64,000 nucleotides of DNA from Halobacteriales archaeon QS_8_69_73 (GTDB taxonomy: Archaea; Halobacteriota; Halobacteria; Halobacteriales; Haloarculaceae). The stretch is from positions 23,508 through 87,507 of the forward strand of contig PXRZ01000003.1 of NCBI GenBank assembly GCA_003022945.1. The letters run 5' to 3'. Below, piece by piece: positions 1 to 64,000 of this stretch (within the stretch, counting starts at the first letter, position 1; every line of letters starts with the position of its first letter). A model generated the notes under the pieces. That model was not told where the DNA came from, did not search any database, and was given only the letters and a program-made list of their open reading frames with translations. Position numbers and translations under genes: made by a program.

Positions 1-1289
1 GCCTGGCCGGGCTCGGCGTCGTCGGGGTCGATCGTCGCCTCGCCGTGGAAGAAGACGTAGTAGCCCAGCTTGATGAACGACATGAACGTGCCGACGCCGC
101 CGACAATGAGCAGCCACCACAGCAGGTCCTCGCCGCCGAGCGGCATCGACTTGGAGCCGATGACGACGTTCGAGACGCTCTTGTGGGCCTCGGCGATGAC
201 GATGCCCTTGCTGACGAAACCGTTGAACCCGGGGACGCCGGAGATGGCCGCCGCCCCGAGCAGGTAGGAGACGAACGTCACCGGCATCACCCGCCAGAGG
301 CCGCCGACTTCCGTGATGTCCTCGATTCCGGTGCGGTAGATGACGACGCCGATCGACATGAACAGCAGCGCCTTGTAGAGGATGTGGTTGAACACGTGGC
401 CGAAGGCGCCGCTCGCGGCCAGCGTCGTCCCGATGCCGACGCCGGCGATCATGTAGCCCACCTGCGAGATGATGTGATACGACAGCAGTCGGCGCATGTC
501 CTCCTGTAGCAGCGCCATCGCGGCGCCGAAGACGGCCATCGCGCCGCCCATGTAGGCGATCCAGAGGTGGCCCTCGGGGAACGCCCGGAACATCGCGTAG
601 ACGCCGGTCTTGGTGGTGTAGACGCAGAGGAAGACGCTGGCGGCGACGTGGGGGCTGGGGTAAGTGTCCGGCAGCCAGGTGTGGAGGCCGATGAAGCCGA
701 CGTTGACGCCGATACCGACGGCCATCAGCGCCGGCGCGACGGGGCCGACGACGCCGGTCGCCGCGTCGAAGAGAAACGACCCGGCGGCGGCGTACTGCCA
801 GACGACCGCCCCGAGGACGAGGCTACCGCCGATCCCGTGGGCCACCGCGTACCGGAACCCCGTCCGGACGGCGGCACCGCCGTACTGCCACACCAGCAGC
901 GTACTGGTGACGGCCATCAGTTCCCAGAAGAACACCAGCGTCAGCCAGTCGCCGGCGAAGACGACGCCGAGACTCGTCGCCACGTAGCCGAGCGCCGCGG
1001 CCGTCATCCGGGCGTCGGCGTCGCTGGCGTGGGCGTAGGCGACGGCGGCGGCGCCGATGAGCCCGAAGATGACGCCCATCAGCCGCGAGAAGGCGTCGAC
1101 CTGATACAGCACCGTCTCGAAGCCGAACAGCGCGGTCGGGAGGTGCGTGCCGGGCGCGACCAGCAGCGACCCGACGGCGACGCCGGCGGTCGCGAGCAGG
1201 CCGACCGCGTGGCCGATTCTCCGGGGCGCGACGGCCGCGACGACGGCCGCGACGAACACCGGCACGAACGGCGGCACCGATTCCAGCAT
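1..1289 (-). CDS. mrpD: Mrp-type antiporter D/NuoL-like subunit, 3' end beyond window
   Basis: A proton- or Na+-translocating membrane subunit of the Mrp antiporter, of the NuoL/NuoM/MrpD family. ATG at 1289 opens a hydrophobic frame running off the left edge (about 429 codons seen). Family signatures are visible: LHTWLPDTYPSPH in the fifth-to-seventh helix region, a MRRLLSYHIISQVGYM segment and FNHILYKALLFM. Its ATG shares one base with the stop of the preceding D subunit (TGATG), so translation is probably coupled. It is the third D-type subunit of this operon. The family call is secure; whether it moves H+, Na+ or both cannot be read from sequence. Confidence 0.9.
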   Translation of the reverse strand, partial: MLESVPPFVPVFVAAVVAAVAPRRIGHAVGLLATAGVAVGSLLVAPGTHLPTALFGFETVLYQVDAFSRLMGVIFGLIGAAAVAYAHASDADARMTAAALGYVATSLGVVFAGDWLTLVFFWELMAVTSTLLVWQYGGAAVRTGFRYAVAHGIGGSLVLGAVVWQYAAAGSFLFDAATGVVGPVAPALMAVGIGVNVGFIGLHTWLPDTYPSPHVAASVFLCVYTTKTGVYAMFRAFPEGHLWIAYMGGAMAVFGAAMALLQEDMRRLLSYHIISQVGYMIAGVGIGTTLAASGAFGHVFNHILYKALLFMSIGVVIYRTGIEDITEVGGLWRVMPVTFVSYLLGAAAISGVPGFNGFVSKGIVIAEAHKSVSNVVIGSKSMPLGGEDLLWWLLIVGGVGTFMSFIKLGYYVFFHGEATIDPDDAEPGQ

Positions 1290-3172
1290 CAGCCGACCAC
1301 CCCCACCGCCTCGACGATGGTGTCGACCAGCCGCAGGAACACCGCCGCCGAGGGGACCAGCCCCAGCACGATCGCGCCGGTCGTCGCCGCCAGGATGGGC
1401 CCGAGCATGAACCACGTGCTCTCGTCGCCGAGCCAGCCGCGGCGCTCCCAGCCGCCCGGCGGCGGCCCGCCGTGGTGACTGTAGCCGTCGTGGTCACTGT
1501 GGTCGTCGTGGTCGGCGCCGGCATCGACCTCGTGGTCGCCGTCCGCGTCGCCCTTCTCCGGAACCGTGTGGTCGCTCGGATGGCGGTCGACCGCGTACTC
1601 CCCCTCGACCCGGGGGGCCGGCTCGCCGTAGTCCCGGTCGACCGCCTCGCCGCCGAAGTCCGGGCGACCGACTTCCTCGGGGTCGACGTCGGGGTCCGCG
1701 TCCGGGTCGTCCGCATTATTCGCGTCGTCTGCGTCGTCGGTCTCCTCGTCGCCGGAGCCGCCGTCGGCGCGGGCGACGGTCGAGGCCCGCCGGCCGCCGA
1801 AGGGCGCCTCGACGACCGGCTTGGCGTCGTGGTCGTCGGCGGCCTGGAAGAACGCCTGGTAGACGACCGGCCAGAAGTACGCGACGTTGAGGACGCCGGA
1901 GATCAGGAGTGCGACGGCGAAGACGGTCGAGGCGCCACCGGCCTCGACGGCGCCGATCAGCAGGTAGAACTTGCTGACGAAGCCGGCCACCAGCGGGATG
2001 CCGGCCATCCCGGCGGCGGCGACGGCGAAGGCGGCCATCGTCAGCGGCATCCGCCGGCCGATGCCGGCCATCTCGCTGATGTGGTCGGTGTGGGTCTCGA
2101 CGTGGATGATTCCCGCACAGAGGAACAGCGCGAGCTTCATGAACGCGTGGGCGGGGATGTGCAGCAGCCCGCCCCGGATCGCGTTCGGCCCGAGCAGCGC
2201 CAGCCCGAGGACGATGTACGACAGCTGGCTCACCGTCGAGTACGCCAGCCGGCGCTTGAGGTGGTCCTTCCGGAGGGCGATGACGCTCGCCGCCAGCAGC
2301 GTGACGGTCGCCACGACGGCCAGCGGCAGCCCGAGGCCGAGTGAGCCGACCGTCTCCGGGCCGTAGACGTCCAGGACGACCCGGGAGACGGCGAAGACGC
2401 CCGACTTGACGACGGCGACGGCGTGCAGCAGCCCGGAGACGGGCGTCGGTGCGACCATCGCGTCGGGCAGCCAGGAGTGCAGCGGCATCAGCCCGGCCTT
2501 GACGCCGAAGCCGGCGACCAGCAGCGCGAAGCCCGCCCGGGCCAACGCCGGGTCGGCCGCCGCCAGCGTCTCGATGCCGCCGGGGGTGAAGGCGACGGTG
2601 CCGGCCAGCCGGTAGACCAGCACCGTTCCGGCCAGTATCGCGACGCCGCCGCCGATGGTGTAGAGGAGGTACTTCCGGCCGGCCGCCCGCGCCTCCATTG
2701 TCTCGTCGTGGGCGACCAGCGGGTACGTCGCCACCGTCAGCACCTCGTAGAAGACGAACAGCACGACCAGATTCGAGGCGAAGGCGACGCCGACGGCGGC
2801 GCTGAGGCTCATCGCGAAGGCCGCGAAGTACCGCGTCTGGCCGTGTTCCTCCAGCCCGCGCACGTAGCCGATGCTGTACAGCGACGTGACGATCCACAGC
2901 AGGCTCGCGAGCGCCGCGAACAGGATGCCCAGCGCGTCGGCCCGGAGTTCGAAGGGAACGTCGAGGACGAACCGGCCGAGCGACCAGACGTAGACATCGC
3001 CGGCCAGCACGCCCGGCACCATGCTGGCGACGACGCCGAACTTCGCCACGGCGACGCTCAGCGTCACCGCCTCCCGGAGGTTCGGCCGGCGGTGGGCCGC
3101 GAGGATGCCGACCGTCCCGACGACCGACACCAGCACGGCGACGACGGGCCGCGGGTCGCCGACCTCGGTCAC
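1289..3172 (-). CDS. mrpD: Mrp antiporter D-type subunit with His/Asp-rich C-terminal loop
   Basis: A NuoL/M/MrpD-family ion-translocating membrane subunit, 627 aa. The start chosen is GTG at 3172, which overlaps the previous stop as GTGA; an upstream extension in frame is Arg-rich antisense of the neighbour and is not used. Core motifs are GLMPLHSWLPDAMVAPTP, LKRRLAYSTVSQLSYI and IPAHAFMKLALFLCAGI. After the core (from about residue 460 to 570) comes a very acidic loop ending in a cluster of His and Asp residues, then two or so terminal helices. That loop is longer than in ordinary MrpD (about 490-500 aa) and may bind metal or simply be a halophilic linker. Confidence 0.9.
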   Translation of the reverse strand: MTEVGDPRPVVAVLVSVVGTVGILAAHRRPNLREAVTLSVAVAKFGVVASMVPGVLAGDVYVWSLGRFVLDVPFELRADALGILFAALASLLWIVTSLYSIGYVRGLEEHGQTRYFAAFAMSLSAAVGVAFASNLVVLFVFYEVLTVATYPLVAHDETMEARAAGRKYLLYTIGGGVAILAGTVLVYRLAGTVAFTPGGIETLAAADPALARAGFALLVAGFGVKAGLMPLHSWLPDAMVAPTPVSGLLHAVAVVKSGVFAVSRVVLDVYGPETVGSLGLGLPLAVVATVTLLAASVIALRKDHLKRRLAYSTVSQLSYIVLGLALLGPNAIRGGLLHIPAHAFMKLALFLCAGIIHVETHTDHISEMAGIGRRMPLTMAAFAVAAAGMAGIPLVAGFVSKFYLLIGAVEAGGASTVFAVALLISGVLNVAYFWPVVYQAFFQAADDHDAKPVVEAPFGGRRASTVARADGGSGDEETDDADDANNADDPDADPDVDPEEVGRPDFGGEAVDRDYGEPAPRVEGEYAVDRHPSDHTVPEKGDADGDHEVDAGADHDDHSDHDGYSHHGGPPPGGWERRGWLGDESTWFMLGPILAATTGAIVLGLVPSAAVFLRLVDTIVEAVGVVG

Positions 3173-4743
3173 GCGAAAACACCCCCGAGGAAGCGTTCGA
3201 GGAAGGCCTCGAATGGCGCGGCTGCGAAGCCGAGCGCGACGACGACGACCGCCGCGGCGACGATCACCGCGACCATGCCGGTCGAGACGGCCGCCGGTGC
3301 CCGCGAGTCGGCCCGGGCGCCGCCGTCGGCGACCGGGTCGGGGTCGCGGGCGCCGACCTCCGCATCCGCGTCGGCACCGGTTCCGGTTCCGGCGTCCGTT
3401 CCGGCGCCGACCGCCGGGTCCGTCGGCTCCGTCGGCCCGGCGAAGTAGAGCCGCTCGAGCAGTCGGGCGACGTACGACAGCGTCAACAGCGTCGAGAGGA
3501 AGACGACGACGGCGATCGGCCAGGCGCCCGCCCGGACGGCGCCGACGGCGATGTACCACTTCCCGAGGAAGCCGACCGACGGCGGGATGCCGACGAGGAC
3601 GACCCCGAGGATGCCGACGGCGCCGGCGACGACCGGCGAGCGATAGCCGAGGCGGGCGTAGTCGCCGACGGTCCGGGCGCCGTGGCGGGCGGCCATGACA
3701 CCCGCCGCGGCGAACAGCCCGCCTTTCATCAGCCCGTGGCCGACGAGGTGGACGACCGCTCCGAGAACGGCGTCGGGGGTGACGAGCGCGAAGCCGGCGA
3801 TCACGAGGCCGAACTGCGACACCGACGAGTACGCCAGCATCCGCTTGATGTCCGTCTGGACGGCCGCGAGGGCGCTGCCGGCGAGGATGCTGACGGCCGC
3901 AAAGGCGAGCACCGCCGCCCGGGCGGCCGGCACCGCCTCGAAGAAGGCGGGCGTGAACACGGTAAGAACGATCCGACCGATGGCGTAGGCGGCGACCGTC
4001 GACACCAGCGCCGAGATGAACGTCGTCACCGTGTCTGGGGCGTAGCTGTAGGCGTCGGGCTGCCAGGTGTGCAGCGGGAAGACGGCGGTCTTCAGCCCGA
4101 GGCCGACGAGAATGAAGCCGAACGACGCCAGCACGGCCCGGTCGCCGTAGCTCCCGGCCAGCCGCTCGGAGAGGTCGACCATGTTGAGCGTCCCGGTCTC
4201 GACGAAGGCGTAGCCGACGCCGATGAGAAACAGCGACGCGCCCGTCGTCCCGAGAATGAGGTACTTCAGCGCCGCGACCGCCGACCGCCCCGAGCGGTCG
4301 GCCGCTACCAGGGCGTACGTCGCCAGCCCGGTGATCTCGAGGAAGACGAACATGTTGAACAGGTCGCCGGTGACGGAGACGCCCATCAGCCCGCCGACGA
4401 GCAGGAGGTAGGCGCTGTAGAAGCTGTTGCGCCGGGGGCCGGCGGTGTAGGCGAACGCGAGGACGCCCAGCGAGACGACGGCGACGAGGGCGACGACCGG
4501 CGCCGAGAGGCCGTCGACGACCAGCTCGATGCCGTAGGGCCGCTCGTAGCCGCCGACGACGTGTCTGACGGCGCCGCCGAGGAAGACAGACCGGACGACG
4601 AGCGCCGCCAGGGCGGCCTCGACGGCGCAGGCGACGGCGGCGACGTACCAGCCCGTCCCGGTCGTCCGGAGGCTCAACAGCGGCGGCACCACCGCCGCCA
4701 GAACCGGAACGGCGACGAGCAGCGGCAGCAGGCCGTCAGTCAT
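3169..4743 (-). CDS. mrpD: Mrp antiporter subunit D
   Basis: A 524-aa polytopic antiporter subunit of the MrpD/NuoN type. ATG at 4743 overlaps the stop of mrpC by 8 nt (ATGACTGA). Diagnostic segments are VFPLHTWQPDAYSYAP, IKRMLAYSSVSQFGLV and HLVGHGLMKGGLF. An Ala/Asp/Gly-rich soluble linker lies near residues 435-488, before a last helix. Together with the two downstream D-type subunits it supplies the membrane-embedded pumping units of the complex. Confidence 0.92.
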   Translation of the reverse strand: MTDGLLPLLVAVPVLAAVVPPLLSLRTTGTGWYVAAVACAVEAALAALVVRSVFLGGAVRHVVGGYERPYGIELVVDGLSAPVVALVAVVSLGVLAFAYTAGPRRNSFYSAYLLLVGGLMGVSVTGDLFNMFVFLEITGLATYALVAADRSGRSAVAALKYLILGTTGASLFLIGVGYAFVETGTLNMVDLSERLAGSYGDRAVLASFGFILVGLGLKTAVFPLHTWQPDAYSYAPDTVTTFISALVSTVAAYAIGRIVLTVFTPAFFEAVPAARAAVLAFAAVSILAGSALAAVQTDIKRMLAYSSVSQFGLVIAGFALVTPDAVLGAVVHLVGHGLMKGGLFAAAGVMAARHGARTVGDYARLGYRSPVVAGAVGILGVVLVGIPPSVGFLGKWYIAVGAVRAGAWPIAVVVFLSTLLTLSYVARLLERLYFAGPTEPTDPAVGAGTDAGTGTGADADAEVGARDPDPVADGGARADSRAPAAVSTGMVAVIVAAAVVVVALGFAAAPFEAFLERFLGGVFA

Positions 4744-5098
4744 CGGCCACCTCCTCGAGAACCGCCTCGTCGACGGTGCCGTACTCCTCGTGGATGCGAA
4801 CGACCAGCGCCAGCGCCACCGCGGTGAGGCTGACGCCGACGACGATGGCCGTCAGCACGATGACGTGTGGCAGCGGGCTGGCGTACGGGCCACCACCGCC
4901 GTCCGACGGGACGACGGGCGGCGCCCCGCCGGCGACGTACGCCGCCGCGACGAAGAACAGGAAGACGGCGCTCTGGAAGACGTTCAGCCCGATGATCTTC
5001 TTCACCAGGTTCGGGCTGGCGATCATCATGTAGAGGCCGACGATCATCAGGACGACGAACGCCACGTAGGCCCACCGGCTCGCCAGCAGGTCGATCAC
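4736..5098 (-). CDS. mrpC: Mrp antiporter subunit C (NuoK-like)
   Basis: A 120-aa NuoK-like membrane subunit with three predicted helices. The start codon is GTG at 5098, overlapping the mrpB stop as GTGA. NLVKKIIGLNVFQSAVFLFF is the conserved second-helix region of MrpC, and PLPHVIVLTAIVVGVSLTA is the third-helix region with the PxxxALVLTxIVVG-like pattern. Length fits the family (110-120 aa). It sits between MrpB and the first D subunit, the usual order. Confidence 0.92.
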   Translation of the reverse strand: MIDLLASRWAYVAFVVLMIVGLYMMIASPNLVKKIIGLNVFQSAVFLFFVAAAYVAGGAPPVVPSDGGGGPYASPLPHVIVLTAIVVGVSLTAVALALVVRIHEEYGTVDEAVLEEVADD

Positions 5099-5619
5099 TC
5101 GGCGTCACCTCCGGGGCCGCCGCCGGTGTCGGCGCCGTCGCCGGGCACGGTTCCGGCGTCAGCGTCAGCGTCGGCGTCGGGACCGGCGGCGGTCAGGAAG
5201 AACAGCCCCGCGATGACGCCGCCGACGATGAGGCCGATGCCACCGATCTCGACGGCCTCGATCCCGAGCTTCACGGGTTTCTTCAGCGGGAGCGCCTTGT
5301 AAGCGGTGTAGTCAAGGAAGCTGCTGCCCAAGGCGACACCACCGAGGCCGACGGCGGCGAAGGCGATCACGCCGAGGGAGGCGGCGGCGGTGACGGCTCG
5401 GCGGCCGAGCCACCGCCGGGTGGCGTCGATGCCGAAAGCGAAAGCCAACATCAGCGCGACCGTCCCAACGAGGGCGCCGCCCTGGAAGCCGCCACCCGGG
5501 GAATCGGCGCCGTGGAACGTGACGAACAGCCCGAACGTCAGCACGAACGGCGTCACGACCCGGACCGTGCTCATGATGACCTCGCTTTCGGTGTACGTGC
5601 TGCGTTCGGCGTCGCTCAC
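5095..5619 (-). CDS. mrpB: Mrp antiporter subunit B
   Basis: A 174-aa membrane subunit of the MrpB/MnhB family. GTG at 5619 overlaps the upstream stop as GTGA and gives the N-terminus VSDAERSTYTESEVI; an internal ATG gives the more classical start of helix 1 (MSTVRVVTPFVLTFGLFV) and remains possible. FHGADSPGGGFQGG is the hallmark MrpB loop. The C-terminus is an Asp/Ala/Gly-rich soluble tail. Confidence 0.92.
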   Translation of the reverse strand: MSDAERSTYTESEVIMSTVRVVTPFVLTFGLFVTFHGADSPGGGFQGGALVGTVALMLAFAFGIDATRRWLGRRAVTAAASLGVIAFAAVGLGGVALGSSFLDYTAYKALPLKKPVKLGIEAVEIGGIGLIVGGVIAGLFFLTAAGPDADADADAGTVPGDGADTGGGPGGDAE

Positions 5620-6155
5620 GTGAGCACCTCCCGCCGGAGGACGACCATGGCGGCGACGCCGGCGGCGAAGACGACGGTTGCCTCGCCGAAGGTGTCGAAG
5701 CCGCGGTAGGCCGCGAGCACCGCGGTGACGGTGTTTTCGACGCCGGTCTCGGCGTAGGACTGCGACAGGTAGTAGCCCGTCACCCGCTCGTATGCGATGA
5801 CCGGCGAGTCGGGGTCGCCGACGGCCGGCAGGTCGGGCAGCGTCAGCCCGAAGACGACCGCCAGCGCCCCGCAGGCGACGGCCGCCCGCGGGTCCGGCCG
5901 CTCGAGAGCCCCACCGTCGGTCGGCCGGACCGTCTCGGCGATGGTCAAAAGCAGCAGCACCGTCGTCACGCCGGCGCCGACGACCGCCTCCGTCAGCCCG
6001 ACGTCCGGCGCCAGCAGCAGCGTGTACAGCAGCGCCATCCCGAGACTGTAGGCGGCGAAGAGGATGATGGCCGCCAGCACGTCCCGCAGCAGTGCCGTCG
6101 CGACCGCCGCCGCGACGACGAACGCCACCAGCGCGTAGCCGACCGGCGCGATCAT
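5616..6155 (-). CDS. DUF4040 Mrp subunit (MrpA C-terminal-like)
   Basis: A 179-aa membrane protein matching the hydrogen-antiport DUF4040 module, which in bacteria is the C-terminal part of MrpA. ATG at 6155 overlaps the mrpG stop as ATGA. LLAPDVGLTEAVVGAG is the typical DUF4040 segment. The C-terminal half, with ENTVTAVLAAYRGFDTFGEA, resembles the start of the MrpB-like domain. In this operon the MrpA functions are therefore split between this gene and the NuoL-like subunits. Confidence 0.88.
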   Translation of the reverse strand: MIAPVGYALVAFVVAAAVATALLRDVLAAIILFAAYSLGMALLYTLLLAPDVGLTEAVVGAGVTTVLLLLTIAETVRPTDGGALERPDPRAAVACGALAVVFGLTLPDLPAVGDPDSPVIAYERVTGYYLSQSYAETGVENTVTAVLAAYRGFDTFGEATVVFAAGVAAMVVLRREVLT

Positions 6156-6463
6156 CGGTCCTCCCTCCAGGGCTCGATGTCCTCCTCGTGGGCGGCGCGG
6201 GCGATGGCATGGGCCGCCGTCGGGTTGGTGACGAAGATGAACGCCACCAGCAGGACCGTCTTGACGGTCGTCGTTTCGAGGCCCAACACGAGCGCGACGG
6301 CGATCAGCGTCAGTCCCGCGCCGAGGGTGTCCGTCTGACTGGCGGTGTGAGCCCGGGCGTAGACGTCCGGCAGCCGGATGACGCCGACGGCGGTGACGAA
6401 GGTAAAGAACACCCCGCCGAGAAGGAAGCCGACGACGGCGACCTCCAGCGGCGTCACGTCCAC
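6152..6463 (-). CDS. mrpG: Mrp antiporter subunit G
   Basis: A 103-aa membrane protein with three helices. GTG at 6463 is one base after the mrpF stop. The MrpG signature is GVIRLPDVYARAHTASQTDT followed by FIFVTNPTAAHAIARAA. Length is normal for the family. The subunit is needed for assembly or activity of the antiporter; it has no known catalytic residues. Confidence 0.92.
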   Translation of the reverse strand: MDVTPLEVAVVGFLLGGVFFTFVTAVGVIRLPDVYARAHTASQTDTLGAGLTLIAVALVLGLETTTVKTVLLVAFIFVTNPTAAHAIARAAHEEDIEPWREDR

Positions 6464-6464
6464 G

Positions 6465-6737
6465 TCACATCACCCCCCCGCGGTCGACGGTGAACTTCGA
6501 GATGGCGACCGCCATCAGGAAGTTCAACAGCGCGTACACCAGCGCGATGTCGAGAAACGAGGGAACGTCCAGTGCCGCCGAAAGCAGCGCCAGGATGACG
6601 ACCGTGTTCGTCCCGAGGACGTTGACGGCGACGACGCGGTCCTGCATCGTCGGCCCGCGGACCGCCCGGTAGAGCACCGCGGCCGCCAGTACGACGAGCG
6701 CCGCGGCGGCCGCCAGCAGGGCCTGCTCGACGATCAT
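6465..6737 (-). CDS. mrpF: Mrp antiporter subunit F
   Basis: A 90-aa membrane subunit with three helices. ATG at 6737 overlaps the mrpE stop (ATGA). RAVRGPTMQDRVVAVNVLGT is the conserved MrpF region, and the last segment FLDIALVYALLNFLMAVAIS is typical. Confidence 0.92.
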   Translation of the reverse strand: MIVEQALLAAAAALVVLAAAVLYRAVRGPTMQDRVVAVNVLGTNTVVILALLSAALDVPSFLDIALVYALLNFLMAVAISKFTVDRGGVM

Positions 6738-7846
6738 GCGTCACCTCCCGCCGGACCGGTGACGACGGTCTCGCCGCTGTCGGCGTCGTCGGCGCCGTCG
6801 TCGCCCTCGACGATCCGAGCGTCGTCACGTTCGCGGGGGGTCGCGACCGCGAGAGCCGGGCGGCCGTAGAAGACGAACCGGACGGCCCGCTCGAGGGCGC
6901 CGTCGAACAGCCCCTCGCGGGCCGCCGGGGTCAGCGTGTGGACCATCATCCGGCGGCCGTGGACCCGGACCGTCAGCGTCCCCGGCGTGAGCGTGATGCT
7001 GTTGGCCAGAAGCGTCAGCGGCATCCCGCCCCACACCGCACACTCCGTCTCGACCATCCGGGGCTCGATGGGCAGCGACGGGTGGAGGATGACGTAGGCC
7101 ACCCGCAGGTTCGAAACGACGATCTCGTAGAGCAGGTACGGTACGTACGCGACGAGCCGCACCAGCTGGCGGCCGAGGGTCGGCAGGTGGAGCCGGTCGG
7201 TGAAGGTGATGCGGTGGAGCATCGCGGCCACCAGCGTCGCGCTGACGGCGCCGGTAGCGACGTCGAACCCCGTGCCGGCGAAGCCGCCGAGCAGCTGGTA
7301 GAACAGAAAGGAGATCCCGAACAGCGTCGCGAACTGGAGGGCGCCGCCGCGGCGGAGCAGTCGGCCGCGCCGGGTCGGCCGGTCGACGGGCGCCTCCTCG
7401 ACGGCGAGGCCGCGCTCGGTCAGCGCCGCCTCCATCGGCCGGAGAATCGGGACGTTGCCGCCGGGGCTGTACTGCGGGTCGACGACGACCCGCTCGATGC
7501 CGTCGTCGGCGTAGTTCGCGATCACCCGTGCGTAGTCGTCGGGGCCGAAGAGATACGTGTCGGCGCCGATGACCGTCGTCTCGACGACGAGGTCGTCGTC
7601 GCCGTCCTCGCGGGCCCAGACGGCGACCCGGTCCAGCAGCGTCTCGGTCTCCTCGCGGACGCCGGCGGCGACGTCGCCGATGTCGTGCCAGGCGACGGGC
7701 GCGACGAAGTGGACCACCGGCTCGCCGGCGCCGGACAGCGCCTCGCGGACCGCGTATGTGACCGTCTGCCGCAGCGTGACCGACTCGCCGACGGGGACGA
7801 CCACCGGTCCCGCGTCGTCACGCCGGTCGGGAGGGTACTGAGACAC
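6734..7846 (-). CDS. mrpE: Mrp antiporter subunit E with N-terminal Usp-like domain
   Basis: A 370-aa protein, first gene of the Mrp operon. The start is GTG at 7846. Residues 1 to about 150 form a soluble domain resembling universal stress proteins (VVVPVGES at the first strand, a late DPQYSPGGN loop). Residues from about 170 carry the MrpE membrane helices and the conserved LLANSITLTPGTLTVRV segment, followed by an acidic tail. Bacterial MrpE has about 160 aa and no such N-terminal domain. The fusion suggests nucleotide- or stress-linked control of antiport; that is inference. Confidence 0.88.
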   Translation of the reverse strand: MSQYPPDRRDDAGPVVVPVGESVTLRQTVTYAVREALSGAGEPVVHFVAPVAWHDIGDVAAGVREETETLLDRVAVWAREDGDDDLVVETTVIGADTYLFGPDDYARVIANYADDGIERVVVDPQYSPGGNVPILRPMEAALTERGLAVEEAPVDRPTRRGRLLRRGGALQFATLFGISFLFYQLLGGFAGTGFDVATGAVSATLVAAMLHRITFTDRLHLPTLGRQLVRLVAYVPYLLYEIVVSNLRVAYVILHPSLPIEPRMVETECAVWGGMPLTLLANSITLTPGTLTVRVHGRRMMVHTLTPAAREGLFDGALERAVRFVFYGRPALAVATPRERDDARIVEGDDGADDADSGETVVTGPAGGDA

Positions 7847-7927
7847 GGCTTGTCACTACCCGGTCTTTCGGCAGGCGAAACAAAACGGTTGTTCTTCCGG
7901 CCGGCGGTGGGACGGCGTCGAACAACG

Positions 7928-7933
7928 CTTAAC
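7928..7933 (+). promoter_or_regulatory. TATA-like element of pantoate kinase gene
   Basis: CTTAAC lies centred about 27 nt before the ATG at 7958, the spacing of a leaderless haloarchaeal promoter. Confidence 0.55.
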
Positions 7934-7957
7934 ACACCGCGCCACGGAGACCGGGCC

Positions 7958-8776
7958 ATGACCGAGGCCGTAGCGTTCGTTCCGGGGCACGTGACGGGCT
8001 TTTTCACCGCCGACCACGACGACGACCCGACGAAAGCCGGCTCCCGCGGCGCCGGCATCGCGCTCGCCGACGGCGTAACCGTCCGGCTCGAACCGGGTGA
8101 CGGCGTCGAGGTGAACGGCGAGGACTGCGAAATAGAGGCCGTCGACCGGGTGCTGAACGCGCTGCGGTCGACGGCGCGGGTGATCGTCGAGACCGAGCTG
8201 CCGCTGTCGGCCGGCTTCGGCGTCTCCGGGGCCGCGGCGCTCGGCGCCGCTCTGACCGCCAACGAGGTGTTCGGACACGGCCTCTCGAAGAACGAACTCG
8301 TGACGATAGCCCACGGCGCGGAGGTCCAGGCCGGGACCGGTCTCGGCGACGTGGTCGCGCAGGCCCGCGGCGGCTTCCCCGTCCGGCTCGAGGCCGGGGC
8401 ACCGGCCCACGGCGCGATGGACGGGGTTCCGGCGACCCGCGACGTCGAGTACGTCAGCTTCGGCGAGCTGTCGACGACGGCGGTACTCGACGGCGACACG
8501 GAGGCGCTGACGGCGGCCGGCCGCGAGGCGCTGTCGGCGCTGGTCGCCGAGCCGACCCTGGAGACGTTCATGCACGTCTCCCGGAGCTTCGCCCGCGAGG
8601 TCGACCTACTGACGCCGGCGGTCCAGGAGGCAATCGAGGACGTCTCGGCGGCCGGCGGCGAGGCCTCGATGGCGATGCTCGGCGAGACGGTCTTCGCGCT
8701 GGACGCCGGGCTGTCGGACGCCGGTTACGACGCCGAGCGGTGCTCCGTCTCGCTGGCCGGCGCTCACCTGCGGTAG
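7958..8776 (+). CDS. pantoate kinase
   Basis: Phosphorylates pantoate to 4-phosphopantoate with ATP, the first of two archaea-specific steps to CoA. The protein has 272 aa. GHMP-kinase features are the N-terminal FVPGHVTGFF segment, the glycine-rich ATP motif PLSAGFGVSGAAALGAALTA near residues 85-105 and the GTGLGDVVAQARGGFPVR motif that marks the PoK subgroup. The partner enzyme, phosphopantothenate synthetase, is two genes downstream. The start ATG follows a TATA-like element at leaderless distance. Confidence 0.92.
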   Translation: MTEAVAFVPGHVTGFFTADHDDDPTKAGSRGAGIALADGVTVRLEPGDGVEVNGEDCEIEAVDRVLNALRSTARVIVETELPLSAGFGVSGAAALGAALTANEVFGHGLSKNELVTIAHGAEVQAGTGLGDVVAQARGGFPVRLEAGAPAHGAMDGVPATRDVEYVSFGELSTTAVLDGDTEALTAAGREALSALVAEPTLETFMHVSRSFAREVDLLTPAVQEAIEDVSAAGGEASMAMLGETVFALDAGLSDAGYDAERCSVSLAGAHLR

Positions 8777-8984
8777 CGGGCCGTCATGCCTGCCTAAGGG
8801 CTTTTACGACCGCCACCGCCGACGGGACGTCCCACCTCGGCTTCCGGGTCCAGCAGTTCGGTTTCGACGCCGAGGCCGCCGAGGCCGTCGCCGACCTGCA
8901 CTGTGGACGGCTGGCCGGGACGGGTCGGATCGCGCCGGCACCACGACCGGAAGACACTTTCGAGCCGCCGGGGACCGTGAACGC
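8777..8984 (+). other. short intergenic stretch, coding-like but no start
   Basis: No complete gene is visible. One plus frame reads haloarchaeal-like (GFRVQQFGFDAEAAEAVADL) with high GC at third positions but has no acceptable start and runs into the next gene out of frame. It may be a gene remnant or chance. Confidence 0.2.
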
Positions 8985-9575
8985 ATGTCCGACCCGCCCT
9001 CCACGCTCGAGCGGTTCCGGTCCCACTCGGTCCCGGTTTGTATCCTCGCCGTCGTGGTGGCCGCCGCCGTGGCCGTCCCGCCGCTCGTCCTCGACCTGAC
9101 GCCGAGAGCATATGCCATCGCAGCCGCGGTCCTCATTCTGGCGGTGATCTCGACCGCACCGTACGCCGTCGCCGTGGCGGTCCTGACGCTCCCGTTCCAG
9201 TTCCTGGGGCTCGCCAGTTACGCCTCCCCTCGGACGGTCCCGGAGGACGGCCGACCGTCGCTCGTGGACGCGCTGCGGCACGCCGCCGCCGGGTTCGTCT
9301 ACGTGCTGGCGGCCGGGGCCGTCGGCGGTATCGGGGTCGGGGTGGACGTGGCGAGTTCCGCCGGCGCCTTGACCCCGCCCACGGGGGTGCCGTACGCCTA
9401 TCTCGCGGGCGGAGGGGTCGGCCTGACGTTCGTCGGCCTCCAGTTGTGGCGCCACGACGACCCGGTCGGCGACCTCGGGACGCGAACCGTCCCCGGGACC
9501 ATCGCCCTCGGGCTCCTTCTGGTCCCCGCCGGCCACATCGCCCTATGGCTGTTCGGTCGTGGGTCACTGGTCTGA
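8985..9575 (+). CDS. hypothetical membrane protein
   Basis: A 196-aa protein of unknown function with about five or six hydrophobic helices and a short acidic N-terminus. ATG at 8985 has ACTTT at 8956-8960, a leaderless promoter spacing. It sits between the two CoA genes, but nothing in its sequence links it to that pathway. Confidence 0.7.
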   Translation: MSDPPSTLERFRSHSVPVCILAVVVAAAVAVPPLVLDLTPRAYAIAAAVLILAVISTAPYAVAVAVLTLPFQFLGLASYASPRTVPEDGRPSLVDALRHAAAGFVYVLAAGAVGGIGVGVDVASSAGALTPPTGVPYAYLAGGGVGLTFVGLQLWRHDDPVGDLGTRTVPGTIALGLLLVPAGHIALWLFGRGSLV

Positions 9576-9605
9576 GGCCACTTATAGGGCTGCCGGAGCG
9601 GGACG

Positions 9606-9610
9606 CTTTT
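9606..9610 (+). promoter_or_regulatory. T-rich promoter element of phosphopantothenate synthetase
   Basis: CTTTT centred 27-28 nt before the ATG at 9636. A second AT-rich hexamer (CTTATAG, 9581-9587) lies further up. Confidence 0.5.
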
Positions 9611-9635
9611 GTCGGGCGGTCGTCCACCGAAAGAC

Positions 9636-10379
9636 ATGACCGACGTCGACGTCCCGGAGTCCCATCCCCGGTACGAGTCGCTGCTCCTGCGACACCGCAT
9701 CGAGGCGGGCGTCGAGAAGGGTATCACCTCGGAGCAGGGGCTCATCGCCCAGGGTCGCGGCGAGGCCTTCGACTACCTGCTCGGCGAGCGGACCATCCCG
9801 AGCGCCGACGCCGCCGAGCGGGCCGCAGCCGCCCACCTCCTGCGGGCCGAGCGACCGGTCATCTCCGTGAACGGCAACGTCGCGGCGCTGGCGCCCGGGG
9901 AGACGGTCGAACTCGCCGAGGCGACCGACGCCGATCTCGAGGTCAACCTCTTCAACCGCACGGAGGAGCGCATGGAGCACATCGCCGCCCACCTCCGCGA
10001 GTACGGCGCCGAGGAAGTGCTCGGGCTGGAGGCCGACGGCCGGGTTCCCGGCCTCGACCACGGGCGTGCGACGGTCGACGCCGACGGCATCGGACGCGCC
10101 GACGTCGTCGTCGTCCCGCTTGAGGACGGCGACCGGGCGGAGGCGCTGGCCGAGGCCGGTAAAACCGAGATCGTCGTCGACCTCAACCCGCTGTCGCGGT
10201 CGGCCCGGACCGCGACGGTGCCGATCGTCGACAACGTCGTCCGGGCGCTGCCGAATATGACCGACCACGCCCGCGAGTTGGCCGACGCCGACGCGGCCGA
10301 ACTGGACGCTATCGTCGAGGCCTTCGACTCCGAGGCGGCGCTCGCGGCGGCCGAGGCGGCGATACGCGGCCAAGAGTGA
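9636..10379 (+). CDS. 4-phosphopantoate--beta-alanine ligase (phosphopantothenate synthetase)
   Basis: Joins 4-phosphopantoate and beta-alanine using ATP, the second archaeal step to CoA. The protein has 247 aa. Recognisable blocks are ESLLLRHRIEAGVEKGITS, VISVNGNVAALAPGE and VDLNPLSRSARTA followed by TVPIVDNVVRALPNM, all conserved in the archaeal family. A longer frame from 9609 would need a TTG start and overlaps the promoter, so ATG at 9636 is preferred. Confidence 0.93.
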   Translation: MTDVDVPESHPRYESLLLRHRIEAGVEKGITSEQGLIAQGRGEAFDYLLGERTIPSADAAERAAAAHLLRAERPVISVNGNVAALAPGETVELAEATDADLEVNLFNRTEERMEHIAAHLREYGAEEVLGLEADGRVPGLDHGRATVDADGIGRADVVVVPLEDGDRAEALAEAGKTEIVVDLNPLSRSARTATVPIVDNVVRALPNMTDHARELADADAAELDAIVEAFDSEAALAAAEAAIRGQE

Positions 10380-10473
10380 GCGCAGCCACGCTGGGCCCCG
10401 GCGGAGGAGCATCCTCCCCGTGCGAGCGGTCAGTCAGCCCTCGGTCCGCCGGACTCGCCGTGACCGTTCGATC

Positions 10474-11121
10474 TCATTCTTGCGGAATGAGCAGCATTCC
10501 GCCCACAAACCCGAACACGAGCGGATACACCACCGCAGCCAGTACCGCATACGGGACGGACGGACCGGCCGTGACGCCCTCGATCGTCGACGCCTCGAGG
10601 GTCGTCGAGCCGATCTCGACCGTCCCGGTTGCGCCCGGTGCCACCGGGACGGTCGCCAGCCACAGTGCGGCGAGCATCACGGGAGTGTAGCCCAGCGTGA
10701 TCAGCGCTCCCACGTGCACGTCGATCCGCCTGCGGTCGTCGGACGCGAACCGACGGACGGCGCCGTCTGCTGCTGCACCGGCGACCGTGAGGAGGGCGAT
10801 CGGGACGACCCACGACGTCTCCGCGTACCGGTCGGCATCGCCATCCATTACATCGAACACGCCTCGGGCGATAGTGACACCCGTCCCGTCGCTCGTGAAC
10901 TCGACCGTCGGTTCGACGCCCATCGCGTCGAACCACGTCCACGTCGCTGCCGTGACCGGGTCCACCCCGTCGACCGTAAGTTCGGTGAACGGTTCGAGTT
11001 CGCCGATCGGACCCTCGCCGACGACCGCCAGGAACAGTACACTCAGCACGAGGCACAGTATCGCGGTGAGCGCCCCCACCGCGGCGGCGATCCGATACTC
11101 GGGTTTATTCACCGCCCGCAT
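10474..11121 (-). CDS. hypothetical haloarchaeal membrane protein
   Basis: A membrane protein of about 215 aa with one N-terminal helix, an extracellular-looking segment (about residues 40-95) and three further helices, ending GGMLLIPQE. Function is unknown. ATG at 11121 is favoured over 11148 because a CATATG element sits 26 nt before it; the upstream ATG would lie inside that element. It converges with the phosphopantothenate synthetase gene. Confidence 0.65.
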   Translation of the reverse strand: MRAVNKPEYRIAAAVGALTAILCLVLSVLFLAVVGEGPIGELEPFTELTVDGVDPVTAATWTWFDAMGVEPTVEFTSDGTGVTIARGVFDVMDGDADRYAETSWVVPIALLTVAGAAADGAVRRFASDDRRRIDVHVGALITLGYTPVMLAALWLATVPVAPGATGTVEIGSTTLEASTIEGVTAGPSVPYAVLAAVVYPLVFGFVGGMLLIPQE

Positions 11122-11144
11122 CTGCGGAGCCTGTTCGTCTCGAC

Positions 11145-11150
11145 ACATAT
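11145..11150 (-). promoter_or_regulatory. TATA-like element, minus strand
   Basis: CATATG about 26 nt before the ATG at 11121, the only AT-rich hexamer in this GC-rich stretch. It supports the shorter start of the membrane protein gene. Confidence 0.45.
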
Positions 11151-11393
11151 GGATTTCGTTCGGTGTGCCAACCCGACCGACCACACCGTCGTCCGCTCGC
11201 CGGCCCGCCGACGGCCCACGTCACCCGCGGACGCGAGCGGTCCCGGAGTCGACGGCGCCCGTCCGGCATCGGTGCGGGCTCCACAGACCGTGGCCGGCGG
11301 CGTAGTGGCCGGGGTACCGACGGTCCAGAATCGAGACGCCCCGTCGACCCGCTCCGTTCGGCAGCGTATCGTCTTGCGCGCGTCTGACGCACT

Positions 11394-11398
11394 GTTTT
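11394..11398 (+). promoter_or_regulatory. T-rich promoter element
   Basis: GTTTT centred 27-28 nt before the ATG at 11424, giving a leaderless start. Confidence 0.5.
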
Positions 11399-11423
11399 GT
11401 GTGTAGACGTAGAAAACGGTGCC

Positions 11424-12278
11424 ATGGCTAGCCTCACGGAGGTCTACGACGGAGGTGGCGGGGCCGGCCTCCGGCGGGTGTACGCCGGCGTCGTGCTGTT
11501 CGTGGTCGGTGCGGTCCTGCTCGTCGCGGGCATCGCCACGGCGACCACCGACGTGGGCGGCCGGTTCGGGCTCGGCCTCTACGAGGCCCGGGAGGTCGCG
11601 GGCGTGCTCGGCGGCGTCGGGCTGCCGCTGGTGCTGCTCGGGACGATGACCGCCATCCCGCGGACCTCGCGGCGGCTCCGGGGCGTCGCCGTCGTCGGCG
11701 CCGCCGCCAGCGCCGCCGGCGTCGCGCTGTTCGCCGACGCCTACCCCGTCGACTGGGTCGGCGGCCTCGGCGACACCACGATGACGCTCGTCGTCGCGTC
11801 GGTGTACTTCATCGGCACCATCGTCACGACCTGGTGTCTGTTCGTCGCCGTCGCGAACTTCAAGGCGCGCAACGACCCCGGCGGGACGGTCAAACTCGAG
11901 ATCACGAAAGCCGGCGAGACCCGGGTCGTCGAGGTGTCGAACGACCGATTAGAGGGGACGCTCGGCGGTATCGGCGTCTTCGGCGGGACCCCGGACGGCG
12001 ACGTCGAGACCCAGACCAACCGCGGCGGCTCCGGACGGGCGGCCGGGAACAGCCAGAGCATCACCGACGGCGGCGCGACGACCGACGATGCCGAGTTCCT
12101 CGCCGACGAGTCCGCGTCCCCGCTCGGCGACACCTACTGCGGCAACTGCACGCACTTCCGGTACGTCCGTACCGACGACGGGATGGTGCCGTACTGCGGC
12201 TATCACGACGACCGGATGGACGACATGGAGGCCTGCGAGGAGTGGACGTCGAACACGAACACGCAGGCGGGCCGGTGA
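11424..12278 (+). CDS. four-helix membrane protein with C-terminal zinc-binding motif
   Basis: A 284-aa haloarchaeal protein of unknown function. About four helices occupy residues 15-150, then a soluble beta-rich segment and a low-complexity Gly/Ser/Thr region. The C-terminus has CGNCTHF, then YCGYHDD and a final Cys, a compact Cys4/His pattern expected to bind zinc. ATG at 11424 is chosen over an upstream ATG because of the promoter spacing. Confidence 0.75.
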   Translation: MASLTEVYDGGGGAGLRRVYAGVVLFVVGAVLLVAGIATATTDVGGRFGLGLYEAREVAGVLGGVGLPLVLLGTMTAIPRTSRRLRGVAVVGAAASAAGVALFADAYPVDWVGGLGDTTMTLVVASVYFIGTIVTTWCLFVAVANFKARNDPGGTVKLEITKAGETRVVEVSNDRLEGTLGGIGVFGGTPDGDVETQTNRGGSGRAAGNSQSITDGGATTDDAEFLADESASPLGDTYCGNCTHFRYVRTDDGMVPYCGYHDDRMDDMEACEEWTSNTNTQAGR

Positions 12279-12310
12279 GCCGGTGAGTCGGCGAGCCAGC
12301 GGTCGCGTCG

Positions 12311-12787
12311 TCACCGCGAGCGCTCCAGCGCCCGCGCCACGCGGTCCCAGTGGCTGCCCTTCCAGAACACCTGCCCGCAGTCACAGCGCCAGCAGTCGGT
12401 CGTCGCCGGCGACGGCGCGTAGTCGGGCGTCGGGGCGTCCGGCGGGACCGCCTCGAGAGCGCCGTTGCACCGCCCGCAGCGGGCGGGCGTCTCCTCGAGC
12501 GCGAGTTCGAACCCCGCCGCCCGGAGCTCCGCCAGTTGGTCGACGACGTCCCGCTCGGTCAGCAGGACGGCGCCGTCGGTCCGGGCGGCCAGCGCCCGGT
12601 CGCGGGTCAGCAGCCGCCGGTCCTCGGCGGCCGCCAGCCTACGGAGTCGGTCATCGGCCTCGACGCCGCGGTCGCCGGCGTCGGCCGCGTCGTAGCCGCA
12701 CATCCGGAGGTAAACGGCCAGCTTCCCGAGCATGACGTCCAGCAGCAGCCGGTCGGCTCCGGGGCGGACGCCGTCGGCGTCGCTCAT
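12311..12787 (-). CDS. Mut7-C RNase domain protein
   Basis: A 158-aa Mut7-C family protein, a PIN-fold nuclease domain plus zinc ribbon. Acidic residues typical of the PIN core are seen in LLLDVMLGKLAVYLRMCGYD, DRLRRLAAAEDRRLLTRDRA and LLTERDVVDQL. The zinc ribbon has CGRCNG and CWRCDCGQVFWKGSHW with the usual terminal signature. The ATG shares a base with the polX stop (TGATG), so the two genes are co-translated. RNase activity is assumed from the family. Confidence 0.88.
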   Translation of the reverse strand: MSDADGVRPGADRLLLDVMLGKLAVYLRMCGYDAADAGDRGVEADDRLRRLAAAEDRRLLTRDRALAARTDGAVLLTERDVVDQLAELRAAGFELALEETPARCGRCNGALEAVPPDAPTPDYAPSPATTDCWRCDCGQVFWKGSHWDRVARALERSR

Positions 12788-14610
12788 CAGGCTTCGAGGA
12801 ACGCCCGGACGTCGTCGGCGTCCCGGCAGTTGAGGACGTCGTCGGGCTCGCACCAGCCGCGGCGGGCGGTGTGGACGCCGTAGCGGATGTACTCGAAGGA
12901 TCCGGGGCGGTGGGCGTCGGTATTGATGACGATCGTCGCGCCGGCCTCGACGGCGACCTTCACGTAGCTGGAGCGGAGGTCGAGCCGGTTCGGGTTGGCG
13001 TTGATCTCGAGGGCGACCCCTTCGTCGGCGGCGGCCTCGGCGACGGCCTCGACGTCGATGTCGTGGCCGGGGCGCTGGTTCAGCAGCCGGCCCGTCGGGT
13101 GGCCGACGACATCGACCTCGGGGTGTTCGATCGCGGCGACGAGCCGGTCGGTGCCGTCGCCGTCGAGGCCGCTGTGCGGCGAGGCGACGACGCAGTCCAG
13201 CGCCGCCAGCAGGTCGTTGGCGACCGACACCGACCCATCGGCGCCGATGTTGGCCTCGACGCCGGCGAACACCTCGACGTCGGCGTCAACGTCGGCGGCG
13301 ACGTCGCGCACCTCGGCCAGCTGCTCGCGCAGGGTCTCGTCGTCGAGGCCGACGCCGCCGACCATCCCGGGGCCGGTCGCGTGGTCAGTGACGGCGACGT
13401 AGTCGTGGCCGAAGTCGGCGGCAGCCTCGACGAGCCCCGCGATCGTCGGCTCGCCGTCGGACCAGGCGGTGTGGCAGTGGAGGTCGCCGGCGACATCGGC
13501 CGTCGTCACCAGCTCCGGGAGGGCGTCGTCGGCCGCCGCCGCGACCTCGCCGCGGTTCTCGCGCAGCTCCGGCGGCACCCACTCGGTGCCGACGGCCTCG
13601 TAGACGCCCGCCTCGGTCTCGCCGGCGACCCGCTCGCCGGCCCGCTGACTCTCGTCGGGGTCGCCGGACCCGTCGGACGGGCCATCCGGATCAAGTTCGG
13701 AGACATCGTCGGACTCGTCCGACGGGCCGTCCGAACCGAGTTCGGAGACGTCGAAGACGCCGTATTCGTTGACCTTCAGCTCCCTGTCGATGGCGCGGTT
13801 CCGGAACTCGAGGTTGTGGGCCTTGCTGCCGGTGAAGTACTGGATGGCGGCGCCGAACTCCGCGGGGACGACGACCCGGAGGTCGACCCGGAGGCCGTCG
13901 ACGCGGACGCTGGCCTTCCTCGTGCCGGCCTCGATGATATCGTCGGCGGCGTCCCACTCCGCGAAGGCGTCGACGACGGCCGCCCCGTCGTCGCTGGCGG
14001 CGAGGACGTCGACGTCGCCGATGGTGGGTCGCCACCGCCGCAGCGAGCCGGCGACGTCGGCCTGCTCGACGATCGGTCGCGCGTCGAGAAACGACAGCGC
14101 CCGCTCGGCGGTCGGCCGGGCCTCCCCGAGCAGGCTCCGTTTCCGGGACTCGCGGGCGAAGGGGATGTTCTCGGCGATGTTCTCCTCGGTCTTCGCGCCG
14201 AAGCCGCCGACCTCCCGTACCTCGCCGGCCTCGGCGGCCGCCTCGAGATCGTCCAGCGTCTCGACGCCCAGCGCCTCGTACAGCGAGGCGACGGTCCTCG
14301 GACCGACGCCCTCGACGGCCGTCAGGGCGTCCATCTCGACGGGCATCTCCTCGCGGAACTCCTCGAGTTCGCCGATCGCGCCCTCCTCGAGGTACTCCGC
14401 GGTCTTGGCGGCGATGGCGTCGCCGACGTCGTCGATCTCCGCGAGCGCGTCCTCGCCGCCCTCGGCGTGAAGCGTCTCGACGGCGACGGTGTGGGCGCGG
14501 ACGCTGTCGGCCGCCCGTCGGTAGCTCTTGTGCTTGTAGTCGACGTCACGGGCCTCGAGGTGGTCGGCTATCTCCTCCAGCAGGGTCGCGACCTCGTCGT
14601 TGCGGCTCAT
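12787..14610 (-). CDS. polX: DNA polymerase X with C-terminal PHP domain
   Basis: A repair polymerase of 607 aa. Residues 1 to about 150 hold the helix-hairpin-helix region (AVEGVGPRTVASLYEALG); the nucleotidyltransferase core has AGSLRRWRPTIGDVDVLAAS with the two catalytic Asp and a third in VDLRVVVP. The PHP domain begins near residue 395 (DLHCHTAWSDGEPT) and retains metal-binding histidines through INTDAHR, implying 3'-5' exonuclease or phosphatase activity. A Ser/Asp/Gly-rich linker between the domains contains an imperfect tandem repeat. ATG at 14610 overlaps the previous stop (ATGA). Confidence 0.93.
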   Translation of the reverse strand: MSRNDEVATLLEEIADHLEARDVDYKHKSYRRAADSVRAHTVAVETLHAEGGEDALAEIDDVGDAIAAKTAEYLEEGAIGELEEFREEMPVEMDALTAVEGVGPRTVASLYEALGVETLDDLEAAAEAGEVREVGGFGAKTEENIAENIPFARESRKRSLLGEARPTAERALSFLDARPIVEQADVAGSLRRWRPTIGDVDVLAASDDGAAVVDAFAEWDAADDIIEAGTRKASVRVDGLRVDLRVVVPAEFGAAIQYFTGSKAHNLEFRNRAIDRELKVNEYGVFDVSELGSDGPSDESDDVSELDPDGPSDGSGDPDESQRAGERVAGETEAGVYEAVGTEWVPPELRENRGEVAAAADDALPELVTTADVAGDLHCHTAWSDGEPTIAGLVEAAADFGHDYVAVTDHATGPGMVGGVGLDDETLREQLAEVRDVAADVDADVEVFAGVEANIGADGSVSVANDLLAALDCVVASPHSGLDGDGTDRLVAAIEHPEVDVVGHPTGRLLNQRPGHDIDVEAVAEAAADEGVALEINANPNRLDLRSSYVKVAVEAGATIVINTDAHRPGSFEYIRYGVHTARRGWCEPDDVLNCRDADDVRAFLEA

Positions 14611-15053
14611 GGCCCTCGGCCCCGGACCTGCGGGCCGTCGTCGTCGTCGCCCAGCGCCTGTTTCAGGAAGCTCATCCACCGCTTCGTGTCGGCCGTCGCC
14701 TGCCGTTCGGCCTCGGCCTCGACCGAGGGGCCGCCGAGGTTCTCCAGGGCCTCCAGCGCCCGATCGATGCCGATGATCGCGTCGGCCAGCGCCTCCCCTT
14801 CCTCGAAGGAGACCTCGCCGGCCTCGATGCGCTCCTTCCGCTCGAGCCGCTCGCGGCGGAGGTTCCGCTTGGCACGCTCGACCCGCTCGCGCTCGCCGGC
14901 CGGTACCGTCTCCCGGCGCTTGATCTCGAAGACGAACTCCTGGAGTTCCACCTCCGTTCCCTGGACCTCGATGCGCTCGGGGATGTCGACGCCGACCGTC
15001 GCGCTCTCGCGGCCGATCCGCTCGAGGAGCTGCTTGCGTTGATACTCCTGCAC
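14607..15053 (-). CDS. conserved haloarchaeal coiled-coil protein
   Basis: A 148-aa, highly charged protein of unknown function with long Arg/Glu-rich helices (ERVERAKRNLRRERLERKER) and an acidic C-terminus. The start is GTG at 15053 (VQEYQRKQ); CAAATAAG at 15078-15085 is a good TATA element 28 nt upstream. Its stop overlaps the polX start, placing it first in the operon with polX and the Mut7-C gene, so a repair or nucleic-acid role is possible. Confidence 0.75.
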   Translation of the reverse strand: MQEYQRKQLLERIGRESATVGVDIPERIEVQGTEVELQEFVFEIKRRETVPAGERERVERAKRNLRRERLERKERIEAGEVSFEEGEALADAIIGIDRALEALENLGGPSVEAEAERQATADTKRWMSFLKQALGDDDDGPQVRGRGP

Positions 15054-15077
15054 ACGCGGTGCTACGGCGTCGAGCCG

Positions 15078-15085
15078 CAAATAAG
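15078..15085 (-). promoter_or_regulatory. TATA element of the polX operon
   Basis: Reads CTTATTTG on the minus strand, centred 28 nt before the GTG at 15053. Confidence 0.6.
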
Positions 15086-15154
15086 GACCGGGGGCCGACG
15101 GCCGCCGATCGTCATATCCAAACGACTTTGCGGCGCGGCGGCCAACGGTGGGTA

Positions 15155-16078
15155 ATGGCGGAGTGTGACGTGTGCGGCGAGCAGGTAAACATGCCGTACG
15201 ACTGCGGGAGCTGCGGCGGCACCTACTGCGGCGAACACCGGCTGCCCGAGAGCCACGGCTGTCCGGGGCTCGAGCAGTGGAACGACCCGGACCCGGTGTT
15301 CGACAGCGGCTTCGACGACTCCGTGGGCGACGCCGACCGCTCGGGCGGCGGTCTCGGCGACCGCCTGAACGTCGCCGGTCCCGGGGGTCCACTCGGTTAT
15401 TTCAGGGGTAACGTCGCCTACCTGTTTCTCGCCGTCTCGGTCGTCGTCTTCGGGTTCCAGTTCGTCATCGTGCCGGCACTGGGTTTCGGATTCGAGAGCG
15501 ACGTCTGGCGGTCGCTGTTCACCCTCTCGACGGCGAACCCCGAGTACGTCTGGACGTGGGTCACCTCCATCTTCGCCCACGGCGGCCCCAGCCACCTGCT
15601 GTTCAACGCCATCGCGCTGTACTTCTTCGGCCCCATCGTCGAGCGACAGGTCGGCTCGAAGAGGTTCGCCGCCCTCTTTCTCGTCAGCGGCATCGCCGCC
15701 GGCCTCGGGCAGGTCGGCCTCGGGCTCGTCACCGGCGAGACGGCGAACGTCCTCGGCGCTTCCGGCGCCATCATGGCCATCATGGGCGTGCTGTCGATGA
15801 CCGCGCCGGAGCTGAAGGTACTGCTGTTCTTCGTCATCCCGATGTCGGTCCGGACCCTGACGGTGCTGTTCGCCGGCTTCTCCATCTTCGCGGTGGCGTC
15901 CAACACCGGCGGCCCCGGCCTGCTCAGCGGTGTCGCCCACTTCGCGCACCTGGTCGGGCTATTCGTCGGCCTCTGGTACGGCAACCGGATCAAGGGCCGG
16001 GTCGGCGGCGGCGGCCCCCGGCAGCTGAACCTCGGGCCCGGCCGGGGCGGCCCCGGCGGTCCGGGCCGGTTCCCGTAG
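15155..16078 (+). CDS. rhomboid family intramembrane protease with AN1-type zinc finger
   Basis: A membrane serine protease of 307 aa. Residues 1-40 hold an AN1-like zinc finger (CDVCGEQ, CGSCGGTYC, GEHR, HGC). The rhomboid core follows: GGPSHLLFNAIALYFFG, the catalytic serine in GASGAIMAI and the catalytic histidine in VAHFAHLVGLFVG. The start ATG at 15155 has CTTTG about 27 nt before it. The stop is one base from the start of endonuclease V, so both are probably one transcript. Confidence 0.92.
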   Translation: MAECDVCGEQVNMPYDCGSCGGTYCGEHRLPESHGCPGLEQWNDPDPVFDSGFDDSVGDADRSGGGLGDRLNVAGPGGPLGYFRGNVAYLFLAVSVVVFGFQFVIVPALGFGFESDVWRSLFTLSTANPEYVWTWVTSIFAHGGPSHLLFNAIALYFFGPIVERQVGSKRFAALFLVSGIAAGLGQVGLGLVTGETANVLGASGAIMAIMGVLSMTAPELKVLLFFVIPMSVRTLTVLFAGFSIFAVASNTGGPGLLSGVAHFAHLVGLFVGLWYGNRIKGRVGGGGPRQLNLGPGRGGPGGPGRFP

Positions 16079-16079
16079 C

Positions 16080-16817
16080 ATGGAAGTCGCCCGCGAGCGG
16101 TTCCGACCGGACGGGAGCCGCTCCCGCGAGGAGATGGAAGCGACACAGCACGAGGTCGCCGCGGCGGCGACCTTCGCCGACGACACCGACGTCGGGCCGG
16201 CGGCCGTCCGGTCGGGCGAGGCCGTCGTCGCCGGCGTCGACCAGGCGTTTCTCGACGAGCAGGCCGTCTCGGCGGTCGTCGCGCTCCGCGGCGACGAGGT
16301 GATCGCCCGGGCAAGTGCCGTCACGCCGCTGTCGATCCCCTACATTTCCGGGCTGTTGACCTTCCGCGAGGGCGAGCCGATTCTGGCGGCACTGGAGGAC
16401 CTCGACGTCGAGCCGGACGTCCTCGTCTTGGACGGCAGCGGCCGGATTCACTACCGGGAGGCCGGCATCGCAACCCACGTCGGCGTCTGCTTCGACGTGC
16501 CGACCGTCGGCGTCGCCAAGAGCCTGCTATGCGGGCGGTTGCGCGAGTCCGTCGACGCGCTGTCGGAGGGCGCCCGCGTCCCCGTCGAGGCCGACGACTC
16601 GATGACCGCGCCAGAGGGGGAGGTGGTCGGCTACGCCTACCAGAGCCGCCAGTACCCGAACTCGACGATCATCAACCCGCTGTACGTCTCGCCGGGCCAC
16701 CGGCTGTCCGCGGCGACGGCCGTCGACGTCGTCGCGGCGACGGGCGGCGAGTACAAGCTCCCGCGGCCGACGCGGCTGGCCGACCGACACGCCGACGAAC
16801 TGACGGACGACGTGTAG
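16080..16817 (+). CDS. nfi: endonuclease V
   Basis: Cleaves DNA near deaminated bases such as inosine; 245 aa. Family motifs seen are VAGVDQAF (first catalytic Asp), PYISGLLTFREGEPI, LDGSGRIHYREAG (second Asp), GVAKSLLCG and QYPNSTIINPLYVSPGH. Begins immediately after the rhomboid stop codon. Confidence 0.93.
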   Translation: MEVARERFRPDGSRSREEMEATQHEVAAAATFADDTDVGPAAVRSGEAVVAGVDQAFLDEQAVSAVVALRGDEVIARASAVTPLSIPYISGLLTFREGEPILAALEDLDVEPDVLVLDGSGRIHYREAGIATHVGVCFDVPTVGVAKSLLCGRLRESVDALSEGARVPVEADDSMTAPEGEVVGYAYQSRQYPNSTIINPLYVSPGHRLSAATAVDVVAATGGEYKLPRPTRLADRHADELTDDV

Positions 16818-16820
16818 AGG

Positions 16821-17005
16821 CTATTTCTCCAGAAGCGCCACCACCTTGTGCAGCGTTCGACCTCGTGGTCGGGGCGACCGGGAGGTCAACCTCGCGGGCG
16901 TGGGGCCGGCGGAGGAACGCAGAGTCGAGGCCGGCGCGGTGGGCAGCGACGTCGTCGCTCCCGCTGTCACCGACGTGGAGTGCCGACCCCGGAGCGGCCG
17001 GCGGA
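16821..17005 (-). pseudogene. C-terminal remnant of a HAD-family hydrolase
   Basis: On the minus strand this gap encodes LHVGDSGSDDVAAHRAGLDS followed by AFLRRPH, the motif IV region (GDxxxD) of haloacid dehalogenase-like hydrolases. Near the end a second frame gives LHKVVALLEK and a stop, as expected for the true C-terminus, so a frameshift separates the two. No N-terminal half (motifs I-III) is present, because the promoter of the SDR gene begins just beyond. It appears to be a decayed, truncated gene. Confidence 0.6.
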
Positions 17006-17018
17006 ACGGGACGGATAG

Positions 17019-17024
17019 CTTAAC
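17019..17024 (+). promoter_or_regulatory. TATA-like element of SDR gene
   Basis: CTTAAC centred about 27 nt before the ATG at 17048. Confidence 0.5.
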
Positions 17025-17047
17025 TGTCGGCCAGTCGAGCGGCGCAC

Positions 17048-17875
17048 ATGAGCAATCGGACGGTCCTCATCACGGGCTGTTCGTCCGGCATCGGCCGGGC
17101 AACGGCGTACGCCTTCCTCGACGAGGAGTGGCGCGTCTACGCGACGGCCCGCGACCCGGCGGACGTCGAGCGACTGGACGAGGCGGGCTGTGAGGTCGGG
17201 ACGCTGGACGTCACCGACCCCGACGACGTCGAGCGAGTCGTCGACCGGATGATCGAGGAGGCGGGCCGGGTCGACGCGCTGGTCAACAACGCCGGTTACG
17301 GCCAACACGGCCCGCTGGAGGACGTCGACGACGACCGCCTCCGGCGGCAGTTCGACGTCAACGTCTTCGGGCCCCACCGACTCGTCCGGGCGGTGCTGCC
17401 GCACATGCGGGCCCGCGAGGACGGCACCATCGTCAACGTCTCCTCGGTGGCCGGGCGGCTGGCGGCGCCTGGGATGGGCGCCTACGCGGCCTCGAAACAC
17501 GCCGTCGAGGGGTACAGCGACGCCCTCCGGCTGGAGGTGGAGCCACTCGGCGTCGACGTCAGCGTCGTCCAGCCCGGCCCGGTCGAGACGTCGTTCCGGG
17601 ACCGGGTCGGCGACGAGCTTAGCCGCCTCGACCGCACCGACGCCTACGCCGACATCTACGACCTCCAGGAGGACGCCTCCCTGCTCGGCGGCGACGGCCC
17701 CTTGGCGGTCCACCCGGCGGCGGTCGCCGAGGCGGTCGTCGAGGCGTCGGTCTCGCCGGACCCCGAGCCCCGGTACGTCGTCGGGCGGGTCGCACAGCTG
17801 CTCGTCTACGCCGGCTACCTGCCGGACCCCGTCCGCGACCGCGTCTTCGAGGCGGTCCGGCGGTTCGCGGCGTAG
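17048..17875 (+). CDS. short-chain dehydrogenase/reductase
   Basis: A 275-aa classical SDR. The cofactor motif is ITGCSSGIGRATA, NNAGYGQHG is present, the catalytic Ser is in VNVSSVAGR and the Tyr-Lys pair in YAASKHAVEGY. An acidic Arg-Asp (TARDP) after the second strand suggests NADP(H) or NAD(H) choice but does not settle it. The substrate is unknown. The glycerate 2-kinase gene starts one base after its stop, so the two are linked. Confidence 0.9.
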   Translation: MSNRTVLITGCSSGIGRATAYAFLDEEWRVYATARDPADVERLDEAGCEVGTLDVTDPDDVERVVDRMIEEAGRVDALVNNAGYGQHGPLEDVDDDRLRRQFDVNVFGPHRLVRAVLPHMRAREDGTIVNVSSVAGRLAAPGMGAYAASKHAVEGYSDALRLEVEPLGVDVSVVQPGPVETSFRDRVGDELSRLDRTDAYADIYDLQEDASLLGGDGPLAVHPAAVAEAVVEASVSPDPEPRYVVGRVAQLLVYAGYLPDPVRDRVFEAVRRFAA

Positions 17876-17876
17876 C

Positions 17877-19163
17877 ATGTTTGCCGACCGGTCGGCCCAC
17901 GCGACGTCGCCGGCCCGCGAGCTGGCGCTGGACTGTCTGGCGGCGGGAATCGAGGCGGCCCGCCCGGAGCGGGCCGTCGAGCGGCAGTGTGCGGTCCGAA
18001 ACGGGACGCTCCGCGTCCGGAACGCCGACTACGACCTGTCGGCGTACGAGGAGGTGCTCGTCGTCGGCGGCGGCAAGGCGGCCGACGGGCTGGCGGCGGC
18101 GCTGGCCGACCGGCTCGACCCCGACGGCGGCGTCGTCGTCACCGGCGCCCGGACCGCCGACCCCGACGGCGTCGCGGTCCGGCTCGGCGAGCACCCGACG
18201 CCCGGCGAGGGCAGCGTCGCCGGCGCGAAGGCGGTGCTGGCGGCCGCCGAGGCGGCCGGCGAGGAGACGCTCGTCGTCGCGGCAATCACCGGCGGCGGCA
18301 GCGCGCTGCTCTGTACGCCGGCCGGCGGGCTGGCGGCCGACGACCTCGCGGCCACCACCGCGGACCTGCTCGCCGCCGGCGCGCCGGTCGAGGCAGTGAA
18401 CCGCGTCCGGCGGGCCTGCTCGAGCCTGAAGGGCGGCGGCCTCGCGGCGGCAGCCGCGCCGGCGACCGTCGTCGGGATCGTCGTCAGCGACGTCGTCGGC
18501 GACGACCCGGGGGTCGTCGCCAGCGGTCCGACGGTCCCCCGGCAAATCGACCCCGAGGCCGCCCTCGCCGTTCTCGACCGCCACGACGTGCGGGCGGCGG
18601 CCATCCGCGAACACCTCGAAGCGGCGACGCCGGAGTCGGCGCCGGCGGTCGACGCGGAGACGCACGTCATCGCCGGCGCCGCCGACGCGATCGAGACCGC
18701 CGCGGCGGTGGCGGCCGACCGGGGGTACGAGCCGTGCCGGCTGTCGACGCGAATCGAGGGGGAAGCGAGCGAGGCGGGGCGGCTCCACGCCGCCGTCGCC
18801 GCCGAGGTCGCCGCCGCGGGCCACCCCGTCGAGCCGCCCGCCGTGCTCCTGTCCGGCGGCGAGACGACGGTGACGGTCGACGGCGACGGCGCCGGCGGCC
18901 CGAACCAGGAGTTCGCCGTCGGCGCCGGCCTCGAGTTGTCGTCGGAGGCGGTCGTCGGCGCGGTCGACACCGACGGCCACGACGGCAGCACCGACGCCGC
19001 CGGCGCGCTCGTCGGCGGCCTCGACGACGCGGCGACACAGGCGGCACGGGTGGCGCTGGCGGAAAACGACTGTCACGGCTTCCTCGAGAGACGCGACGCG
19101 CTGCTGCGGTCAGGGCCGACCGGCACGAACGTCAACGACCTCCGGGTCGTCGTGGTGGAATGA
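17877..19163 (+). CDS. glycerate 2-kinase (DUF4147/MOFRL family)
   Basis: A 428-aa protein of the type II glycerate kinase family, which makes 2-phosphoglycerate in the non-phosphorylative sugar degradation route. The N-terminal DUF4147 domain has VVGGGKAADGLA and ITGGGSALLCTPAGGL; NRVRRACSSLKGGGLA is the characteristic loop. The C-terminal MOFRL domain has LLSGGETTVTVDG, GGPNQEFA and DTDGHDGSTDAAGA. It directly follows the SDR gene. Confidence 0.9.
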   Translation: MFADRSAHATSPARELALDCLAAGIEAARPERAVERQCAVRNGTLRVRNADYDLSAYEEVLVVGGGKAADGLAAALADRLDPDGGVVVTGARTADPDGVAVRLGEHPTPGEGSVAGAKAVLAAAEAAGEETLVVAAITGGGSALLCTPAGGLAADDLAATTADLLAAGAPVEAVNRVRRACSSLKGGGLAAAAAPATVVGIVVSDVVGDDPGVVASGPTVPRQIDPEAALAVLDRHDVRAAAIREHLEAATPESAPAVDAETHVIAGAADAIETAAAVAADRGYEPCRLSTRIEGEASEAGRLHAAVAAEVAAAGHPVEPPAVLLSGGETTVTVDGDGAGGPNQEFAVGAGLELSSEAVVGAVDTDGHDGSTDAAGALVGGLDDAATQAARVALAENDCHGFLERRDALLRSGPTGTNVNDLRVVVVE

Positions 19164-19170
19164 CCCGCGA

Positions 19171-20312
<1,142 letters not shown>

Positions 20313-20409
20313 TCATCAGGGACCGACGGCCGGCGCTGCCGCGAGTAATCTTGATCGTCGTGGGCCTGACCCGGCGCCGTCGGCGGCGACCGCCCGCTGC
20401 GCGGACGTG

Positions 20410-21516
20410 TTACGCGAAGAACGACGTCAGCCGGTCGGCGGCCTCCTCGGCGCGGGGCGTCACGAGGGCGAACCGGAGCCACGCCTCGCGGGAATCGCCG
20501 AAGGCCGCCCCGGGCATGCCGGCGACGCCGGCCTCGTCGACGAGTTGTTCGGCGTTGTCGAGGGTGCCGGGGTAGCCGTCGAACCGTGCCATCACGTAGA
20601 AGCCGCCGCGGGGGCGGGTGTACTCGGCGCCGGCTGCCTCGAGCGCCGCACAGAAGGCGTCGATGCGGTCGGTCAGCAGCTGCCGGGTCCCCTCGTAGTA
20701 GTCGGCCGGCGTCTCCCGCAGCGCCGTCAGCACCGCCCGCTGGGCGGGCCGCGAGCAGGCGACGTTGACCAGCATGTGCCGCGTCCGGGCGGCCTCGAGC
20801 AGCCACTCCGGGAGGACCACGTAGCCGACCCGGAAGCCCGTGATGGCCATCGATTTCGAGAAGGAGTTGGTGACCGCGACCCGCTCGGAGTCGAACTCGA
20901 GGGCGGTCGCGAAGGCGCCGTCCTCGAAGACGAAGTGGTCGTACACCTCGTCGGAGACCAACAGCGCGTCGTGGGTCTCGGCGACGTCGACGAGCTCGCG
21001 CTTCAGCTCGCGGCCGTACACCGCGCCGGTGGGGTTGTTCGGCGAGTTGACGACGATCGCGGCGGTGTCGTCGCTAGTCGCCGCCCGGACGGCGGCGGGA
21101 TCGAGCGTCCCGTCGGGCTCGGCCTCGACGAACCGCGGCGTCGCCCCCAGCATCTTCGCCCGGCCCTGGTAGTAGGGGTAGACGGGGTCGGTGAGCAGCA
21201 CCTCGTCGCCGTCGGCCGCCTCGAGTGCACAGGCCGTCGCCAGGTAGTTGGCCTCGCCGGCGCCGTTGGTGACGATCACCCGCTCGACGTCGACGTGTCG
21301 GCGAGCGGCGATCTCCTCGCGCAGGTCCCGCAGTCCCTCGCTGGGCGGGTACTGGAACCGCTCGACGTCGGCGTCGGCGTACATCGCCAGCCCGGACCGG
21401 ACGGCCGCCGGCGCCTCCCAGTCGGGGTTGCCGGAGACCATGTCGACGACGTCCCGCTCGGCCGCGGCCGCGTACTCCATCATGTGGAAGAACAGCGGCC
21501 GATCGTAGTCGTCCAT
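20410..21516 (-). CDS. class I/II pyridoxal-phosphate aminotransferase
   Basis: A 368-aa fold-type I aminotransferase. Motifs are VTNGAGEANYLA (phosphate-binding helix), NSPNNPTGAVYG, SDEVYDHF and the PLP lysine in NSFSKSMAITGFRVGY. ATG at 21516 gives the normal length; an in-frame extension upstream to 21663 looks non-coding and enters the transposon remnant. Substrate specificity (aspartate, aromatic or branched) is not readable. Confidence 0.9.
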   Translation of the reverse strand: MDDYDRPLFFHMMEYAAAAERDVVDMVSGNPDWEAPAAVRSGLAMYADADVERFQYPPSEGLRDLREEIAARRHVDVERVIVTNGAGEANYLATACALEAADGDEVLLTDPVYPYYQGRAKMLGATPRFVEAEPDGTLDPAAVRAATSDDTAAIVVNSPNNPTGAVYGRELKRELVDVAETHDALLVSDEVYDHFVFEDGAFATALEFDSERVAVTNSFSKSMAITGFRVGYVVLPEWLLEAARTRHMLVNVACSRPAQRAVLTALRETPADYYEGTRQLLTDRIDAFCAALEAAGAEYTRPRGGFYVMARFDGYPGTLDNAEQLVDEAGVAGMPGAAFGDSREAWLRFALVTPRAEEAADRLTSFFA

Positions 21517-21706
21517 ACCGTCCGTGACGGCGCGAGCCACGTCGGTCTGACGCTTCGGTGCGGTAGTGTTTACTTCTGCAGCGAGAGCGCTAACTCTCCC
21601 ATCCTTCATGAAGCGACTGGAGGGAACGGTGTAGAGGAGATACAGCGCCCCCACGGTTCGCAAGCACGTTCTTCGCCATGTTTGCTAATCCCTGCGGTCA
21701 AAGTGA

Positions 21707-21958
21707 ATAGCAGGATGCTCGCTACGCTCTCTCGAACGACGACAAAAAGCGTGCGCTGTCAGTCGTGACCAGTATCAGACCGGTAGGAATGGGACACTCC
21801 AATCTGCCCGTGAAGGGAAGTTGCCTGCGGAGTCCGGAACCGCTATGGGAGCTGTTCCTGCACGTTCCGACACAGAATCAGGAAGCCCCACCCTCAATAA
21901 GCAAAGAACAAACAGCCCCGAGCACGACAGGGTAGGTAGTTCACGAACAGGTGCATAA
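21707..21958 (+). pseudogene. C-terminal remnant of an IS1341-type TnpB
   Basis: An open plus frame without a start codon, ending at TAA 21956-21958, encodes KLPAESGTAMGAVPARSDTE followed by SGSPTLNKQ. This matches the low-complexity tail of haloarchaeal IS200/IS605 TnpB proteins (AETAT...VVETGSPTLKE type). The GSPTL codons carry GCCCCACCCTCAA, which pairs with AGGGTAGG at 21929-21936, as in the 3' end hairpin of such elements. The N-terminal nuclease part is missing. Confidence 0.5.
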
Positions 21959-21991
21959 GGCATTTACCCGAATCCTATAGATTCTTTATTC

Positions 21992-22450
21992 ATGAGAAAC
22001 AGAAGGAATTTTATCTATTTATCGGTGGCAGTAATCTCTGGGTGCACAGCGCTTCGAAGCGGGGAGAACGAGGAGAGAGCAGGAACGACAAAAAAAGAAG
22101 AAGAGCAGACCGAGACACCGACGGGAACGCCGACCGGAGGACGGAATACGGAATCGCCGCCACCGACGGACGGCAGTTTGGAGGACCTTACAGTTCGAAG
22201 CAGACAAGAAGAGTCGATAACCGGATCAATCGTCGTCGAAACGAGCGATGATGAAAACCAATTCAACTTCGAGTTGGAGGGGTTCGGTCAAACGAGTTGG
22301 GAGGAGGTGTCCATCATGCAAAACCGGGCGACGGTCGTTACCGAAGTCGGTGATCGACGGAAAGAACACAACTGGTCCGGCAGTCGAGAGGACAGTCTGG
22401 TCGTTACGATACGCAAAGACGAAATCGAATACCAGAGGATGATCTCGTAA
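21992..22450 (+). CDS. small secreted lipoprotein, low GC
   Basis: A 152-aa protein of unknown function. The N-terminus (MRNRRNFIYLSVAVISGCTA) is a signal with lipobox ISGC, so Cys18 is probably lipidated. A Lys/Glu/Thr-rich linker follows and then a beta-rich domain. Base composition is much less GC-rich than in its neighbours, and codons such as AAA and AGA are frequent. It lies beside a transposon remnant, which suggests recent transfer. Confidence 0.7.
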   Translation: MRNRRNFIYLSVAVISGCTALRSGENEERAGTTKKEEEQTETPTGTPTGGRNTESPPPTDGSLEDLTVRSRQEESITGSIVVETSDDENQFNFELEGFGQTSWEEVSIMQNRATVVTEVGDRRKEHNWSGSREDSLVVTIRKDEIEYQRMIS

Positions 22451-22559
22451 CCGTCGCTACGAAGTCAGTTCCCGAATATATATTTCGTCTTTATTTGTTG
22501 CTACGATGACAGTATGATCGCTCCGAACGCTGTATTCAAATGCCGAGAACCGACAGTAT
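22451..22559. other. AT-rich spacer
   Basis: No gene seen. GAATATATATTTCG near 22483-22496 is a near-palindromic AT-rich element that could serve as a TATA box in either direction. Confidence 0.3.
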
Positions 22560-22750
22560 CGTTACACGCGGTCGACGGCCGTGCGTCGGCTCGCTCCGCT
22601 CCGTCTTGAGGCCTCTCTCGCTACGCTCGCTCGGCCTCGCTCCGCGAGCGGTCAGCCCCGTTCGAGCTCCGGCCCGACGCTGGCTGGGCGGCCGGCTCTC
22701 GTCCCTAAACACGCCCTTCGCCGCCGCCCGGAGGTTGAAGCCGTCGCCGG
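22560..22750. repeat. dispersed repeat family 2, copy 1
   Basis: Non-coding segment with clustered GCTCGC/CGCTCC units and a GAGGCC/GGCCTC stem (22609-22614 with 22633-22638), followed by a tail that includes GAGCGGTCAGCCCC, GCCCGACGC and CTAAACA. The same ordered tail occurs at 43639-43703. It occupies most of the 313-bp gap before cinA. Confidence 0.45.
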
Positions 22751-22763
22751 CCGTTAATCGAGC

Positions 22764-23258
22764 ATGACCATCGAACAGCGGGTCGGCGACGCCCTCCGGG
22801 AGCGGGGCGAGTCAGTCGCGGTCGCCGAGTCCTGCACCGGCGGGCTGGTCGGCTCCCGCATCACGGACGTGCCGGGCGCCAGCGACTACTTCGACCGGTC
22901 GTACGTCACTTACAGCTACGACGCCAAGCTGGCGGAGTTGGGCGTCCCCCGCGAAGTGATCGACGCCGAGGGGGCCGTCAGCGAGTCCGTCGCCGAGGGG
23001 ATGGCACGGGCGGCACGGGACGCCGCCGGCGTCGCCTGGGGGGTCGGGACGACCGGCGTCGCGGGCCCCGGCGGCGGCAGCGACGAGAAACCCGTCGGCA
23101 CCGTCTACATCGCCGTCGCCCACGCTGCCCCGTGGGGGACCGGCGACTCGTACTGTTCCGTCGAGCGGTACGTCCTCAACGGCGACCGAGCGACGGTCAA
23201 GGCGAAGACCGTCGAGCGGGCACTGGAGGACCTGCTCGCGGCCGTCGAGGCCGCCTGA
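22764..23258 (+). CDS. cinA: CinA family protein, nicotinamide-nucleotide amidohydrolase type
   Basis: A 164-aa stand-alone CinA C-terminal domain, which deamidates NMN in pyridine nucleotide recycling. SVAVAESCTGGLVGSRITDV contains the nucleophile Ser region, DRSYVTYSYDAKLAELGVP and VGTTGVAGPGGGSDEKPVG are family blocks. The competence-associated N-terminal domain of bacterial CinA is absent, as is common in archaea. Confidence 0.9.
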   Translation: MTIEQRVGDALRERGESVAVAESCTGGLVGSRITDVPGASDYFDRSYVTYSYDAKLAELGVPREVIDAEGAVSESVAEGMARAARDAAGVAWGVGTTGVAGPGGGSDEKPVGTVYIAVAHAAPWGTGDSYCSVERYVLNGDRATVKAKTVERALEDLLAAVEAA

Positions 23259-23327
23259 CCCCGGCGCTACTCCCGACACGGAGCCGGGAGCCGAGGGCTG
23301 GAGTCGGGCCACGGCGACCGGACACGC

Positions 23328-23331
23328 TTTT
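23328..23331 (+). promoter_or_regulatory. T-rich promoter element
   Basis: TTTT centred 28-29 nt before the ATG at 23358. Confidence 0.45.
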
Positions 23332-23357
23332 GTACGGGGCGGGCGACGCAACGCCCG

Positions 23358-23852
23358 ATGAACAAGGAGGGACACGTCCTCAACGCCGTACTACTGGGAG
23401 TCGGACTCGGGTTCGTCCTCGAGCCGTCCGCGACGGTCGAGACGCTCCGGACGGTCGCCGCCGTCACCGTTCCGGTGACGCTGGGGGCGCTGCTGCCGGA
23501 CGTCGACACGGCCTTCGGTACGCACCGGAAGACGCTGCACAACCTGCCGGTGCTGGCGGTCTTCCTCGCCTTCCCGGTCGCCTTCGGGAACCTCGCGTAC
23601 GTCTGGATCGGCGTGCTCACCCACTACGTGTTGGACGTTCTCGGGAGTACACGCGGCATCGCGCTGTTCTACCCGCTGTCGAGCAGCGAGTTCGGCTTCC
23701 CGGCGGGCGTCACCACCTCGAGCCGGTTCGCCAACGTCGTCACAGTCGCGGTGACGGTCGTCGAACTCGCCGCCGCCGCGGCGCTCGTGCACCTCCTCCC
23801 GCGGTACGTCGACACGTCGGCCGTCACCGACCTCGCCGCCATCGCCGGCTGA
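23358..23852 (+). CDS. membrane-bound metal-dependent hydrolase (YdjM type)
   Basis: A 164-aa polytopic protein. The pattern NKEGHVLNAVLLGVGLGFVL, GALLPDVDT, HRKTLHNLPVLAVFL and HYVLDVLGSTRGIALFYPLS supplies the conserved His/Asp residues of the YdjM/DUF457 family of membrane metal-dependent hydrolases. The substrate is unknown. Confidence 0.85.
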   Translation: MNKEGHVLNAVLLGVGLGFVLEPSATVETLRTVAAVTVPVTLGALLPDVDTAFGTHRKTLHNLPVLAVFLAFPVAFGNLAYVWIGVLTHYVLDVLGSTRGIALFYPLSSSEFGFPAGVTTSSRFANVVTVAVTVVELAAAAALVHLLPRYVDTSAVTDLAAIAG

Positions 23853-23910
23853 CCGCCGCCCGTCGGCTGCCGGTCGTATCCACACATCGGCGGTCCGAAA
23901 CTTCCTGGCG

Positions 23911-23917
23911 TTTTATA
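23911..23917 (+). promoter_or_regulatory. TATA box of the 45-aa zinc protein gene
   Basis: TTTTATA, the clearest TATA box in the window, 25-31 nt before the ATG at 23942. Confidence 0.65.
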
Positions 23918-23941
23918 TGTGGAGCCGCCGTAGAAGACGGT

Positions 23942-24079
23942 ATGGAAAGCGACTGCGTCAACTGCGGCGCCCCGGGCGCCCGCCGGTACGATCTCACCGT
24001 CCGGAACACGGACCACGACGAGGTGCCGCTGTGCGAGCAGTGTCACGCGGCGATCGCCGAAGAGCTCGCCGAGGGGTGA
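23942..24079 (+). CDS. 45-aa zinc-ribbon protein
   Basis: A small acidic protein with two CxxC pairs (CVNCG and CEQCHAA) expected to bind one zinc. Its start directly follows a strong TATA box at leaderless distance, which supports it as a real short gene. Such small zinc proteins are common in haloarchaea and mostly uncharacterised. Confidence 0.75.
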   Translation: MESDCVNCGAPGARRYDLTVRNTDHDEVPLCEQCHAAIAEELAEG

Positions 24080-24154
24080 GCGCCCGTCGGCCCGCGAAAG
24101 TGCGCTCCCAGGTCCCGGATACCGAGTTCATGACGACGGCCGCAGAACGGCAGT

Positions 24155-24622
24155 ATGTTTCAGGATATCACCGTGTTGCACGTCGACGACGACCCGGCCA
24201 TCCGGGACCTCACCGCCGAGTTTCTCGAGACGGTCGACGACTCCATTTCCGTCCGGAGCGAGGCCGATCCCTCGACCGTCCCGACCAGAATCGACGTGGA
24301 GCCGGTCGACTGCGTCGTCAGCGACTACCGGATGCCGGAGCTGGACGGTCTCGAGCTCTGCCGGGCGGTCCGGGCCGATCACCCCTGGTTTCCTTTCGTT
24401 CTGTTCACCAGCGTCCGGGGCGAGAAGGTGATCGAGGCGGCGATGGACGCCGGCGCAACCGACTACATCCGGAAGGAGACCGGCACCCACCACTACACGC
24501 TGCTGGCGAACCGGATCACGCTGGCGGTCAGCCGCCGACGGGCCATCGGCCGGCTCCAGGAGGCGGGGGCGCTCCCGCCGGAGTGGCCGCCGCGACGGCT
24601 CCGTTCCGACACCGACGACTGA
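24155..24622 (+). CDS. single-domain response regulator
   Basis: A 155-aa receiver-domain protein. Acidic pocket HVDDDP, phospho-acceptor Asp in VVSDYRMPELDG, conserved Thr/Ser in LFTSVRG and Lys in YIRKETG are all present. A short basic helix and a Pro/Arg-rich tail follow, with no DNA-binding output domain. No histidine kinase is adjacent, so its partner is elsewhere. Confidence 0.88.
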   Translation: MFQDITVLHVDDDPAIRDLTAEFLETVDDSISVRSEADPSTVPTRIDVEPVDCVVSDYRMPELDGLELCRAVRADHPWFPFVLFTSVRGEKVIEAAMDAGATDYIRKETGTHHYTLLANRITLAVSRRRAIGRLQEAGALPPEWPPRRLRSDTDD

Positions 24623-24874
24623 CCGACGAGAGGGTTCGGTCGTCGGTGACGGCCTCGGGACGGTACTCCCGGCTCACGCGCTTCCAGGCGCCGGAGCGGA
24701 ACCGATGGTGGCTTGGCGCCGCCGGCCCGCAGCACCGTCGCGGCGTCGGCGCCGTCGGCGCCGATCGGGACGCGGTTTCCGACGAGAGTGAGCCCGGCGA
24801 ACGGCACCTGCGCGACGACCCGGAGGTAGCGGCGCCGAGCCGGACCGTCTCGGAACCGCCGCTCAGCAGGCAGA
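24623..24874. other. degenerate coding-like region
   Basis: No intact gene. The minus strand reads VPFAGLTLVGNRVPIGADGA from GTG 24807 with coding-like codons, but the frame degrades into Arg-rich sequence within the response regulator gene. It may be a decayed small gene. Confidence 0.25.
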
Positions 24875-25131
24875 TCAGCGCCGCCGGAGCCGCCCGGAAG
24901 GCGGCGACGACAGCGTCGCGACGATCAGCAGGACACTCGAGCCGACCGCCGGCTCCGGCCCCTCGTCGGCGTCGGCGCCGTACCGCCGGCTGACCAGCGC
25001 GATGGTGCCGCCGGCGACGCCGCTGACGGAGAAGGCCAGCCCTCGAACGGTCCGGTGACGCCGACGCCGGCGATGGCCGTCGACCCGACCGCGAGGCCGA
25101 CCATCGCCACGTCGACGGCGTTCTTCGACAT
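24875..25131 (-). pseudogene. frameshifted small membrane protein
   Basis: ATG at 25131 starts MSKNAVDVAMVGLAVGSTAI followed by AGVGVTGPFEG; the helical reading continues in another frame as LAFSVSGVAGGTIALVSRRY and a further helix to a stop at 24875. The joined product would have three helices. The total length is not a multiple of three, so one indel near 25040 breaks it. It lies downstream of the DUF2062 gene pair. Confidence 0.55.
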
Positions 25132-25158
25132 TCGGGTCAGTCCCGTGACGACGCGTGG

Positions 25159-25350
25159 TCACGCGAACTCGGTCATCCTCGTCCGGCGGACGCGGGCCTC
25201 GGCGACGAGTCCCGGCCGGGCGAGTAGGAGGCCGACGGCGAGCATCACGAGCCGAATGGAGTTCGGGACAGCGGACACCACGGACGTGTCAACCGACGGG
25301 TCGGTCAATCGAAGGGTTTCCTTTTCGGCGGCGACCGACCGGCCGTTCAT
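25159..25350 (-). CDS. 63-aa single-helix membrane protein
   Basis: A short protein with one helix (IRLVMLAVGLLLARPGLVAE) and a basic C-terminus. Its ATG overlaps the DUF2062 stop (ATGA), which is the main support for the gene. Function unknown. Confidence 0.5.
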   Translation of the reverse strand: MNGRSVAAEKETLRLTDPSVDTSVVSAVPNSIRLVMLAVGLLLARPGLVAEARVRRTRMTEFA

Positions 25351-25856
25351 TCCTCCGGGCGCCCGAAGAGCCGCTCGTAGGATCGTTCGAGAAGTCCGAC
25401 GTCGCCCCGGCGGCGGCGGTACTCGACGGTTAGGCGGTAGGCGCCGACGTAGGCGACGGCGGTGAAGACGACCGCCAGCAGGACGTTGCCGACGAGCAGC
25501 CGCGCGACGATGTCGGGGGCGGCCGACAGCGAGACGTCGGCCGGGGTTGCCCCCTCGACCGGGCCGAGGATCGACGACCCGACCCAGAAGCTGGTGCCGT
25601 AAACGCCCCACTTCACGACCGGGTTGAGGACGATGACCGAGGCGAACAGCGACACCTTCGAGATGCTCTCGAAGAGGTACGCGATGACGAAGAACGCCAA
25701 CACCCCGGTCCCGAGGGTCGGCAGCGCGGTGATGAACACCCCGAGAGCGAAGCTGTAGGCGACCTGTTTCGGGGTGTGCTGCTTTCCGAGCGCCTCGCGG
25801 ACCTCGTCGTGGACCTCGGTGACCACGCGGCGAGCACGCGCGAGGGGCTTCGCCAT
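25347..25856 (-). CDS. DUF2062 membrane protein
   Basis: A 169-aa DUF2062 protein. VAYSFALGVFITALPTLGTG and ASVIVLNPVVKWGVYGTSFW are the typical helical segments of the family. ATG at 25856 follows CTAAAAG (25879-25885) at 26 nt. Function unknown; probably co-translated with the next small gene. Confidence 0.8.
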   Translation of the reverse strand: MAKPLARARRVVTEVHDEVREALGKQHTPKQVAYSFALGVFITALPTLGTGVLAFFVIAYLFESISKVSLFASVIVLNPVVKWGVYGTSFWVGSSILGPVEGATPADVSLSAAPDIVARLLVGNVLLAVVFTAVAYVGAYRLTVEYRRRRGDVGLLERSYERLFGRPEE

Positions 25857-25878
25857 TATGTGAATCCAGCGCAGGCAG

Positions 25879-25885
25879 CTAAAAG
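25879..25885 (-). promoter_or_regulatory. promoter element of DUF2062 gene
   Basis: Reads CTTTTAG on the minus strand, centred 26 nt before the ATG at 25856. Confidence 0.55.
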
Positions 25886-25910
25886 AAGGTGTCGGCGGGG
25901 GCAGGAACGC

Positions 25911-25915
25911 TTTTT
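25911..25915 (+). promoter_or_regulatory. promoter element of the DUF4129-DUF58 operon
   Basis: TTTTT centred 26 nt before the GTG at 25939; supports that start. Confidence 0.55.
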
Positions 25916-25938
25916 GACGTCGCCCCGCAACGGCGGTC

Positions 25939-26889
25939 GTGGACCGCGACCGCGTTCTCCCGCTCGCACTCGCGCTTCTGGCCGTCGCCGCGCTGGCGCT
26001 GGCCGCGGCGACGCTCGACTCGGCGGTCGTCGCCGACGGTGCCGGCCTCGGCGGCGACGGCTCCGGGGTCGGCGGCGACGACGGCAACGTCGCCGGCGAG
26101 TCGACCGGCGGCCCCGACGCGGCGGCCGACCGGAGCCTTACCGGGGCCGCCGGGTCGTCGGAGCCGCTCTGTCTGCCGGCGCTCCGCGAGCCGCCGGCGT
26201 TGCTGGTCGGCGGGCTCCTGTTCGCCGGGCTGTTCGCCGTGGTTTACCGGTCGACCCGGTCGACGGCCGCCGGGACCGCCGTCTGCGGGGCGGTCGGACT
26301 CCCGGTCGGCCTGCTGTGGGTCGGGCTGACGTCCTGCGGGTCGACCGGCGACATCGCGCCGCCGCCGACCGGCGGTGCCGTCGACGAGGGCCTGTTGCCG
26401 GCGGGCGGCGGCGGGTCGGGCGGCGCCGCCGGCGCCGTGTCGTCGTCGACGCCGCTGATTGCGCTGTTCGTGGCGGTGGCCGTCGCCGTCGTACTCGTCG
26501 CGCTGCTGGCGACCGGCAGCGACGAGCAGGCCGCCGACGAGACGTCGGACCCGGATGAGAACAAGGGCGAGGAGCCGGCGGCGGCCGTCGGCCGCGTCGC
26601 CGCCGCGGCGGCCGACCGCATCGCCGACGGCGACGCCGACGCCGAAAACGAGGTGTACCGCGCCTGGCGCCGGATGACCGAGCGGCTGGACGTGGCGTCG
26701 CCGGAGACGACCACCCCCCGGGAGTTCCGGCAGGCGGCCGTCGAGGCCGGCATGGACCGCGAGGACGTGGCGGCGCTGACGCGGCTGTTCGAGTCGGTCC
26801 GGTACGGCGACCGCGAGCCGACCGACGACCGGGAGCGCCGCGCCGTCGAGACGTTCCGGCGCCTTCGGCCCGACGACGAAGGAGACTGA
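25939..26889 (+). CDS. DUF4129 domain membrane protein
   Basis: A 316-aa protein, first of a four-gene operon. It has a signal-like N-terminal helix, a low-complexity extracellular loop, two central helices, another helix near residue 175 and a cytoplasmic C-terminal DUF4129 domain (NEVYRAWRRMTERLDVASPE, TPREFRQAAVEAGMDREDV). The start is GTG. DUF4129, DUF58 and MoxR genes cluster widely and are thought to act together in envelope-linked processes. Confidence 0.82.
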   Translation: MDRDRVLPLALALLAVAALALAAATLDSAVVADGAGLGGDGSGVGGDDGNVAGESTGGPDAAADRSLTGAAGSSEPLCLPALREPPALLVGGLLFAGLFAVVYRSTRSTAAGTAVCGAVGLPVGLLWVGLTSCGSTGDIAPPPTGGAVDEGLLPAGGGGSGGAAGAVSSSTPLIALFVAVAVAVVLVALLATGSDEQAADETSDPDENKGEEPAAAVGRVAAAAADRIADGDADAENEVYRAWRRMTERLDVASPETTTPREFRQAAVEAGMDREDVAALTRLFESVRYGDREPTDDRERRAVETFRRLRPDDEGD

Positions 26890-27419
26890 TGCGTCGGCTC
26901 GCCGTCCTCGGCATCGCCGCCGTCGCCGTCGGCCTCGTGGCGCTGTTCGACCGGGGGGTGGTCCTCGGCGTCGACCTGCGGGTCGTCGACGTCGTCGGCG
27001 TTCTCGCGGTCGTCGCCGGAATCCGCTACGCGCTGGCGGCGCGGGCGACGGACCGCCGACGGGCCGACGTCGAGCCGCCGGAGCCGCGTCACCGCTCGGC
27101 GGTGCTCGGCGACGAGGTCGAGACGGCGCTACGGGCGACCGACCGGGACGGCGTCGCCCGTCGGGCCGAGCTCCGGCGGCGACTCCGCGGGGTCGCCGTC
27201 GACGTTCTCGTCGCCCACGGCGGCTACGACCGGGCGGCTGCCGAGGCGGCCGTCGACGACGGGACCTGGACGGACGACCCGGTGGCGGCGGGCTACCTAG
27301 CGGAGCCGGCGACGCTGCCGCCCCGAGTGCGCGTGCGGAACCTGCTGCGGCGGCGGTCGACGGTCCGGCGCTGCGTCGAGCGGGCGCTGACCGCCGTCGA
27401 GGAGGTGCGCGGCCGGTGA
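26889..27419 (+). CDS. haloarchaeal membrane protein of the DUF58 operon
   Basis: A 176-aa protein with two N-terminal helices and an Arg/Asp-rich soluble domain. Its ATG shares a base with the previous stop (TGATG). Unknown function; position between DUF4129 and DUF58 genes is its main clue. Confidence 0.72.
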   Translation: MRRLAVLGIAAVAVGLVALFDRGVVLGVDLRVVDVVGVLAVVAGIRYALAARATDRRRADVEPPEPRHRSAVLGDEVETALRATDRDGVARRAELRRRLRGVAVDVLVAHGGYDRAAAEAAVDDGTWTDDPVAAGYLAEPATLPPRVRVRNLLRRRSTVRRCVERALTAVEEVRGR

Positions 27420-28681
27420 CGGCGACGAACCGCTGGGCCGGCCTCGGGGCGGCCGCCCTCATCGTCGTCGGCGTCGGCGTGCTGTTCCGGTCGGCGGGGG
27501 CGGTGCTGGCGGCGGCCGTCGCCGCCGGCTACCTCGCCGTCCGGGCGGCGGCCGCCCGGCCGCGGCCCTCGCTCGACGTCGAGCGGGTCGTCGCCGACGA
27601 GGCGCCCGACCCCGGCGACGAGATCCGGGTGACGGTGACCGTCAGAAACGAAGGGCCGACGCTGTTCGACCTCCGGCTGATCGACGGGGTGCCGGACGGA
27701 CTGGCGGTCGTCGACGGTCCGGCCAGACACGCCACCGCGCTCCGGAGCGGCGACGCGGCGACGTTCGTCTACACGGTCCGGGCGGCCCGCGGCGACCACG
27801 AGTGGACGGGCCTGGAGGTCGTCGCCCGGGGGCCGCTGGGCGCCCGCGAGCGGGCGACGACCGTCGCCGCCGGCGGCCGGCTGCGCTGTGTACCGGCGTT
27901 CGACGGGGCGACGGACCTGCCGCTGCGGGGGCTGACGACGCCGTTCGCCGGCCGGGTGCCAACTGACGTCGGCGGCACCGGTCTCGAGTTCTATGCCGTC
28001 CGGGAGTACCGCCGGGGCGACCCGCGGGGCCGCGTCGACTGGAACCGGGCGGCCCGGACGGGCGAGCTGGCGACGCTGGAGCTGCGGGAAGAGCGGGCAG
28101 CGACGGTCGTACTGGTCGTCGACGCCCGGCCGGCAGCCTACGTCGCGCCGTCGCCGACGGCCGAAAGCGCCGTCGAGCGCAGCGTCGACGCCGCCGGCCA
28201 ACTCGCCGACGTCCTGCTGTCGAAGGGCGACCGCGTCGGCGCGGCGGCGCTGTCGCCGCGGACCGCGTGGCTGGCGCCGGATACGGGCCACACCCACCGG
28301 GCGCGACTCCGGGAGACACTGGTGACCGACCCCGGGTTCGCGCCGACGCCGCCGGACCCCGACCGCCGGTTCGTCTCCCGACTGTGGCGCCGGCAGTTCC
28401 GCCGCCGGCTCCCCGCCGACGCGCAGGTGCTGTTGTTTTCGCCCTGCGTCGACCGGACCCCGGTCACTTTCGCCGAGCGGTTGGACGCCCTCGGGCACGC
28501 CGTGACGGTCGTCTCGCCGGACCCGACGCCGCCGGACCGCCCCGGCGGCCGGCTGGCGGGCCTCGAGCGGAGCCTCCGGCTGGCGGAGCTACGGGCCGCC
28601 GGCGTCCGCGTCGCGGAGTGGACGCCGGCCGAGCCGCTGGCCGCCGCCGGCGACCGGGCGGCGCGGCGGTGGTCGCGGTGA
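27416..28681 (+). CDS. DUF58 domain protein
   Basis: A 421-aa protein with two N-terminal helices, an extracytoplasmic beta domain (residues about 60-180), and the DUF58 core, GTGLEFYAVREYRRGDPRGR followed by VDWNRAARTG. The later part has a von Willebrand A-like fold with VVLVVDARP. GTG start, overlapping the previous stop as GTGA. Confidence 0.88.
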   Translation: MTATNRWAGLGAAALIVVGVGVLFRSAGAVLAAAVAAGYLAVRAAAARPRPSLDVERVVADEAPDPGDEIRVTVTVRNEGPTLFDLRLIDGVPDGLAVVDGPARHATALRSGDAATFVYTVRAARGDHEWTGLEVVARGPLGARERATTVAAGGRLRCVPAFDGATDLPLRGLTTPFAGRVPTDVGGTGLEFYAVREYRRGDPRGRVDWNRAARTGELATLELREERAATVVLVVDARPAAYVAPSPTAESAVERSVDAAGQLADVLLSKGDRVGAAALSPRTAWLAPDTGHTHRARLRETLVTDPGFAPTPPDPDRRFVSRLWRRQFRRRLPADAQVLLFSPCVDRTPVTFAERLDALGHAVTVVSPDPTPPDRPGGRLAGLERSLRLAELRAAGVRVAEWTPAEPLAAAGDRAARRWSR

Positions 28682-29193
28682 CCGCCCCGGGCGCCGGCGC
28701 CGAGCCGACGGCCGCGCCGCCGGCACTGTCGGTCGGGCTGGCCGTCGGTCTCGGCGGGCTCGCGGCCGCCTTCCTCGCGGCCGGGACGCCGCTGGCCGGT
28801 GCGGTCGCGCTGGTCGGCGTCGCGCTGCTGGGGGCGTCGCTGTCGGCCGGCTCCGTCCGGCTCTGTGCGACCGCCGGGGCGACGCTGGCCGGCGCTGTCG
28901 TCGCCGCGGCGGCGACGGCGGCGCCTCCGGCCCCGATCGTCGGCGGCGCCGTCCTCGGGGTCGCCGCCTGGGACGTCGCCGACCACGGCCTCGGGCTGGC
29001 GGCCCACGTTGGCCGGGAGACGACGACCCGGCGGAACGAACTCGTCCACGCGGCGGTCAGCCTGGCGGTCGGCGGGGCCGCCGGGGCTGTCGCCTTCGGG
29101 GGCTTCCTCGCGGCCGGCGGCGGCCAGCCGGCGACGGCACTGGTCCTACTGTTGTTCGGCGGGGTCGCCCTGCTGGCGGCGCTGCGCGGCTGA
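28678..29193 (+). CDS. alanine-rich multi-helix membrane protein
   Basis: A 171-aa protein, almost entirely hydrophobic (about five or six helices), fourth gene of the operon. GTG at 28678 overlaps the DUF58 stop as GTGA. An AWDVADHGLGLAAHVG segment between helices is conserved-looking. Function unknown. Confidence 0.72.
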   Translation: MTAPGAGAEPTAAPPALSVGLAVGLGGLAAAFLAAGTPLAGAVALVGVALLGASLSAGSVRLCATAGATLAGAVVAAAATAAPPAPIVGGAVLGVAAWDVADHGLGLAAHVGRETTTRRNELVHAAVSLAVGGAAGAVAFGGFLAAGGGQPATALVLLLFGGVALLAALRG

Positions 29194-29197
29194 CGAC

Positions 29198-30184
29198 TCA
29201 GCCCGACGGCGCGGAGCCGACCGTCGGCACCGGCACCTCGTCGAGGGCGTCCTCGACGACGGCGCGCTTCTCGACGCCGGCGACGGTCGCATCGGCCGTG
29301 AGCACGAGCCGGTGGGCGAGCACCGACACCGCGACCTCGGCGACGTCGTCCGGCGTGACGAACCCACGGCCCTCGACGACGGCACGGGCGCGACTCGCCT
29401 CGAAGAGCCGCTGGACGCCGCGCGGGGAGACGCCCACCTCGACGCGGCCGTCCGCGCGGGTCGCCCGCCCCAGCTCGGCCACGTACGTCAGCAGGTCCTC
29501 CTCGACGCGGACGGTCTCCGGCGTCGAACGCAGCGTCTCGACGGTTTCGGCGTCGACGACGGCGTCGACGGTCGGGCTGCGCTCCCCCCGGCCGGCCCGC
29601 CGCCGCAGCAGCTCCGTCTCGCCGTCGAGGTCGGGGTAGCCCACCTCGGTCACGACGACGAACCGGTCGAGCTGGGCCTCCGGCAGCGGGAAGGTGCCTT
29701 CCTGCTCGACGGGGTTCTGCGTCGCGGCCACGAAGAACGGCTCCGGCAGCGGGTGGGTGTCGCCGTCGACGGTCACCTGCCGCTCCCCCATGGCCTCCAG
29801 GAGCGCCGCCTGGGTCTTCGGCGGCGCGCGGTTGATCTCGTCGGCCAGGACGACGTTCGCGAAGATCGGACCGGGCGAGAACTCGAAGCTCCGGTCGCGC
29901 TCGTCGAAGACGTTCGTCCCCGTGACGTCGGCCGGCAGGAGGTCCGGCGTGAACTGCACGCGGGAGAAATCCAGGTCGAGCACCGTCGCCAGCGTCCGGG
30001 CGGTGAGCGTCTTGCCCGTCCCGGGGACGTCCTCGACGAGGACGTGCCCGCGGGACAGCAGGGCGACGAGCAGCCGCTCGAAGAACCGCTCGTCACCGAC
30101 GACCGCCGCCCCGAGGGCGTCGACGACCTCCGCACAGACGGCACCGGCGGCCTCGACGTCCATCGGGCCGTCGTCGGCGTCCAT
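29198..30184 (-). CDS. MoxR family AAA ATPase
   Basis: A 328-aa AAA ATPase. Walker A GHVLVEDVPGTGKTLTA, Walker B VVLADEINRAPPKTQAALLE, sensor FFVAATQNPVEQEGTFPLPE and the C-terminal VSPRGVQRLFEASRARA are all typical. MoxR proteins act as chaperones for von Willebrand-domain partners; here the probable partner DUF58 is encoded convergently, ending 4 nt away. Confidence 0.92.
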   Translation of the reverse strand: MDADDGPMDVEAAGAVCAEVVDALGAAVVGDERFFERLLVALLSRGHVLVEDVPGTGKTLTARTLATVLDLDFSRVQFTPDLLPADVTGTNVFDERDRSFEFSPGPIFANVVLADEINRAPPKTQAALLEAMGERQVTVDGDTHPLPEPFFVAATQNPVEQEGTFPLPEAQLDRFVVVTEVGYPDLDGETELLRRRAGRGERSPTVDAVVDAETVETLRSTPETVRVEEDLLTYVAELGRATRADGRVEVGVSPRGVQRLFEASRARAVVEGRGFVTPDDVAEVAVSVLAHRLVLTADATVAGVEKRAVVEDALDEVPVPTVGSAPSG

Positions 30185-30227
30185 ACCACCAGACGGGCAC
30201 GTGACGGCAAAAGCCTCCCGGCGACGG

Positions 30228-30611
30228 TCACGGCTCGACGGCCAGCCGGAGCCGGTAAGCAGTGCCGTCGCGGACGGCGTCGACCTCGACGTCGGCGGTC
30301 CGGTCGGCCAGCGAGACGCCGGCGTGGGCCGCGACCCGCTCGCCGACCTCGCGCAGTCCCGCCGACGGCCCCGGGGAGCCGTCCCAGTCGACGCAGGTCT
30401 CGACGTGGACGTCCTCGATGGCCGTCTCGACGACGGCGTCGCCGGCCGTCGATAGCGAGTCGGCGTCCAGCGAGGCCGCCTCGCCGACCTCCTCGGTCGG
30501 CGACAGCCGAAGCCGGTACGTTGCCCCCGGGCAGTCCCGGCCGGGGGCCTCGAGACAGCCGCCTCCGACGGCCGCGAGACAGACGCAGAGCAGGCGGCGG
30601 CGCGACGGCAC
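30228..30611 (-). CDS. small lipoprotein upstream of MoxR
   Basis: A 127-aa protein starting at GTG 30611 (VPSRRRLLCVCLAAVGGGCL). A twin-arginine and the lipobox GGGC point to a lipid anchor. The mature part is acidic with ATYRLRLSPTEEV and a terminal YRLRLAVEP strand. Function unknown; 43 nt from the moxR start, same strand. Confidence 0.65.
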   Translation of the reverse strand: MPSRRRLLCVCLAAVGGGCLEAPGRDCPGATYRLRLSPTEEVGEAASLDADSLSTAGDAVVETAIEDVHVETCVDWDGSPGPSAGLREVGERVAAHAGVSLADRTADVEVDAVRDGTAYRLRLAVEP

Positions 30612-30661
30612 ACCCCGCGGTCGGTCAGTCGCGAGCAAGTGCCTTGCGGTCGGGGCGGCGC

Positions 30662-32512
30662 TCAGCCCCGGCCCGGCAGGTCGACCCCGCCGTCGCCGCG
30701 AGCCCGGGCGTAGACATAAGAGGCCGCCAGCAGGACGACCCCGACGGCGAGAAACGAGAGGGTTCGGGCGACGGTGTCGAGGCCGCTCGTGTCGTAGAGG
30801 AATACCTTCGCCGTCGTCACCCCGAGGACGCCGACGCCGAGCGCGCGGACGCCGCGGCGGTCGACGGCGAAGCCGACGCCCAGCAGCGCGAGCCCGAACA
30901 GCGCCCAGGCGACGGAGACGCCGAACCCTGACAGCTCGACGCCCAGCAGCGCGAGGACGAGGGCCGTCGCGGCGACGGCGTAACCGGCGTCGACCGAGAG
31001 GCGCCGGCTCCGCTCGTAATCGGTCAGCGACGGCTCGACGGCGTCGAGGTACCACGCCAGCCCGTAGAGCGCGGCGGCCGCGAGGCCGATGGCGACCGGC
31101 CGCCCGGTCAGCGTCGCGACCGGGGCACCGGGGTCGAAGCCGGCGAGCGTCTCCGTGTCGACGAAGAGGACCTTCGCGGTAAGAGCGGCCGTGAGGCCGT
31201 GGCCGCCGATTCTGACCGCCGGGGCGTCGGCGCGGCGGGCGACCGCGACGGCCGACAGGAGGAGTCCGATCCACCCGAGGGTCGTCCCGAAGGGGCCGGC
31301 GGCGACGCCGACCGCCGCGGCGGCGAACGGAACGGCCGCGGCGCCGGCGGCGTGGTCGGACCGAGCGCGCCGGCGGTCGGTGGCGGCGTGGACGCCCGCA
31401 AGGCCGGCCGCCACGGCCGCCAGCCCCAGGCCCTCGACGCCGGCCGCCGGGAACGCCTCCTGCAGGGCGCCCTCGACGAGGACGCCGGCGCCGACGGCGT
31501 TCGACAGCGTCAGTATCACCAGCCGGAGCCGGTGGGCCCGGCCGGACCGGTCGCCGCCGTGGAGGACGTAGCTGCCGCCGAGGTAGACGACGAAGGCGGC
31601 AAGGGCGGCGACGGCGACGCCGGCCCGGGGCGGGTCGACCCGCAGTATCCACCCGCCGAGGACGGCGAACGTCGCGACGACGCTGGCGGCCGCCAGCCCC
31701 CGCCAGGGTCGCACCGTCGCGACGGCGACGACCGCGGCCGACAGCAGGACGACGTAGACGGGCGTCACGACGACGGTCGTCGCGTCGGTGGCCACGGCGG
31801 CGGTGACGTAGCCGAGGAGGAACGCCTCGCCGGCGACCAGCGGCGCGCCGTCCCGGACCGACAGCGCGACCGTGACGGCGACGACGGCGGTCAGCGCCGC
31901 CAGCACCGCCCACAGCGGCGTGCCGATGGCCGCCCGGTAGCTCTCGAGGCCGTAGGCGGCGTAGAGGCTGAAGTAGGTGACCGCGAGGCCGGCGCCGGCG
32001 GCGACCCGGCCCCACCGTCGGACCCCCTGTCGGACGGCGGCGTAGCGGCCGGTGCCGAACAGCAGCAGCCCGCCGGCGACGCCGACGGCGACCCGGCCGG
32101 GCGGCCCGAGCAGGCCGCGGTCGATGGCCAGCCGGACGAAGAGGACGACCCCGACGACCACCGCCAGCGCCCCGGCCAGCCCGAGCCACCGGACGCCGAC
32201 GACCGACTCCCAGTCGCCGCGATCGTGGCCGGCGTCGGCGCCGGTACCGGTCGCCGGCTCCGCCGCCTCGCCGGATCGACCGGCGTCGGCCGTCGGCTCG
32301 GGGTCTGGCGGCAGGTCGGTCGGAGACCCGGTGTCGGCCGTCGGGTCCGGGTCCGGGTTCGGGCTCGGGCCCGTCAGCGGGTCGGCGGTCGGGTCTCTGG
32401 CGGCGCCGTCGTCGGCGTCGACGGCCGACTCGACGGCGTCGAGACGACGCTGGAGGGCGTCGACCTCCTCGCGGAGGCGACCGACCTCCTCGCGGAGGTC
32501 GTCGTCGGTCAT
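30662..32512 (-). CDS. DUF2339 polytopic membrane protein
   Basis: A 616-aa protein. Residues 1-32 form a coiled coil (LREEVGRLREEVDALQRRLD), followed by a Pro/Asp/Thr-rich linker to about residue 100 and then some 20 helices. The DUF2339 start DWESVVGVRWLGLAGALAVV is clear. ATG at 32512 has an ATTTAAG element 27 nt upstream. Function of the family is unknown. Confidence 0.85.
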   Translation of the reverse strand: MTDDDLREEVGRLREEVDALQRRLDAVESAVDADDGAARDPTADPLTGPSPNPDPDPTADTGSPTDLPPDPEPTADAGRSGEAAEPATGTGADAGHDRGDWESVVGVRWLGLAGALAVVVGVVLFVRLAIDRGLLGPPGRVAVGVAGGLLLFGTGRYAAVRQGVRRWGRVAAGAGLAVTYFSLYAAYGLESYRAAIGTPLWAVLAALTAVVAVTVALSVRDGAPLVAGEAFLLGYVTAAVATDATTVVVTPVYVVLLSAAVVAVATVRPWRGLAAASVVATFAVLGGWILRVDPPRAGVAVAALAAFVVYLGGSYVLHGGDRSGRAHRLRLVILTLSNAVGAGVLVEGALQEAFPAAGVEGLGLAAVAAGLAGVHAATDRRRARSDHAAGAAAVPFAAAAVGVAAGPFGTTLGWIGLLLSAVAVARRADAPAVRIGGHGLTAALTAKVLFVDTETLAGFDPGAPVATLTGRPVAIGLAAAALYGLAWYLDAVEPSLTDYERSRRLSVDAGYAVAATALVLALLGVELSGFGVSVAWALFGLALLGVGFAVDRRGVRALGVGVLGVTTAKVFLYDTSGLDTVARTLSFLAVGVVLLAASYVYARARGDGGVDLPGRG

Positions 32513-32533
32513 GGCTTGGTCTCGTCGTCGTCC

Positions 32534-32541
32534 AACTTAAA
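32534..32541 (-). promoter_or_regulatory. TATA element of DUF2339 gene
   Basis: Minus strand ATTTAAGT, centred about 26 nt before the ATG at 32512. Confidence 0.6.
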
Positions 32542-32596
32542 TCGGGGGTCCGGCCGTCGGGCAAACACACTTGACCGGCGCCGGCGAAGCGGCGGC

Positions 32597-33578
32597 ATGG
32601 AGGAGCCAACGCGTCGCCGCCTGCTCGCGGCGACCGCGGGCGTCGCCGCCGGCCTCGCTGGCTGTTCGAGCGAGCAGCTCACCGCGTCGCCGGCGACGGA
32701 CCCGCCGGAGCCGGTCGAGCGCCGGGTCTCCGACGACGACCGCGGGTCGCCGTACACCGGCGTCTACGAGTCGGCCATCGACTCCGTCGCCTTCGTCCGC
32801 GGCGACGGCGGCGGCGGGTCGGCGTTCGTCCGCGAGGACTATCTCGTCACCAACCAGCACGTCGTCGACGGCGCCGACGAGATGGACGTCCGGTTCGAGC
32901 GCGGCGACTGGGCGGCCGCCGATGTCGTCGCGACCGACGTCTACGCGGACCTGGCGGTGCTGTCGACCGACATTCCGGAGTACGCGTCGCCACTGTCGTT
33001 CGTCGAGGGCGTCCCGCCGGTCGGCACGGAGGTGGTCGCCCTCGGGAGCCCGTTCGGGCTGGAGTCGTCGCTGTCGACGGGCGTCGTCAGCGGCCGGAAC
33101 CGCTCGCTGCGGAGCCCGACCGGCTTCGCCATCCCGAACACCGTCCAGACGGACGCGGGGCTCGATCCGGGCAACAGCGGCGGCCCGCTGCTGACGCTGG
33201 ACGGCGCCGTCACCGGCATCGCGGTCGCGGGCGCGGGCAACAGCGTCGGCTTCGCCGTCTCGCCGCTGCTGGCCCGGCGGGTGCTGCCGGAGCTGGTCGA
33301 GTCGGGCGACTACGACCACCCGTTCCTCGGCATCTCGCTGCAATCGGTGACGCCGGCCATCGCCGAGGCGAACGAACTCGACCGCGTGCGCGGTGTCATC
33401 GTCGTCGACGTGCTGCCGGCGGGTCCGTCCGACCAGACGCTCCAGGGCGCCGACGGCGAGACGACCGTCGACGGGCGCTCGGTGCCCGTCGGCGGCGACG
33501 TCATCGTCGAACTCGCCGGCAACGAAGCGGCAGGAAATCGAGGTGCCGATCGGCACCCGCCCGGCGCCGCAGGGGTAG
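32597..33578 (+). pseudogene. Tat-exported HtrA/Deg-like serine protease lipoprotein, PDZ domain broken
   Basis: A trypsin-fold surface protease. The N-terminus is a Tat lipoprotein signal (TRRRLLAATAGVAAGLAGCS). The triad is visible: His in VTNQHVVDG, Asp in DVYADLAVLS, Ser in LDPGNSGGPLL. The PDZ domain starts (HPFLGISLQSVTPAIAEANE, GGDVIVELAG) but after about 33523 the frame is lost; the expected C-terminus QEIEVPIGTRPAPQG and a stop at 33578 are in another frame. Roughly a third of the PDZ domain is missing. The intact first frame would read on uselessly to 34528. Confidence 0.8.
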
Positions 33579-33619
33579 AGCACCCCGCCCGGTCGGCCGC
33601 CCGGCCGTACCACCAGGCA

Positions 33620-33624
33620 TTTTT
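33620..33624 (+). promoter_or_regulatory. promoter element of CocE-type hydrolase gene
   Basis: TTTTT centred 26 nt before the ATG at 33648. Confidence 0.5.
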
Positions 33625-33647
33625 GCAATCCGGTGTAGAACGGAACC

Positions 33648-35765
33648 ATGGAGGAGCCGAAGCTCGACAGGCGGTCGGTACTGCAGGCGACGGGCGCGCT
33701 CGCCGGCGCCGGGGCGCTGGGACTGCTCGGCGGCGGGGCGGCCGCCGCCGACCCGGAAATCGAGACGACGACCGGCGCGACGGAGCCGCGGTTCGGGGCG
33801 GCCGAGCCGGAGGAGTTCTACGTCGAGGTCGAGATGGCCTTCAAGAACGTCGACGGCGACGAGGTGACGGAGACGCCGACGCTGTACGGCGAGATCATCC
33901 GGCCGACCGACGGCGGCGAGCCGGTCGCGGACGTGCCGGTGATACTGACGTACACGCCGTACGGCGACCTCTACCAGGCGCTGAGCGCCGGCGACAGCCC
34001 CGCCGACGACGGCGTCGCCGACTATTTCGTGCCGCGCGGCTACGCACGGGCGACGTTCGACCTCATCGGCTGCCGCAACTCCGGCGGCTACTACGACTAC
34101 GGCGGGATTCGCGAGCGGCTCAGCGGAAAAAAGCTGGTCGACGCCCTCGGCGAGTTCGACTGGACCAACGGCAACGTCGGCATGACCGGTGGCTCCTACG
34201 ACGGGACGACCCAGTACGCGGCGGCGATCGAGACGCCGGAGCACCTCGAGGCCATCGTCCCGCAGGTGGCCATCGACCGTTGGTACGACTACCGCTACTT
34301 CGGGGGCGTGCCCCGCAGCACGGTCGGGACGCCGACGCTGTTCGACTTCGGCTTCGCGGCCACGCCGGGTCACGCCCGCGACGACCAGGGCCACAACGTC
34401 GAGGTGACGGCCGCGCGGATCGAACCGGGCCGCCGGGCGGAGTTCGAGCGCCGCTCCTACGAGTACGACCCCGAGTACGACGAGTTCTGGGTCGAACGGG
34501 AGTACCGCCGCCGCGCCGGCGACGTTGACTGTGCGGTGATGATCGAGGGCGGCTGGGAGGACCGCAACGTCATCCGCTGGGGGTCGACGCGGTTCTTCGA
34601 GGCGCTGAAGGCCGCCGACCACGACCCCGTTCGGCTGATCATGGGCGATTGGGGCCACAGCTACCCGGAGTACCCCGACAGCCGCGACCTCCAGCACGCC
34701 CTCTACGACGAGTACCTGCTCGACGGCGACGAGGCGTGGCTGGACGTCGACCCCTCGACGAACGTCATGGACCTGCCGGCCGCCGACGTCGAGTCGGCCT
34801 CGACCCCGCGGCAGCAGTTCGAGACGTGGCCGCCGGCCGACGCCAGCGAGTTCGCGCTGCCGTTCGTCGGCGGCGAGCCGGCGGCCGGCGAGCTCGGGCT
34901 CGTCGGTACCGACGCCGCGACCTGGGAGGACCGCTCGCCGCCCGTCTCCGAGGCCGACTTCTTCGAGGAGCGCGGCTCCGGCGACCGCTATCTGATGTTC
35001 GAAACGCCCGAACTCGACGACGGTCTATGGTTCACCGGCCGCGTCACCGCCGACCTGCTGGCGAACTCCACCGACGACACCTGGTACACGGCGGTCGTCT
35101 ACGAACGGCGGCCCGACGGGAGCGTCCGGCCGTTCGCCCGCGGGGCGCGGAACTCGCTGTTCCGGAACGGCGACGTCGAGCCGGCACCGACGCCGACCGA
35201 CGGGTCCTACCGCGTCGGCGTCGAGCCGTGGGACAGCAACTGGGAGCTGTCGGCGGGGTCGCGGCTCGGGGTCGTGATCGCCTCGGACAACGACGACTAC
35301 GTCCGACACGACCCGACCAACCGGAGTTCGAACGAGCTCGTCCTCGGGGAGTCGGCACTGCGGTTCGAGGGGGTCGCCGAGGGCGTCGACGCGCCGTCGT
35401 TCCCCGACGCCTCGCTGTCGGCGACAATCGACTCCGAGACGTACACCGGCGGACAGACGGCCCGGGTGGAGCTGACCGTCGAGTCCGCCGGCGGGCCGGT
35501 CCGCGTCCGCGACCGGCTGCCGGACGACTGGACGGTCGCCGGCGGCGCCGTCACGACCGAGGAGGTCGCCGGGACGACCTACGTCGAGGCCGACGCGCCG
35601 GTCGCAGCGGGCGAGACGGTCACCTACTTCGCGGAGGCGCCCGCGACGCCGGAGGCGTCCGACGAGTACGCCTTCGGCCCGGCGGAGTACGGCGACGCGG
35701 GCGAGCTGTGGGCGACGGCCGACGGCACCGGCCGGACGGTGTACGTCGTCGGCGTCGAGACCTGA
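33648..35765 (+). CDS. Tat-secreted CocE/NonD family hydrolase (X-Pro dipeptidyl-peptidase-like)
   Basis: A 705-aa secreted alpha/beta hydrolase. The Tat signal is DRRSVLQATGALAGAGALGL with an AAAAD cleavage region. The nucleophile is in GMTGGSYDGTTQYAAA, an acid in the GDVDCAVMIEGGWED region, and the His in LIMGDWGHSYPEYPD. A C-terminal beta-sandwich (X-PepD_C type) and an additional CARDB-like domain (TYTGGQTARVELTVESAGGP) follow. Substrates may be peptides or esters. Confidence 0.88.
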   Translation: MEEPKLDRRSVLQATGALAGAGALGLLGGGAAAADPEIETTTGATEPRFGAAEPEEFYVEVEMAFKNVDGDEVTETPTLYGEIIRPTDGGEPVADVPVILTYTPYGDLYQALSAGDSPADDGVADYFVPRGYARATFDLIGCRNSGGYYDYGGIRERLSGKKLVDALGEFDWTNGNVGMTGGSYDGTTQYAAAIETPEHLEAIVPQVAIDRWYDYRYFGGVPRSTVGTPTLFDFGFAATPGHARDDQGHNVEVTAARIEPGRRAEFERRSYEYDPEYDEFWVEREYRRRAGDVDCAVMIEGGWEDRNVIRWGSTRFFEALKAADHDPVRLIMGDWGHSYPEYPDSRDLQHALYDEYLLDGDEAWLDVDPSTNVMDLPAADVESASTPRQQFETWPPADASEFALPFVGGEPAAGELGLVGTDAATWEDRSPPVSEADFFEERGSGDRYLMFETPELDDGLWFTGRVTADLLANSTDDTWYTAVVYERRPDGSVRPFARGARNSLFRNGDVEPAPTPTDGSYRVGVEPWDSNWELSAGSRLGVVIASDNDDYVRHDPTNRSSNELVLGESALRFEGVAEGVDAPSFPDASLSATIDSETYTGGQTARVELTVESAGGPVRVRDRLPDDWTVAGGAVTTEEVAGTTYVEADAPVAAGETVTYFAEAPATPEASDEYAFGPAEYGDAGELWATADGTGRTVYVVGVET

Positions 35766-35778
35766 CCTGGCCTGCCTC

Positions 35779-35829
35779 GTTTTAGCTCGAATTTTTGTGT
35801 GATGTGTTCCAGCGGACGTGCTGAACACA
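35779..35829 (+). terminator. probable terminator after the CocE-type gene
   Basis: Two T runs (about 35780-35783 and 35792-35796) follow the stop, typical of haloarchaeal T-rich termination. Just after them is a hairpin, TGTGTTCCAGC (35803-35813) with GCTGAACACA (35820-35829), with one bulged C and a six-base loop. Confidence 0.4.
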
Positions 35830-35950
35830 CGGCGCGAGTATGGCACCCCAAGACGACAGAAACCAAGACATAGAGCGTCTCGAGGGCTTCTGGGTCGCTG
35901 CCCGTTCGATACACTGATTGTGGGAGACTCACTCGAGCCGAAGCGCAGGA

Positions 35951-35957
35951 CTTAATA
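35951..35957 (+). promoter_or_regulatory. TATA element of DsrE-like gene
   Basis: CTTAATA centred about 27 nt before the ATG at 35981. Confidence 0.5.
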
Positions 35958-35980
35958 ATTCTGGGTTTATTTTTAATATC

Positions 35981-36364
35981 ATGGAGATTGCATATGTGTT
36001 CAGCAGTAGTGGTCAGACGGTCGATTACATTCTCGGTGATATGATCCTCCCGCAGTTAGAGCACGGCGGTCACGGGGTCGATGTGGTCGGAATGTTCTTT
36101 TTCCACGATAATACGTACGCGCTTCGGGCTGGCGACCCGCTGGGAGAGCGACTGACGACTGTTGCCGACGAGCAGGATATACTACTGATGCTCTGTGACC
36201 AATGCGCATTTAAGCGCGGCCTCGCCGAAGAAGTCGGGGAATTCGAGGGTGGACGAACACTGTATGAGCCCTATCAAACCGTCGATGGAGTGACTGTCGG
36301 ATGTTTCCCTGATCTCTACGCGGCTCTCGGTGACGTGGGCGTCGATCAGGTCATTACGATTTGA
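35981..36364 (+). CDS. DsrE-like sulfur relay family protein
   Basis: A 127-aa protein with the DsrE-like fold pattern (MEIAYVFSSSGQTVDYILGD, hydrophobic strands, a CDQC pair in LLMLCDQCAF). Family members carry sulfur on cysteines or act as redox relays. The gene and its surroundings are less GC-rich than average, and the intergenic sequence before it is AT-rich. ATG at 35981 is chosen over a GTG at 35918 for its promoter spacing and normal length. Confidence 0.7.
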   Translation: MEIAYVFSSSGQTVDYILGDMILPQLEHGGHGVDVVGMFFFHDNTYALRAGDPLGERLTTVADEQDILLMLCDQCAFKRGLAEEVGEFEGGRTLYEPYQTVDGVTVGCFPDLYAALGDVGVDQVITI

Positions 36365-36475
36365 CCTCTCGGGGCCGTCGAGGAGCGGGCGGTCGGTGGT
36401 CGCCGGTGCCGGTCACCGTCGCCCGTCGGCCCGACTGGCCGAGCCGTTTTGTCGCTAGCCGGCCAACCGTCTCGC

Positions 36476-36824
36476 ATGGAGGCCAGCGCCGAAACCGTCG
36501 TCGACCGTCCCCGGCGGGCGGTGTTCGAGTTCATGGACGTCCCGGAGAACCAGGCGCGCATCTCGCCGCGGCTGTCGACCGTCGAGACGGTCGGCGTCCT
36601 CGACGGCGGCGGCAAGCGCGCCCGGTACGTCTACCGGCTGTTCGGCGTCTCCTTCGACGGCGAGGTCCGGCGCCGACGGCGGCACACGGGTCACCTACAC
36701 CGCCGACTACGACCTGGGGCTGCCGCGGGTGGTCGGACGGCTGGTCGCGCCACTGGCCGCGCGGTTCAACCGCCGCGAGCTCAAGCGGACCCTCGAGAAC
36801 CTCGAGACCCGACTCTCGGGATAG
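36476..36824 (+). pseudogene. SRPBCC/polyketide cyclase-like protein with internal deletion
   Basis: ATG at 36476 gives MEASAETVVDRPRRAVFEFM and YRLFGVSFDGEV in frame; the reading then jumps to ADGGTRVTYTADYDLGLPRV, VGRLVAPLAARFNRRELKRT and a stop at 36824 in another frame. Compared with the family, about two dozen residues of the central sheet are absent, so the lesion is a deletion of tens of bases, not a single indel. The promoter TTTT at 36447-36450 is intact. Confidence 0.7.
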
Positions 36825-36874
36825 CGTCGCCGTCAGTCGGTCCGTTCGGCGTCACCCTCTCTGTTGGGTGGTCG

Positions 36875-36880
36875 TTTTAG
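36875..36880 (+). promoter_or_regulatory. promoter element of halorhodopsin gene
   Basis: TTTTAG centred about 30 nt before the ATG at 36907. Confidence 0.45.
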
Positions 36881-36906
36881 TACTGCTGCGTCGGTAATCC
36901 GGCTGC

Positions 36907-37664
36907 ATGACATCGTTACCAGCGACTGCCGCATCGTTCGTATCGGTTCCGCTGCAGGAGTCGGCCAGTCAGGCCGATCTGTTCGAGTACATCCTCGGCG
37001 ACGCGCTGCTCGCCAGCTCGCTGTACGTCAATATCGCGCTGGCGGGGCTGGCGATACTGGTTTTCGCCGGGCTGGCGCGGGGAATCGAGGACCCGCGGGC
37101 GAAGCTCATCGTCATCGCGACGATGACGGTTCCGGTGGTCTCGCTCGCGAGCTACACCGGTCTCGTCTCGGGACTGACGGTCAGCATCCTCGAGATGCCG
37201 GCCGGCCATCCGGCCGTCGACGGCTCCTACGTGACAGTCGGCGGCCAGGAGGGTGTCGTCTCGCTGTGGGGGAGGTATCTGACGTGGGCGCTGTCGACGC
37301 CGGCGATTCTACTGGCGCTCGGCCTGCTGGCCGGCTCGAACGTCACCAAGTTGCTGACGGCCATCGTCTTCGACATCGCGATGTGTGTCACCGGGCTGAC
37401 GGCGGCGCTGACGACCTCCAGCCTCGCGCTGCGGTGGTTCTGGTTCCTGATGAGCTGTGCGTTCTTCGTCGTCGTCCTGTACATCCTGAGGGGCTGGCGC
37501 TGCTGCCGGTCGGGGTGACGTCGTGGGCCTACAGCGCCCTCGACATCGTCGCGAAGTACCTCTTCGGCTTCCTGGTCGTCCGCTACGTCGCCGACGAGCC
37601 GCGTGGCGTCATCGCCGGCGGTGACTACGGCGCCACCTCCGGCGTCACGCCGGCCGACGACTGA
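36907..37664 (+). pseudogene. hop: halorhodopsin lacking helix F
   Basis: A light-driven chloride pump gene. Helices A-E are in frame from ATG 36907, including the chloride-pump helix C GRYLTWALSTPAILLALGLL with the Thr-Ser-Ala triad and TKLLTAIVFDIAMCVTGL. After VVVLYIL at about 37485 the frame breaks. Helix G follows in another frame, ALLPVGVTSWAYSALDIVAK with the retinal Lys, and ends TPADD at 37664. About 40 residues between E and G, that is helix F with its WLGYP region, are missing. As written no functional pump can be made. The rest is close to the Natronomonas pharaonis type. Confidence 0.88.
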
Positions 37665-37678
37665 GCCGTATCGAAACG

Positions 37679-37684
37679 CATAAA
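37679..37684 (+). promoter_or_regulatory. TATA element of tRNA-Ser
   Basis: CATAAA centred about 30 nt before the first base of the tRNA. Confidence 0.5.
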
Positions 37685-37710
37685 CTCGCCACCGACCCAT
37701 CTTTCGTTGA

Positions 37711-37795
37711 GCCGAGGTAGCCTAGCCCGGCCAAGGCGGTTGCTTCGAGAGCAACTGTCCGTCAGGACTCGTGAGTTCAAATCTCACCCTCGGCG
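37711..37795 (+). tRNA. tRNA-Ser (anticodon CGA)
   Basis: An 85-nt class II tRNA without intron. Acceptor GCCGAGG pairs with CCTCGGC; D arm GCC/GGC; anticodon stem GTTGC/GCAAC around loop TTCGAGA (anticodon CGA, reads UCG); variable stem GTCC/GGAC; T arm GTGAG/CTCAC with loop TTCAAAT; discriminator G. CCA is not encoded. Confidence 0.95.
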
Positions 37796-38152
37796 TTTCT
37801 ACGACGAACCGACGCCGCGCAGTGCCGAGCCCAGCGAGACACGACCGAAGGGAGCGTCTCGATACAGGTGAGCGGCGAAGCCGCGAGCCCAGCGAGGCCT
37901 GCGCGAGACCCGTGAGTCGGAGAAGCGCCATCGTGGGTTCGAGCCCTGGAAGACGAGCGAAGCGAGTCTTCCTCCGGTTCAAATCTCACCCTCGGCGCTT
38001 TCTGTCGCGACCGACGGGCGAGGAGCGACGCGACGGGCGAGTCCATCCGCGACGGAACACGTCGTGAATCTAAACCCTGCCGGGCGCGCGCGGCGAACGC
38101 GAGCGGGCGAGCGCGTCCGGCTCCGGTCGAATCTCGACCCTCGGCGCTTTCC
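37776..38152 (+). repeat. tandem duplications of the tRNA-Ser 3' end (att-like)
   Basis: The tRNA 3' end TTCAAATCTCACCCTCGGCG (37776-37795) recurs exactly at 37978-37997 and in diverged form at about 38124-38145 (GTCGAATCTCGACCCTCGGC). The last two share flanks (CTCCGGT before, GCTTTC after). A direct repeat CGAGCCCAGCGAG occurs at 37826-37838 and 37884-37896. This is the pattern left by integrative elements that use a tRNA gene as attachment site. No integrase is in the window. The 736 bases between the tRNA and 38531 contain no convincing gene. Confidence 0.6.
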
Positions 38153-38531
38153 TTCCGCGCGAGCCCGCCGGCCGCCGGTGTGGAGGTGAAGCCCGGGCCG
38201 GAATCGGACTACCGACGCACGGTCGCACGAGCGGTTATCGCCGCCACGCCGTACCGCCGAGTGGAGTCCGGCCCGACGGACTCTTGTCCCGCCGAAGAGT
38301 GGACGAACGGCCGCGCGACGGATGCCGCGTCCGTTTCGCCGTGTCGCGTCCCCGTTTTCCTTCTCCTTCTCGACACCCGTCCTGAGGTCGCCACGCCGTC
38401 AAGGCTGGCGCGACCCGCCCCAAGAGAAAACATTTAAGCGACCCCGGTGACGGTCAGACGGAAGGTCGACTCGCGCTCGGTCGGCAGCGCGTCGGACGGT
38501 ATCCGCCGACACGGGACGCATCACAGACAGC

Positions 38532-39887
38532 ATGACACCGAACATAGGCCCCTCCAAGTTCCGCGCGGTCGTATCGTCACTCGTAGTCACCGTCGCCGTG
38601 CTCGCGGTGCTCGGACCCGCGACGGGCACCGTCGCCGCGCAGGACGACGCGAACTTCGAGGTAGATATCGACGAGACGAACGAGCCGGTGACCGAGGGTG
38701 ACACGCTCGAGGTGGAGGTACGCGTCGAGAACACCGGCAGCGATACGACCAGCAAGGAGATCACCCTCGAGACCACCCGAGACGGAACCACGACGGAGCG
38801 CGACACCAGGACGGTGTCGCTGGACGGCGGCGCGTCCGTGACCCGGACCCTGAGCTGGGACACCGAGGACGGCGACGCGGGCCGGTACGCGATCAACGTT
38901 TCCAGCGAGGACGACTTCGACCGGGACGTCGCGCGGGTGACCGAGGTCTCGACGTTCGACGTCGACATCGACGGGACGAACGAGCCGGTGCGCGAGGGTG
39001 AGACCCTCACGATCGACGCGACAATCGAAAACGAGGACGACGCGTCGGACAGCCAGGTCGTGGAGCTGACGGTCGACGGGCGGACGTTCGACGACACGAC
39101 GGTGAGTCTCGACGGCGGCGCCTCGGAGTCGGTGCAGCTGGAGTGGGAAACCGGACGGGGCGACGCCGGCGACTACGACGTCAACGTCTCCAGCGAAACG
39201 ACGTCGGCTTCGACGCCCGTGTCGGTCAGGGTGGGGCCGTCCGCGACGTTCAGTCGCGAGCCGGCACTGCCGAACGTCAACGAGGCGGTCGTCTTCGACG
39301 CGAGCGGCTCGACGGACCCCGACGGGACCGTCGTCGAGTACCGTTGGGTCGTCGACGGACAGAACCAGTCGGGCGGCGAGACGCTGTCGTACACCTTCAC
39401 CGAGTCCGGCGACCACGAGGTCCAGCTGTACGTGACCGACGACGACGGAGTGACGACCTCGGCGAGCCGGACGATAACGGTCAACGCCCGCCCCGAGGTG
39501 TCGTTACCCGAGGTCAACGCGACGACGGGTGACCCGACCGTCATCGAGCCGACGGTGAACGACGACGGCACCATCGCGCGGTACGAGTGGTACGTCGACG
39601 GCGAGCTGGTGACGACCGGGGCGACGCTGTCGTACGCCTTCACGGAGGGCGGGAGATACCAGGTGCGGCTGCGGGTCACCGACGACAACGGCGCGACCAG
39701 GGCGGCCTCGCAGGTGGTCCGGGTGTCGGAGGCGACGACGCCGACACCGACGCCGACGGCGACGCCGACCCCCACCGCCGATCCCGGTGGTCCCGATGAG
39801 CCGTCGGCGCCGAACCAGCCGGGCTTTGGCGCCGTGACCGCGATCATCGCGATGGTCGGGGCGGCACTGCTGGCCCGACGGCGGTAG
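38532..39887 (+). CDS. surface glycoprotein with CARDB, PKD domains and PGF-CTERM
   Basis: A 451-aa exported protein. A signal peptide (about residues 1-36, ending TGTVAAQ) is followed by two CARDB-like domains (about 38-125 and 136-225), two PKD-like domains (about 230-320 and 322-397: DPDGTVVEYRWVVDGQ and DDGTIARYEWYVDGE), a Thr/Pro stalk and the archaeosortase signal PGFGAVTAIIAMVGAALLAR. It is thus expected to be cleaved and lipid-anchored by ArtA. An AT-rich element (ACATTTAAG, near 38427-38436) lies about 100 nt upstream, which would leave a 5' leader. Confidence 0.88.
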   Translation: MTPNIGPSKFRAVVSSLVVTVAVLAVLGPATGTVAAQDDANFEVDIDETNEPVTEGDTLEVEVRVENTGSDTTSKEITLETTRDGTTTERDTRTVSLDGGASVTRTLSWDTEDGDAGRYAINVSSEDDFDRDVARVTEVSTFDVDIDGTNEPVREGETLTIDATIENEDDASDSQVVELTVDGRTFDDTTVSLDGGASESVQLEWETGRGDAGDYDVNVSSETTSASTPVSVRVGPSATFSREPALPNVNEAVVFDASGSTDPDGTVVEYRWVVDGQNQSGGETLSYTFTESGDHEVQLYVTDDDGVTTSASRTITVNARPEVSLPEVNATTGDPTVIEPTVNDDGTIARYEWYVDGELVTTGATLSYAFTEGGRYQVRLRVTDDNGATRAASQVVRVSEATTPTPTPTATPTPTADPGGPDEPSAPNQPGFGAVTAIIAMVGAALLARRR

Positions 39888-39891
39888 GACG

Positions 39892-40143
39892 TCACACCCC
39901 GCCGTCGTAGTCGCCGTCGCCGGTGCGGTTCTCCGCGAACCCCCCGCGGATGGCGATCCAGCCGATGACCGACACGAACAGGACCGGCGGCAGCAGCAGG
40001 AACCCCCACAGGGGGTCGAGTCCCCACTGCAGTATCAGAAGCAGGTTGCCGACGCCCAGCGCGACGAAGGGGAGCACGACGAGCGTCGCCGCTTTCCGGC
40101 CCTTCCGGAAGCCACCGTCGTCTTGGCTGTCGTCGACGTCCAT
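39892..40143 (-). CDS. 83-aa two-helix membrane protein
   Basis: A small protein with acidic N-terminus (MDVDDSQDDGGFRKGRKA), two helices and an acidic tail. ATG at 40143 has AAAA at 40168-40171 (TTTT on its strand) 26-27 nt upstream. Converges tightly with the surface glycoprotein gene. Function unknown. Confidence 0.7.
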   Translation of the reverse strand: MDVDDSQDDGGFRKGRKAATLVVLPFVALGVGNLLLILQWGLDPLWGFLLLPPVLFVSVIGWIAIRGGFAENRTGDGDYDGGV

Positions 40144-40282
40144 GCTCTATCTTCGTTCCGTGCCGACAAAAGCCGTCCGACCGGGGACGGCCGATGAGTT
40201 CATGGGAAACTTTGATATTACTCCAGCCACTGGTGTAAAATGGCGCCGGGCGCTGCGTCCGATTCCGACTCACCCGGCGCGA

Positions 40283-40325
40283 CCCCCCACCCCCACCCCC
40301 CACCCCCCCGATTCCCCCTTTCCCC
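40283..40325 (-). other. six-tract G-quadruplex motif
   Basis: The plus strand has C6-A-C5-A-C6-A-C7 at 40283-40309, then C5 (40314-40318) and C4 (40322-40325). On the minus strand these are G7, G6, G5 and G6 joined by single T bases, the most stable class of parallel G4. It lies directly 3' of the minus-strand gene ending at 40351, so its transcript would carry an RNA quadruplex. Confidence 0.75.
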
Positions 40326-40350
40326 TTTCGGTCCACCCGTTCTTCGACCC

Positions 40351-40629
40351 TCAGCACCCGCCGAGCGACGCCTGCTCACCCGGTGGCTCCCGGTCGTGTC
40401 CGCGATGCCGCCGCGCCAGCAGATAACCGTCGGCTGGCCCCGAATCGAGCGGGTGGGCGTCCTGTATCCAGAAGGTGTGTCCCTGCGGGCTGGTTTCCCG
40501 AGCCCACTCGCGGGCCAGTCGCTTCGACTCGAAGCGGCGGTGGGGGCCGCGCTCGGCGACCCACTCCGCGGCCGCGCGGCTCGTCCGGCGGGCCGAGGGC
40601 TTGACCGCGACGAGGTACGCCTCGCCCAT
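40351..40629 (-). CDS. conserved small basic protein
   Basis: A 92-aa protein, basic in the middle (ERGPHRRFESKRLAREWARE), unusual among acidic halophilic proteins. ATG at 40629 has GAAAG (CTTTC on its strand) 27 nt upstream. Function unknown; nucleic-acid contact is possible. It is divergent from the DUF151 gene 60 bp away and is followed by the G-quadruplex tract. Confidence 0.6.
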   Translation of the reverse strand: MGEAYLVAVKPSARRTSRAAAEWVAERGPHRRFESKRLAREWARETSPQGHTFWIQDAHPLDSGPADGYLLARRHRGHDREPPGEQASLGGC

Positions 40630-40689
40630 GCCGGAGACTGGGCCGGGGCACGCGAAAGCCTTTGGTGCCGGCCCTCCGACCTTCGGGCG

Positions 40690-41115
40690 ATGACAAACGA
40701 GGCGAACGTCCAGGGCCTCGGAATCAGCGTCGACGACGGGGGCGAGGAGGGTGCTCCGGTCGTGGTGCTTCGGGCGCGCGACGAGGCGCTCCCGATCTTC
40801 ATCAGCGCCGACCAGGCGAAGTCCATCTCCCACGCACTCGAAGAGCGACCGTTCAAGCGGCCGCTGACGCACGACCTCTTCGTGGAGATGCTCACCGAGT
40901 TCGGCGGCGCCATCGACCGCGTCCGCGTCGACGGGCTCTCGGAGAACACCTTCCTCGCGAAGATCGACGCCGAGCGGTACGCCGGCGGCGAGCGGACGAA
41001 CGTGGTCCTCGACGCCCGCCCGAGCGACGCCATCGCGGTCGCGCTGCGGGTGGACTGCCGGTGGACCGCGGCCGGATGTCGGACGGCCTCGTCGACGAGG
41101 AGACTCCCCGGCGAC
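40690..41115 (+). pseudogene. DUF151 bifunctional nuclease family protein, C-terminus disrupted
   Basis: ATG at 40690 gives a DUF151/BFN domain: VVVLRARDEALPIFISADQA, RPLTHDLFVEMLTEFGGAID, RVRVDGLSENTFLAKI and VVLDARPSDAIAVALR. The usual tail, LPVDRGRMSDGLVDEETP-like, appears one frame over near 41055-41105, and no stop follows: sequence runs straight into the antisense of the SCP2-like gene. The first frame reads on to 41292 as nonsense. Confidence 0.65.
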
Positions 41116-41119
41116 GGCG

Positions 41120-41717
41120 ACGACCGCTCGAAGAGGTGGGTCGTCTCCACCCGGCCGGCGACGTCGCCCAGCAGCTGGAACATCGCTGCGTGCCGGAGCC
41201 ACCGGATCCGGTTGCCCGCGACTCGGAGGTCGCCGGTGAGAAACGCCGACGCCGGCGGCCGGCCGTCGACGACGGCCCGCCACGTCTCATAGTCCCCGTG
41301 GACGGTGAAGTCGGGGTCGCGGCTCGCCGGCGCCGTCAGCACCTCCGCGTCGGCGCAGTCGCCGCCGTCCAGCTCCAACAGGACGTGCAGCGCCCCGTCG
41401 ACGACGTTCGTCTCGATCTGCTCCAGGAGCGCCCGCGACGACGCCGGGAGCTCCGCCCGGACCTCGTCGCCGACCATCGACGGCAGCTCCGACAGCGGCA
41501 CGTCCGCCAGGCCGTCGCGGAGCCCTTCCGGCACCGCCACGACGCCGCCCGGCAGGTCCCCGACGGTCGTCTCTCCCAGCGGCAGGTCCGCGATGACGAG
41601 GTGGACGGTCCCGGCGAACTCGCCGTCGACGCCCGCGGAGAGGTCGTCGAGGGCGTCGCTCTCGTCGAGCAGCCGGGCGTATTCGTCCAGCCACGCTTCC
41701 GACGGATAGAGGTACAT
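41120..41717 (-). pseudogene. SCP2 sterol-binding-like protein, 3' end missing
   Basis: ATG at 41717 starts MYLYPSEAWLDEYARLLDES. The SCP2-like part has FTVHGDYETWRAVVDGRPPA, AFLTGDLRVAGNRIRWLRHA and VAGRVETTHLF, the normal near-terminal block. No stop follows: the frame passes into the antisense of DUF151 and closes only at 40218. TATA-like ATATAAA at 41750-41756. The family binds lipids or acyl-CoA. Confidence 0.65.
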
Positions 41718-41815
41718 GGCCGATGGTATCGTCTAACGTCCGGAACCGGATATAAACCCGATGGACGTCATCGGCGGATCGGCCGGCCGACCGGCCGCCC
41801 TGCCGCCCCGGCCGC

Positions 41816-42376
41816 TCAGTCGTCGTACCGTTCGGCGGCCGACTCGAAGCCCGCCTCCTCCCGTTCGCGGCTCCGGCGGGCCTCCCGCTCGGCCAGCGCC
41901 TCCGGGTCAGGGTTGGCGTCGTCGTCGACCCGGGCCCAGGAGTCGTGGATCTTCGCGTGACACCACCGACAGAGGTAGACCGTTATTTCGTGGGCCGTCT
42001 CCTTGCGGTCGTCGTCGCGGTACTCGAGGTGGTGTTCCTCCAACAGCGGGCGCTCGTCGTCGTGGGCCAGCCGCCGCTCCTCGAGCCCACAGCGGACGCA
42101 CTCTCGGGAGTGCTGGCGGGCCCGGAACTGCGGGCAGTCCCGCCAGTCCCACCCGTCGGCTTGTGGGTCGTCCCGATCTTCGCCCGCCTCGCCGCCGGGG
42201 GCGACGACCGGACATCGCAGGTCGTCGGCCCGCCGTTGTCGGGCGAACTCGGGGTCGTGGTGGCCGTGCTCGGCGGCGTACCGGCAGCGGCCGTCGTCGG
42301 TCAGGTGGTCGCACCGCTCGACGACCTCGTAGGGGTCGTCGACGCCGACGGAGGTTCCTTGCGGCGTCTTCTCCAT
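41816..42376 (-). CDS. HNH endonuclease
   Basis: A 186-aa protein. The HNH fold is seen as CVRCG, EEHHLEYRDDDRKETAHEIT and VYLCRWCHAKIHDSW, with both CxxC zinc pairs and the catalytic His. The N-terminal half has Cys/His (CDHLTDDGRCRYAAEHGHH) of unknown role. No restriction or homing partner is adjacent. Confidence 0.82.
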   Translation of the reverse strand: MEKTPQGTSVGVDDPYEVVERCDHLTDDGRCRYAAEHGHHDPEFARQRRADDLRCPVVAPGGEAGEDRDDPQADGWDWRDCPQFRARQHSRECVRCGLEERRLAHDDERPLLEEHHLEYRDDDRKETAHEITVYLCRWCHAKIHDSWARVDDDANPDPEALAEREARRSREREEAGFESAAERYDD

Positions 42377-42398
42377 GTCCGAACTGTGGTGTCGTCGG

Positions 42399-42405
42399 AT
42401 TTCAA
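42399..42405. promoter_or_regulatory. shared AT-rich element between divergent genes
   Basis: ATTTCAA is the only AT-rich run between the start codons at 42376 (minus) and 42432 (plus), 26 and 30 nt from them, so it may serve both directions. Confidence 0.45.
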
Positions 42406-42431
42406 CGCTCGGGTCGGCGACGGACCGGCGT

Positions 42432-42823
42432 GAAGCAACCGTCGTTCCGCTACCTCGGGGCCGTCGGCCTCCTGCTCGCGGGGCGCTGCTCGCGGCCTTC
42501 AGTCTCGACGCGTTCGGAGGTCCGCAGGTCGGGCTATTGCTGTCGACGGGCTCGACGTCGGTGGCCTCGCCGAGCTGTCCGTCGGCCCGGTCGTCGTCCC
42601 GTGGCGGCGGTTCGCGGCCGCGACGTACGTCCTGCTCGGCGTGTTGCCGCCGGCGGGGCTGCTTCCGCCGCTCGTCGCTGGCCCGGCCCCGGTCGCGGAG
42701 GCGGCGTCGTTCGTCGTCGCCCGTGTCGGCGCGGCCGCGATGCTGCTTTTCGGCGTCGACGTCGCCCGCGGCGGCGAACACCTCGAGGTCACTCCGGACG
42801 TCGAGCGGGTCGTCGGCCGGTGA
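42432..42823 (+). pseudogene. small membrane protein with two frameshifts
   Basis: Reads in three frames in succession: GTG 42432 VKQPSFRYLGAVGLLLAG, then ALLAAFSLDAFGGPQVG, then AIAVDGLDVGGLAELSVGPV and VVPWRRFAAATYVLLGVLPP to a stop at 42823 with the tail EHLEVTPDVERVVGR. The joined product would have three helices. Breaks fall near 42488 and 42535, both in GC-rich short repeats. Confidence 0.6.
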
Positions 42824-42845
42824 GCAGCGTCGAGACGGCGGGAGG

Positions 42846-42850
42846 CTTTT
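42846..42850 (+). promoter_or_regulatory. promoter element of DUF192 gene
   Basis: CTTTT centred about 27 nt before the GTG at 42875. Confidence 0.5.
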
Positions 42851-42874
42851 GCCCGGCGGCGACCGACGGCCGGC

Positions 42875-43225
42875 GTGCGCGTCGTCCACGAGGCCGGAGA
42901 GGGACCCCGCGAGCTGGCCGGCGATGTCGAGGTGGCCGATGGGCTCGTCTCGAAGGGGCTGGGACTGATGTTCCGGCGGTCGGCCCCCGACGACTACGCG
43001 CTCGTGTTCCCCTTCGACGGCCCCGGCAAGCGGAGCCTGCACATGGTGGCGGTACCGTTCGACATCGACGCCCTCTGGCTCGTCGACGGCGAGGTCCGGC
43101 GGGTCGAGCGGCTCGCCGCCTGGACCGGGCTGGGCCGGGCGCGGGCCGACACTGTCGTCGAACTGCCGGCCGGTGCCGCCGACGGCGTCGCGGCCGGCGA
43201 CGCCGTCCGCGTGGAGGGGCTGTAG
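42875..43225 (+). CDS. DUF192 family protein
   Basis: A 116-aa DUF192 protein. VADGLVSKGLGLMFRRSAPD, DDYALVFPFDGPGKRSLHMV and VPFDIDALWLVDGEVRRVER follow the family pattern. The start is GTG, supported by the T-rich element. Function unknown. Confidence 0.85.
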   Translation: MRVVHEAGEGPRELAGDVEVADGLVSKGLGLMFRRSAPDDYALVFPFDGPGKRSLHMVAVPFDIDALWLVDGEVRRVERLAAWTGLGRARADTVVELPAGAADGVAAGDAVRVEGL

Positions 43226-43250
43226 CCATCCGCCCGGTGTGCCGGTCGTA

Positions 43251-43519
43251 TTTAATTGAGCGATGCTGGCTGAAAATCCACCGCCAGGCGGGACTGGAAG
43301 GGGCTGGGCTCTCGGCGAGCGAGACGATACAAGGACCACAGGACGCAGTCCGAGGACCGTGGTTCGAAAGACGGCTCGTGGAGCCGTCTTTCGTCATCCC
43401 GGAGATCTGCGATTTCCAGAGACAGCGAGTCGCAGCCGCCGAGAGCGCAGGGGCTTCCGAGGTCTCGTTCACTCCGTTCGCACCGTATTCGCCCTTAATT
43501 AAGCAGTACCGGTATGCCG
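43251..43519. repeat. dispersed structured repeat family 1, copy A
   Basis: Matches 60043-60370 throughout. Conserved blocks include GCGATGCT, AATCCACCGCC, GCGGGACTGGAAGGGGCT, CTCTCGGCGAGCGAGACGAT, GGACGCAGTCCGAGGACCGT, CAGCGAGTCGCAGCCGCCGA, GAGCGCAGGGGCTTCC and CTCCGTTCGCACCGTATTC. Two perfect or near-perfect hairpins are present: 43366-43377/43381-43392 (12 bp, loop GTG) and 43401-43407/43411-43417 (7 bp with one G-T, loop TGC). A TTTAATT element opens it and CTTAATTAAGC closes it. Confidence 0.8.
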
Positions 43520-43570
43520 GTGGTGTTCAGGTAATACTCCGAGTTATTCGGTCATCCACCGAAGCCCCCT

Positions 43571-43705
43571 CCTGCTCGCCGGTGTACGCTCGCTGCGCTC
43601 CTCGCTTCGCTGCGGTGCTTGCGTCGCCTACCCCGGCGAGCAGTCGGCCCCTTCGGAATTCCCGCCCGACGCCAGCTGACCGGCCGCCTTCGCTTATCTA
43701 AACAT
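43571..43705. repeat. dispersed repeat family 2, copy 2
   Basis: An 11-bp perfect stem, CTGCTCGCCGG with CCGGCGAGCAG, encloses about 50 nt of GCTCGC/TTCGCT units; the tail (GAGCAGTCGGCCCC, GCCCGACGC, CTAAACA) parallels 22650-22712. Confidence 0.5.
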
Positions 43706-43758
43706 CGCCAGTGTGCCAACCCGTAGATTCATACCTCCCCCTCGCCTCGTGTGAGATG

Positions 43759-45421
43759 ATGACTCTCAACGAGGATAGAGGAAGTCGCCGCGCGGCGGCT
43801 GATCGAGAAATCCGACGGTTCGACCGCTTCTGAGGCGCGGGGTCCCTTCGGCGCGCACCCGGCCAGCGTCCCGCTCGACGGCCGCGAGGTACGGGTTCTG
43901 GACACGACGCTGCGGGACGGCGAGCAGGCGCCGGGCGTCTCGCTGTCGGCCGACGAGAAGGTCGACGTCGCCCGTCGGCTGGACGCGGCGGGCGTCGCGG
44001 TCGTCGAGGCCGGCAGCGCCTGTACCGGCGCCGGCGAGCGGGCTGCCATCTCGCGGGTCGCCGACCTCGGGCTGGACGCCCGGGTGACGAGCTTCGCCCG
44101 CGGCGTCCGGCGAGACGTCGACCTCGCCGTCGACTGCGGCGTCGACGGCGTCAATCTCGTCGTTCCCGCCAGCGACCGCCACGTCGAGGGGAAGCTCGAC
44201 ACCACCCGCGAGCAGGTGATCGCCGACACCGTCGAGCTCGTCGAGTACGCCGCCGGCCACGGGCTGTGGGTCGAGGTGCTCGGCGAGGACGGCTCCCGGG
44301 CGGATCTCGAATTTCTCGAGGAGCTGCTCGGGGCGGCACTGGAGGCCGGCGCCGACCGGATCTGTGCGCCCGACACCGTCGGCCACGCGACGCCCGATCG
44401 GGTCTTCGAGCTCTACGAGCGGCTCTCGGCGCTCGGGCCGACGTCGGTGCACACCCACGACGACATGGGGCTGGCGGTGACGAACGCCCTAGCCGGCGTC
44501 GCCGCGGGCGCCGACCTGGTCCACGCGACGGTCACCGGCGTCGGCGAGCGGGCCGGTAACGCCGCCCTCGAGGAGGTCGCTATCGCCCTCGAACACGGCT
44601 ACGGCGTCGAGACGGTCGACACCGAGCGGCTGTACGACCTCGGAGAGGCGGTCGCGGCGGCGACCGGCGTCCCGCCGGCGCCGAACAAGGCCGTCGTCGG
44701 CGAGAACGCCTTCACCCACGAGTCCGGCATCCACACCGACGGGACGCTAAAGGACGACGCCATGTACGAGCCGTACCCGCCGGAGACGGTGGGCCGGACC
44801 CGCCGGCTCGCCCTGGGGAAGCACGCCGGCCGGGCCGGCGTCGCGGCCGCCCTCGAGGAGCACGGCGTCGAGGTCGCCGACGAGGAGTTGGACGAGGTGG
44901 TCGCCCGGGTGACGGAGCTGGGCGAGCGGGGCACGCGCGTCACCGACGCCGACCTGCTGACCGTCGCCGAGGAGGTCCAGGGCCGGGGCCGGGACCGCGA
45001 CCGGCGGGTCGAGTTGCTGGACCTCACGGCGGCGTCCGGCAGCGGCACGCCGACGGCGTCGGTCCGGCTGGCGGTGGACCGCGAGGCGCTGGACGGTCGG
45101 GGACGGCCGGGCGGTGGGTCGTCGACCGGCACGGACGAGCGGGTCGCCTCCGGCACCGGCTCCGGGCCGGTCGACGCCGCCATCGCCGCCGTCCGGGAGG
45201 CGCTGGGCGGCGACGCCGCGACGCTGGACTCCTATCACGTCGACGCCATCACCGGCGGCACCGACGCCGTCGTCACCGTCGAGGTGGCGATGTCCCGCGG
45301 CGACCGGAGCGTCACCGTCGCCGCCGCCGACGCCGACATCACGGCGGCGTCGGTACGGGCGATGGTGGACGCGATGGACCGGCTGCTGGCTGAAGAGCCG
45401 GCGCCGTCGGCCGACGACTGA
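43759..45421 (+). pseudogene. (R)-citramalate / 2-isopropylmalate synthase, frameshift near start
   Basis: Condenses acetyl-CoA with pyruvate or 2-oxoisovalerate on the way to isoleucine or leucine. The catalytic barrel is clear: RVLDTTLRDGEQAPGVSLSA, DDMGLAVTNALAGV, TGVGERAGNAALEEVAIALE and VGENAFTHESGIHTDG, with a C-terminal LeuA-type regulatory domain (about residues 390-540). However the main frame has no ATG, GTG or TTG until 44084, inside the barrel. ATG at 43759 gives MTLNED, and two missing bases (GATAGAGG for GATATAGAGG) would join it to EEVAARRLIEKSDG. So either the gene is inactive or a sequence error lies near 43777. Confidence 0.85.
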
Positions 45422-45489
45422 CGACCGGCGACCGACGACCGATGCGGCCGTCGCGGTCGTCTCCCCCGGCGCCCGGACGGTCCCGCTCG

Positions 45490-45495
45490 TTTTAT
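45490..45495 (+). promoter_or_regulatory. promoter element
   Basis: TTTTAT centred about 29 nt before the ATG at 45521. Confidence 0.45.
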
Positions 45496-45520
45496 CGGGC
45501 GGTCGCGTCTACGCCGCGAC

Positions 45521-45991
45521 ATGGAGCCGCTGTCGACGCACGGCGATTTCGTGGTACCGCTGCGGTTCGTGCTGGGGCTCGTCGCCGCCGGCCTCGGTCT
45601 CGCGGTCATGGACGCGGTGATGCCGCGGCTACCGGAGGGCGAGACGGCGCCGCTGGTGGCGTCGGGGGTGCTCACCCGGACGCACCCCGACGAGGCCCCG
45701 CGCCGGCTGGCGACCGTCGTTCACTACGTCGCCGGCCTCCTGACGGGGCCGCTGTTCGTCTGGCTGCTGCTGGTGACCGAGGGGTTCTTCGAGCCCGGAA
45801 TCGTCGCGACGGCCGCCGCCGACCTCGCGCTGTTCGTGCTGATGGTCGGCTTCTTCGCCGTCGTCGTGCTGCCGCGGTCGGCGGTCGAACCGTACCGCGT
45901 CGGCACCATCCGGCGCGACTGGGCGGCTTCGGCGGCGGCGTACCTGCTCGCGGTCGTGCCGGTCGTCCACGCCGGCTCGACGCTGCTGTAA
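45521..45991 (+). CDS. hypothetical four-helix membrane protein
   Basis: A 156-aa protein with four helices and a HPDEAPRRLATVVHYVAG loop. It is probably conserved in haloarchaea, but I do not recognise a function. Its stop lies directly at the edge of the transposon-end element. Confidence 0.68.
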   Translation: MEPLSTHGDFVVPLRFVLGLVAAGLGLAVMDAVMPRLPEGETAPLVASGVLTRTHPDEAPRRLATVVHYVAGLLTGPLFVWLLLVTEGFFEPGIVATAAADLALFVLMVGFFAVVVLPRSAVEPYRVGTIRRDWAASAAAYLLAVVPVVHAGSTLL

Positions 45992-46308
45992 ACTACCCCG
46001 CCCTACTTGCCGCCTTTGGCGGCTTCTTGAGGGCGGGGCGTTCCCACAGAGGTTTCGGCCCTGCCCCCGTGCATGGACGAGGCGCGACCTTCGGTTGCAG
46101 TCGCGTCATCCCGGCCGAACAGCGCACGTAGGGGTGCGACGCCGCACATGCGCCCGCCGAGACTTGCACGGGCGGATACGAGTGGTTTCGTCAAAAAGGT
46201 ATGCCTCGACCCCGTCGTCCGCATCGCGCACACCGAGAACTTCCATTCGCGTCGGTTTCCTCCCCACCCTACTCACTCGCTCCGCTCGTTTCTTGAGGGT
46301 GGGGCATC
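45990..46308 (-). mobile_element. remnant with two IS1341-type 3'-end hairpins
   Basis: Two matching hairpins lie in the same orientation: CCCCGCCCT/AGGGCGGGG (45996-46004 with 46030-46038, inner stem GCCGCC/GGCGGC, loop TTT) and CCCCACCCT/AGGGTGGGG (46262-46270 with 46296-46304). On the minus strand each begins GCCCC[A/G]CCCTCAAGAA, like the 3' end of haloarchaeal TnpB elements and like 21885-21897. Between them a minus frame (46003-46233) ends RAETSVGTPRPQEAAKGGK, a TnpB-like tail. No transposase core remains; this may be two truncated elements or a non-autonomous palindrome-bearing element. Confidence 0.6.
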
Positions 46309-46338
46309 TATCTTATCTTCTGGTGACGCCGCGGCCGG

Positions 46339-46983
46339 TCAGACGGCGTAAGGGTCGAACTCGAGGTCGGCGGCGGGGGCGTGGTCGTAAGCCGTCCGGA
46401 AGCGGGCGGACAGCGTCTCGGCGGCGTCGGTGAACAGCATCGCGACGCCGAACGGCGCGGCGTACGTCGTCGCGTCGGGCGGGTCGGGGTCGACGAACAG
46501 CGCCTCGGCGGCGGGGGCGTCGACGCCCGGCACCGACCGGAGCTCCGACTCCATCGGAACCAGCCCGGCGACGACGTTCGGGACGAAGGCGCCGTTCGGC
46601 AGCGGCTCCCGCGGCTGGACGAGACAGGCCCCGACCGGCTCGTCGTCCTCGGTGAGGACGGCGTACGCCGGGCTCTCGCGGCCGTCGCCCCAGAGGTCGC
46701 CGGCGACGGCCGGCGGGTCGGCGTCGACCGCGAAGGACATCTCGACGCCGCCGACGCGCTCGAGGACCTCGAGCCGCCACGGCTCCTCGTCGGCGTCGGC
46801 GTCACCCGACAGCGTCGCCTCGACGAGGTCGCCCGTCCGGAGCGCGTCGACGTCGGCCTGCTGGTCTGGGTAGCCCGTCTCGTAGACCGTGTAGAGCCGC
46901 GCGGCCTCGACGTCGTAGAGGTTCAGATGCCGGACGCTCTCGACGACGCGGAAGACGCGGAACCGACTCGAGCGGCTGTCCAT
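46339..46983 (-). CDS. hypothetical haloarchaeal protein
   Basis: A 214-aa soluble acidic protein beginning MDSRSSRFRVFRVVESVRHL. It has an N-terminal beta-rich part (YDVEAARLYTVYETGYPDQQ) and a C-terminal part ending FDPYAV. It is not recognised as a known enzyme. The 277-nt gap to the next gene holds no feature I can support. Confidence 0.65.
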   Translation of the reverse strand: MDSRSSRFRVFRVVESVRHLNLYDVEAARLYTVYETGYPDQQADVDALRTGDLVEATLSGDADADEEPWRLEVLERVGGVEMSFAVDADPPAVAGDLWGDGRESPAYAVLTEDDEPVGACLVQPREPLPNGAFVPNVVAGLVPMESELRSVPGVDAPAAEALFVDPDPPDATTYAAPFGVAMLFTDAAETLSARFRTAYDHAPAADLEFDPYAV

Positions 46984-47229
46984 ACCGCACGAAGGGCTCC
47001 CGGACTGGAGAACCCTTGGTTCGGAGCCGTCCCCACGGCTCCGAGCCCTACCGGGCGCTACGGACGCCACGTAGCGGACGTTTGCTTGCAGCCGTCGGGC
47101 ACCGAACACGTATCGAACGGAATCGACAGACGGGCGTTTCTCTGCGGGCTGGCGGCGGAGCGGCGGGAACCGAGACATCGTCGCCGTCCGTCGGGGAGCT
47201 GCCCGGGGCGATCGCGGCCCATCAGATCC

Positions 47230-47234
47230 TTTTT
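47230..47234 (+). promoter_or_regulatory. promoter element of GMP synthase subunit A
   Basis: TTTTT centred 29 nt before the ATG at 47261. Confidence 0.5.
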
Positions 47235-47260
47235 GTCCGCCGGCGCGGTACGGACGCTCG

Positions 47261-47818
47261 ATGACGCGCATCGTCGTGGTCGACAACCACGGGCAGTTCA
47301 CGCACCTCGAGGGGCGAGCGCTCCGCGACCTGGGGGTCGACGCCGACATCGTCGACAACGAGACGCCGCCGGGAGCGGTCGACGCCGACGGGGTCGTCCT
47401 CTCCGGCGGGCCGGACATGGACCGGGTCGGACGCGCCCCGGAGTACCTCGAGGCGGACGTCCCGGTATTGGGCATCTGTCTCGGGATGCAGCTCATCGCC
47501 GAGGAACTCGGGGGGGCAGTCGACTCCGGCGACTACGGCGGCTACGCCGACGTCACCGTCGAAATCGAGGCCGACGACGACCCCCTCGTGGGGTCGCTGG
47601 CGCCCGAAACGCGGGTGTGGGCCAGCCACGCCGACGAGGTGACGGAGCTGCCCGAGGGGTTCGTCCGGACCGCCAGAAGCGACGTCTGCGGCATCGAGGC
47701 CATGAGCGACCCCGACCGGGAGCTCTACGGCGTCCAGTGGCACCCCGAGGTCGCACACACCGAGGAGGGCGAGGCCGTCTTCGAGAACTTCCTCGCGGTC
47801 TGCGCCGACGGAGCCTGA
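47261..47818 (+). CDS. guaAA: GMP synthase glutaminase subunit A
   Basis: A class I glutamine amidotransferase of 185 aa that supplies ammonia to GuaAB in GMP synthesis; archaea encode the two parts separately. The catalytic Cys is in LGICLGMQLIAEELGG, and the His-Glu pair in VQWHPEVAHTEEGEAVFENF. The gene ends with GCCTGA repeated three times, so three in-frame stops occur at 47816, 47822 and 47828. Confidence 0.93.
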   Translation: MTRIVVVDNHGQFTHLEGRALRDLGVDADIVDNETPPGAVDADGVVLSGGPDMDRVGRAPEYLEADVPVLGICLGMQLIAEELGGAVDSGDYGGYADVTVEIEADDDPLVGSLAPETRVWASHADEVTELPEGFVRTARSDVCGIEAMSDPDRELYGVQWHPEVAHTEEGEAVFENFLAVCADGA

Positions 47819-47868
47819 GCCTGAGCCTGAGCCGCGCGGGCGGCTCGGCGTCGTCCGAGTCCCGAGCC

Positions 47869-47874
47869 CTTTAA
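47869..47874 (+). promoter_or_regulatory. TATA-like element of DUF2070 gene
   Basis: CTTTAA centred about 29 nt before the ATG at 47901. Confidence 0.5.
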
Positions 47875-47900
47875 CCCCGTCCGGGCCGCTCGCTCGAACG

Positions 47901-49769
47901 ATGACACAGTCCCAGGGAGACCTGGCGTCGCTGTCGCGGTTCGTCTTCCGGACGCCGGACTGGTCAGCCAGCCTGCTGGCGGCGCTTCTCATCGCGGCCG
48001 TCGCCGGCATCGCGGCCTTCAACTCGGAGTTCGTCCTCGACGACGCCTACCAGGGGATGCTGTACATCGCCGTCCCGACCGTCGTGGCCGCCGTCGCGAC
48101 GCCGTGGTTCGACCGCCGGGTCGGCGGCAAGCTGACCTACAACCGCTCGGCACTGCTGGCGCTGGTCTGTGAGGTCGTCCTCGTGGTGTTCATGGTCGCC
48201 AGCGCCGTCGTCGCCGCCCTCACCGACCTCCGACAGGTGTTCATCTTCGACGCGCTGGTCGTCGGCCTGGCGTCGGTGTTCGCGCTGCGGCTGTTCGTCA
48301 TCGTGGCCGTCTCCCGCCGGTCGCTGCTCGTCGCGTCCGTTCCGGCGAGCATCCAGACGGTCACCGCCGCGGCCCTTGGGTTCGTCTACAGCGGCGTCAT
48401 CCGGACCCGCGACGTCGGCGGCCCACTGTTGCGAACCTACCTCTCACGGACCGGCGAGGCCCCGCCGAAGCTGAGCGTCATCCGGCCGTATCACTTCCTC
48501 GTCCTCGTTGCCCTCTGTGGGGTGTACGCCGTCGGCGTCTACGTCTTCGTCGTCAGCATCGATCGGCCCTGGCGGCGGAGCCTCGGGGTGTCGGTGCTGG
48601 ACTTCATCCGCGGCTTCGTCGGCCACATCGCCGAGGGGAGCCGCGAGCTGGAGTCGTTCTTCGAGCAGCTGGGCGAGGCGGCGGTCGTCCCCGTCACGGT
48701 GCTGGCCGTCCGGCGGTCGGACGGCACCGAGAAGGCCCGGTTCGTACTGCCGATGATACATCCGGGGCCGATGGGCGAGATCGGCGGCGGTAACCTCCCC
48801 GAGCGGGTCGCCCGTACCGCCGACGGGCTGGCGTTCCCGCCGCACGCCACCGCCGGCCACGACTTCAACCTCGTCACCGAGCGGGAGGTCGACACCCTCA
48901 TCGACGCCGTCGACCGCGCACACGATTGCATCGACTACGTCGACCGGGCGACACCGCCGGTCCGGGAACGGGAAGGCGAGTCGAAGCTGCTCGGACAGGC
49001 CGTCGGCGGCGACGCCCTCGTCGTCGCCACACACGCGCCGGGCTGTGCCGACGATGTCGACTTCTCCGTCGGGCTGTCGACGGCCGCCGAGGCCCGCGCC
49101 GCCGGCCTGCGCGACGTCATGCTCGTCGACGCCCACAACTGCAACGACGGACTCGAAGGCGACGGCATCGGCCACGTCGTCCCCGGGTCGCGCCGCTCCT
49201 TCGACATGATGGAGGCGGCCCGTCGGCTCGGCGACCGGCTGGTCGGCGCCGACGAGCGGCCGCTCCGGGTCGGCGTCGCCTGGGACGCTACCGACTGGGA
49301 GCCCGAGGAAGGGATCGGCCCGCTGGGGGTCCGCGTCGCCGTTTTCGAGGTCGGCGAGGGCGACGACGCCGTCCGGACGGCCTACTGTCTCGTCGACGGT
49401 AACAACATGGACCCCGGCGTCCGGGAGGAGTTGCTGTCGGCCGTCGACGCCGACGCGGCCGAAGTGATGACGACCGACACCCACGTCGTCAACACGATGG
49501 AGGCGGCCAACCAGGTCGGCGGTGACGTCGGCGTCGACGAGCTGACCCGGGTCGTCGAGTCACTCGTCGCCGAGGCGGCGGCCGACCTCGAACCCGTCGA
49601 GGCCGGGATGGCGACCGAGCACACCGAGGTGACCGTCTTCGGTAACGACCGCACGGAAGCGCTGGCGTCGACGGCCAACGCGATGGTGCAGATGGGCGGG
49701 GCGGTGCTGGCGCTGGTCGTCGCCGGAGCGATGGCCGCCAGCCTGCTGATACTGCTGCTGGCGGGCTAA
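47901..49769 (+). CDS. DUF2070 family membrane protein
   Basis: A 622-aa archaeal protein. Seven or so helices occupy residues 20-230, then a large soluble domain with HPGPMGEIGGGNLPERVA, HATAGHDFNLVTEREVDTLI, DAHNCNDGLEGD and TDTHVVNTMEAANQVGG, and a final helix. The His/Asp/Asn-rich conserved segments suggest a metal-dependent enzyme domain, but no activity is known for the family. Confidence 0.88.
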   Translation: MTQSQGDLASLSRFVFRTPDWSASLLAALLIAAVAGIAAFNSEFVLDDAYQGMLYIAVPTVVAAVATPWFDRRVGGKLTYNRSALLALVCEVVLVVFMVASAVVAALTDLRQVFIFDALVVGLASVFALRLFVIVAVSRRSLLVASVPASIQTVTAAALGFVYSGVIRTRDVGGPLLRTYLSRTGEAPPKLSVIRPYHFLVLVALCGVYAVGVYVFVVSIDRPWRRSLGVSVLDFIRGFVGHIAEGSRELESFFEQLGEAAVVPVTVLAVRRSDGTEKARFVLPMIHPGPMGEIGGGNLPERVARTADGLAFPPHATAGHDFNLVTEREVDTLIDAVDRAHDCIDYVDRATPPVREREGESKLLGQAVGGDALVVATHAPGCADDVDFSVGLSTAAEARAAGLRDVMLVDAHNCNDGLEGDGIGHVVPGSRRSFDMMEAARRLGDRLVGADERPLRVGVAWDATDWEPEEGIGPLGVRVAVFEVGEGDDAVRTAYCLVDGNNMDPGVREELLSAVDADAAEVMTTDTHVVNTMEAANQVGGDVGVDELTRVVESLVAEAAADLEPVEAGMATEHTEVTVFGNDRTEALASTANAMVQMGGAVLALVVAGAMAASLLILLLAG

Positions 49770-50014
49770 TCGAAGAGGTCGTCGACGGCGGCCTCGGCGG
49801 CCTCGACGGCCTCGCCGGCCACCGCGGCCGGGTCGGGGTCGTCCGGGGCGTTCAGATAGACGTCGACGTCGAGACGGCCGTCCTCGAAGTGGACCGTCAC
49901 GTCGAGGTCGCGCACCTCGGATTGCTTGTATCGGGAGAAGACAAGTCCCTCCGCGGCGTCGGAGGCGGCCTCGACGACCGCCTCGTCGGTCGGCTCGCCG
50001 GAGTCGTCGGTCAC
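49766..50014 (-). CDS. DUF3194 family protein (Pcc1-like)
   Basis: An 82-aa protein encoded just after prefoldin beta, the usual archaeal location of DUF3194. GTG at 50014 is 4 nt from the prefoldin stop. VRDLDVTVHFEDGRLDVDVY fits a small alpha/beta fold like Pcc1 of KEOPS. Its 3' end overlaps the DUF2070 stop by 4 nt, tail to tail. Confidence 0.8.
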   Translation of the reverse strand: MTDDSGEPTDEAVVEAASDAAEGLVFSRYKQSEVRDLDVTVHFEDGRLDVDVYLNAPDDPDPAAVAGEAVEAAEAAVDDLFD

Positions 50015-50018
50015 GCCG

Positions 50019-50411
50019 TCAGTCGCCGCCGGCGCCCGGACCGCCCGGGCCCATCGCGCCGCCGCCGGCGCCCTGCAGCATGTTCTGCAGCTCCTCCTGG
50101 AGCTCCTCGAACTGCTCCTGGACGCGGTTTTCCTGCTTCTGGAGCGTCTGGACGCGCACCTCGAGGCTGTCGACCTTCTCCTCGAGGTCCTCTTCGGCCT
50201 CGTCGTATCCCGTCTCGATGAGCAGCTCGCCGACCTCGCGGTACATCTGGGTCTCGCCCTCGATGTCGTCGAGCGTCTCCAGAGCCGTCTCCGATTCCTG
50301 AAGCTGCGTCTCGGCCTGCTGTTTCTGTTGTGCGACCTGCTGTGCCGTCTCCTGGAGGTCCTGGAGCTCCTCGATTTTCTCCTGGGCCTCAGGCGGAAGA
50401 TTACCCTGCAT
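50019..50411 (-). CDS. pfdB: prefoldin subunit beta
   Basis: A 130-aa molecular chaperone subunit. Two long coiled coils ([20 protein letters not shown] and [20 protein letters not shown]) flank the central beta hairpin region [17 protein letters not shown]. The C-terminal Gly-rich tail is typical of halophiles. ATG at 50411 has AAAAA (50437-50441) at 28 nt upstream on its strand. Confidence 0.93.
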
Positions 50412-50436
50412 GTGTGATAATTCGGCTTCGCGACTG

Positions 50437-50441
50437 AAAAA
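50437..50441 (-). promoter_or_regulatory. promoter element of pfdB
   Basis: TTTTT on the minus strand, centred 28 nt before the ATG at 50411. Confidence 0.5.
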
Positions 50442-50478
50442 CCCCCGACCTTTCGACCGCCCGGCCCGCGGCGGCCGC

Positions 50479-51195
50479 TCAGGGGGCCCGCCAGTCGACG
50501 GTCGCTGCCCGGCCCCGTAGCAGTGGATTGACGACCACCTCGAGGGTGCGGTCGGCGACGGCCGGCGTGAACGGGGCGGCCGCCAGCAGCCGCGCCACGT
50601 CCGTCCGCGGGACCGCCCCCCACAGCCGGCCACCGGGGTCGGCGACCTGCGCCGCGTCGGTTCGCGGGCCGGGCGTCAGCACCCCCGGCCGCAGCACCGT
50701 GTGTCGCAGCGGCGCCGTCCGGAGGGCGGCCTCGGCGTCGGCCTTCGCGCGCTGGACCGGGCCGATGAACAGGTCGAAGGCGGCCGCCAGCGGGCTGGCG
50801 GGGTCGTCGCCGACGCCCAGCGCCGACTCCATGACGAACGCCGTCGTGCCGGCGTCGGCCGCCGCCGCGATCAGGTTCCGGTTGCCGGCGCCGTCGACGA
50901 ACTCGTCGGCCGTCAGGACGGTCCGCGGCGAGGAGCCGACGGCGCTGACGACCGCGTCGACGTCGGCGACCGCCCGCTCGGCGTCGCTCCGCTCGAGCAG
51001 GTCGCCGACGACCACCTCGTCGGCGCCGCGCCGCCGGAGGCGGTCCCGCTTCGACTCCGACCGGGTCAGCGCACGCACCGTCGGCGGCCGCCCGTCCAGG
51101 TACGACAGCACCTGCCGGCCGGTGTCGCCGCTGGCACCCGCCACGAGGAGTCGGGTCGACGCCGGCTCGAGCGCGTCGTCGTCGCCGTCGCTCAT
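50479..51195 (-). CDS. NAD(P)-binding atypical SDR / NmrA-like protein
   Basis: A 238-aa protein with the Rossmann motif [34 protein letters not shown] and [14 protein letters not shown]. There is no clear Tyr-x-x-x-Lys active site, as in atypical SDRs. ATG at 51195 with AAAA at 51220-51223. The role may be redox sensing or a dehydrogenase. Confidence 0.82.
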
Positions 51196-51370
51196 ACCCG
51201 TCGTTGGGGCCCCGGCGACAAAACCCTCTCCGCCGCGGCGGGCGCCGCCGACTCACCGACGCCGACCGTCGCAACAGATTTGACCCTGGCGACTGATCAC
51301 ATTATCATCCCCGGGGCTGGGCCGCCGCACGCGCCACGTCGGGCCGGGCCGATCCCCGCGCGACCCCGAG

Positions 51371-52549
51371 ATGACGACCGACACGAACGACCCGGAGGCG
51401 GAGACACCGGGCACGGACACGAACACGGACACTGACACCGACACGGGCATGGACGCCGACGCGGAGGTGGCCGTCGTCGGCGGCGGCGCCGTCGGGACGC
51501 TGACGGCGCTGTCGCTGGCCCGGCGGGACGCCGACGTGACGCTGTTCGAGGCCGGCGAGATCGCCGGCGGCGCCAGCGGCGGCGCAGCCGGCATCTGTTA
51601 CGACGCCTTCGCGGACCCTGTCGACGCCGAAATGGCCGCCGAGGCCATCTCGATTCTCCACGACCGCGACGCGATAGCCGACCTGCCATACGTCTGGTTC
51701 GCCCGCGAGGGCGACGAGCGGAGCGCCGGGGCGATCCGCGAGGCGGTGTCCCGGATGCAGGACAACGATCGTGCGGTAGCGATCGTCGACCCCTCGGAGC
51801 TCGGCGCGCGCTGGCCCGGGCTCCGGACCGACGACCTCGCGGTCGCGGCGATCGCCCGCAACGCCGGCGTCGTCGACACCGCGGCGTTCACCCGCGAGAC
51901 CGCGCAGTTCGCCGTTTCGGCCGGTGCCGAGGTCCGGACCGGCACGCGGGTCCGGCTCGACGGCGACGGCCGCGTCGACGGCGATGCCTACGACGCCGTC
52001 GTGGTCGCCGCCGGCGCCCACACCGGCCGGCTGCTCGACGGCGCCGACCTCCCGCTGGCGGTCGAGGCCTACCGGGTCCAGGCGTACCTCTCGGAGCCGA
52101 CCCCACTGTCCGACCGCCTGCCCGCGCTGTACGACGCGACGGAGGGGTACTACGCCCGCCCGTCCGACCGCCAGGTGCTGGTCGGCGACGGGACCGTCCC
52201 GGAGCCACAGGACCCGACCGACTGGAAGCGGTCGGCCGACGGCTGGTTCCAGGGCGACTGCGCGACGTACCTCGAAACGGCCGTCGGCGAGCCCCTCGGC
52301 GAGCGGCGCTCCTGGGCCGGGCTCTGCACCGCGACGCCGGACGGCGACCCCCTGGTCGGCGAGCGGGCGCCCGGAATCTACGTCGCGACCGGCTTCCAGG
52401 GCCACGGCTTCATGCGGGCGCCGGCGGTCGCCGAGCGGCTCGCCGGGCAGGTGCTCGGCGGCGACGGCGTCGACGCCTACGACCCGACCCGGTTCGACGG
52501 CGACGAGTCCTTCGAGATCGTCGAGGGGATGTCGCCGGACTCGGAGTGA
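51371..52549 (+). CDS. FAD-dependent oxidoreductase (D-amino-acid oxidase family)
   Basis: A 392-aa flavoprotein. After a Thr/Asp repeat N-terminus (DTNTDTDTDTG) comes the dinucleotide motif VAVVGGGAVGTLTALSLARR. Later DAVVVAAGAHTGRLLDGADL and the C-terminal IYVATGFQGHGFMRAPAVAE match the DAO/glycine oxidase family. An internal ATG at 51449 would remove the repeat and may be the true start. Substrate unknown. Confidence 0.85.
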   Translation: MTTDTNDPEAETPGTDTNTDTDTDTGMDADAEVAVVGGGAVGTLTALSLARRDADVTLFEAGEIAGGASGGAAGICYDAFADPVDAEMAAEAISILHDRDAIADLPYVWFAREGDERSAGAIREAVSRMQDNDRAVAIVDPSELGARWPGLRTDDLAVAAIARNAGVVDTAAFTRETAQFAVSAGAEVRTGTRVRLDGDGRVDGDAYDAVVVAAGAHTGRLLDGADLPLAVEAYRVQAYLSEPTPLSDRLPALYDATEGYYARPSDRQVLVGDGTVPEPQDPTDWKRSADGWFQGDCATYLETAVGEPLGERRSWAGLCTATPDGDPLVGERAPGIYVATGFQGHGFMRAPAVAERLAGQVLGGDGVDAYDPTRFDGDESFEIVEGMSPDSE

Positions 52550-52562
52550 CCGCCGGTCGCGA

Positions 52563-52754
52563 TCACTTCCGACGACCGAACGACACGACGGCGAGCAGCA
52601 CCGCCGGCGCCGCGACGGCGACCGTCGCAATGAACCCCAACTGGTCGACGAGGCCCGTGTCGACGTGTCGACGCCCGGTTCCGTCCCGGTCGGCGTCGTC
52701 GCTCGAGGTCGACCCCCATCGACCCGATCCGAGCCGGCGGGTCACGGCCTCCAC
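52563..52754 (-). CDS. possible 63-aa tail-anchored membrane protein
   Basis: From GTG 52754 the minus strand encodes a polar Ser/Asp/Arg-rich segment and one C-terminal helix, VDQLGFIATVAVAAPAVLLA, ending SFGRRK. No promoter is obvious. The rest of this 444-nt gap (52755-52993) shows nothing but TTAAGAAA near 52953. Confidence 0.35.
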   Translation of the reverse strand: MEAVTRRLGSGRWGSTSSDDADRDGTGRRHVDTGLVDQLGFIATVAVAAPAVLLAVVSFGRRK

Positions 52755-52993
52755 GGGTTGAAGTAGCGGGCCGAGCGGGAAACGTCTCGGCTCGTCGAGA
52801 TTGGGGAGGCCGGGGATTGACCCGGACGCGCGCGGCAGGTGTCCGCGCCGGTCCGGAGCGCGCGCCCGGCTTCCGGACGGCGAGTCCGTCCGGTCCCGCC
52901 TGCGGCGTTCACGGCGATATTCCCCCACGTAAGTTGTTTCTATCTGAAACGTTAAGAAACCGCTGAGCGAACGCTCGGAAGGGTTACGTGTAC

Positions 52994-53792
52994 ATGAGCG
53001 ACACCGACGACGAAACCGGAGACGGCTCTCAGGAACGTGCGGCGTCCGGCGCCCCCAAGTCCGGGCGAGCGGTCCCGAACATGTTCTCGGCCGGCGAGAT
53101 ATTCGAACGCGTCATCGCCAGCGCGGCCGAAGAGATAGACTCGGGCAAGAAGACCCTGTTTTTCAGCGGTGTGACGGCCGGCTTCGCCATCGTGATACCA
53201 GCTCTACACCGAGAACACGCTGCCGCCGGTGGCGCTGGTCCTGGCACGCCGCGCCAGCTACCCGATGCTGATACGCGTCTGGGGGATCGTCATCGTCGGC
53301 AACCTCGTCGGCGCGGCGCTCGGGGCGTATCCCCTCGCCGTCACCGAGGTGCTCTCCCCGGAGGCGATGGAGGCGGGCCAGGAGTTCACTGAAAAGGGCC
53401 TCGAACACGGCTGGCTGACCGTGTTCACCAAGGCGGTCTTCGCCGGGTGGCTCGTCGCCGGCATCGTCTGGCTGGACCACGCCGCCCAGGACACCATCTC
53501 CCGTCTCCTCCAGGTGTACGTCATCTTCTACACCATCGCTGCGGCCGAGTTGTACCACGTCATCACCGCCGCGGCCGACGCCTTCTTCTATCTGTTCGTC
53601 ACCGGGGCGAGTCCGGTCGTCGTCTTTTCGACGTACTGGCTCCCGATACTCCTCGGGAACACGGTCGGCGGCGTGCTGCTGTTCACGCTGGTCAACTACG
53701 CCCGGATGGACGATTCGGACCTGTCGGACAGCTCCCTGCTGAGCCCCCGAGAGATGTTCCTGAGCTGGCGCGGCGGTCCGGACAAGCTGTAG
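52994..53792 (+). pseudogene. formate/nitrite transporter family protein with internal deletion
   Basis: An FNT channel gene. ATG at 52994; the N-terminal NMFSAGEIFERVIASAAEEI and TLFFSGVTAGFAIVI are in frame. After about 53200 the protein resumes in another frame as QLYTENTLPPVALVLARRAS, LIRVWGIVIVGNLVGAALGA and on to FLSWRGGPDKL, stop 53792. The stretch between, normally holding helix 2 and its GRYQLYTEN lead-in, is missing. The anion it would carry is unknown. Confidence 0.8.
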
Positions 53793-53927
53793 GCGGAAAC
53801 GACCCGCTCCGTCGGCGTTTCGTCGGACCGGCCGGGCCGGACGGGTGAACGACCATCGCTTCGAGGCGGTGGCTCGAACGGGCCGGCGTGGCGCGGCGGC
53901 GACGGACCGCCGATGGGAAGTAGTCCG

Positions 53928-54179
53928 TCACTCCGGCGCCGGGTCCTCCGCCTCTACGATGCGGGTGTTGTCGAACTCCTCGACTGACCCCTCTTTCCGG
54001 ACCTGGACGGGGCCGCCGGGGAGCGACGGGTCCTCGGCCCCCGGGTCGGCGGGCCGGGAGACGGCTGTCACGTCGTCGAAGACCAGTTCCCGCCGCTGCA
54101 CCGGCGAGTCGTCGTACTCGACGGTTTCCCAGGTGTCCGCGTCCAGGTCCAGTTCCTCCCCGAAGTACGACGTGGGCAT
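53928..54179 (-). CDS. hypothetical acidic protein, 83 aa
   Basis: A soluble protein starting MPTSYFGEELDLDADTWETV, with a pI clearly acidic and no cysteines. It looks complete. Function unknown. Confidence 0.65.
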   Translation of the reverse strand: MPTSYFGEELDLDADTWETVEYDDSPVQRRELVFDDVTAVSRPADPGAEDPSLPGGPVQVRKEGSVEEFDNTRIVEAEDPAPE

Positions 54180-54386
54180 ACTGATAGAGATGGACTAGCA
54201 CGTTTCCGGAATCATTGCGCAGCGAAATATGACTTTCGCTAACACTTTCGGGGCGACCCGACCGGCAGCCGGTCCGGTGGTGGATGCCGGGGGCCCAACC
54301 GTCGAATCGTAGTGATTACTGCAACTGTGTACCGATACGACCGCATGCCGTCGTGCGGTCGATACCGAAGCGATGTACAGCAGTCG

Positions 54387-55370
54387 CTATCGGTCGGCGA
54401 CGACGTCGTCGTGGTACGCCAGGTACTGGGCGCCGACCTCGTGGTCGTCGACGGTCGGAAGCGTCCGGCCGGACATCTCCGAGTCGTAGGTGTGGTTGAC
54501 GGTCAGCGTCCGTGGGTCGACGGTGACGGTTCCGTGCTCGAAGTCGGCACGGTGGTTCGAACACAGGAACAGGGCGTTCTCGGCGACCGGCCCGCCGTGT
54601 GGCGCCGCCGTCGGCGTGGGATAGTGGACCGTCGAGTGTCCCGCCTCGGGACCGCGCCGGCGCCGGTCGCCACACACCATGCAGGTGTCGTCGCACCGGG
54701 CCCGCAGTTCCCGCTCGATGGCCTCCTGGTCCGTCCGGGGGTGTCCTCGCTCTCTCCGTCGGACGCGTCACTCCCGGTAGCGGGGACCCATTCGACGGGG
54801 CCGCGTCTACGGGGTCCGCAATCGACGGCGTCTCGGTGGCCGACCCCGGGGGCCGTCAGCCCCTCGGTCGTGGCGACGAGTCGTCGGCTCTTCGGCGTCA
54901 GTTCGTTGACGCCGTCCTCGCGGTCGAGGTATCCGAGCGTTTCGAGCCACGTTCGGTAGTCGCGGGCCAACCCCGGGCCGGGGTGACGTCGCCTTCGACC
55001 GTCGTCGATAGGAGGTCCGCCGCCTCGACGTCGGTGAGCGGGCGGACCGCGAAGCCCTCCAGTACTGTCCCGAAGCCTGCTACGTCGGCGGCGAGCGCCT
55101 CGTACAGTACGCCCTCGTCGTGGATGTCCAGGTGCTCGCGGCCGTACCGACCGGGCTCCACTCGGTACCGTGGCCGTCGAGGATGTCGGCAGATCCGAGG
55201 AACTCGAGGCTGCGCCCGGCGGCATCGGTCGAAGACCAGTCGAAGAGTCGCTCCAGCAGCGACTCCCGGTCCAGTCCGCCGTCGGTCGCCCGGAGCAGGT
55301 CCCGCAGGGTCGCCGGGTCGGGCGGCCGCCGGGGATCGTCGATTCCGGCGGCCCATGTTACATACGAGCC
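54387..55370 (-). pseudogene. HNH nuclease-type gene with at least three frameshifts
   Basis: Four successive frames on the minus strand read as one protein: VTWAAGIDDPRRPPDPATLR and ESLLERLFDWSSTDAAGRSL; then HLDIHDEGVLYEALAADVAG and FAVRPLTDVEAADLL; then DYRTWLETLGYLDREDGVNE and LTPKSRRLVATTEGL; then DQEAIERELRARCDDTCMVC and NALFLCSNHRADFEHGTV to a stop at 54387. The last part has CMVCG and LCSNHR, a degenerate HNH zinc pattern. No start codon is evident near 55370. Breaks fall near 55150, 54990 and 54745. Confidence 0.55.
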
Positions 55371-55453
55371 ACTCGCTGGACCACTCGAACGGCCGTCCGC
55401 GGCCCGGCCGGCGGCTGACGGCCGACGACCGAGAAGACGCCCGTGTGGCCCGG

Positions 55454-55873
55454 TCAGGCCGACTCGGGCGCGTCGGCGTCGCCCTCGCCGCCCGTCTCGA
55501 CGTCGGCTTTGGGGATCAGCACCTCGAGGGTTCCCTCGTCGGTGAGCGTCGCCTCGGCATCGTCGGCGTCGACGTCGGTGCCCTCCGGCAGCGTCGCTGA
55601 TCCGCTCAGCGAGAGCCCCCGGCCCGGGAAGCGGACGTCGTACCCCTCGTGGAGCTCGCGGAACCGGTCGACCCTGACGGTGACCGTGTCGTCGTCGAAC
55701 CGGACGTCGACGTCGCCGGCGCGGGCGCCCGGGGCGTCGAACACCGCGAGATAGGCGTCGTCGCCTTCCAGCAGGTCCGTCGAGAGCGGGCGCCGCTCCT
55801 GGACCCGGCCGGCAGCCCGACCGATACCGTCGAGGACGACCCGGCCGATGGACTCGCCGACCTCGCGGATCAT
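55454..55873 (-). CDS. Hsp20/alpha-crystallin family chaperone
   Basis: A 139-aa small heat-shock protein. The crystallin domain runs from about residue 35 (STDLLEGDDAYLAVFDAPGA) to LTDEGTLEVLIPKAD, where the IPK motif appears in place of I-x-I. ATG at 55873 overlaps the stop of the upstream zinc-ribbon gene (ATGA). Confidence 0.85.
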   Translation of the reverse strand: MIREVGESIGRVVLDGIGRAAGRVQERRPLSTDLLEGDDAYLAVFDAPGARAGDVDVRFDDDTVTVRVDRFRELHEGYDVRFPGRGLSLSGSATLPEGTDVDADDAEATLTDEGTLEVLIPKADVETGGEGDADAPESA

Positions 55874-56028
55874 ACGTCCAGCGCCTCCAGGCCGTCGGCC
55901 TCGCCGCAGTACGGACAGTCGAACGCCTCCGCGCCGGTGCCGTCAGGCATCGAGTAGCGGTAGTGGAGTTCGAACATGTCGAGGTCGCAGTCGTCGCGGG
56001 TGCAGACGACCTCAAGCGTCTTTGGCAT
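55870..56028 (-). CDS. 52-aa zinc-ribbon protein
   Basis: Starts MPKTLEVVCTRDDCDLDMFE and contains CTRDDC and CPYCG, a four-Cys zinc site. It is probably co-translated with Hsp20. Its ATG lies in CATG at 56026-56029, which is also the start codon of the opposite gene, leaving no room for a promoter of either. Confidence 0.75.
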   Translation of the reverse strand: MPKTLEVVCTRDDCDLDMFELHYRYSMPDGTGAEAFDCPYCGEADGLEALDV

Positions 56029-56821
56029 GTCCGGCGGTAGGGCCGCGCCCGGCCGGGACATCTGGCTGGCCGACGGGCGACTGGACGGTGACCGCCTGGA
56101 TGTGACGGCCTGTCGGCCCGCCGCCGAGGCGTTCGGCGCGACCGCGAGGGGTCGGGTGCTGTCGGCGCTCAGTGACGCGCTCCGGAACCGCCCGGGGACG
56201 ACCGGCCTCGACGTCTCCTTCGGGCTGCCGGCCCCGCTGCTGCCGGCGGCCGTCGACGACTGGATCGACGCCGTCGCGTGGTTCCGCGAGGAGTTCAACG
56301 GGGACGACGCCGGCGAGATGCGCGAGACGCTGAAGGACCGCGCCCGCGAGTGCGAGGGCGACGGCGTCGAGTTGAAGCGCCGGACCGACCGGGCCGTCCG
56401 GGCCAACTCCCCGTACAGCTTCATCACCTACTACCAGACGCTGTACGGGCTCCGGGAGCTGCTCGCGCCGTTGGTCGCCGACGGCGCCGTCTCGGTGCCG
56501 CCGATGCAGTCCGCCGGCGAGCGGACCGTCCTGGAGGTGTACCCGGCTGGGACGCTCCGCCGGCTGGAGACCGTCGACGAGGGGTACAAGGAGCCCACCG
56601 ACGAGGCGGCGGCCGCGCGGGCGGAGATACTGACCGCCCTGGAGACGGCGTCGGACCTCGACGTCGCCGTCGCGGAGCCGGTCCGGGAGCGGGCGGTCGC
56701 CGACGACGGCGGCGACGCCCTCGACAGCGTCGTCGCCGCGGTCGCGGCCGCCCGGGCCGCCGTCCGGGAGTTTGAGCCGCCGACGCCGTTCGACCCCCGC
56801 GAGGGCTGTATCTACGTTTGA
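56027..56821 (+). CDS. DUF429 family protein, N-terminus probably truncated
   Basis: A 264-aa protein of the DUF429 family (RNase H-like fold predicted nuclease). GTTGLDVSFGLPAPLLPAAV, YSFITYYQTLYGLRELLAPL and RTVLEVYPAGTLRRLE are seen. The usual first strand with a GVDFSG-like acidic motif is absent: the frame begins MSGGRAAPGRDIWLADGRLD, as though the first few codons and the intergenic region were removed. An upstream GTG/ATG in frame would only read antisense of the zinc-ribbon gene. Confidence 0.7.
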   Translation: MSGGRAAPGRDIWLADGRLDGDRLDVTACRPAAEAFGATARGRVLSALSDALRNRPGTTGLDVSFGLPAPLLPAAVDDWIDAVAWFREEFNGDDAGEMRETLKDRARECEGDGVELKRRTDRAVRANSPYSFITYYQTLYGLRELLAPLVADGAVSVPPMQSAGERTVLEVYPAGTLRRLETVDEGYKEPTDEAAAARAEILTALETASDLDVAVAEPVRERAVADDGGDALDSVVAAVAAARAAVREFEPPTPFDPREGCIYV

Positions 56822-56837
56822 CCCCCATCCGTGCCGG

Positions 56838-56842
56838 TTTTA
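56838..56842 (+). promoter_or_regulatory. promoter element of radical SAM gene
   Basis: TTTTA centred 27 nt before the ATG at 56867; it decides for that start over the in-frame GTG at 56831. Confidence 0.55.
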
Positions 56843-56866
56843 CGCCTCGGCGTCCTCGATACTGAT

Positions 56867-58621
56867 ATGAAGGATCCGGCGGAGATCGACGTCACGATCG
56901 TCGACGGATACGTCGACGAGCCGGCGCACTTCGGCGTGCCGCCGTTCGTCTCGACGTACCCGCGATTCGCCGCCGGGGCCGCCGTCGACGCCGGCGTCCC
57001 GCCCGGCCAGGTGACGTACCACACCATCGACGAGCTCCGCGAGGACCACGACCGGAAGCGGGACGTCGCCGACGCCGACCTGTTCGTCTACGTCGGCGGG
57101 ATGACCGTCCCCGGCAAGTACGTCGGCGGGACGCCCGCCGAACCCGACGAGGTGCGCGAACTCGCCTGGACCGCCGAGGGGACGAGCGTCATGGGCGGAC
57201 CGGTCCGGTTCGGCATCGGCGACGCCAACGAGGGCGCCACCGAGACCGAACGGCAGACCCTCGACTACGACTTCCTGGCGCTGGCCGACGTCGAGGCCGC
57301 CGTCTACGACCTCGTCCACGGCGGCCTGGAGGGCTTCGAGGACCGCTACCGCGACAACGACGAACTCGACCGGTGGGCGCGGAAGGGTGCCTTCGTCGTC
57401 GAGCAGCATCCCGATCACCCCGATTACCTCATCTGCGAGCTGGAGACCTCGCGGGGGTGTCCGTACCGGTGTTCGTTCTGCACCGAGCCAATGTACGGCG
57501 ACCCCGACTTCCGGACGCCGGGCTCGGTCGTCGGCGAGGTGGACGCCCTCGCCGACCGCGGCGTCCGGCACTTCCGGCTCGGCCGACAGGCCGACATCCT
57601 CGCGTACGGCGGTGACGGCGAGGCGCCCAACCCCGGAGCGCTCCGGGAACTGTACGGCGGCATCCGCGAGGTCGTCCCCGACCTCGGGACGCTGCATCTC
57701 GACAACATGAACCCCGTGACAATCACGGAGTACCCCGAGCTGTCCCGGGAGGCGATCCGTGTCATCGCCGAGCACAACACCCCCGGCGACACCGCCGCCT
57801 TCGGCCTGGAGTCGGCCGACCCGCTCGTCCAGGAGAAGAACAACCTGCTGGTGACCGCCGAGGAGTGTCTGGAGGCCGTCCGCGTCGTCAACGAGGCCGG
57901 CGGCTGGCGACCGGGGGAGGAGCGCGAGGCGCAGAGCGCCTCGGGGAGCGGGACGGAGCCCCGCGTACGAGGGCCGTCCGTCGACCCCGACGCCGACCGA
58001 CTCCCGAAGCTCCTGCCCGGCATCAACCTCGTCCACGGTCTCGAGGGCGAGCGTCGAGAGACCTTCGAGTTCAACAAGCGGTTCCTACATGACGTCTACG
58101 AGGAGGGGCTGATGGTCCGGCGCATCAACATCCGGCAGGTGATGGCCTTCGAGGGCACCGACATGGCCGAGACGGGCGCCGAGATCGCCGAGGACCACAA
58201 ACAGCTGTTCAAGCGCTACAAGCAGGAGGTCCGCGAGGAGATCGACCGGCCGATGCTGCGGCGGGTCGCGCCGCCGGGGACCGTCCTGCCGGACGTCTAC
58301 CTTGAGTACCACCAGGACGGCAGGACCTTCGGCCGGCAGTTGGGCACCTACGCGCTACTGGTCGGGATTCCCGGCGAGCGGGAACTCGGCCGGACGATCG
58401 ACGTCGCGGTCACCGACTACGGCTTCCGGTCGGTCTCCGGCGTCCCGTACCCACTGGACGTCAACGACGCCTCGATGGACGAACTGCGGATGCTACCCGG
58501 CGTCGGCAGACAGCGCGCCGGCAACATCCTCGTCGACCGGCCGTACGACTCCGCCGAGGAGGTCGCTGGCGTCGATCTCGCGCGGTTCTGCGAGGCCGGC
58601 CGGGCGCCGGGGGCGGACTGA
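56867..58621 (+). CDS. radical SAM protein with C-terminal helix-hairpin-helix
   Basis: A 584-aa archaeal radical SAM enzyme. The N-terminal part (DVTIVDGYVDEPAHFGVPPF) is a cobalamin-binding-like region without the DxHxxG motif. The cluster motif is LETSRGCPYRCSFCTEP (CxxxCxxC) near residue 205. VHGLEGERRETFEFNKRFLH follows, and the C-terminus has a helix-hairpin-helix, MLPGVGRQRAGNILVDRPYD. The HhH suggests a nucleic-acid or tRNA substrate. An Arg/Gln/Ser-rich insert near residue 350 looks disordered. Confidence 0.88.
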   Translation: MKDPAEIDVTIVDGYVDEPAHFGVPPFVSTYPRFAAGAAVDAGVPPGQVTYHTIDELREDHDRKRDVADADLFVYVGGMTVPGKYVGGTPAEPDEVRELAWTAEGTSVMGGPVRFGIGDANEGATETERQTLDYDFLALADVEAAVYDLVHGGLEGFEDRYRDNDELDRWARKGAFVVEQHPDHPDYLICELETSRGCPYRCSFCTEPMYGDPDFRTPGSVVGEVDALADRGVRHFRLGRQADILAYGGDGEAPNPGALRELYGGIREVVPDLGTLHLDNMNPVTITEYPELSREAIRVIAEHNTPGDTAAFGLESADPLVQEKNNLLVTAEECLEAVRVVNEAGGWRPGEEREAQSASGSGTEPRVRGPSVDPDADRLPKLLPGINLVHGLEGERRETFEFNKRFLHDVYEEGLMVRRINIRQVMAFEGTDMAETGAEIAEDHKQLFKRYKQEVREEIDRPMLRRVAPPGTVLPDVYLEYHQDGRTFGRQLGTYALLVGIPGERELGRTIDVAVTDYGFRSVSGVPYPLDVNDASMDELRMLPGVGRQRAGNILVDRPYDSAEEVAGVDLARFCEAGRAPGAD

Positions 58622-58798
58622 CATCCCCGGTGTCGCGGGCGAACGCAGGAGTCTTGGAGAGCACGGACCCACAGGATGCCGGAATGTACATCCGCGGAAA
58701 CAGGATTGACATCTCTCGGACAGATACCGGGTCTTGAGGGCCAGCAGGCCGGCGAATCCCTTAGCTATGAGTAGAATAAAGTAATAATTGAAGAAAGT
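58622..58798. other. intergenic, AT-rich before the antitoxin
   Basis: No gene seen. GAATAAA (58774-58780) and TAATAATTG just before 58791 make the AT-rich promoter region of the AbrB-like gene. Confidence 0.4.
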
Positions 58799-59109
58799 AT
58801 GAGCGAGACGGAGTCCGAGGAGGTGGTGTCCGTGTCGCCCCGCGGACAGGCCACGATTCCCAGGAGTTCCGGGAGGAACTCGGCATCGATGCCCCGGGGC
58901 GCGTGAAGTTCGTCCGCACGAGGGACGGCGAAATCGTCGTGCGCCCGATCCGGTCGGTGACGGACCTCCGTGGAATACTCGCGGAGGAGACCGACGACGC
59001 GGGACGGTCGGCGACCGAGATGCTGCGGGACGAGCGGAGCCGCGACGAGGAGCACGTCGAGGGCCTCCACCGCCGGTACGCCGACGACCGGGAGACCGAC
59101 AGCGACTGA
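58799..59109 (+). pseudogene. AbrB/SpoVT-type antitoxin with one-base frameshift
   Basis: ATG 58799 encodes the swapped-hairpin start ESEEVVSVSPRGQATIP; the rest, EFREELGIDAPGRVKFVRTR, IVVRPIRSVTDLRGILAEE and a C-terminal toxin-binding helix, follows one frame over. Loss of one A in a CCCAAGGAG-like run near 58862 explains it. As written the antitoxin cannot be made in full. Confidence 0.8.
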
Positions 59110-59521
59110 CATCCCCGACGCCGTCGTCTTCGACGCCGAGCCGCTCGTCGCCTACTTCTGCGATAAACCGGGAAGCGACACCATTGAGACATACGTCGAC
59201 GCCGTCGAAGGTCCCGCCGACGGCTATGTCTCCGCGGTCACGCTCGCCGAGGTCCACTATGTGGTCCGTGCGATCGGCGGCGAGGACAGGGCCGACGCCG
59301 TCATCGAGGTACTGGACGAGAGCGGGATTCGCAGGGTCGACGCCGCCGAGACATGGCGCCGCGCTGCCAGGTTCAAACACCGTCGCTCGCCTGCCCTCGG
59401 CGACGCCTTCGCGCTCGCAACGGCCGCACGGACCGACGTGACGCTTCTGGTCGGCGCCGACGACGACTATGACGACGTCGCTGACGTCCCGGTCGTCCGC
59501 TTCCGGACCGACTCAGCCTGA
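59105..59521 (+). pseudogene. PIN-domain toxin without a start codon
   Basis: Encodes a VapC-like RNase. AVVFDAEPLVAYFCDKPGSD carries the first catalytic Asp, TLAEVHYVVRAIGG the Glu, and SPALGDAFALATAARTDVTL the third Asp; the frame ends at 59521. No ATG, GTG or TTG stands at the head: the sequence is AGCGACTGACATC where AGCGATGACTGACATC would give the usual ATGACTGA overlap with the antitoxin. Three bases including the ATG seem to be missing. Confidence 0.75.
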
Positions 59522-59989
59522 GGACCCCCAGTACTCCTCGTGGACGGCCCGACCCTCGTCGTGCAGTACCGGCCCGACCACCTCGGTGACGCCGTCGAGC
59601 ACCGCCGCGGAGCGGACCGCCGGCCCGTCGTCGACGAACTCGCCGATCTCGTCGCCGCCGACGCTGTAGACGACGCGGCCGAACGCCGCGCTCGTCATCC
59701 CGCCGGCGCACATCGGACACGGCTCCGTGCTCGTGTACATCACCGTCTCGGCGCGCTCGGTGTCGTCCAGCTCTCGGCAGGCGCGGTGGGCGAGCTGCAG
59801 CTCCGGGTGCCGCCGGATGTCGTCTTCGGTGACGACGCGGTTGGACTCGGTCATGACCACCTCGTCGTCCCGGACGAGGACGCTCCCGAAGGGGCGGTCG
59901 CCGCGCGCCGCCGCCTCCCGGGCGAGCCCGAGGGCCCGCCGCATGTGCGACTCGTGGTCGAAGCCGTCGAAGTAATCGGACTGGGTCAC
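59513..59989 (-). CDS. nucleoside/tRNA-type deaminase (CMP/dCMP deaminase fold)
   Basis: A 158-aa zinc deaminase. The zinc ligands are in RRHPELQLAH (His-x-Glu; a Pro replaces the usual Ala) and STEPCPMCAGGM. It is of the guanine deaminase/TadA-like group. GTG at 59989 has CAAAC (60013-60017) about 26 nt upstream on its strand. The 3' end overlaps that of the PIN gene by 9 nt. Confidence 0.85.
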   Translation of the reverse strand: MTQSDYFDGFDHESHMRRALGLAREAAARGDRPFGSVLVRDDEVVMTESNRVVTEDDIRRHPELQLAHRACRELDDTERAETVMYTSTEPCPMCAGGMTSAAFGRVVYSVGGDEIGEFVDDGPAVRSAAVLDGVTEVVGPVLHDEGRAVHEEYWGSSG

Positions 59990-60042
59990 GTCCGTCGATC
60001 GTCGGCGAGCGACAAACCGTTTGGGACGGCTACTCCGGTCGT

Positions 60043-60370
60043 GTTTGGTGAAGCGATGCTAGGCGGAAATCCACCGCCGGGCGGGACTGGAAGGGGCTGC
60101 GCTCTCGGCGAGCGAGACGATGCAAGCAGCGAGGGAGCCTGCGGCTCCCTCGGGCCGCTCGCGCGGCGCCGCCGCGCGAGGAGACCGCAGGACGCAGTCC
60201 GAGGACCGTGGTTCGAAAGACGGCTCTCCGAGCCGTCTTTCGTCATCACGAGAGAGCTCGCTCTCTCGAACGACAGCGAGTCGCAGCCGCCGAGAGCGCA
60301 GGGGCTTCCAAGGTCTTATCCACTCCGTTCGCACCGTATTCAGTCTTAACTAAACAGTACCGCTACTCCT
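60043..60370. repeat. dispersed structured repeat family 1, copy B
   Basis: Same conserved blocks and order as 43251-43519. Hairpins: 60131-60139/60143-60151 (9 bp, loop TGC), 60158-60167/60171-60180 (10 bp, loop GCC), 60215-60226/60230-60241 (12 bp, loop TCC) and 60249-60256/60261-60268 (8-9 bp). The first two sit in an insert of about 53 nt that copy A lacks. The right end overlaps the ugpC stop codon at 60363. Confidence 0.8.
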
Positions 60371-61526
60371 CGGACGTCGCCGGGGGCGACCGCGTCGTCC
60401 GGCCGTCGTCCGGCGCCGTCGCCCCCTCGGCGGAGTGATACAGGGCGGTCCCGGCCTCGACGTCGAAGAGGTGGAGCCGGTCGGGGTCGGGCGTCAGCGC
60501 CACCGTATCGCCCGACCGGACGTCGCTCCGCGGGGAGGCCTGGGTCTTGAGGCGGTCGTCGCCGACCCGGCACTCCAGGAGGAGGCTGTCACCGAGCGGC
60601 TCGGTGACGGTGACGGTCGCCTCGATCGCGGCGTCGGCGTCGGTGTCGGCGCCCGCCAGCGAGAGGTCCTCCGGGCGGACGCCGAGGACGGCCCGGGAGT
60701 CGACCGCCGCGTCCAGCCCGTCGCCGTCGGGTAGCGGCAGCCGGAAGCCCGGATGGGCGGCGCGGGCGCCGTCGGCCCCGCTCTCGACGGCCACCTCGAG
60801 GGCGTTCATCGCCGGGTCGCCGATGAACTCCGCGACGAAGCGGTTGGCGGGGTAGTCGTACAGCCGTTGCGGGGAGTCGACCTGTTGGATCCGGCCGTCG
60901 TTCATCACGACCACCTCGTCGCCGAGCGTCATCGCCTCCGTCTGGTCGTGGGTGACGTAGACGGTGGTCGTCCGCAGCTCCTCGTGGAGCTTTGCCAGCT
61001 CGGCGCGCATCCGGATGCGGAGCTTCGCGTCGAGGTTCGACAGCGGCTCGTCCATCAGGAACACGTCGGGGTCGCGGATGATGGCCCGGCCCAAGGCGAC
61101 GCGCTGGCGCTCGCCGCCGGACAGCGCCTCCGGCTTCCGGTCGAGCAGGTCCGCGATGTCCAGCAGCTCGGCGGCGTCGGCCACCCGTCGTTCGATCTCC
61201 GCGTCGTCGAAGTCCGTCGCCGACCCCGCGCCGAACGTCATGTTCCGCTCGGCCGTCATGTGCGGGTACAGCGCGTAGTTCTGAAACACCATCGCGACGT
61301 CGCGGTCCTTCGGTTCGACGCCGACGAGGCTCTCGCCGTCCTTGCGGACGTCGCCGTCGGTGACCGACTCCAGGCCGGCGACGAGCCGCAGGGTCGTCGA
61401 CTTCCCGCAGCCGCTGGGGCCGACGACCACGACGAAGCTGCCGTCCGGCACCTCGAGATCGATTCCCCGGACCGCGACGACGTCGCCGTACTCCTTGCGA
61501 ACGTTCTCGAGCGTGATTCGTGCCAT
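60363..61526 (-). CDS. ugpC: ABC transporter ATP-binding protein (UgpC/MalK type)
   Basis: A 387-aa ATPase. Walker A GPSGCGKSTTLRLVAGLE, Q-loop VFQNYALYPHMT, signature LSGGERQRVALGRAI, Walker B DVFLMDEPLSNLDAKLR and switch His VTHDQTEAMT. The C-terminal TOBE/OB regulatory domain (VLGVRPEDLSLAGADTDADA) is present, as in carbohydrate importers. ATG overlaps the upstream permease stop (TAATG). Confidence 0.92.
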   Translation of the reverse strand: MARITLENVRKEYGDVVAVRGIDLEVPDGSFVVVVGPSGCGKSTTLRLVAGLESVTDGDVRKDGESLVGVEPKDRDVAMVFQNYALYPHMTAERNMTFGAGSATDFDDAEIERRVADAAELLDIADLLDRKPEALSGGERQRVALGRAIIRDPDVFLMDEPLSNLDAKLRIRMRAELAKLHEELRTTTVYVTHDQTEAMTLGDEVVVMNDGRIQQVDSPQRLYDYPANRFVAEFIGDPAMNALEVAVESGADGARAAHPGFRLPLPDGDGLDAAVDSRAVLGVRPEDLSLAGADTDADAAIEATVTVTEPLGDSLLLECRVGDDRLKTQASPRSDVRSGDTVALTPDPDRLHLFDVEAGTALYHSAEGATAPDDGRTTRSPPATSEE

Positions 61527-62425
61527 TACTTTCGTTGGATGCTGAAGGTCTCCAGCAGCGGCTTCCGGAACAGGACGAGCAGGACCAGCGGCGGCAGCAG
61601 CGTCAGCACCGAGCCGGTCATCGTCAGCGCCCACGCCACCTCGCCGGCCTGTGCCTGACCCCGGAGCCGGCCGAGACCGACCTGTGCGACCTGCAGGTCG
61701 TCGCCGACGATGACCAGCGGCCAGAGGTACTGGTTCCAGGCGTACACGAAGATGATGACCGACACGCCGACGAGGATGCCCTTCGACATGGGAATCAGGA
61801 CACGCCAGAGGAACTCCAGGGGGCCGACGCCGTCGAGCTTGGCGTTCTCGACCAGCGACGGCGGGATGGACAGGAAGTGCTGCCGGAGCACGAACACCGT
61901 GGTCGCGCTGGCGAGGTACGGTACCGTGATGGCGAAAACGGTGTTGTTCCAGCCCAGTCCCGTCACGAGTCGGTACAGCGGGACGAACCGGACCGGCACC
62001 GGCAGCAGCAGCGTGAAGAGGATGAACAGGAACACGAAGTCCTTGTACGGGACACGGTAGTAGACGACCGCCAGCACCGCCAGCAGCGAGACGGCCAGCT
62101 TCCCGACGACGATGACGCTCGCCATCACCAGCGAGTTGAGCATGTACCGGTAGAACTCCAGTTCGACGAGCGCCCGGTAGTAGTTGTCGTAGGCGTTACC
62201 GCCGGGAGCGAGGTCTGCGAGGCCGGTGACGATGCCGGATTCCTTCGTGCTGACGACGATCGCTACCAGCACGGGAAACAGCAGCAGCAGCACCAGCGAA
62301 GCGAGCGCCGCGTGGACCGCGAGGCCGTCCTCGCGGAGCCGCGCGAACCGGTCGCCCGTCCGCTCGCCTCGCAGGTACTCCGCGGCGCGGTTCGGGGCGT
62401 CGACGATCGTCTCGAGTAGCGTCAT
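61526..62425 (-). CDS. ugpE: ABC transporter permease (UgpE/MalG type)
   Basis: A 299-aa permease with six helices. The EAA loop is ENAKLDGVGPLEFLWRVLIP. Upstream NSLVMASVIVVGKLAVSLLA is the usual second core helix. Six nucleotides separate its ATG from the stop of the other permease. Confidence 0.9.
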   Translation of the reverse strand: MTLLETIVDAPNRAAEYLRGERTGDRFARLREDGLAVHAALASLVLLLLFPVLVAIVVSTKESGIVTGLADLAPGGNAYDNYYRALVELEFYRYMLNSLVMASVIVVGKLAVSLLAVLAVVYYRVPYKDFVFLFILFTLLLPVPVRFVPLYRLVTGLGWNNTVFAITVPYLASATTVFVLRQHFLSIPPSLVENAKLDGVGPLEFLWRVLIPMSKGILVGVSVIIFVYAWNQYLWPLVIVGDDLQVAQVGLGRLRGQAQAGEVAWALTMTGSVLTLLPPLVLLVLFRKPLLETFSIQRK

Positions 62426-62431
62426 ATCAGG

Positions 62432-63400
62432 TCATCCTCCGTAGTAGGCGTACTCCTCGGTCACGCGGAACTGCACGTACATCAGCACACCGACGACCAG
62501 GAACAAAACGACCGACTTCGCCGAGGCCGTCCCGAATTCGAAGTTCTGGAGGGCGTCCCGATAGAGGTCGAAGATGAGAATGTTGGTCGCGCCGGCGGGG
62601 CCGCCGTCGGTCATCACGTCGATGAACGCGAAGGTACCGAAGAACGCGTAGATGGTGTTCATGATCGCGAGAAACGCCAGCGTCGGCGACATAATAGGGA
62701 CGTAAATCCGGAGCAGTCGTTCCAGCCGGCCGACGCCGTCGAGCCGCGCCGTCTCGGTCAGCGACCCGGGGATGTTGTTCATCGAGGCGCTCATGAAGAT
62801 GACGTTGTAGCCGACCTGCTTCCAGATCGCGACGACCGTGACGAGGGCGAACGCCTGCGGGCCGCTGCTGAACCAGTCGACGTCGGGCCCGACCGCCTCG
62901 AGCGGTCCGGTGACGTCCACGTCGACCCCGAGCGCCTCGAACGGCCGCTCGAGGAGGCCCAGTGCCGGGTACGGCGGCTCGATCGCCCGCGTGAGCACGC
63001 CGAGGTCGGGGTGGAGCAGGAAGAAGAAAACGAAGCCGGCGACGGCGGGCGGCAGCGCGTACGGCCAGATGGCCGACACCAGGTACAGTCCCTTGCCGAC
63101 TTCGACCTCGTGAATCAGGAAGCTGACCAGAAGCGAAAACGACATGACGCCGACGACGACCGCGACGGCGAACAGGACCGTCAACAGGACGCTCAGGTGG
63201 TACTCCGAGGAGGTCAAAAGCGCCCGGTAGTTCTCGAGACCGACGAAGTCGACTTCGCCGGTGCCGAAGCCGACCTCGAAGAGACTCAACTCGAAGGCCC
63301 GCACGGCGGGGACGTAGAGGAACACCACCGAGACGAGCACCGTCGGTAGCAGTAACGCGGCGGCCTGCCAGCGGCTCTCGAAGACCTCTCGGGTCGCCAT
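62432..63400 (-). CDS. ugpA: ABC transporter permease (UgpA/MalF type)
   Basis: A 322-aa permease with six helices and an extracytoplasmic loop of about 60 residues (PPYPALGLLERPFEALGVDV). The EAA loop is ETARLDGVGRLERLLRIYVP and TDGGPAGATNILIFDLYRDA follows, as in UgpA. It starts directly after the solute-binding protein stop. Confidence 0.9.
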   Translation of the reverse strand: MATREVFESRWQAAALLLPTVLVSVVFLYVPAVRAFELSLFEVGFGTGEVDFVGLENYRALLTSSEYHLSVLLTVLFAVAVVVGVMSFSLLVSFLIHEVEVGKGLYLVSAIWPYALPPAVAGFVFFFLLHPDLGVLTRAIEPPYPALGLLERPFEALGVDVDVTGPLEAVGPDVDWFSSGPQAFALVTVVAIWKQVGYNVIFMSASMNNIPGSLTETARLDGVGRLERLLRIYVPIMSPTLAFLAIMNTIYAFFGTFAFIDVMTDGGPAGATNILIFDLYRDALQNFEFGTASAKSVVLFLVVGVLMYVQFRVTEEYAYYGG

Positions 63401-64000
63401 CTACGAGAGTTCGCCCTCGACTCTGGATTTCATCTTCGAAAGCCCGTTTTCGACGCTCGTATCGCCGTTGAACACCTCGACGGAGGTGTTCTGGACGTAC
63501 TGCTGGCTCTGGCGGGCCGGTTCGACGAGCATCCGTTTCGTCGCCGGGTCATCGGCCGACGCCTGCAGTTGGTCCAGCGCCGTCCGAAACATCGGGTTCT
63601 CCTCGAACCATCCCTCCGACGACAGCTCGTCGACCGCCGTCTGCCGGATGGGGTAGTAGCCGGTGCCCTTGTGCCACTGCTTCTGGACGTCGGGCGAGGC
63701 CATAAACTCGAGGAACGCCCCGATGTCCTCACGACGGTCGTCGGGTAGTCCCGACGGGACGAAAAAGGAGGCCCCACCGATGACCGGGCCGACGCGGTCC
63801 TCGCCGACGGTCGGGTAGAAGGCGTTGTCGACCTCGAAACCGTTCTTCTCGGCGCCGGAGCGGGCGCCGGCGACGAACGCCGTTGACGTCAGAAGCATCG
63901 CCGCTTTCTGCTGCATGAACGCCGACGTCGCCTCCTGCCACGCCTCGATGCCGGGGTTGAGGAAGAGGCCGCCGTCGGCCATCCCACGCCACCACTCGTA
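63401..64000 (-). CDS. ugpB: ABC transporter solute-binding protein (UgpB type), 5' end beyond window
   Basis: The C-terminal 199 or so codons of an extracellular binding protein. AMLLTSTAFVAGARSGAEKN, GASFFVPSGLPDDRREDIGA, FLEFMASPDVQKQWHKGTGY and YYPIRQTAVDE match the family 1 (glycerol phosphate/sugar) binders. The N-terminal signal and lipobox lie off the right edge. Order B-A-E-C is that of glycerol-3-phosphate or sugar importers; the ligand is not certain. Confidence 0.88.
   Translation of the reverse strand, partial: YEWWRGMADGGLFLNPGIEAWQEATSAFMQQKAAMLLTSTAFVAGARSGAEKNGFEVDNAFYPTVGEDRVGPVIGGASFFVPSGLPDDRREDIGAFLEFMASPDVQKQWHKGTGYYPIRQTAVDELSSEGWFEENPMFRTALDQLQASADDPATKRMLVEPARQSQQYVQNTSVEVFNGDTSVENGLSKMKSRVEGELS

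Follow-up and report, generated by a model that had tools for sequence, protein, structure and literature searches.

A halorhodopsin gene without helix F in a haloarchaeal draft genome is almost certainly an assembly artefact

The halorhodopsin gene of Halobacteriales archaeon QS_8_69_73, as assembled, lacks helix F, and we conclude with near certainty that this absence is an assembly artefact, one of many joins in a fragmented draft at which about 70–140 real bases are missing. In the organism itself the halorhodopsin is most likely ordinary and complete. The window analysed here is a 64,000-nucleotide stretch of contig C3 in draft G000 (2.63 Mb, 79 contigs, 76.3% complete). A sequence-only reading of the window had proposed either a recent loss of light-driven chloride import in the strain or the omission of about 115 bases by the assembly. 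The second proposal is strongly supported by similar losses across the draft and by N-gaps that are all too short; the first fails, because the same repeat-free losses are found in many genes, including the only gene for seryl-tRNA synthetase (SerRS).

The halorhodopsin gene and its relatives

The assembled gene consists of two pieces in different frames that meet at a blunt join:

36907..37488, + strand: halorhodopsin 5' piece, residues 1–194, helices A–E; 99.5% identity to residues 1–194 of the intact 291-aa protein of relative G011; Pfam PF01036
37488..37664, + strand: halorhodopsin 3' piece, residues 234–291, helix G with the retinal lysine, in the other frame; 96.6% identity to G011 residues 234–291
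37488..37488, no strand: blunt join in halorhodopsin; 118 bases of near relatives absent; 117 bases between the flanking blocks in G011, G007 and G016

The open reading frame at 36907–37518 (203 aa) follows halorhodopsin as far as ...VVVLYIL and then continues for nine out-of-frame residues to a stop; the second frame restarts at 37488 with ALLPVGVTSWAYSALDIVAKYLFGF, which contains the retinal lysine. The earlier reading described the surviving parts correctly: helices A–E are present in the matching residues 1–194, with the chloride-pump Thr-Ser-Ala motif of helix C visible in the translation as LTWALSTPAILLALG, and helix G follows in residues 234–291 of the downstream frame, with its retinal-binding lysine in ALDIVAKYLFGF. 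Its estimate of some 40 codons, or about 115 bases, missing after VVVLYIL was also close, as the measured net loss at 37488 is 118 bases (39 codons + 1), a length that shifts the frame. The absent segment (69% G+C versus 71% for the contig) encodes the end of helix E, the E–F loop and helix F.

Domain searches gave the same picture. The Pfam Bac_rhodopsin profile (PF01036) matched the first piece over profile positions 4–145 (4.8e-27) and the second over positions 188–222 (9.5e-5, under the curated cut-off), so that the assembly holds the seven-helix domain only in part and in two frames. The top solved-structure match of the first piece was halorhodopsin 3a7k_A (E 3.7e-77, over residues 8–193). 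Both pieces are 97–99% identical to G011 and otherwise undamaged, and any repeat at the join is limited to about one base. A search of the draft itself for the 118-base segment found only the two flanks.

Comparison with relatives, which the earlier reading had suggested, placed the loss. A search of 84,980 genomes found locus L005 (complete, 291 aa), whose protein is 99% identical in the first 193 residues, and locus L006 (complete, 290 aa), at 91%. A search of 60 related genomes returned G011, G007 and G016 (a near-complete genome), with first-piece identities of 98%, 91% and 83%, respectively; for G011 the nucleotide identity is 97%. L005 and G011 are probably one genome, as are L006 and G007, and we count these as two relatives, not four. 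In each of G011, G007 and G016, 117 bases separate the two alignment blocks. Since the relatives carry the segment and the window is without 118 bases, the loss lies on the window's side.

Immediately downstream of halorhodopsin is a tRNA-Ser (CGA) gene at 37711–37795, the last 19 bases of whose 3' end are repeated exactly at 37979–37997, about 200 bases on. Such an arrangement is like that at an integration site. L005 and L006 showed additional similarity matches to the tRNA-Ser/repeat stretch.

Losses and broken genes across the draft

Contigs C3, C2 and C8 were compared by alignment with contigs 27, 6 and 10 of G011, over 178 kb at about 94% identity. In this alignment, net losses of 70–140 bases number 19 in the present draft versus 2 in G011 (88 and 140 bases), itself a draft without some segments. 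They measure 95, 71, 83, 71, 78, 89, 83, 118, 108 and 104 bases in C3; 88 and 78 in C2; and 94, 82, 77, 137, 111, 85 and 118 in C8. All but one (18 of 19) are joins without Ns, the exception being the 78-base loss in C3, which is an N-run. Such joins occur about every 9 kb in the compared contigs, and those within the window lie at 33525, 36669, 37488, 41058 and 53193. Apart from halorhodopsin, the affected features in the window are:

32597..33575, + strand: HtrA-like serine protease with its frame broken by an 89-base loss at 33525; the G011 protein aligns by tblastn as residues 1–314 in frame 1 and 340–356 in frame 2
36476..36825, + strand: SRPBCC-like gene upstream of halorhodopsin, its frame broken by a net 83-base loss at 36669; the G011 open frame spans the missing segment
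41058..41059, no strand: blunt join at which 108 bases are missing, among them the 3' end of one gene
52994..53789, + strand: formate/nitrite-transporter-like gene with its frame broken by a 104-base loss at 53193; the G011 protein aligns by tblastn as residues 1–69 in frame 1 and 104–301 in frame 2

The three contigs also show blunt losses of 370–2645 bases relative to G011, outside the 70–140 class. A constant under-estimate does not account for losses above 300 bases, some of which may reflect true differences between the genomes. At 33578–35128 the draft has about 1.55 kb, the 5' portion of a CocE-like hydrolase gene, versus 158 bases in G011; this length difference may instead stem from a flaw in the G011 assembly.

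Ten loss-containing genes, halorhodopsin included, were picked and their G011 proteins compared with the draft by tblastn. Eight of the ten gave two pieces in different frames: MTAP, GatB, HtrA, halorhodopsin, the formate/nitrite transporter, EtfB, SerRS and a uracil-DNA-glycosylase-like gene. For Trm1 the 3' part alone was recovered, and the frame break in the SRPBCC-like gene was read by eye. Gene names come from reading the translations, with a family profile also matched for halorhodopsin, SerRS and isoleucyl-tRNA synthetase (IleRS) only. SMC adjoins a DNA-level loss, but it gave a single in-frame protein match and is not counted as broken.

Two of the broken genes encode aminoacyl-tRNA synthetases. 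SerRS is split into residues 1–192 in frame 2 and 221–457 in frame 1 (tblastn), with its join at position 60203 of contig C8, and a family search of the draft for a second SerRS returned a single gene above cut-off, at the broken place. IleRS, identified by the tRNA-synt_1 profile and its translation, likewise lies in two frames, near a 31-base gap, and is the only IleRS. A cell without SerRS or IleRS is unable to make protein, and these breaks therefore cannot exist in a living genome. The break in halorhodopsin belongs with them.

A real, recent 118-base deletion that inactivated halorhodopsin in this strain would also leave a clean join and a frameshift. We nevertheless hold it to be highly improbable: the halorhodopsin loss is one of 19 look-alikes in three contigs, some of them in genes that cells cannot lose; the gene is otherwise free of decay; and the genome's two other rhodopsin genes are open. 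These further genes (L139, 3900–4800, – strand; L140, 7000–7900, + strand) are intact across the full Pfam domain; their motifs suggest a proton pump in one case (DWLFTTPLLLLD) and a sensory rhodopsin in the other. Were helix F truly deleted, the two pieces might be expressed, or light-driven chloride import might have been lost while the other rhodopsins were kept, readings to which we give very little credence. Judged by titles and abstracts, none of the papers listed by a search for halorhodopsin pseudogenes appears to deal with a missing helix F.

A mixture of strains, in which some cells of the population carry the deletion and the assembler took that path, is the least probable account of all: variant paths are possible in principle if the population was mixed, and fragmentation suggests mixing while nothing proves it, but around twenty deletions of comparable size, including ones in SerRS and GatB, would have had to arise independently in these contigs, each in viable cells.

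Scaffold gaps as a probable source of missing bases

The preferred explanation, an assembly artefact, is also supported by the scaffold gaps of the draft. Six N-runs were found in 781 kb, and all six are shorter than the matching G011 interval (N-run/interval: 37/115, 78/158, 96/193, 157/307, 204/347 and 176/438), with shortfalls of 78–262 bases. Scaffold gaps were thus misestimated in one direction, every N-run being too short. The 37-N gap, at 23471–23507 of contig C3, abuts the start of the window; its G011 interval is the one of 115 bases.

From these observations we infer gap under-estimation as the mechanism. Paired reads would have linked two contigs, with a gap estimate that fell short by some 80 bases or more; where that estimate came out at zero or below, the contigs would have been set end to end without Ns. 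With gaps under-estimated by about 80–140 bases, true gaps of that size would vanish, and the blunt losses are of just this size. One such join would have landed between helix E and helix G.

Implications and known systems

Loss of the halorhodopsin gene is very unlikely, and the break should not be treated as a real feature. This removes a false gene-loss claim, and any other split or frameshifted gene in the draft is best taken for an artefact pending a check against reads. Agreement between the size of blunt losses and the size of N-run shortfalls offers a simple, read-free sign of such drafts.

Metagenome assemblies are known to contain local errors at scaffold joins that leave incomplete or incorrect genes, and the IDBA-UD assembler is suspected of being especially prone to them (PMC7111523). 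The present draft shares with those cases missing bases at joins, broken genes and many affected places per draft, and it shows many like defects in one assembly, indispensable genes included. The formal test for such errors is a lack of read support; for the present draft, gap under-estimation is the proposed mechanism. The gene itself resembles haloarchaeal halorhodopsins (3a7k and others) in its sequence match, its Thr-Ser-Ala motif and the retinal lysine of helix G; it departs from them in that this assembly lacks helix F together with its loop ends, which the relatives retain intact.
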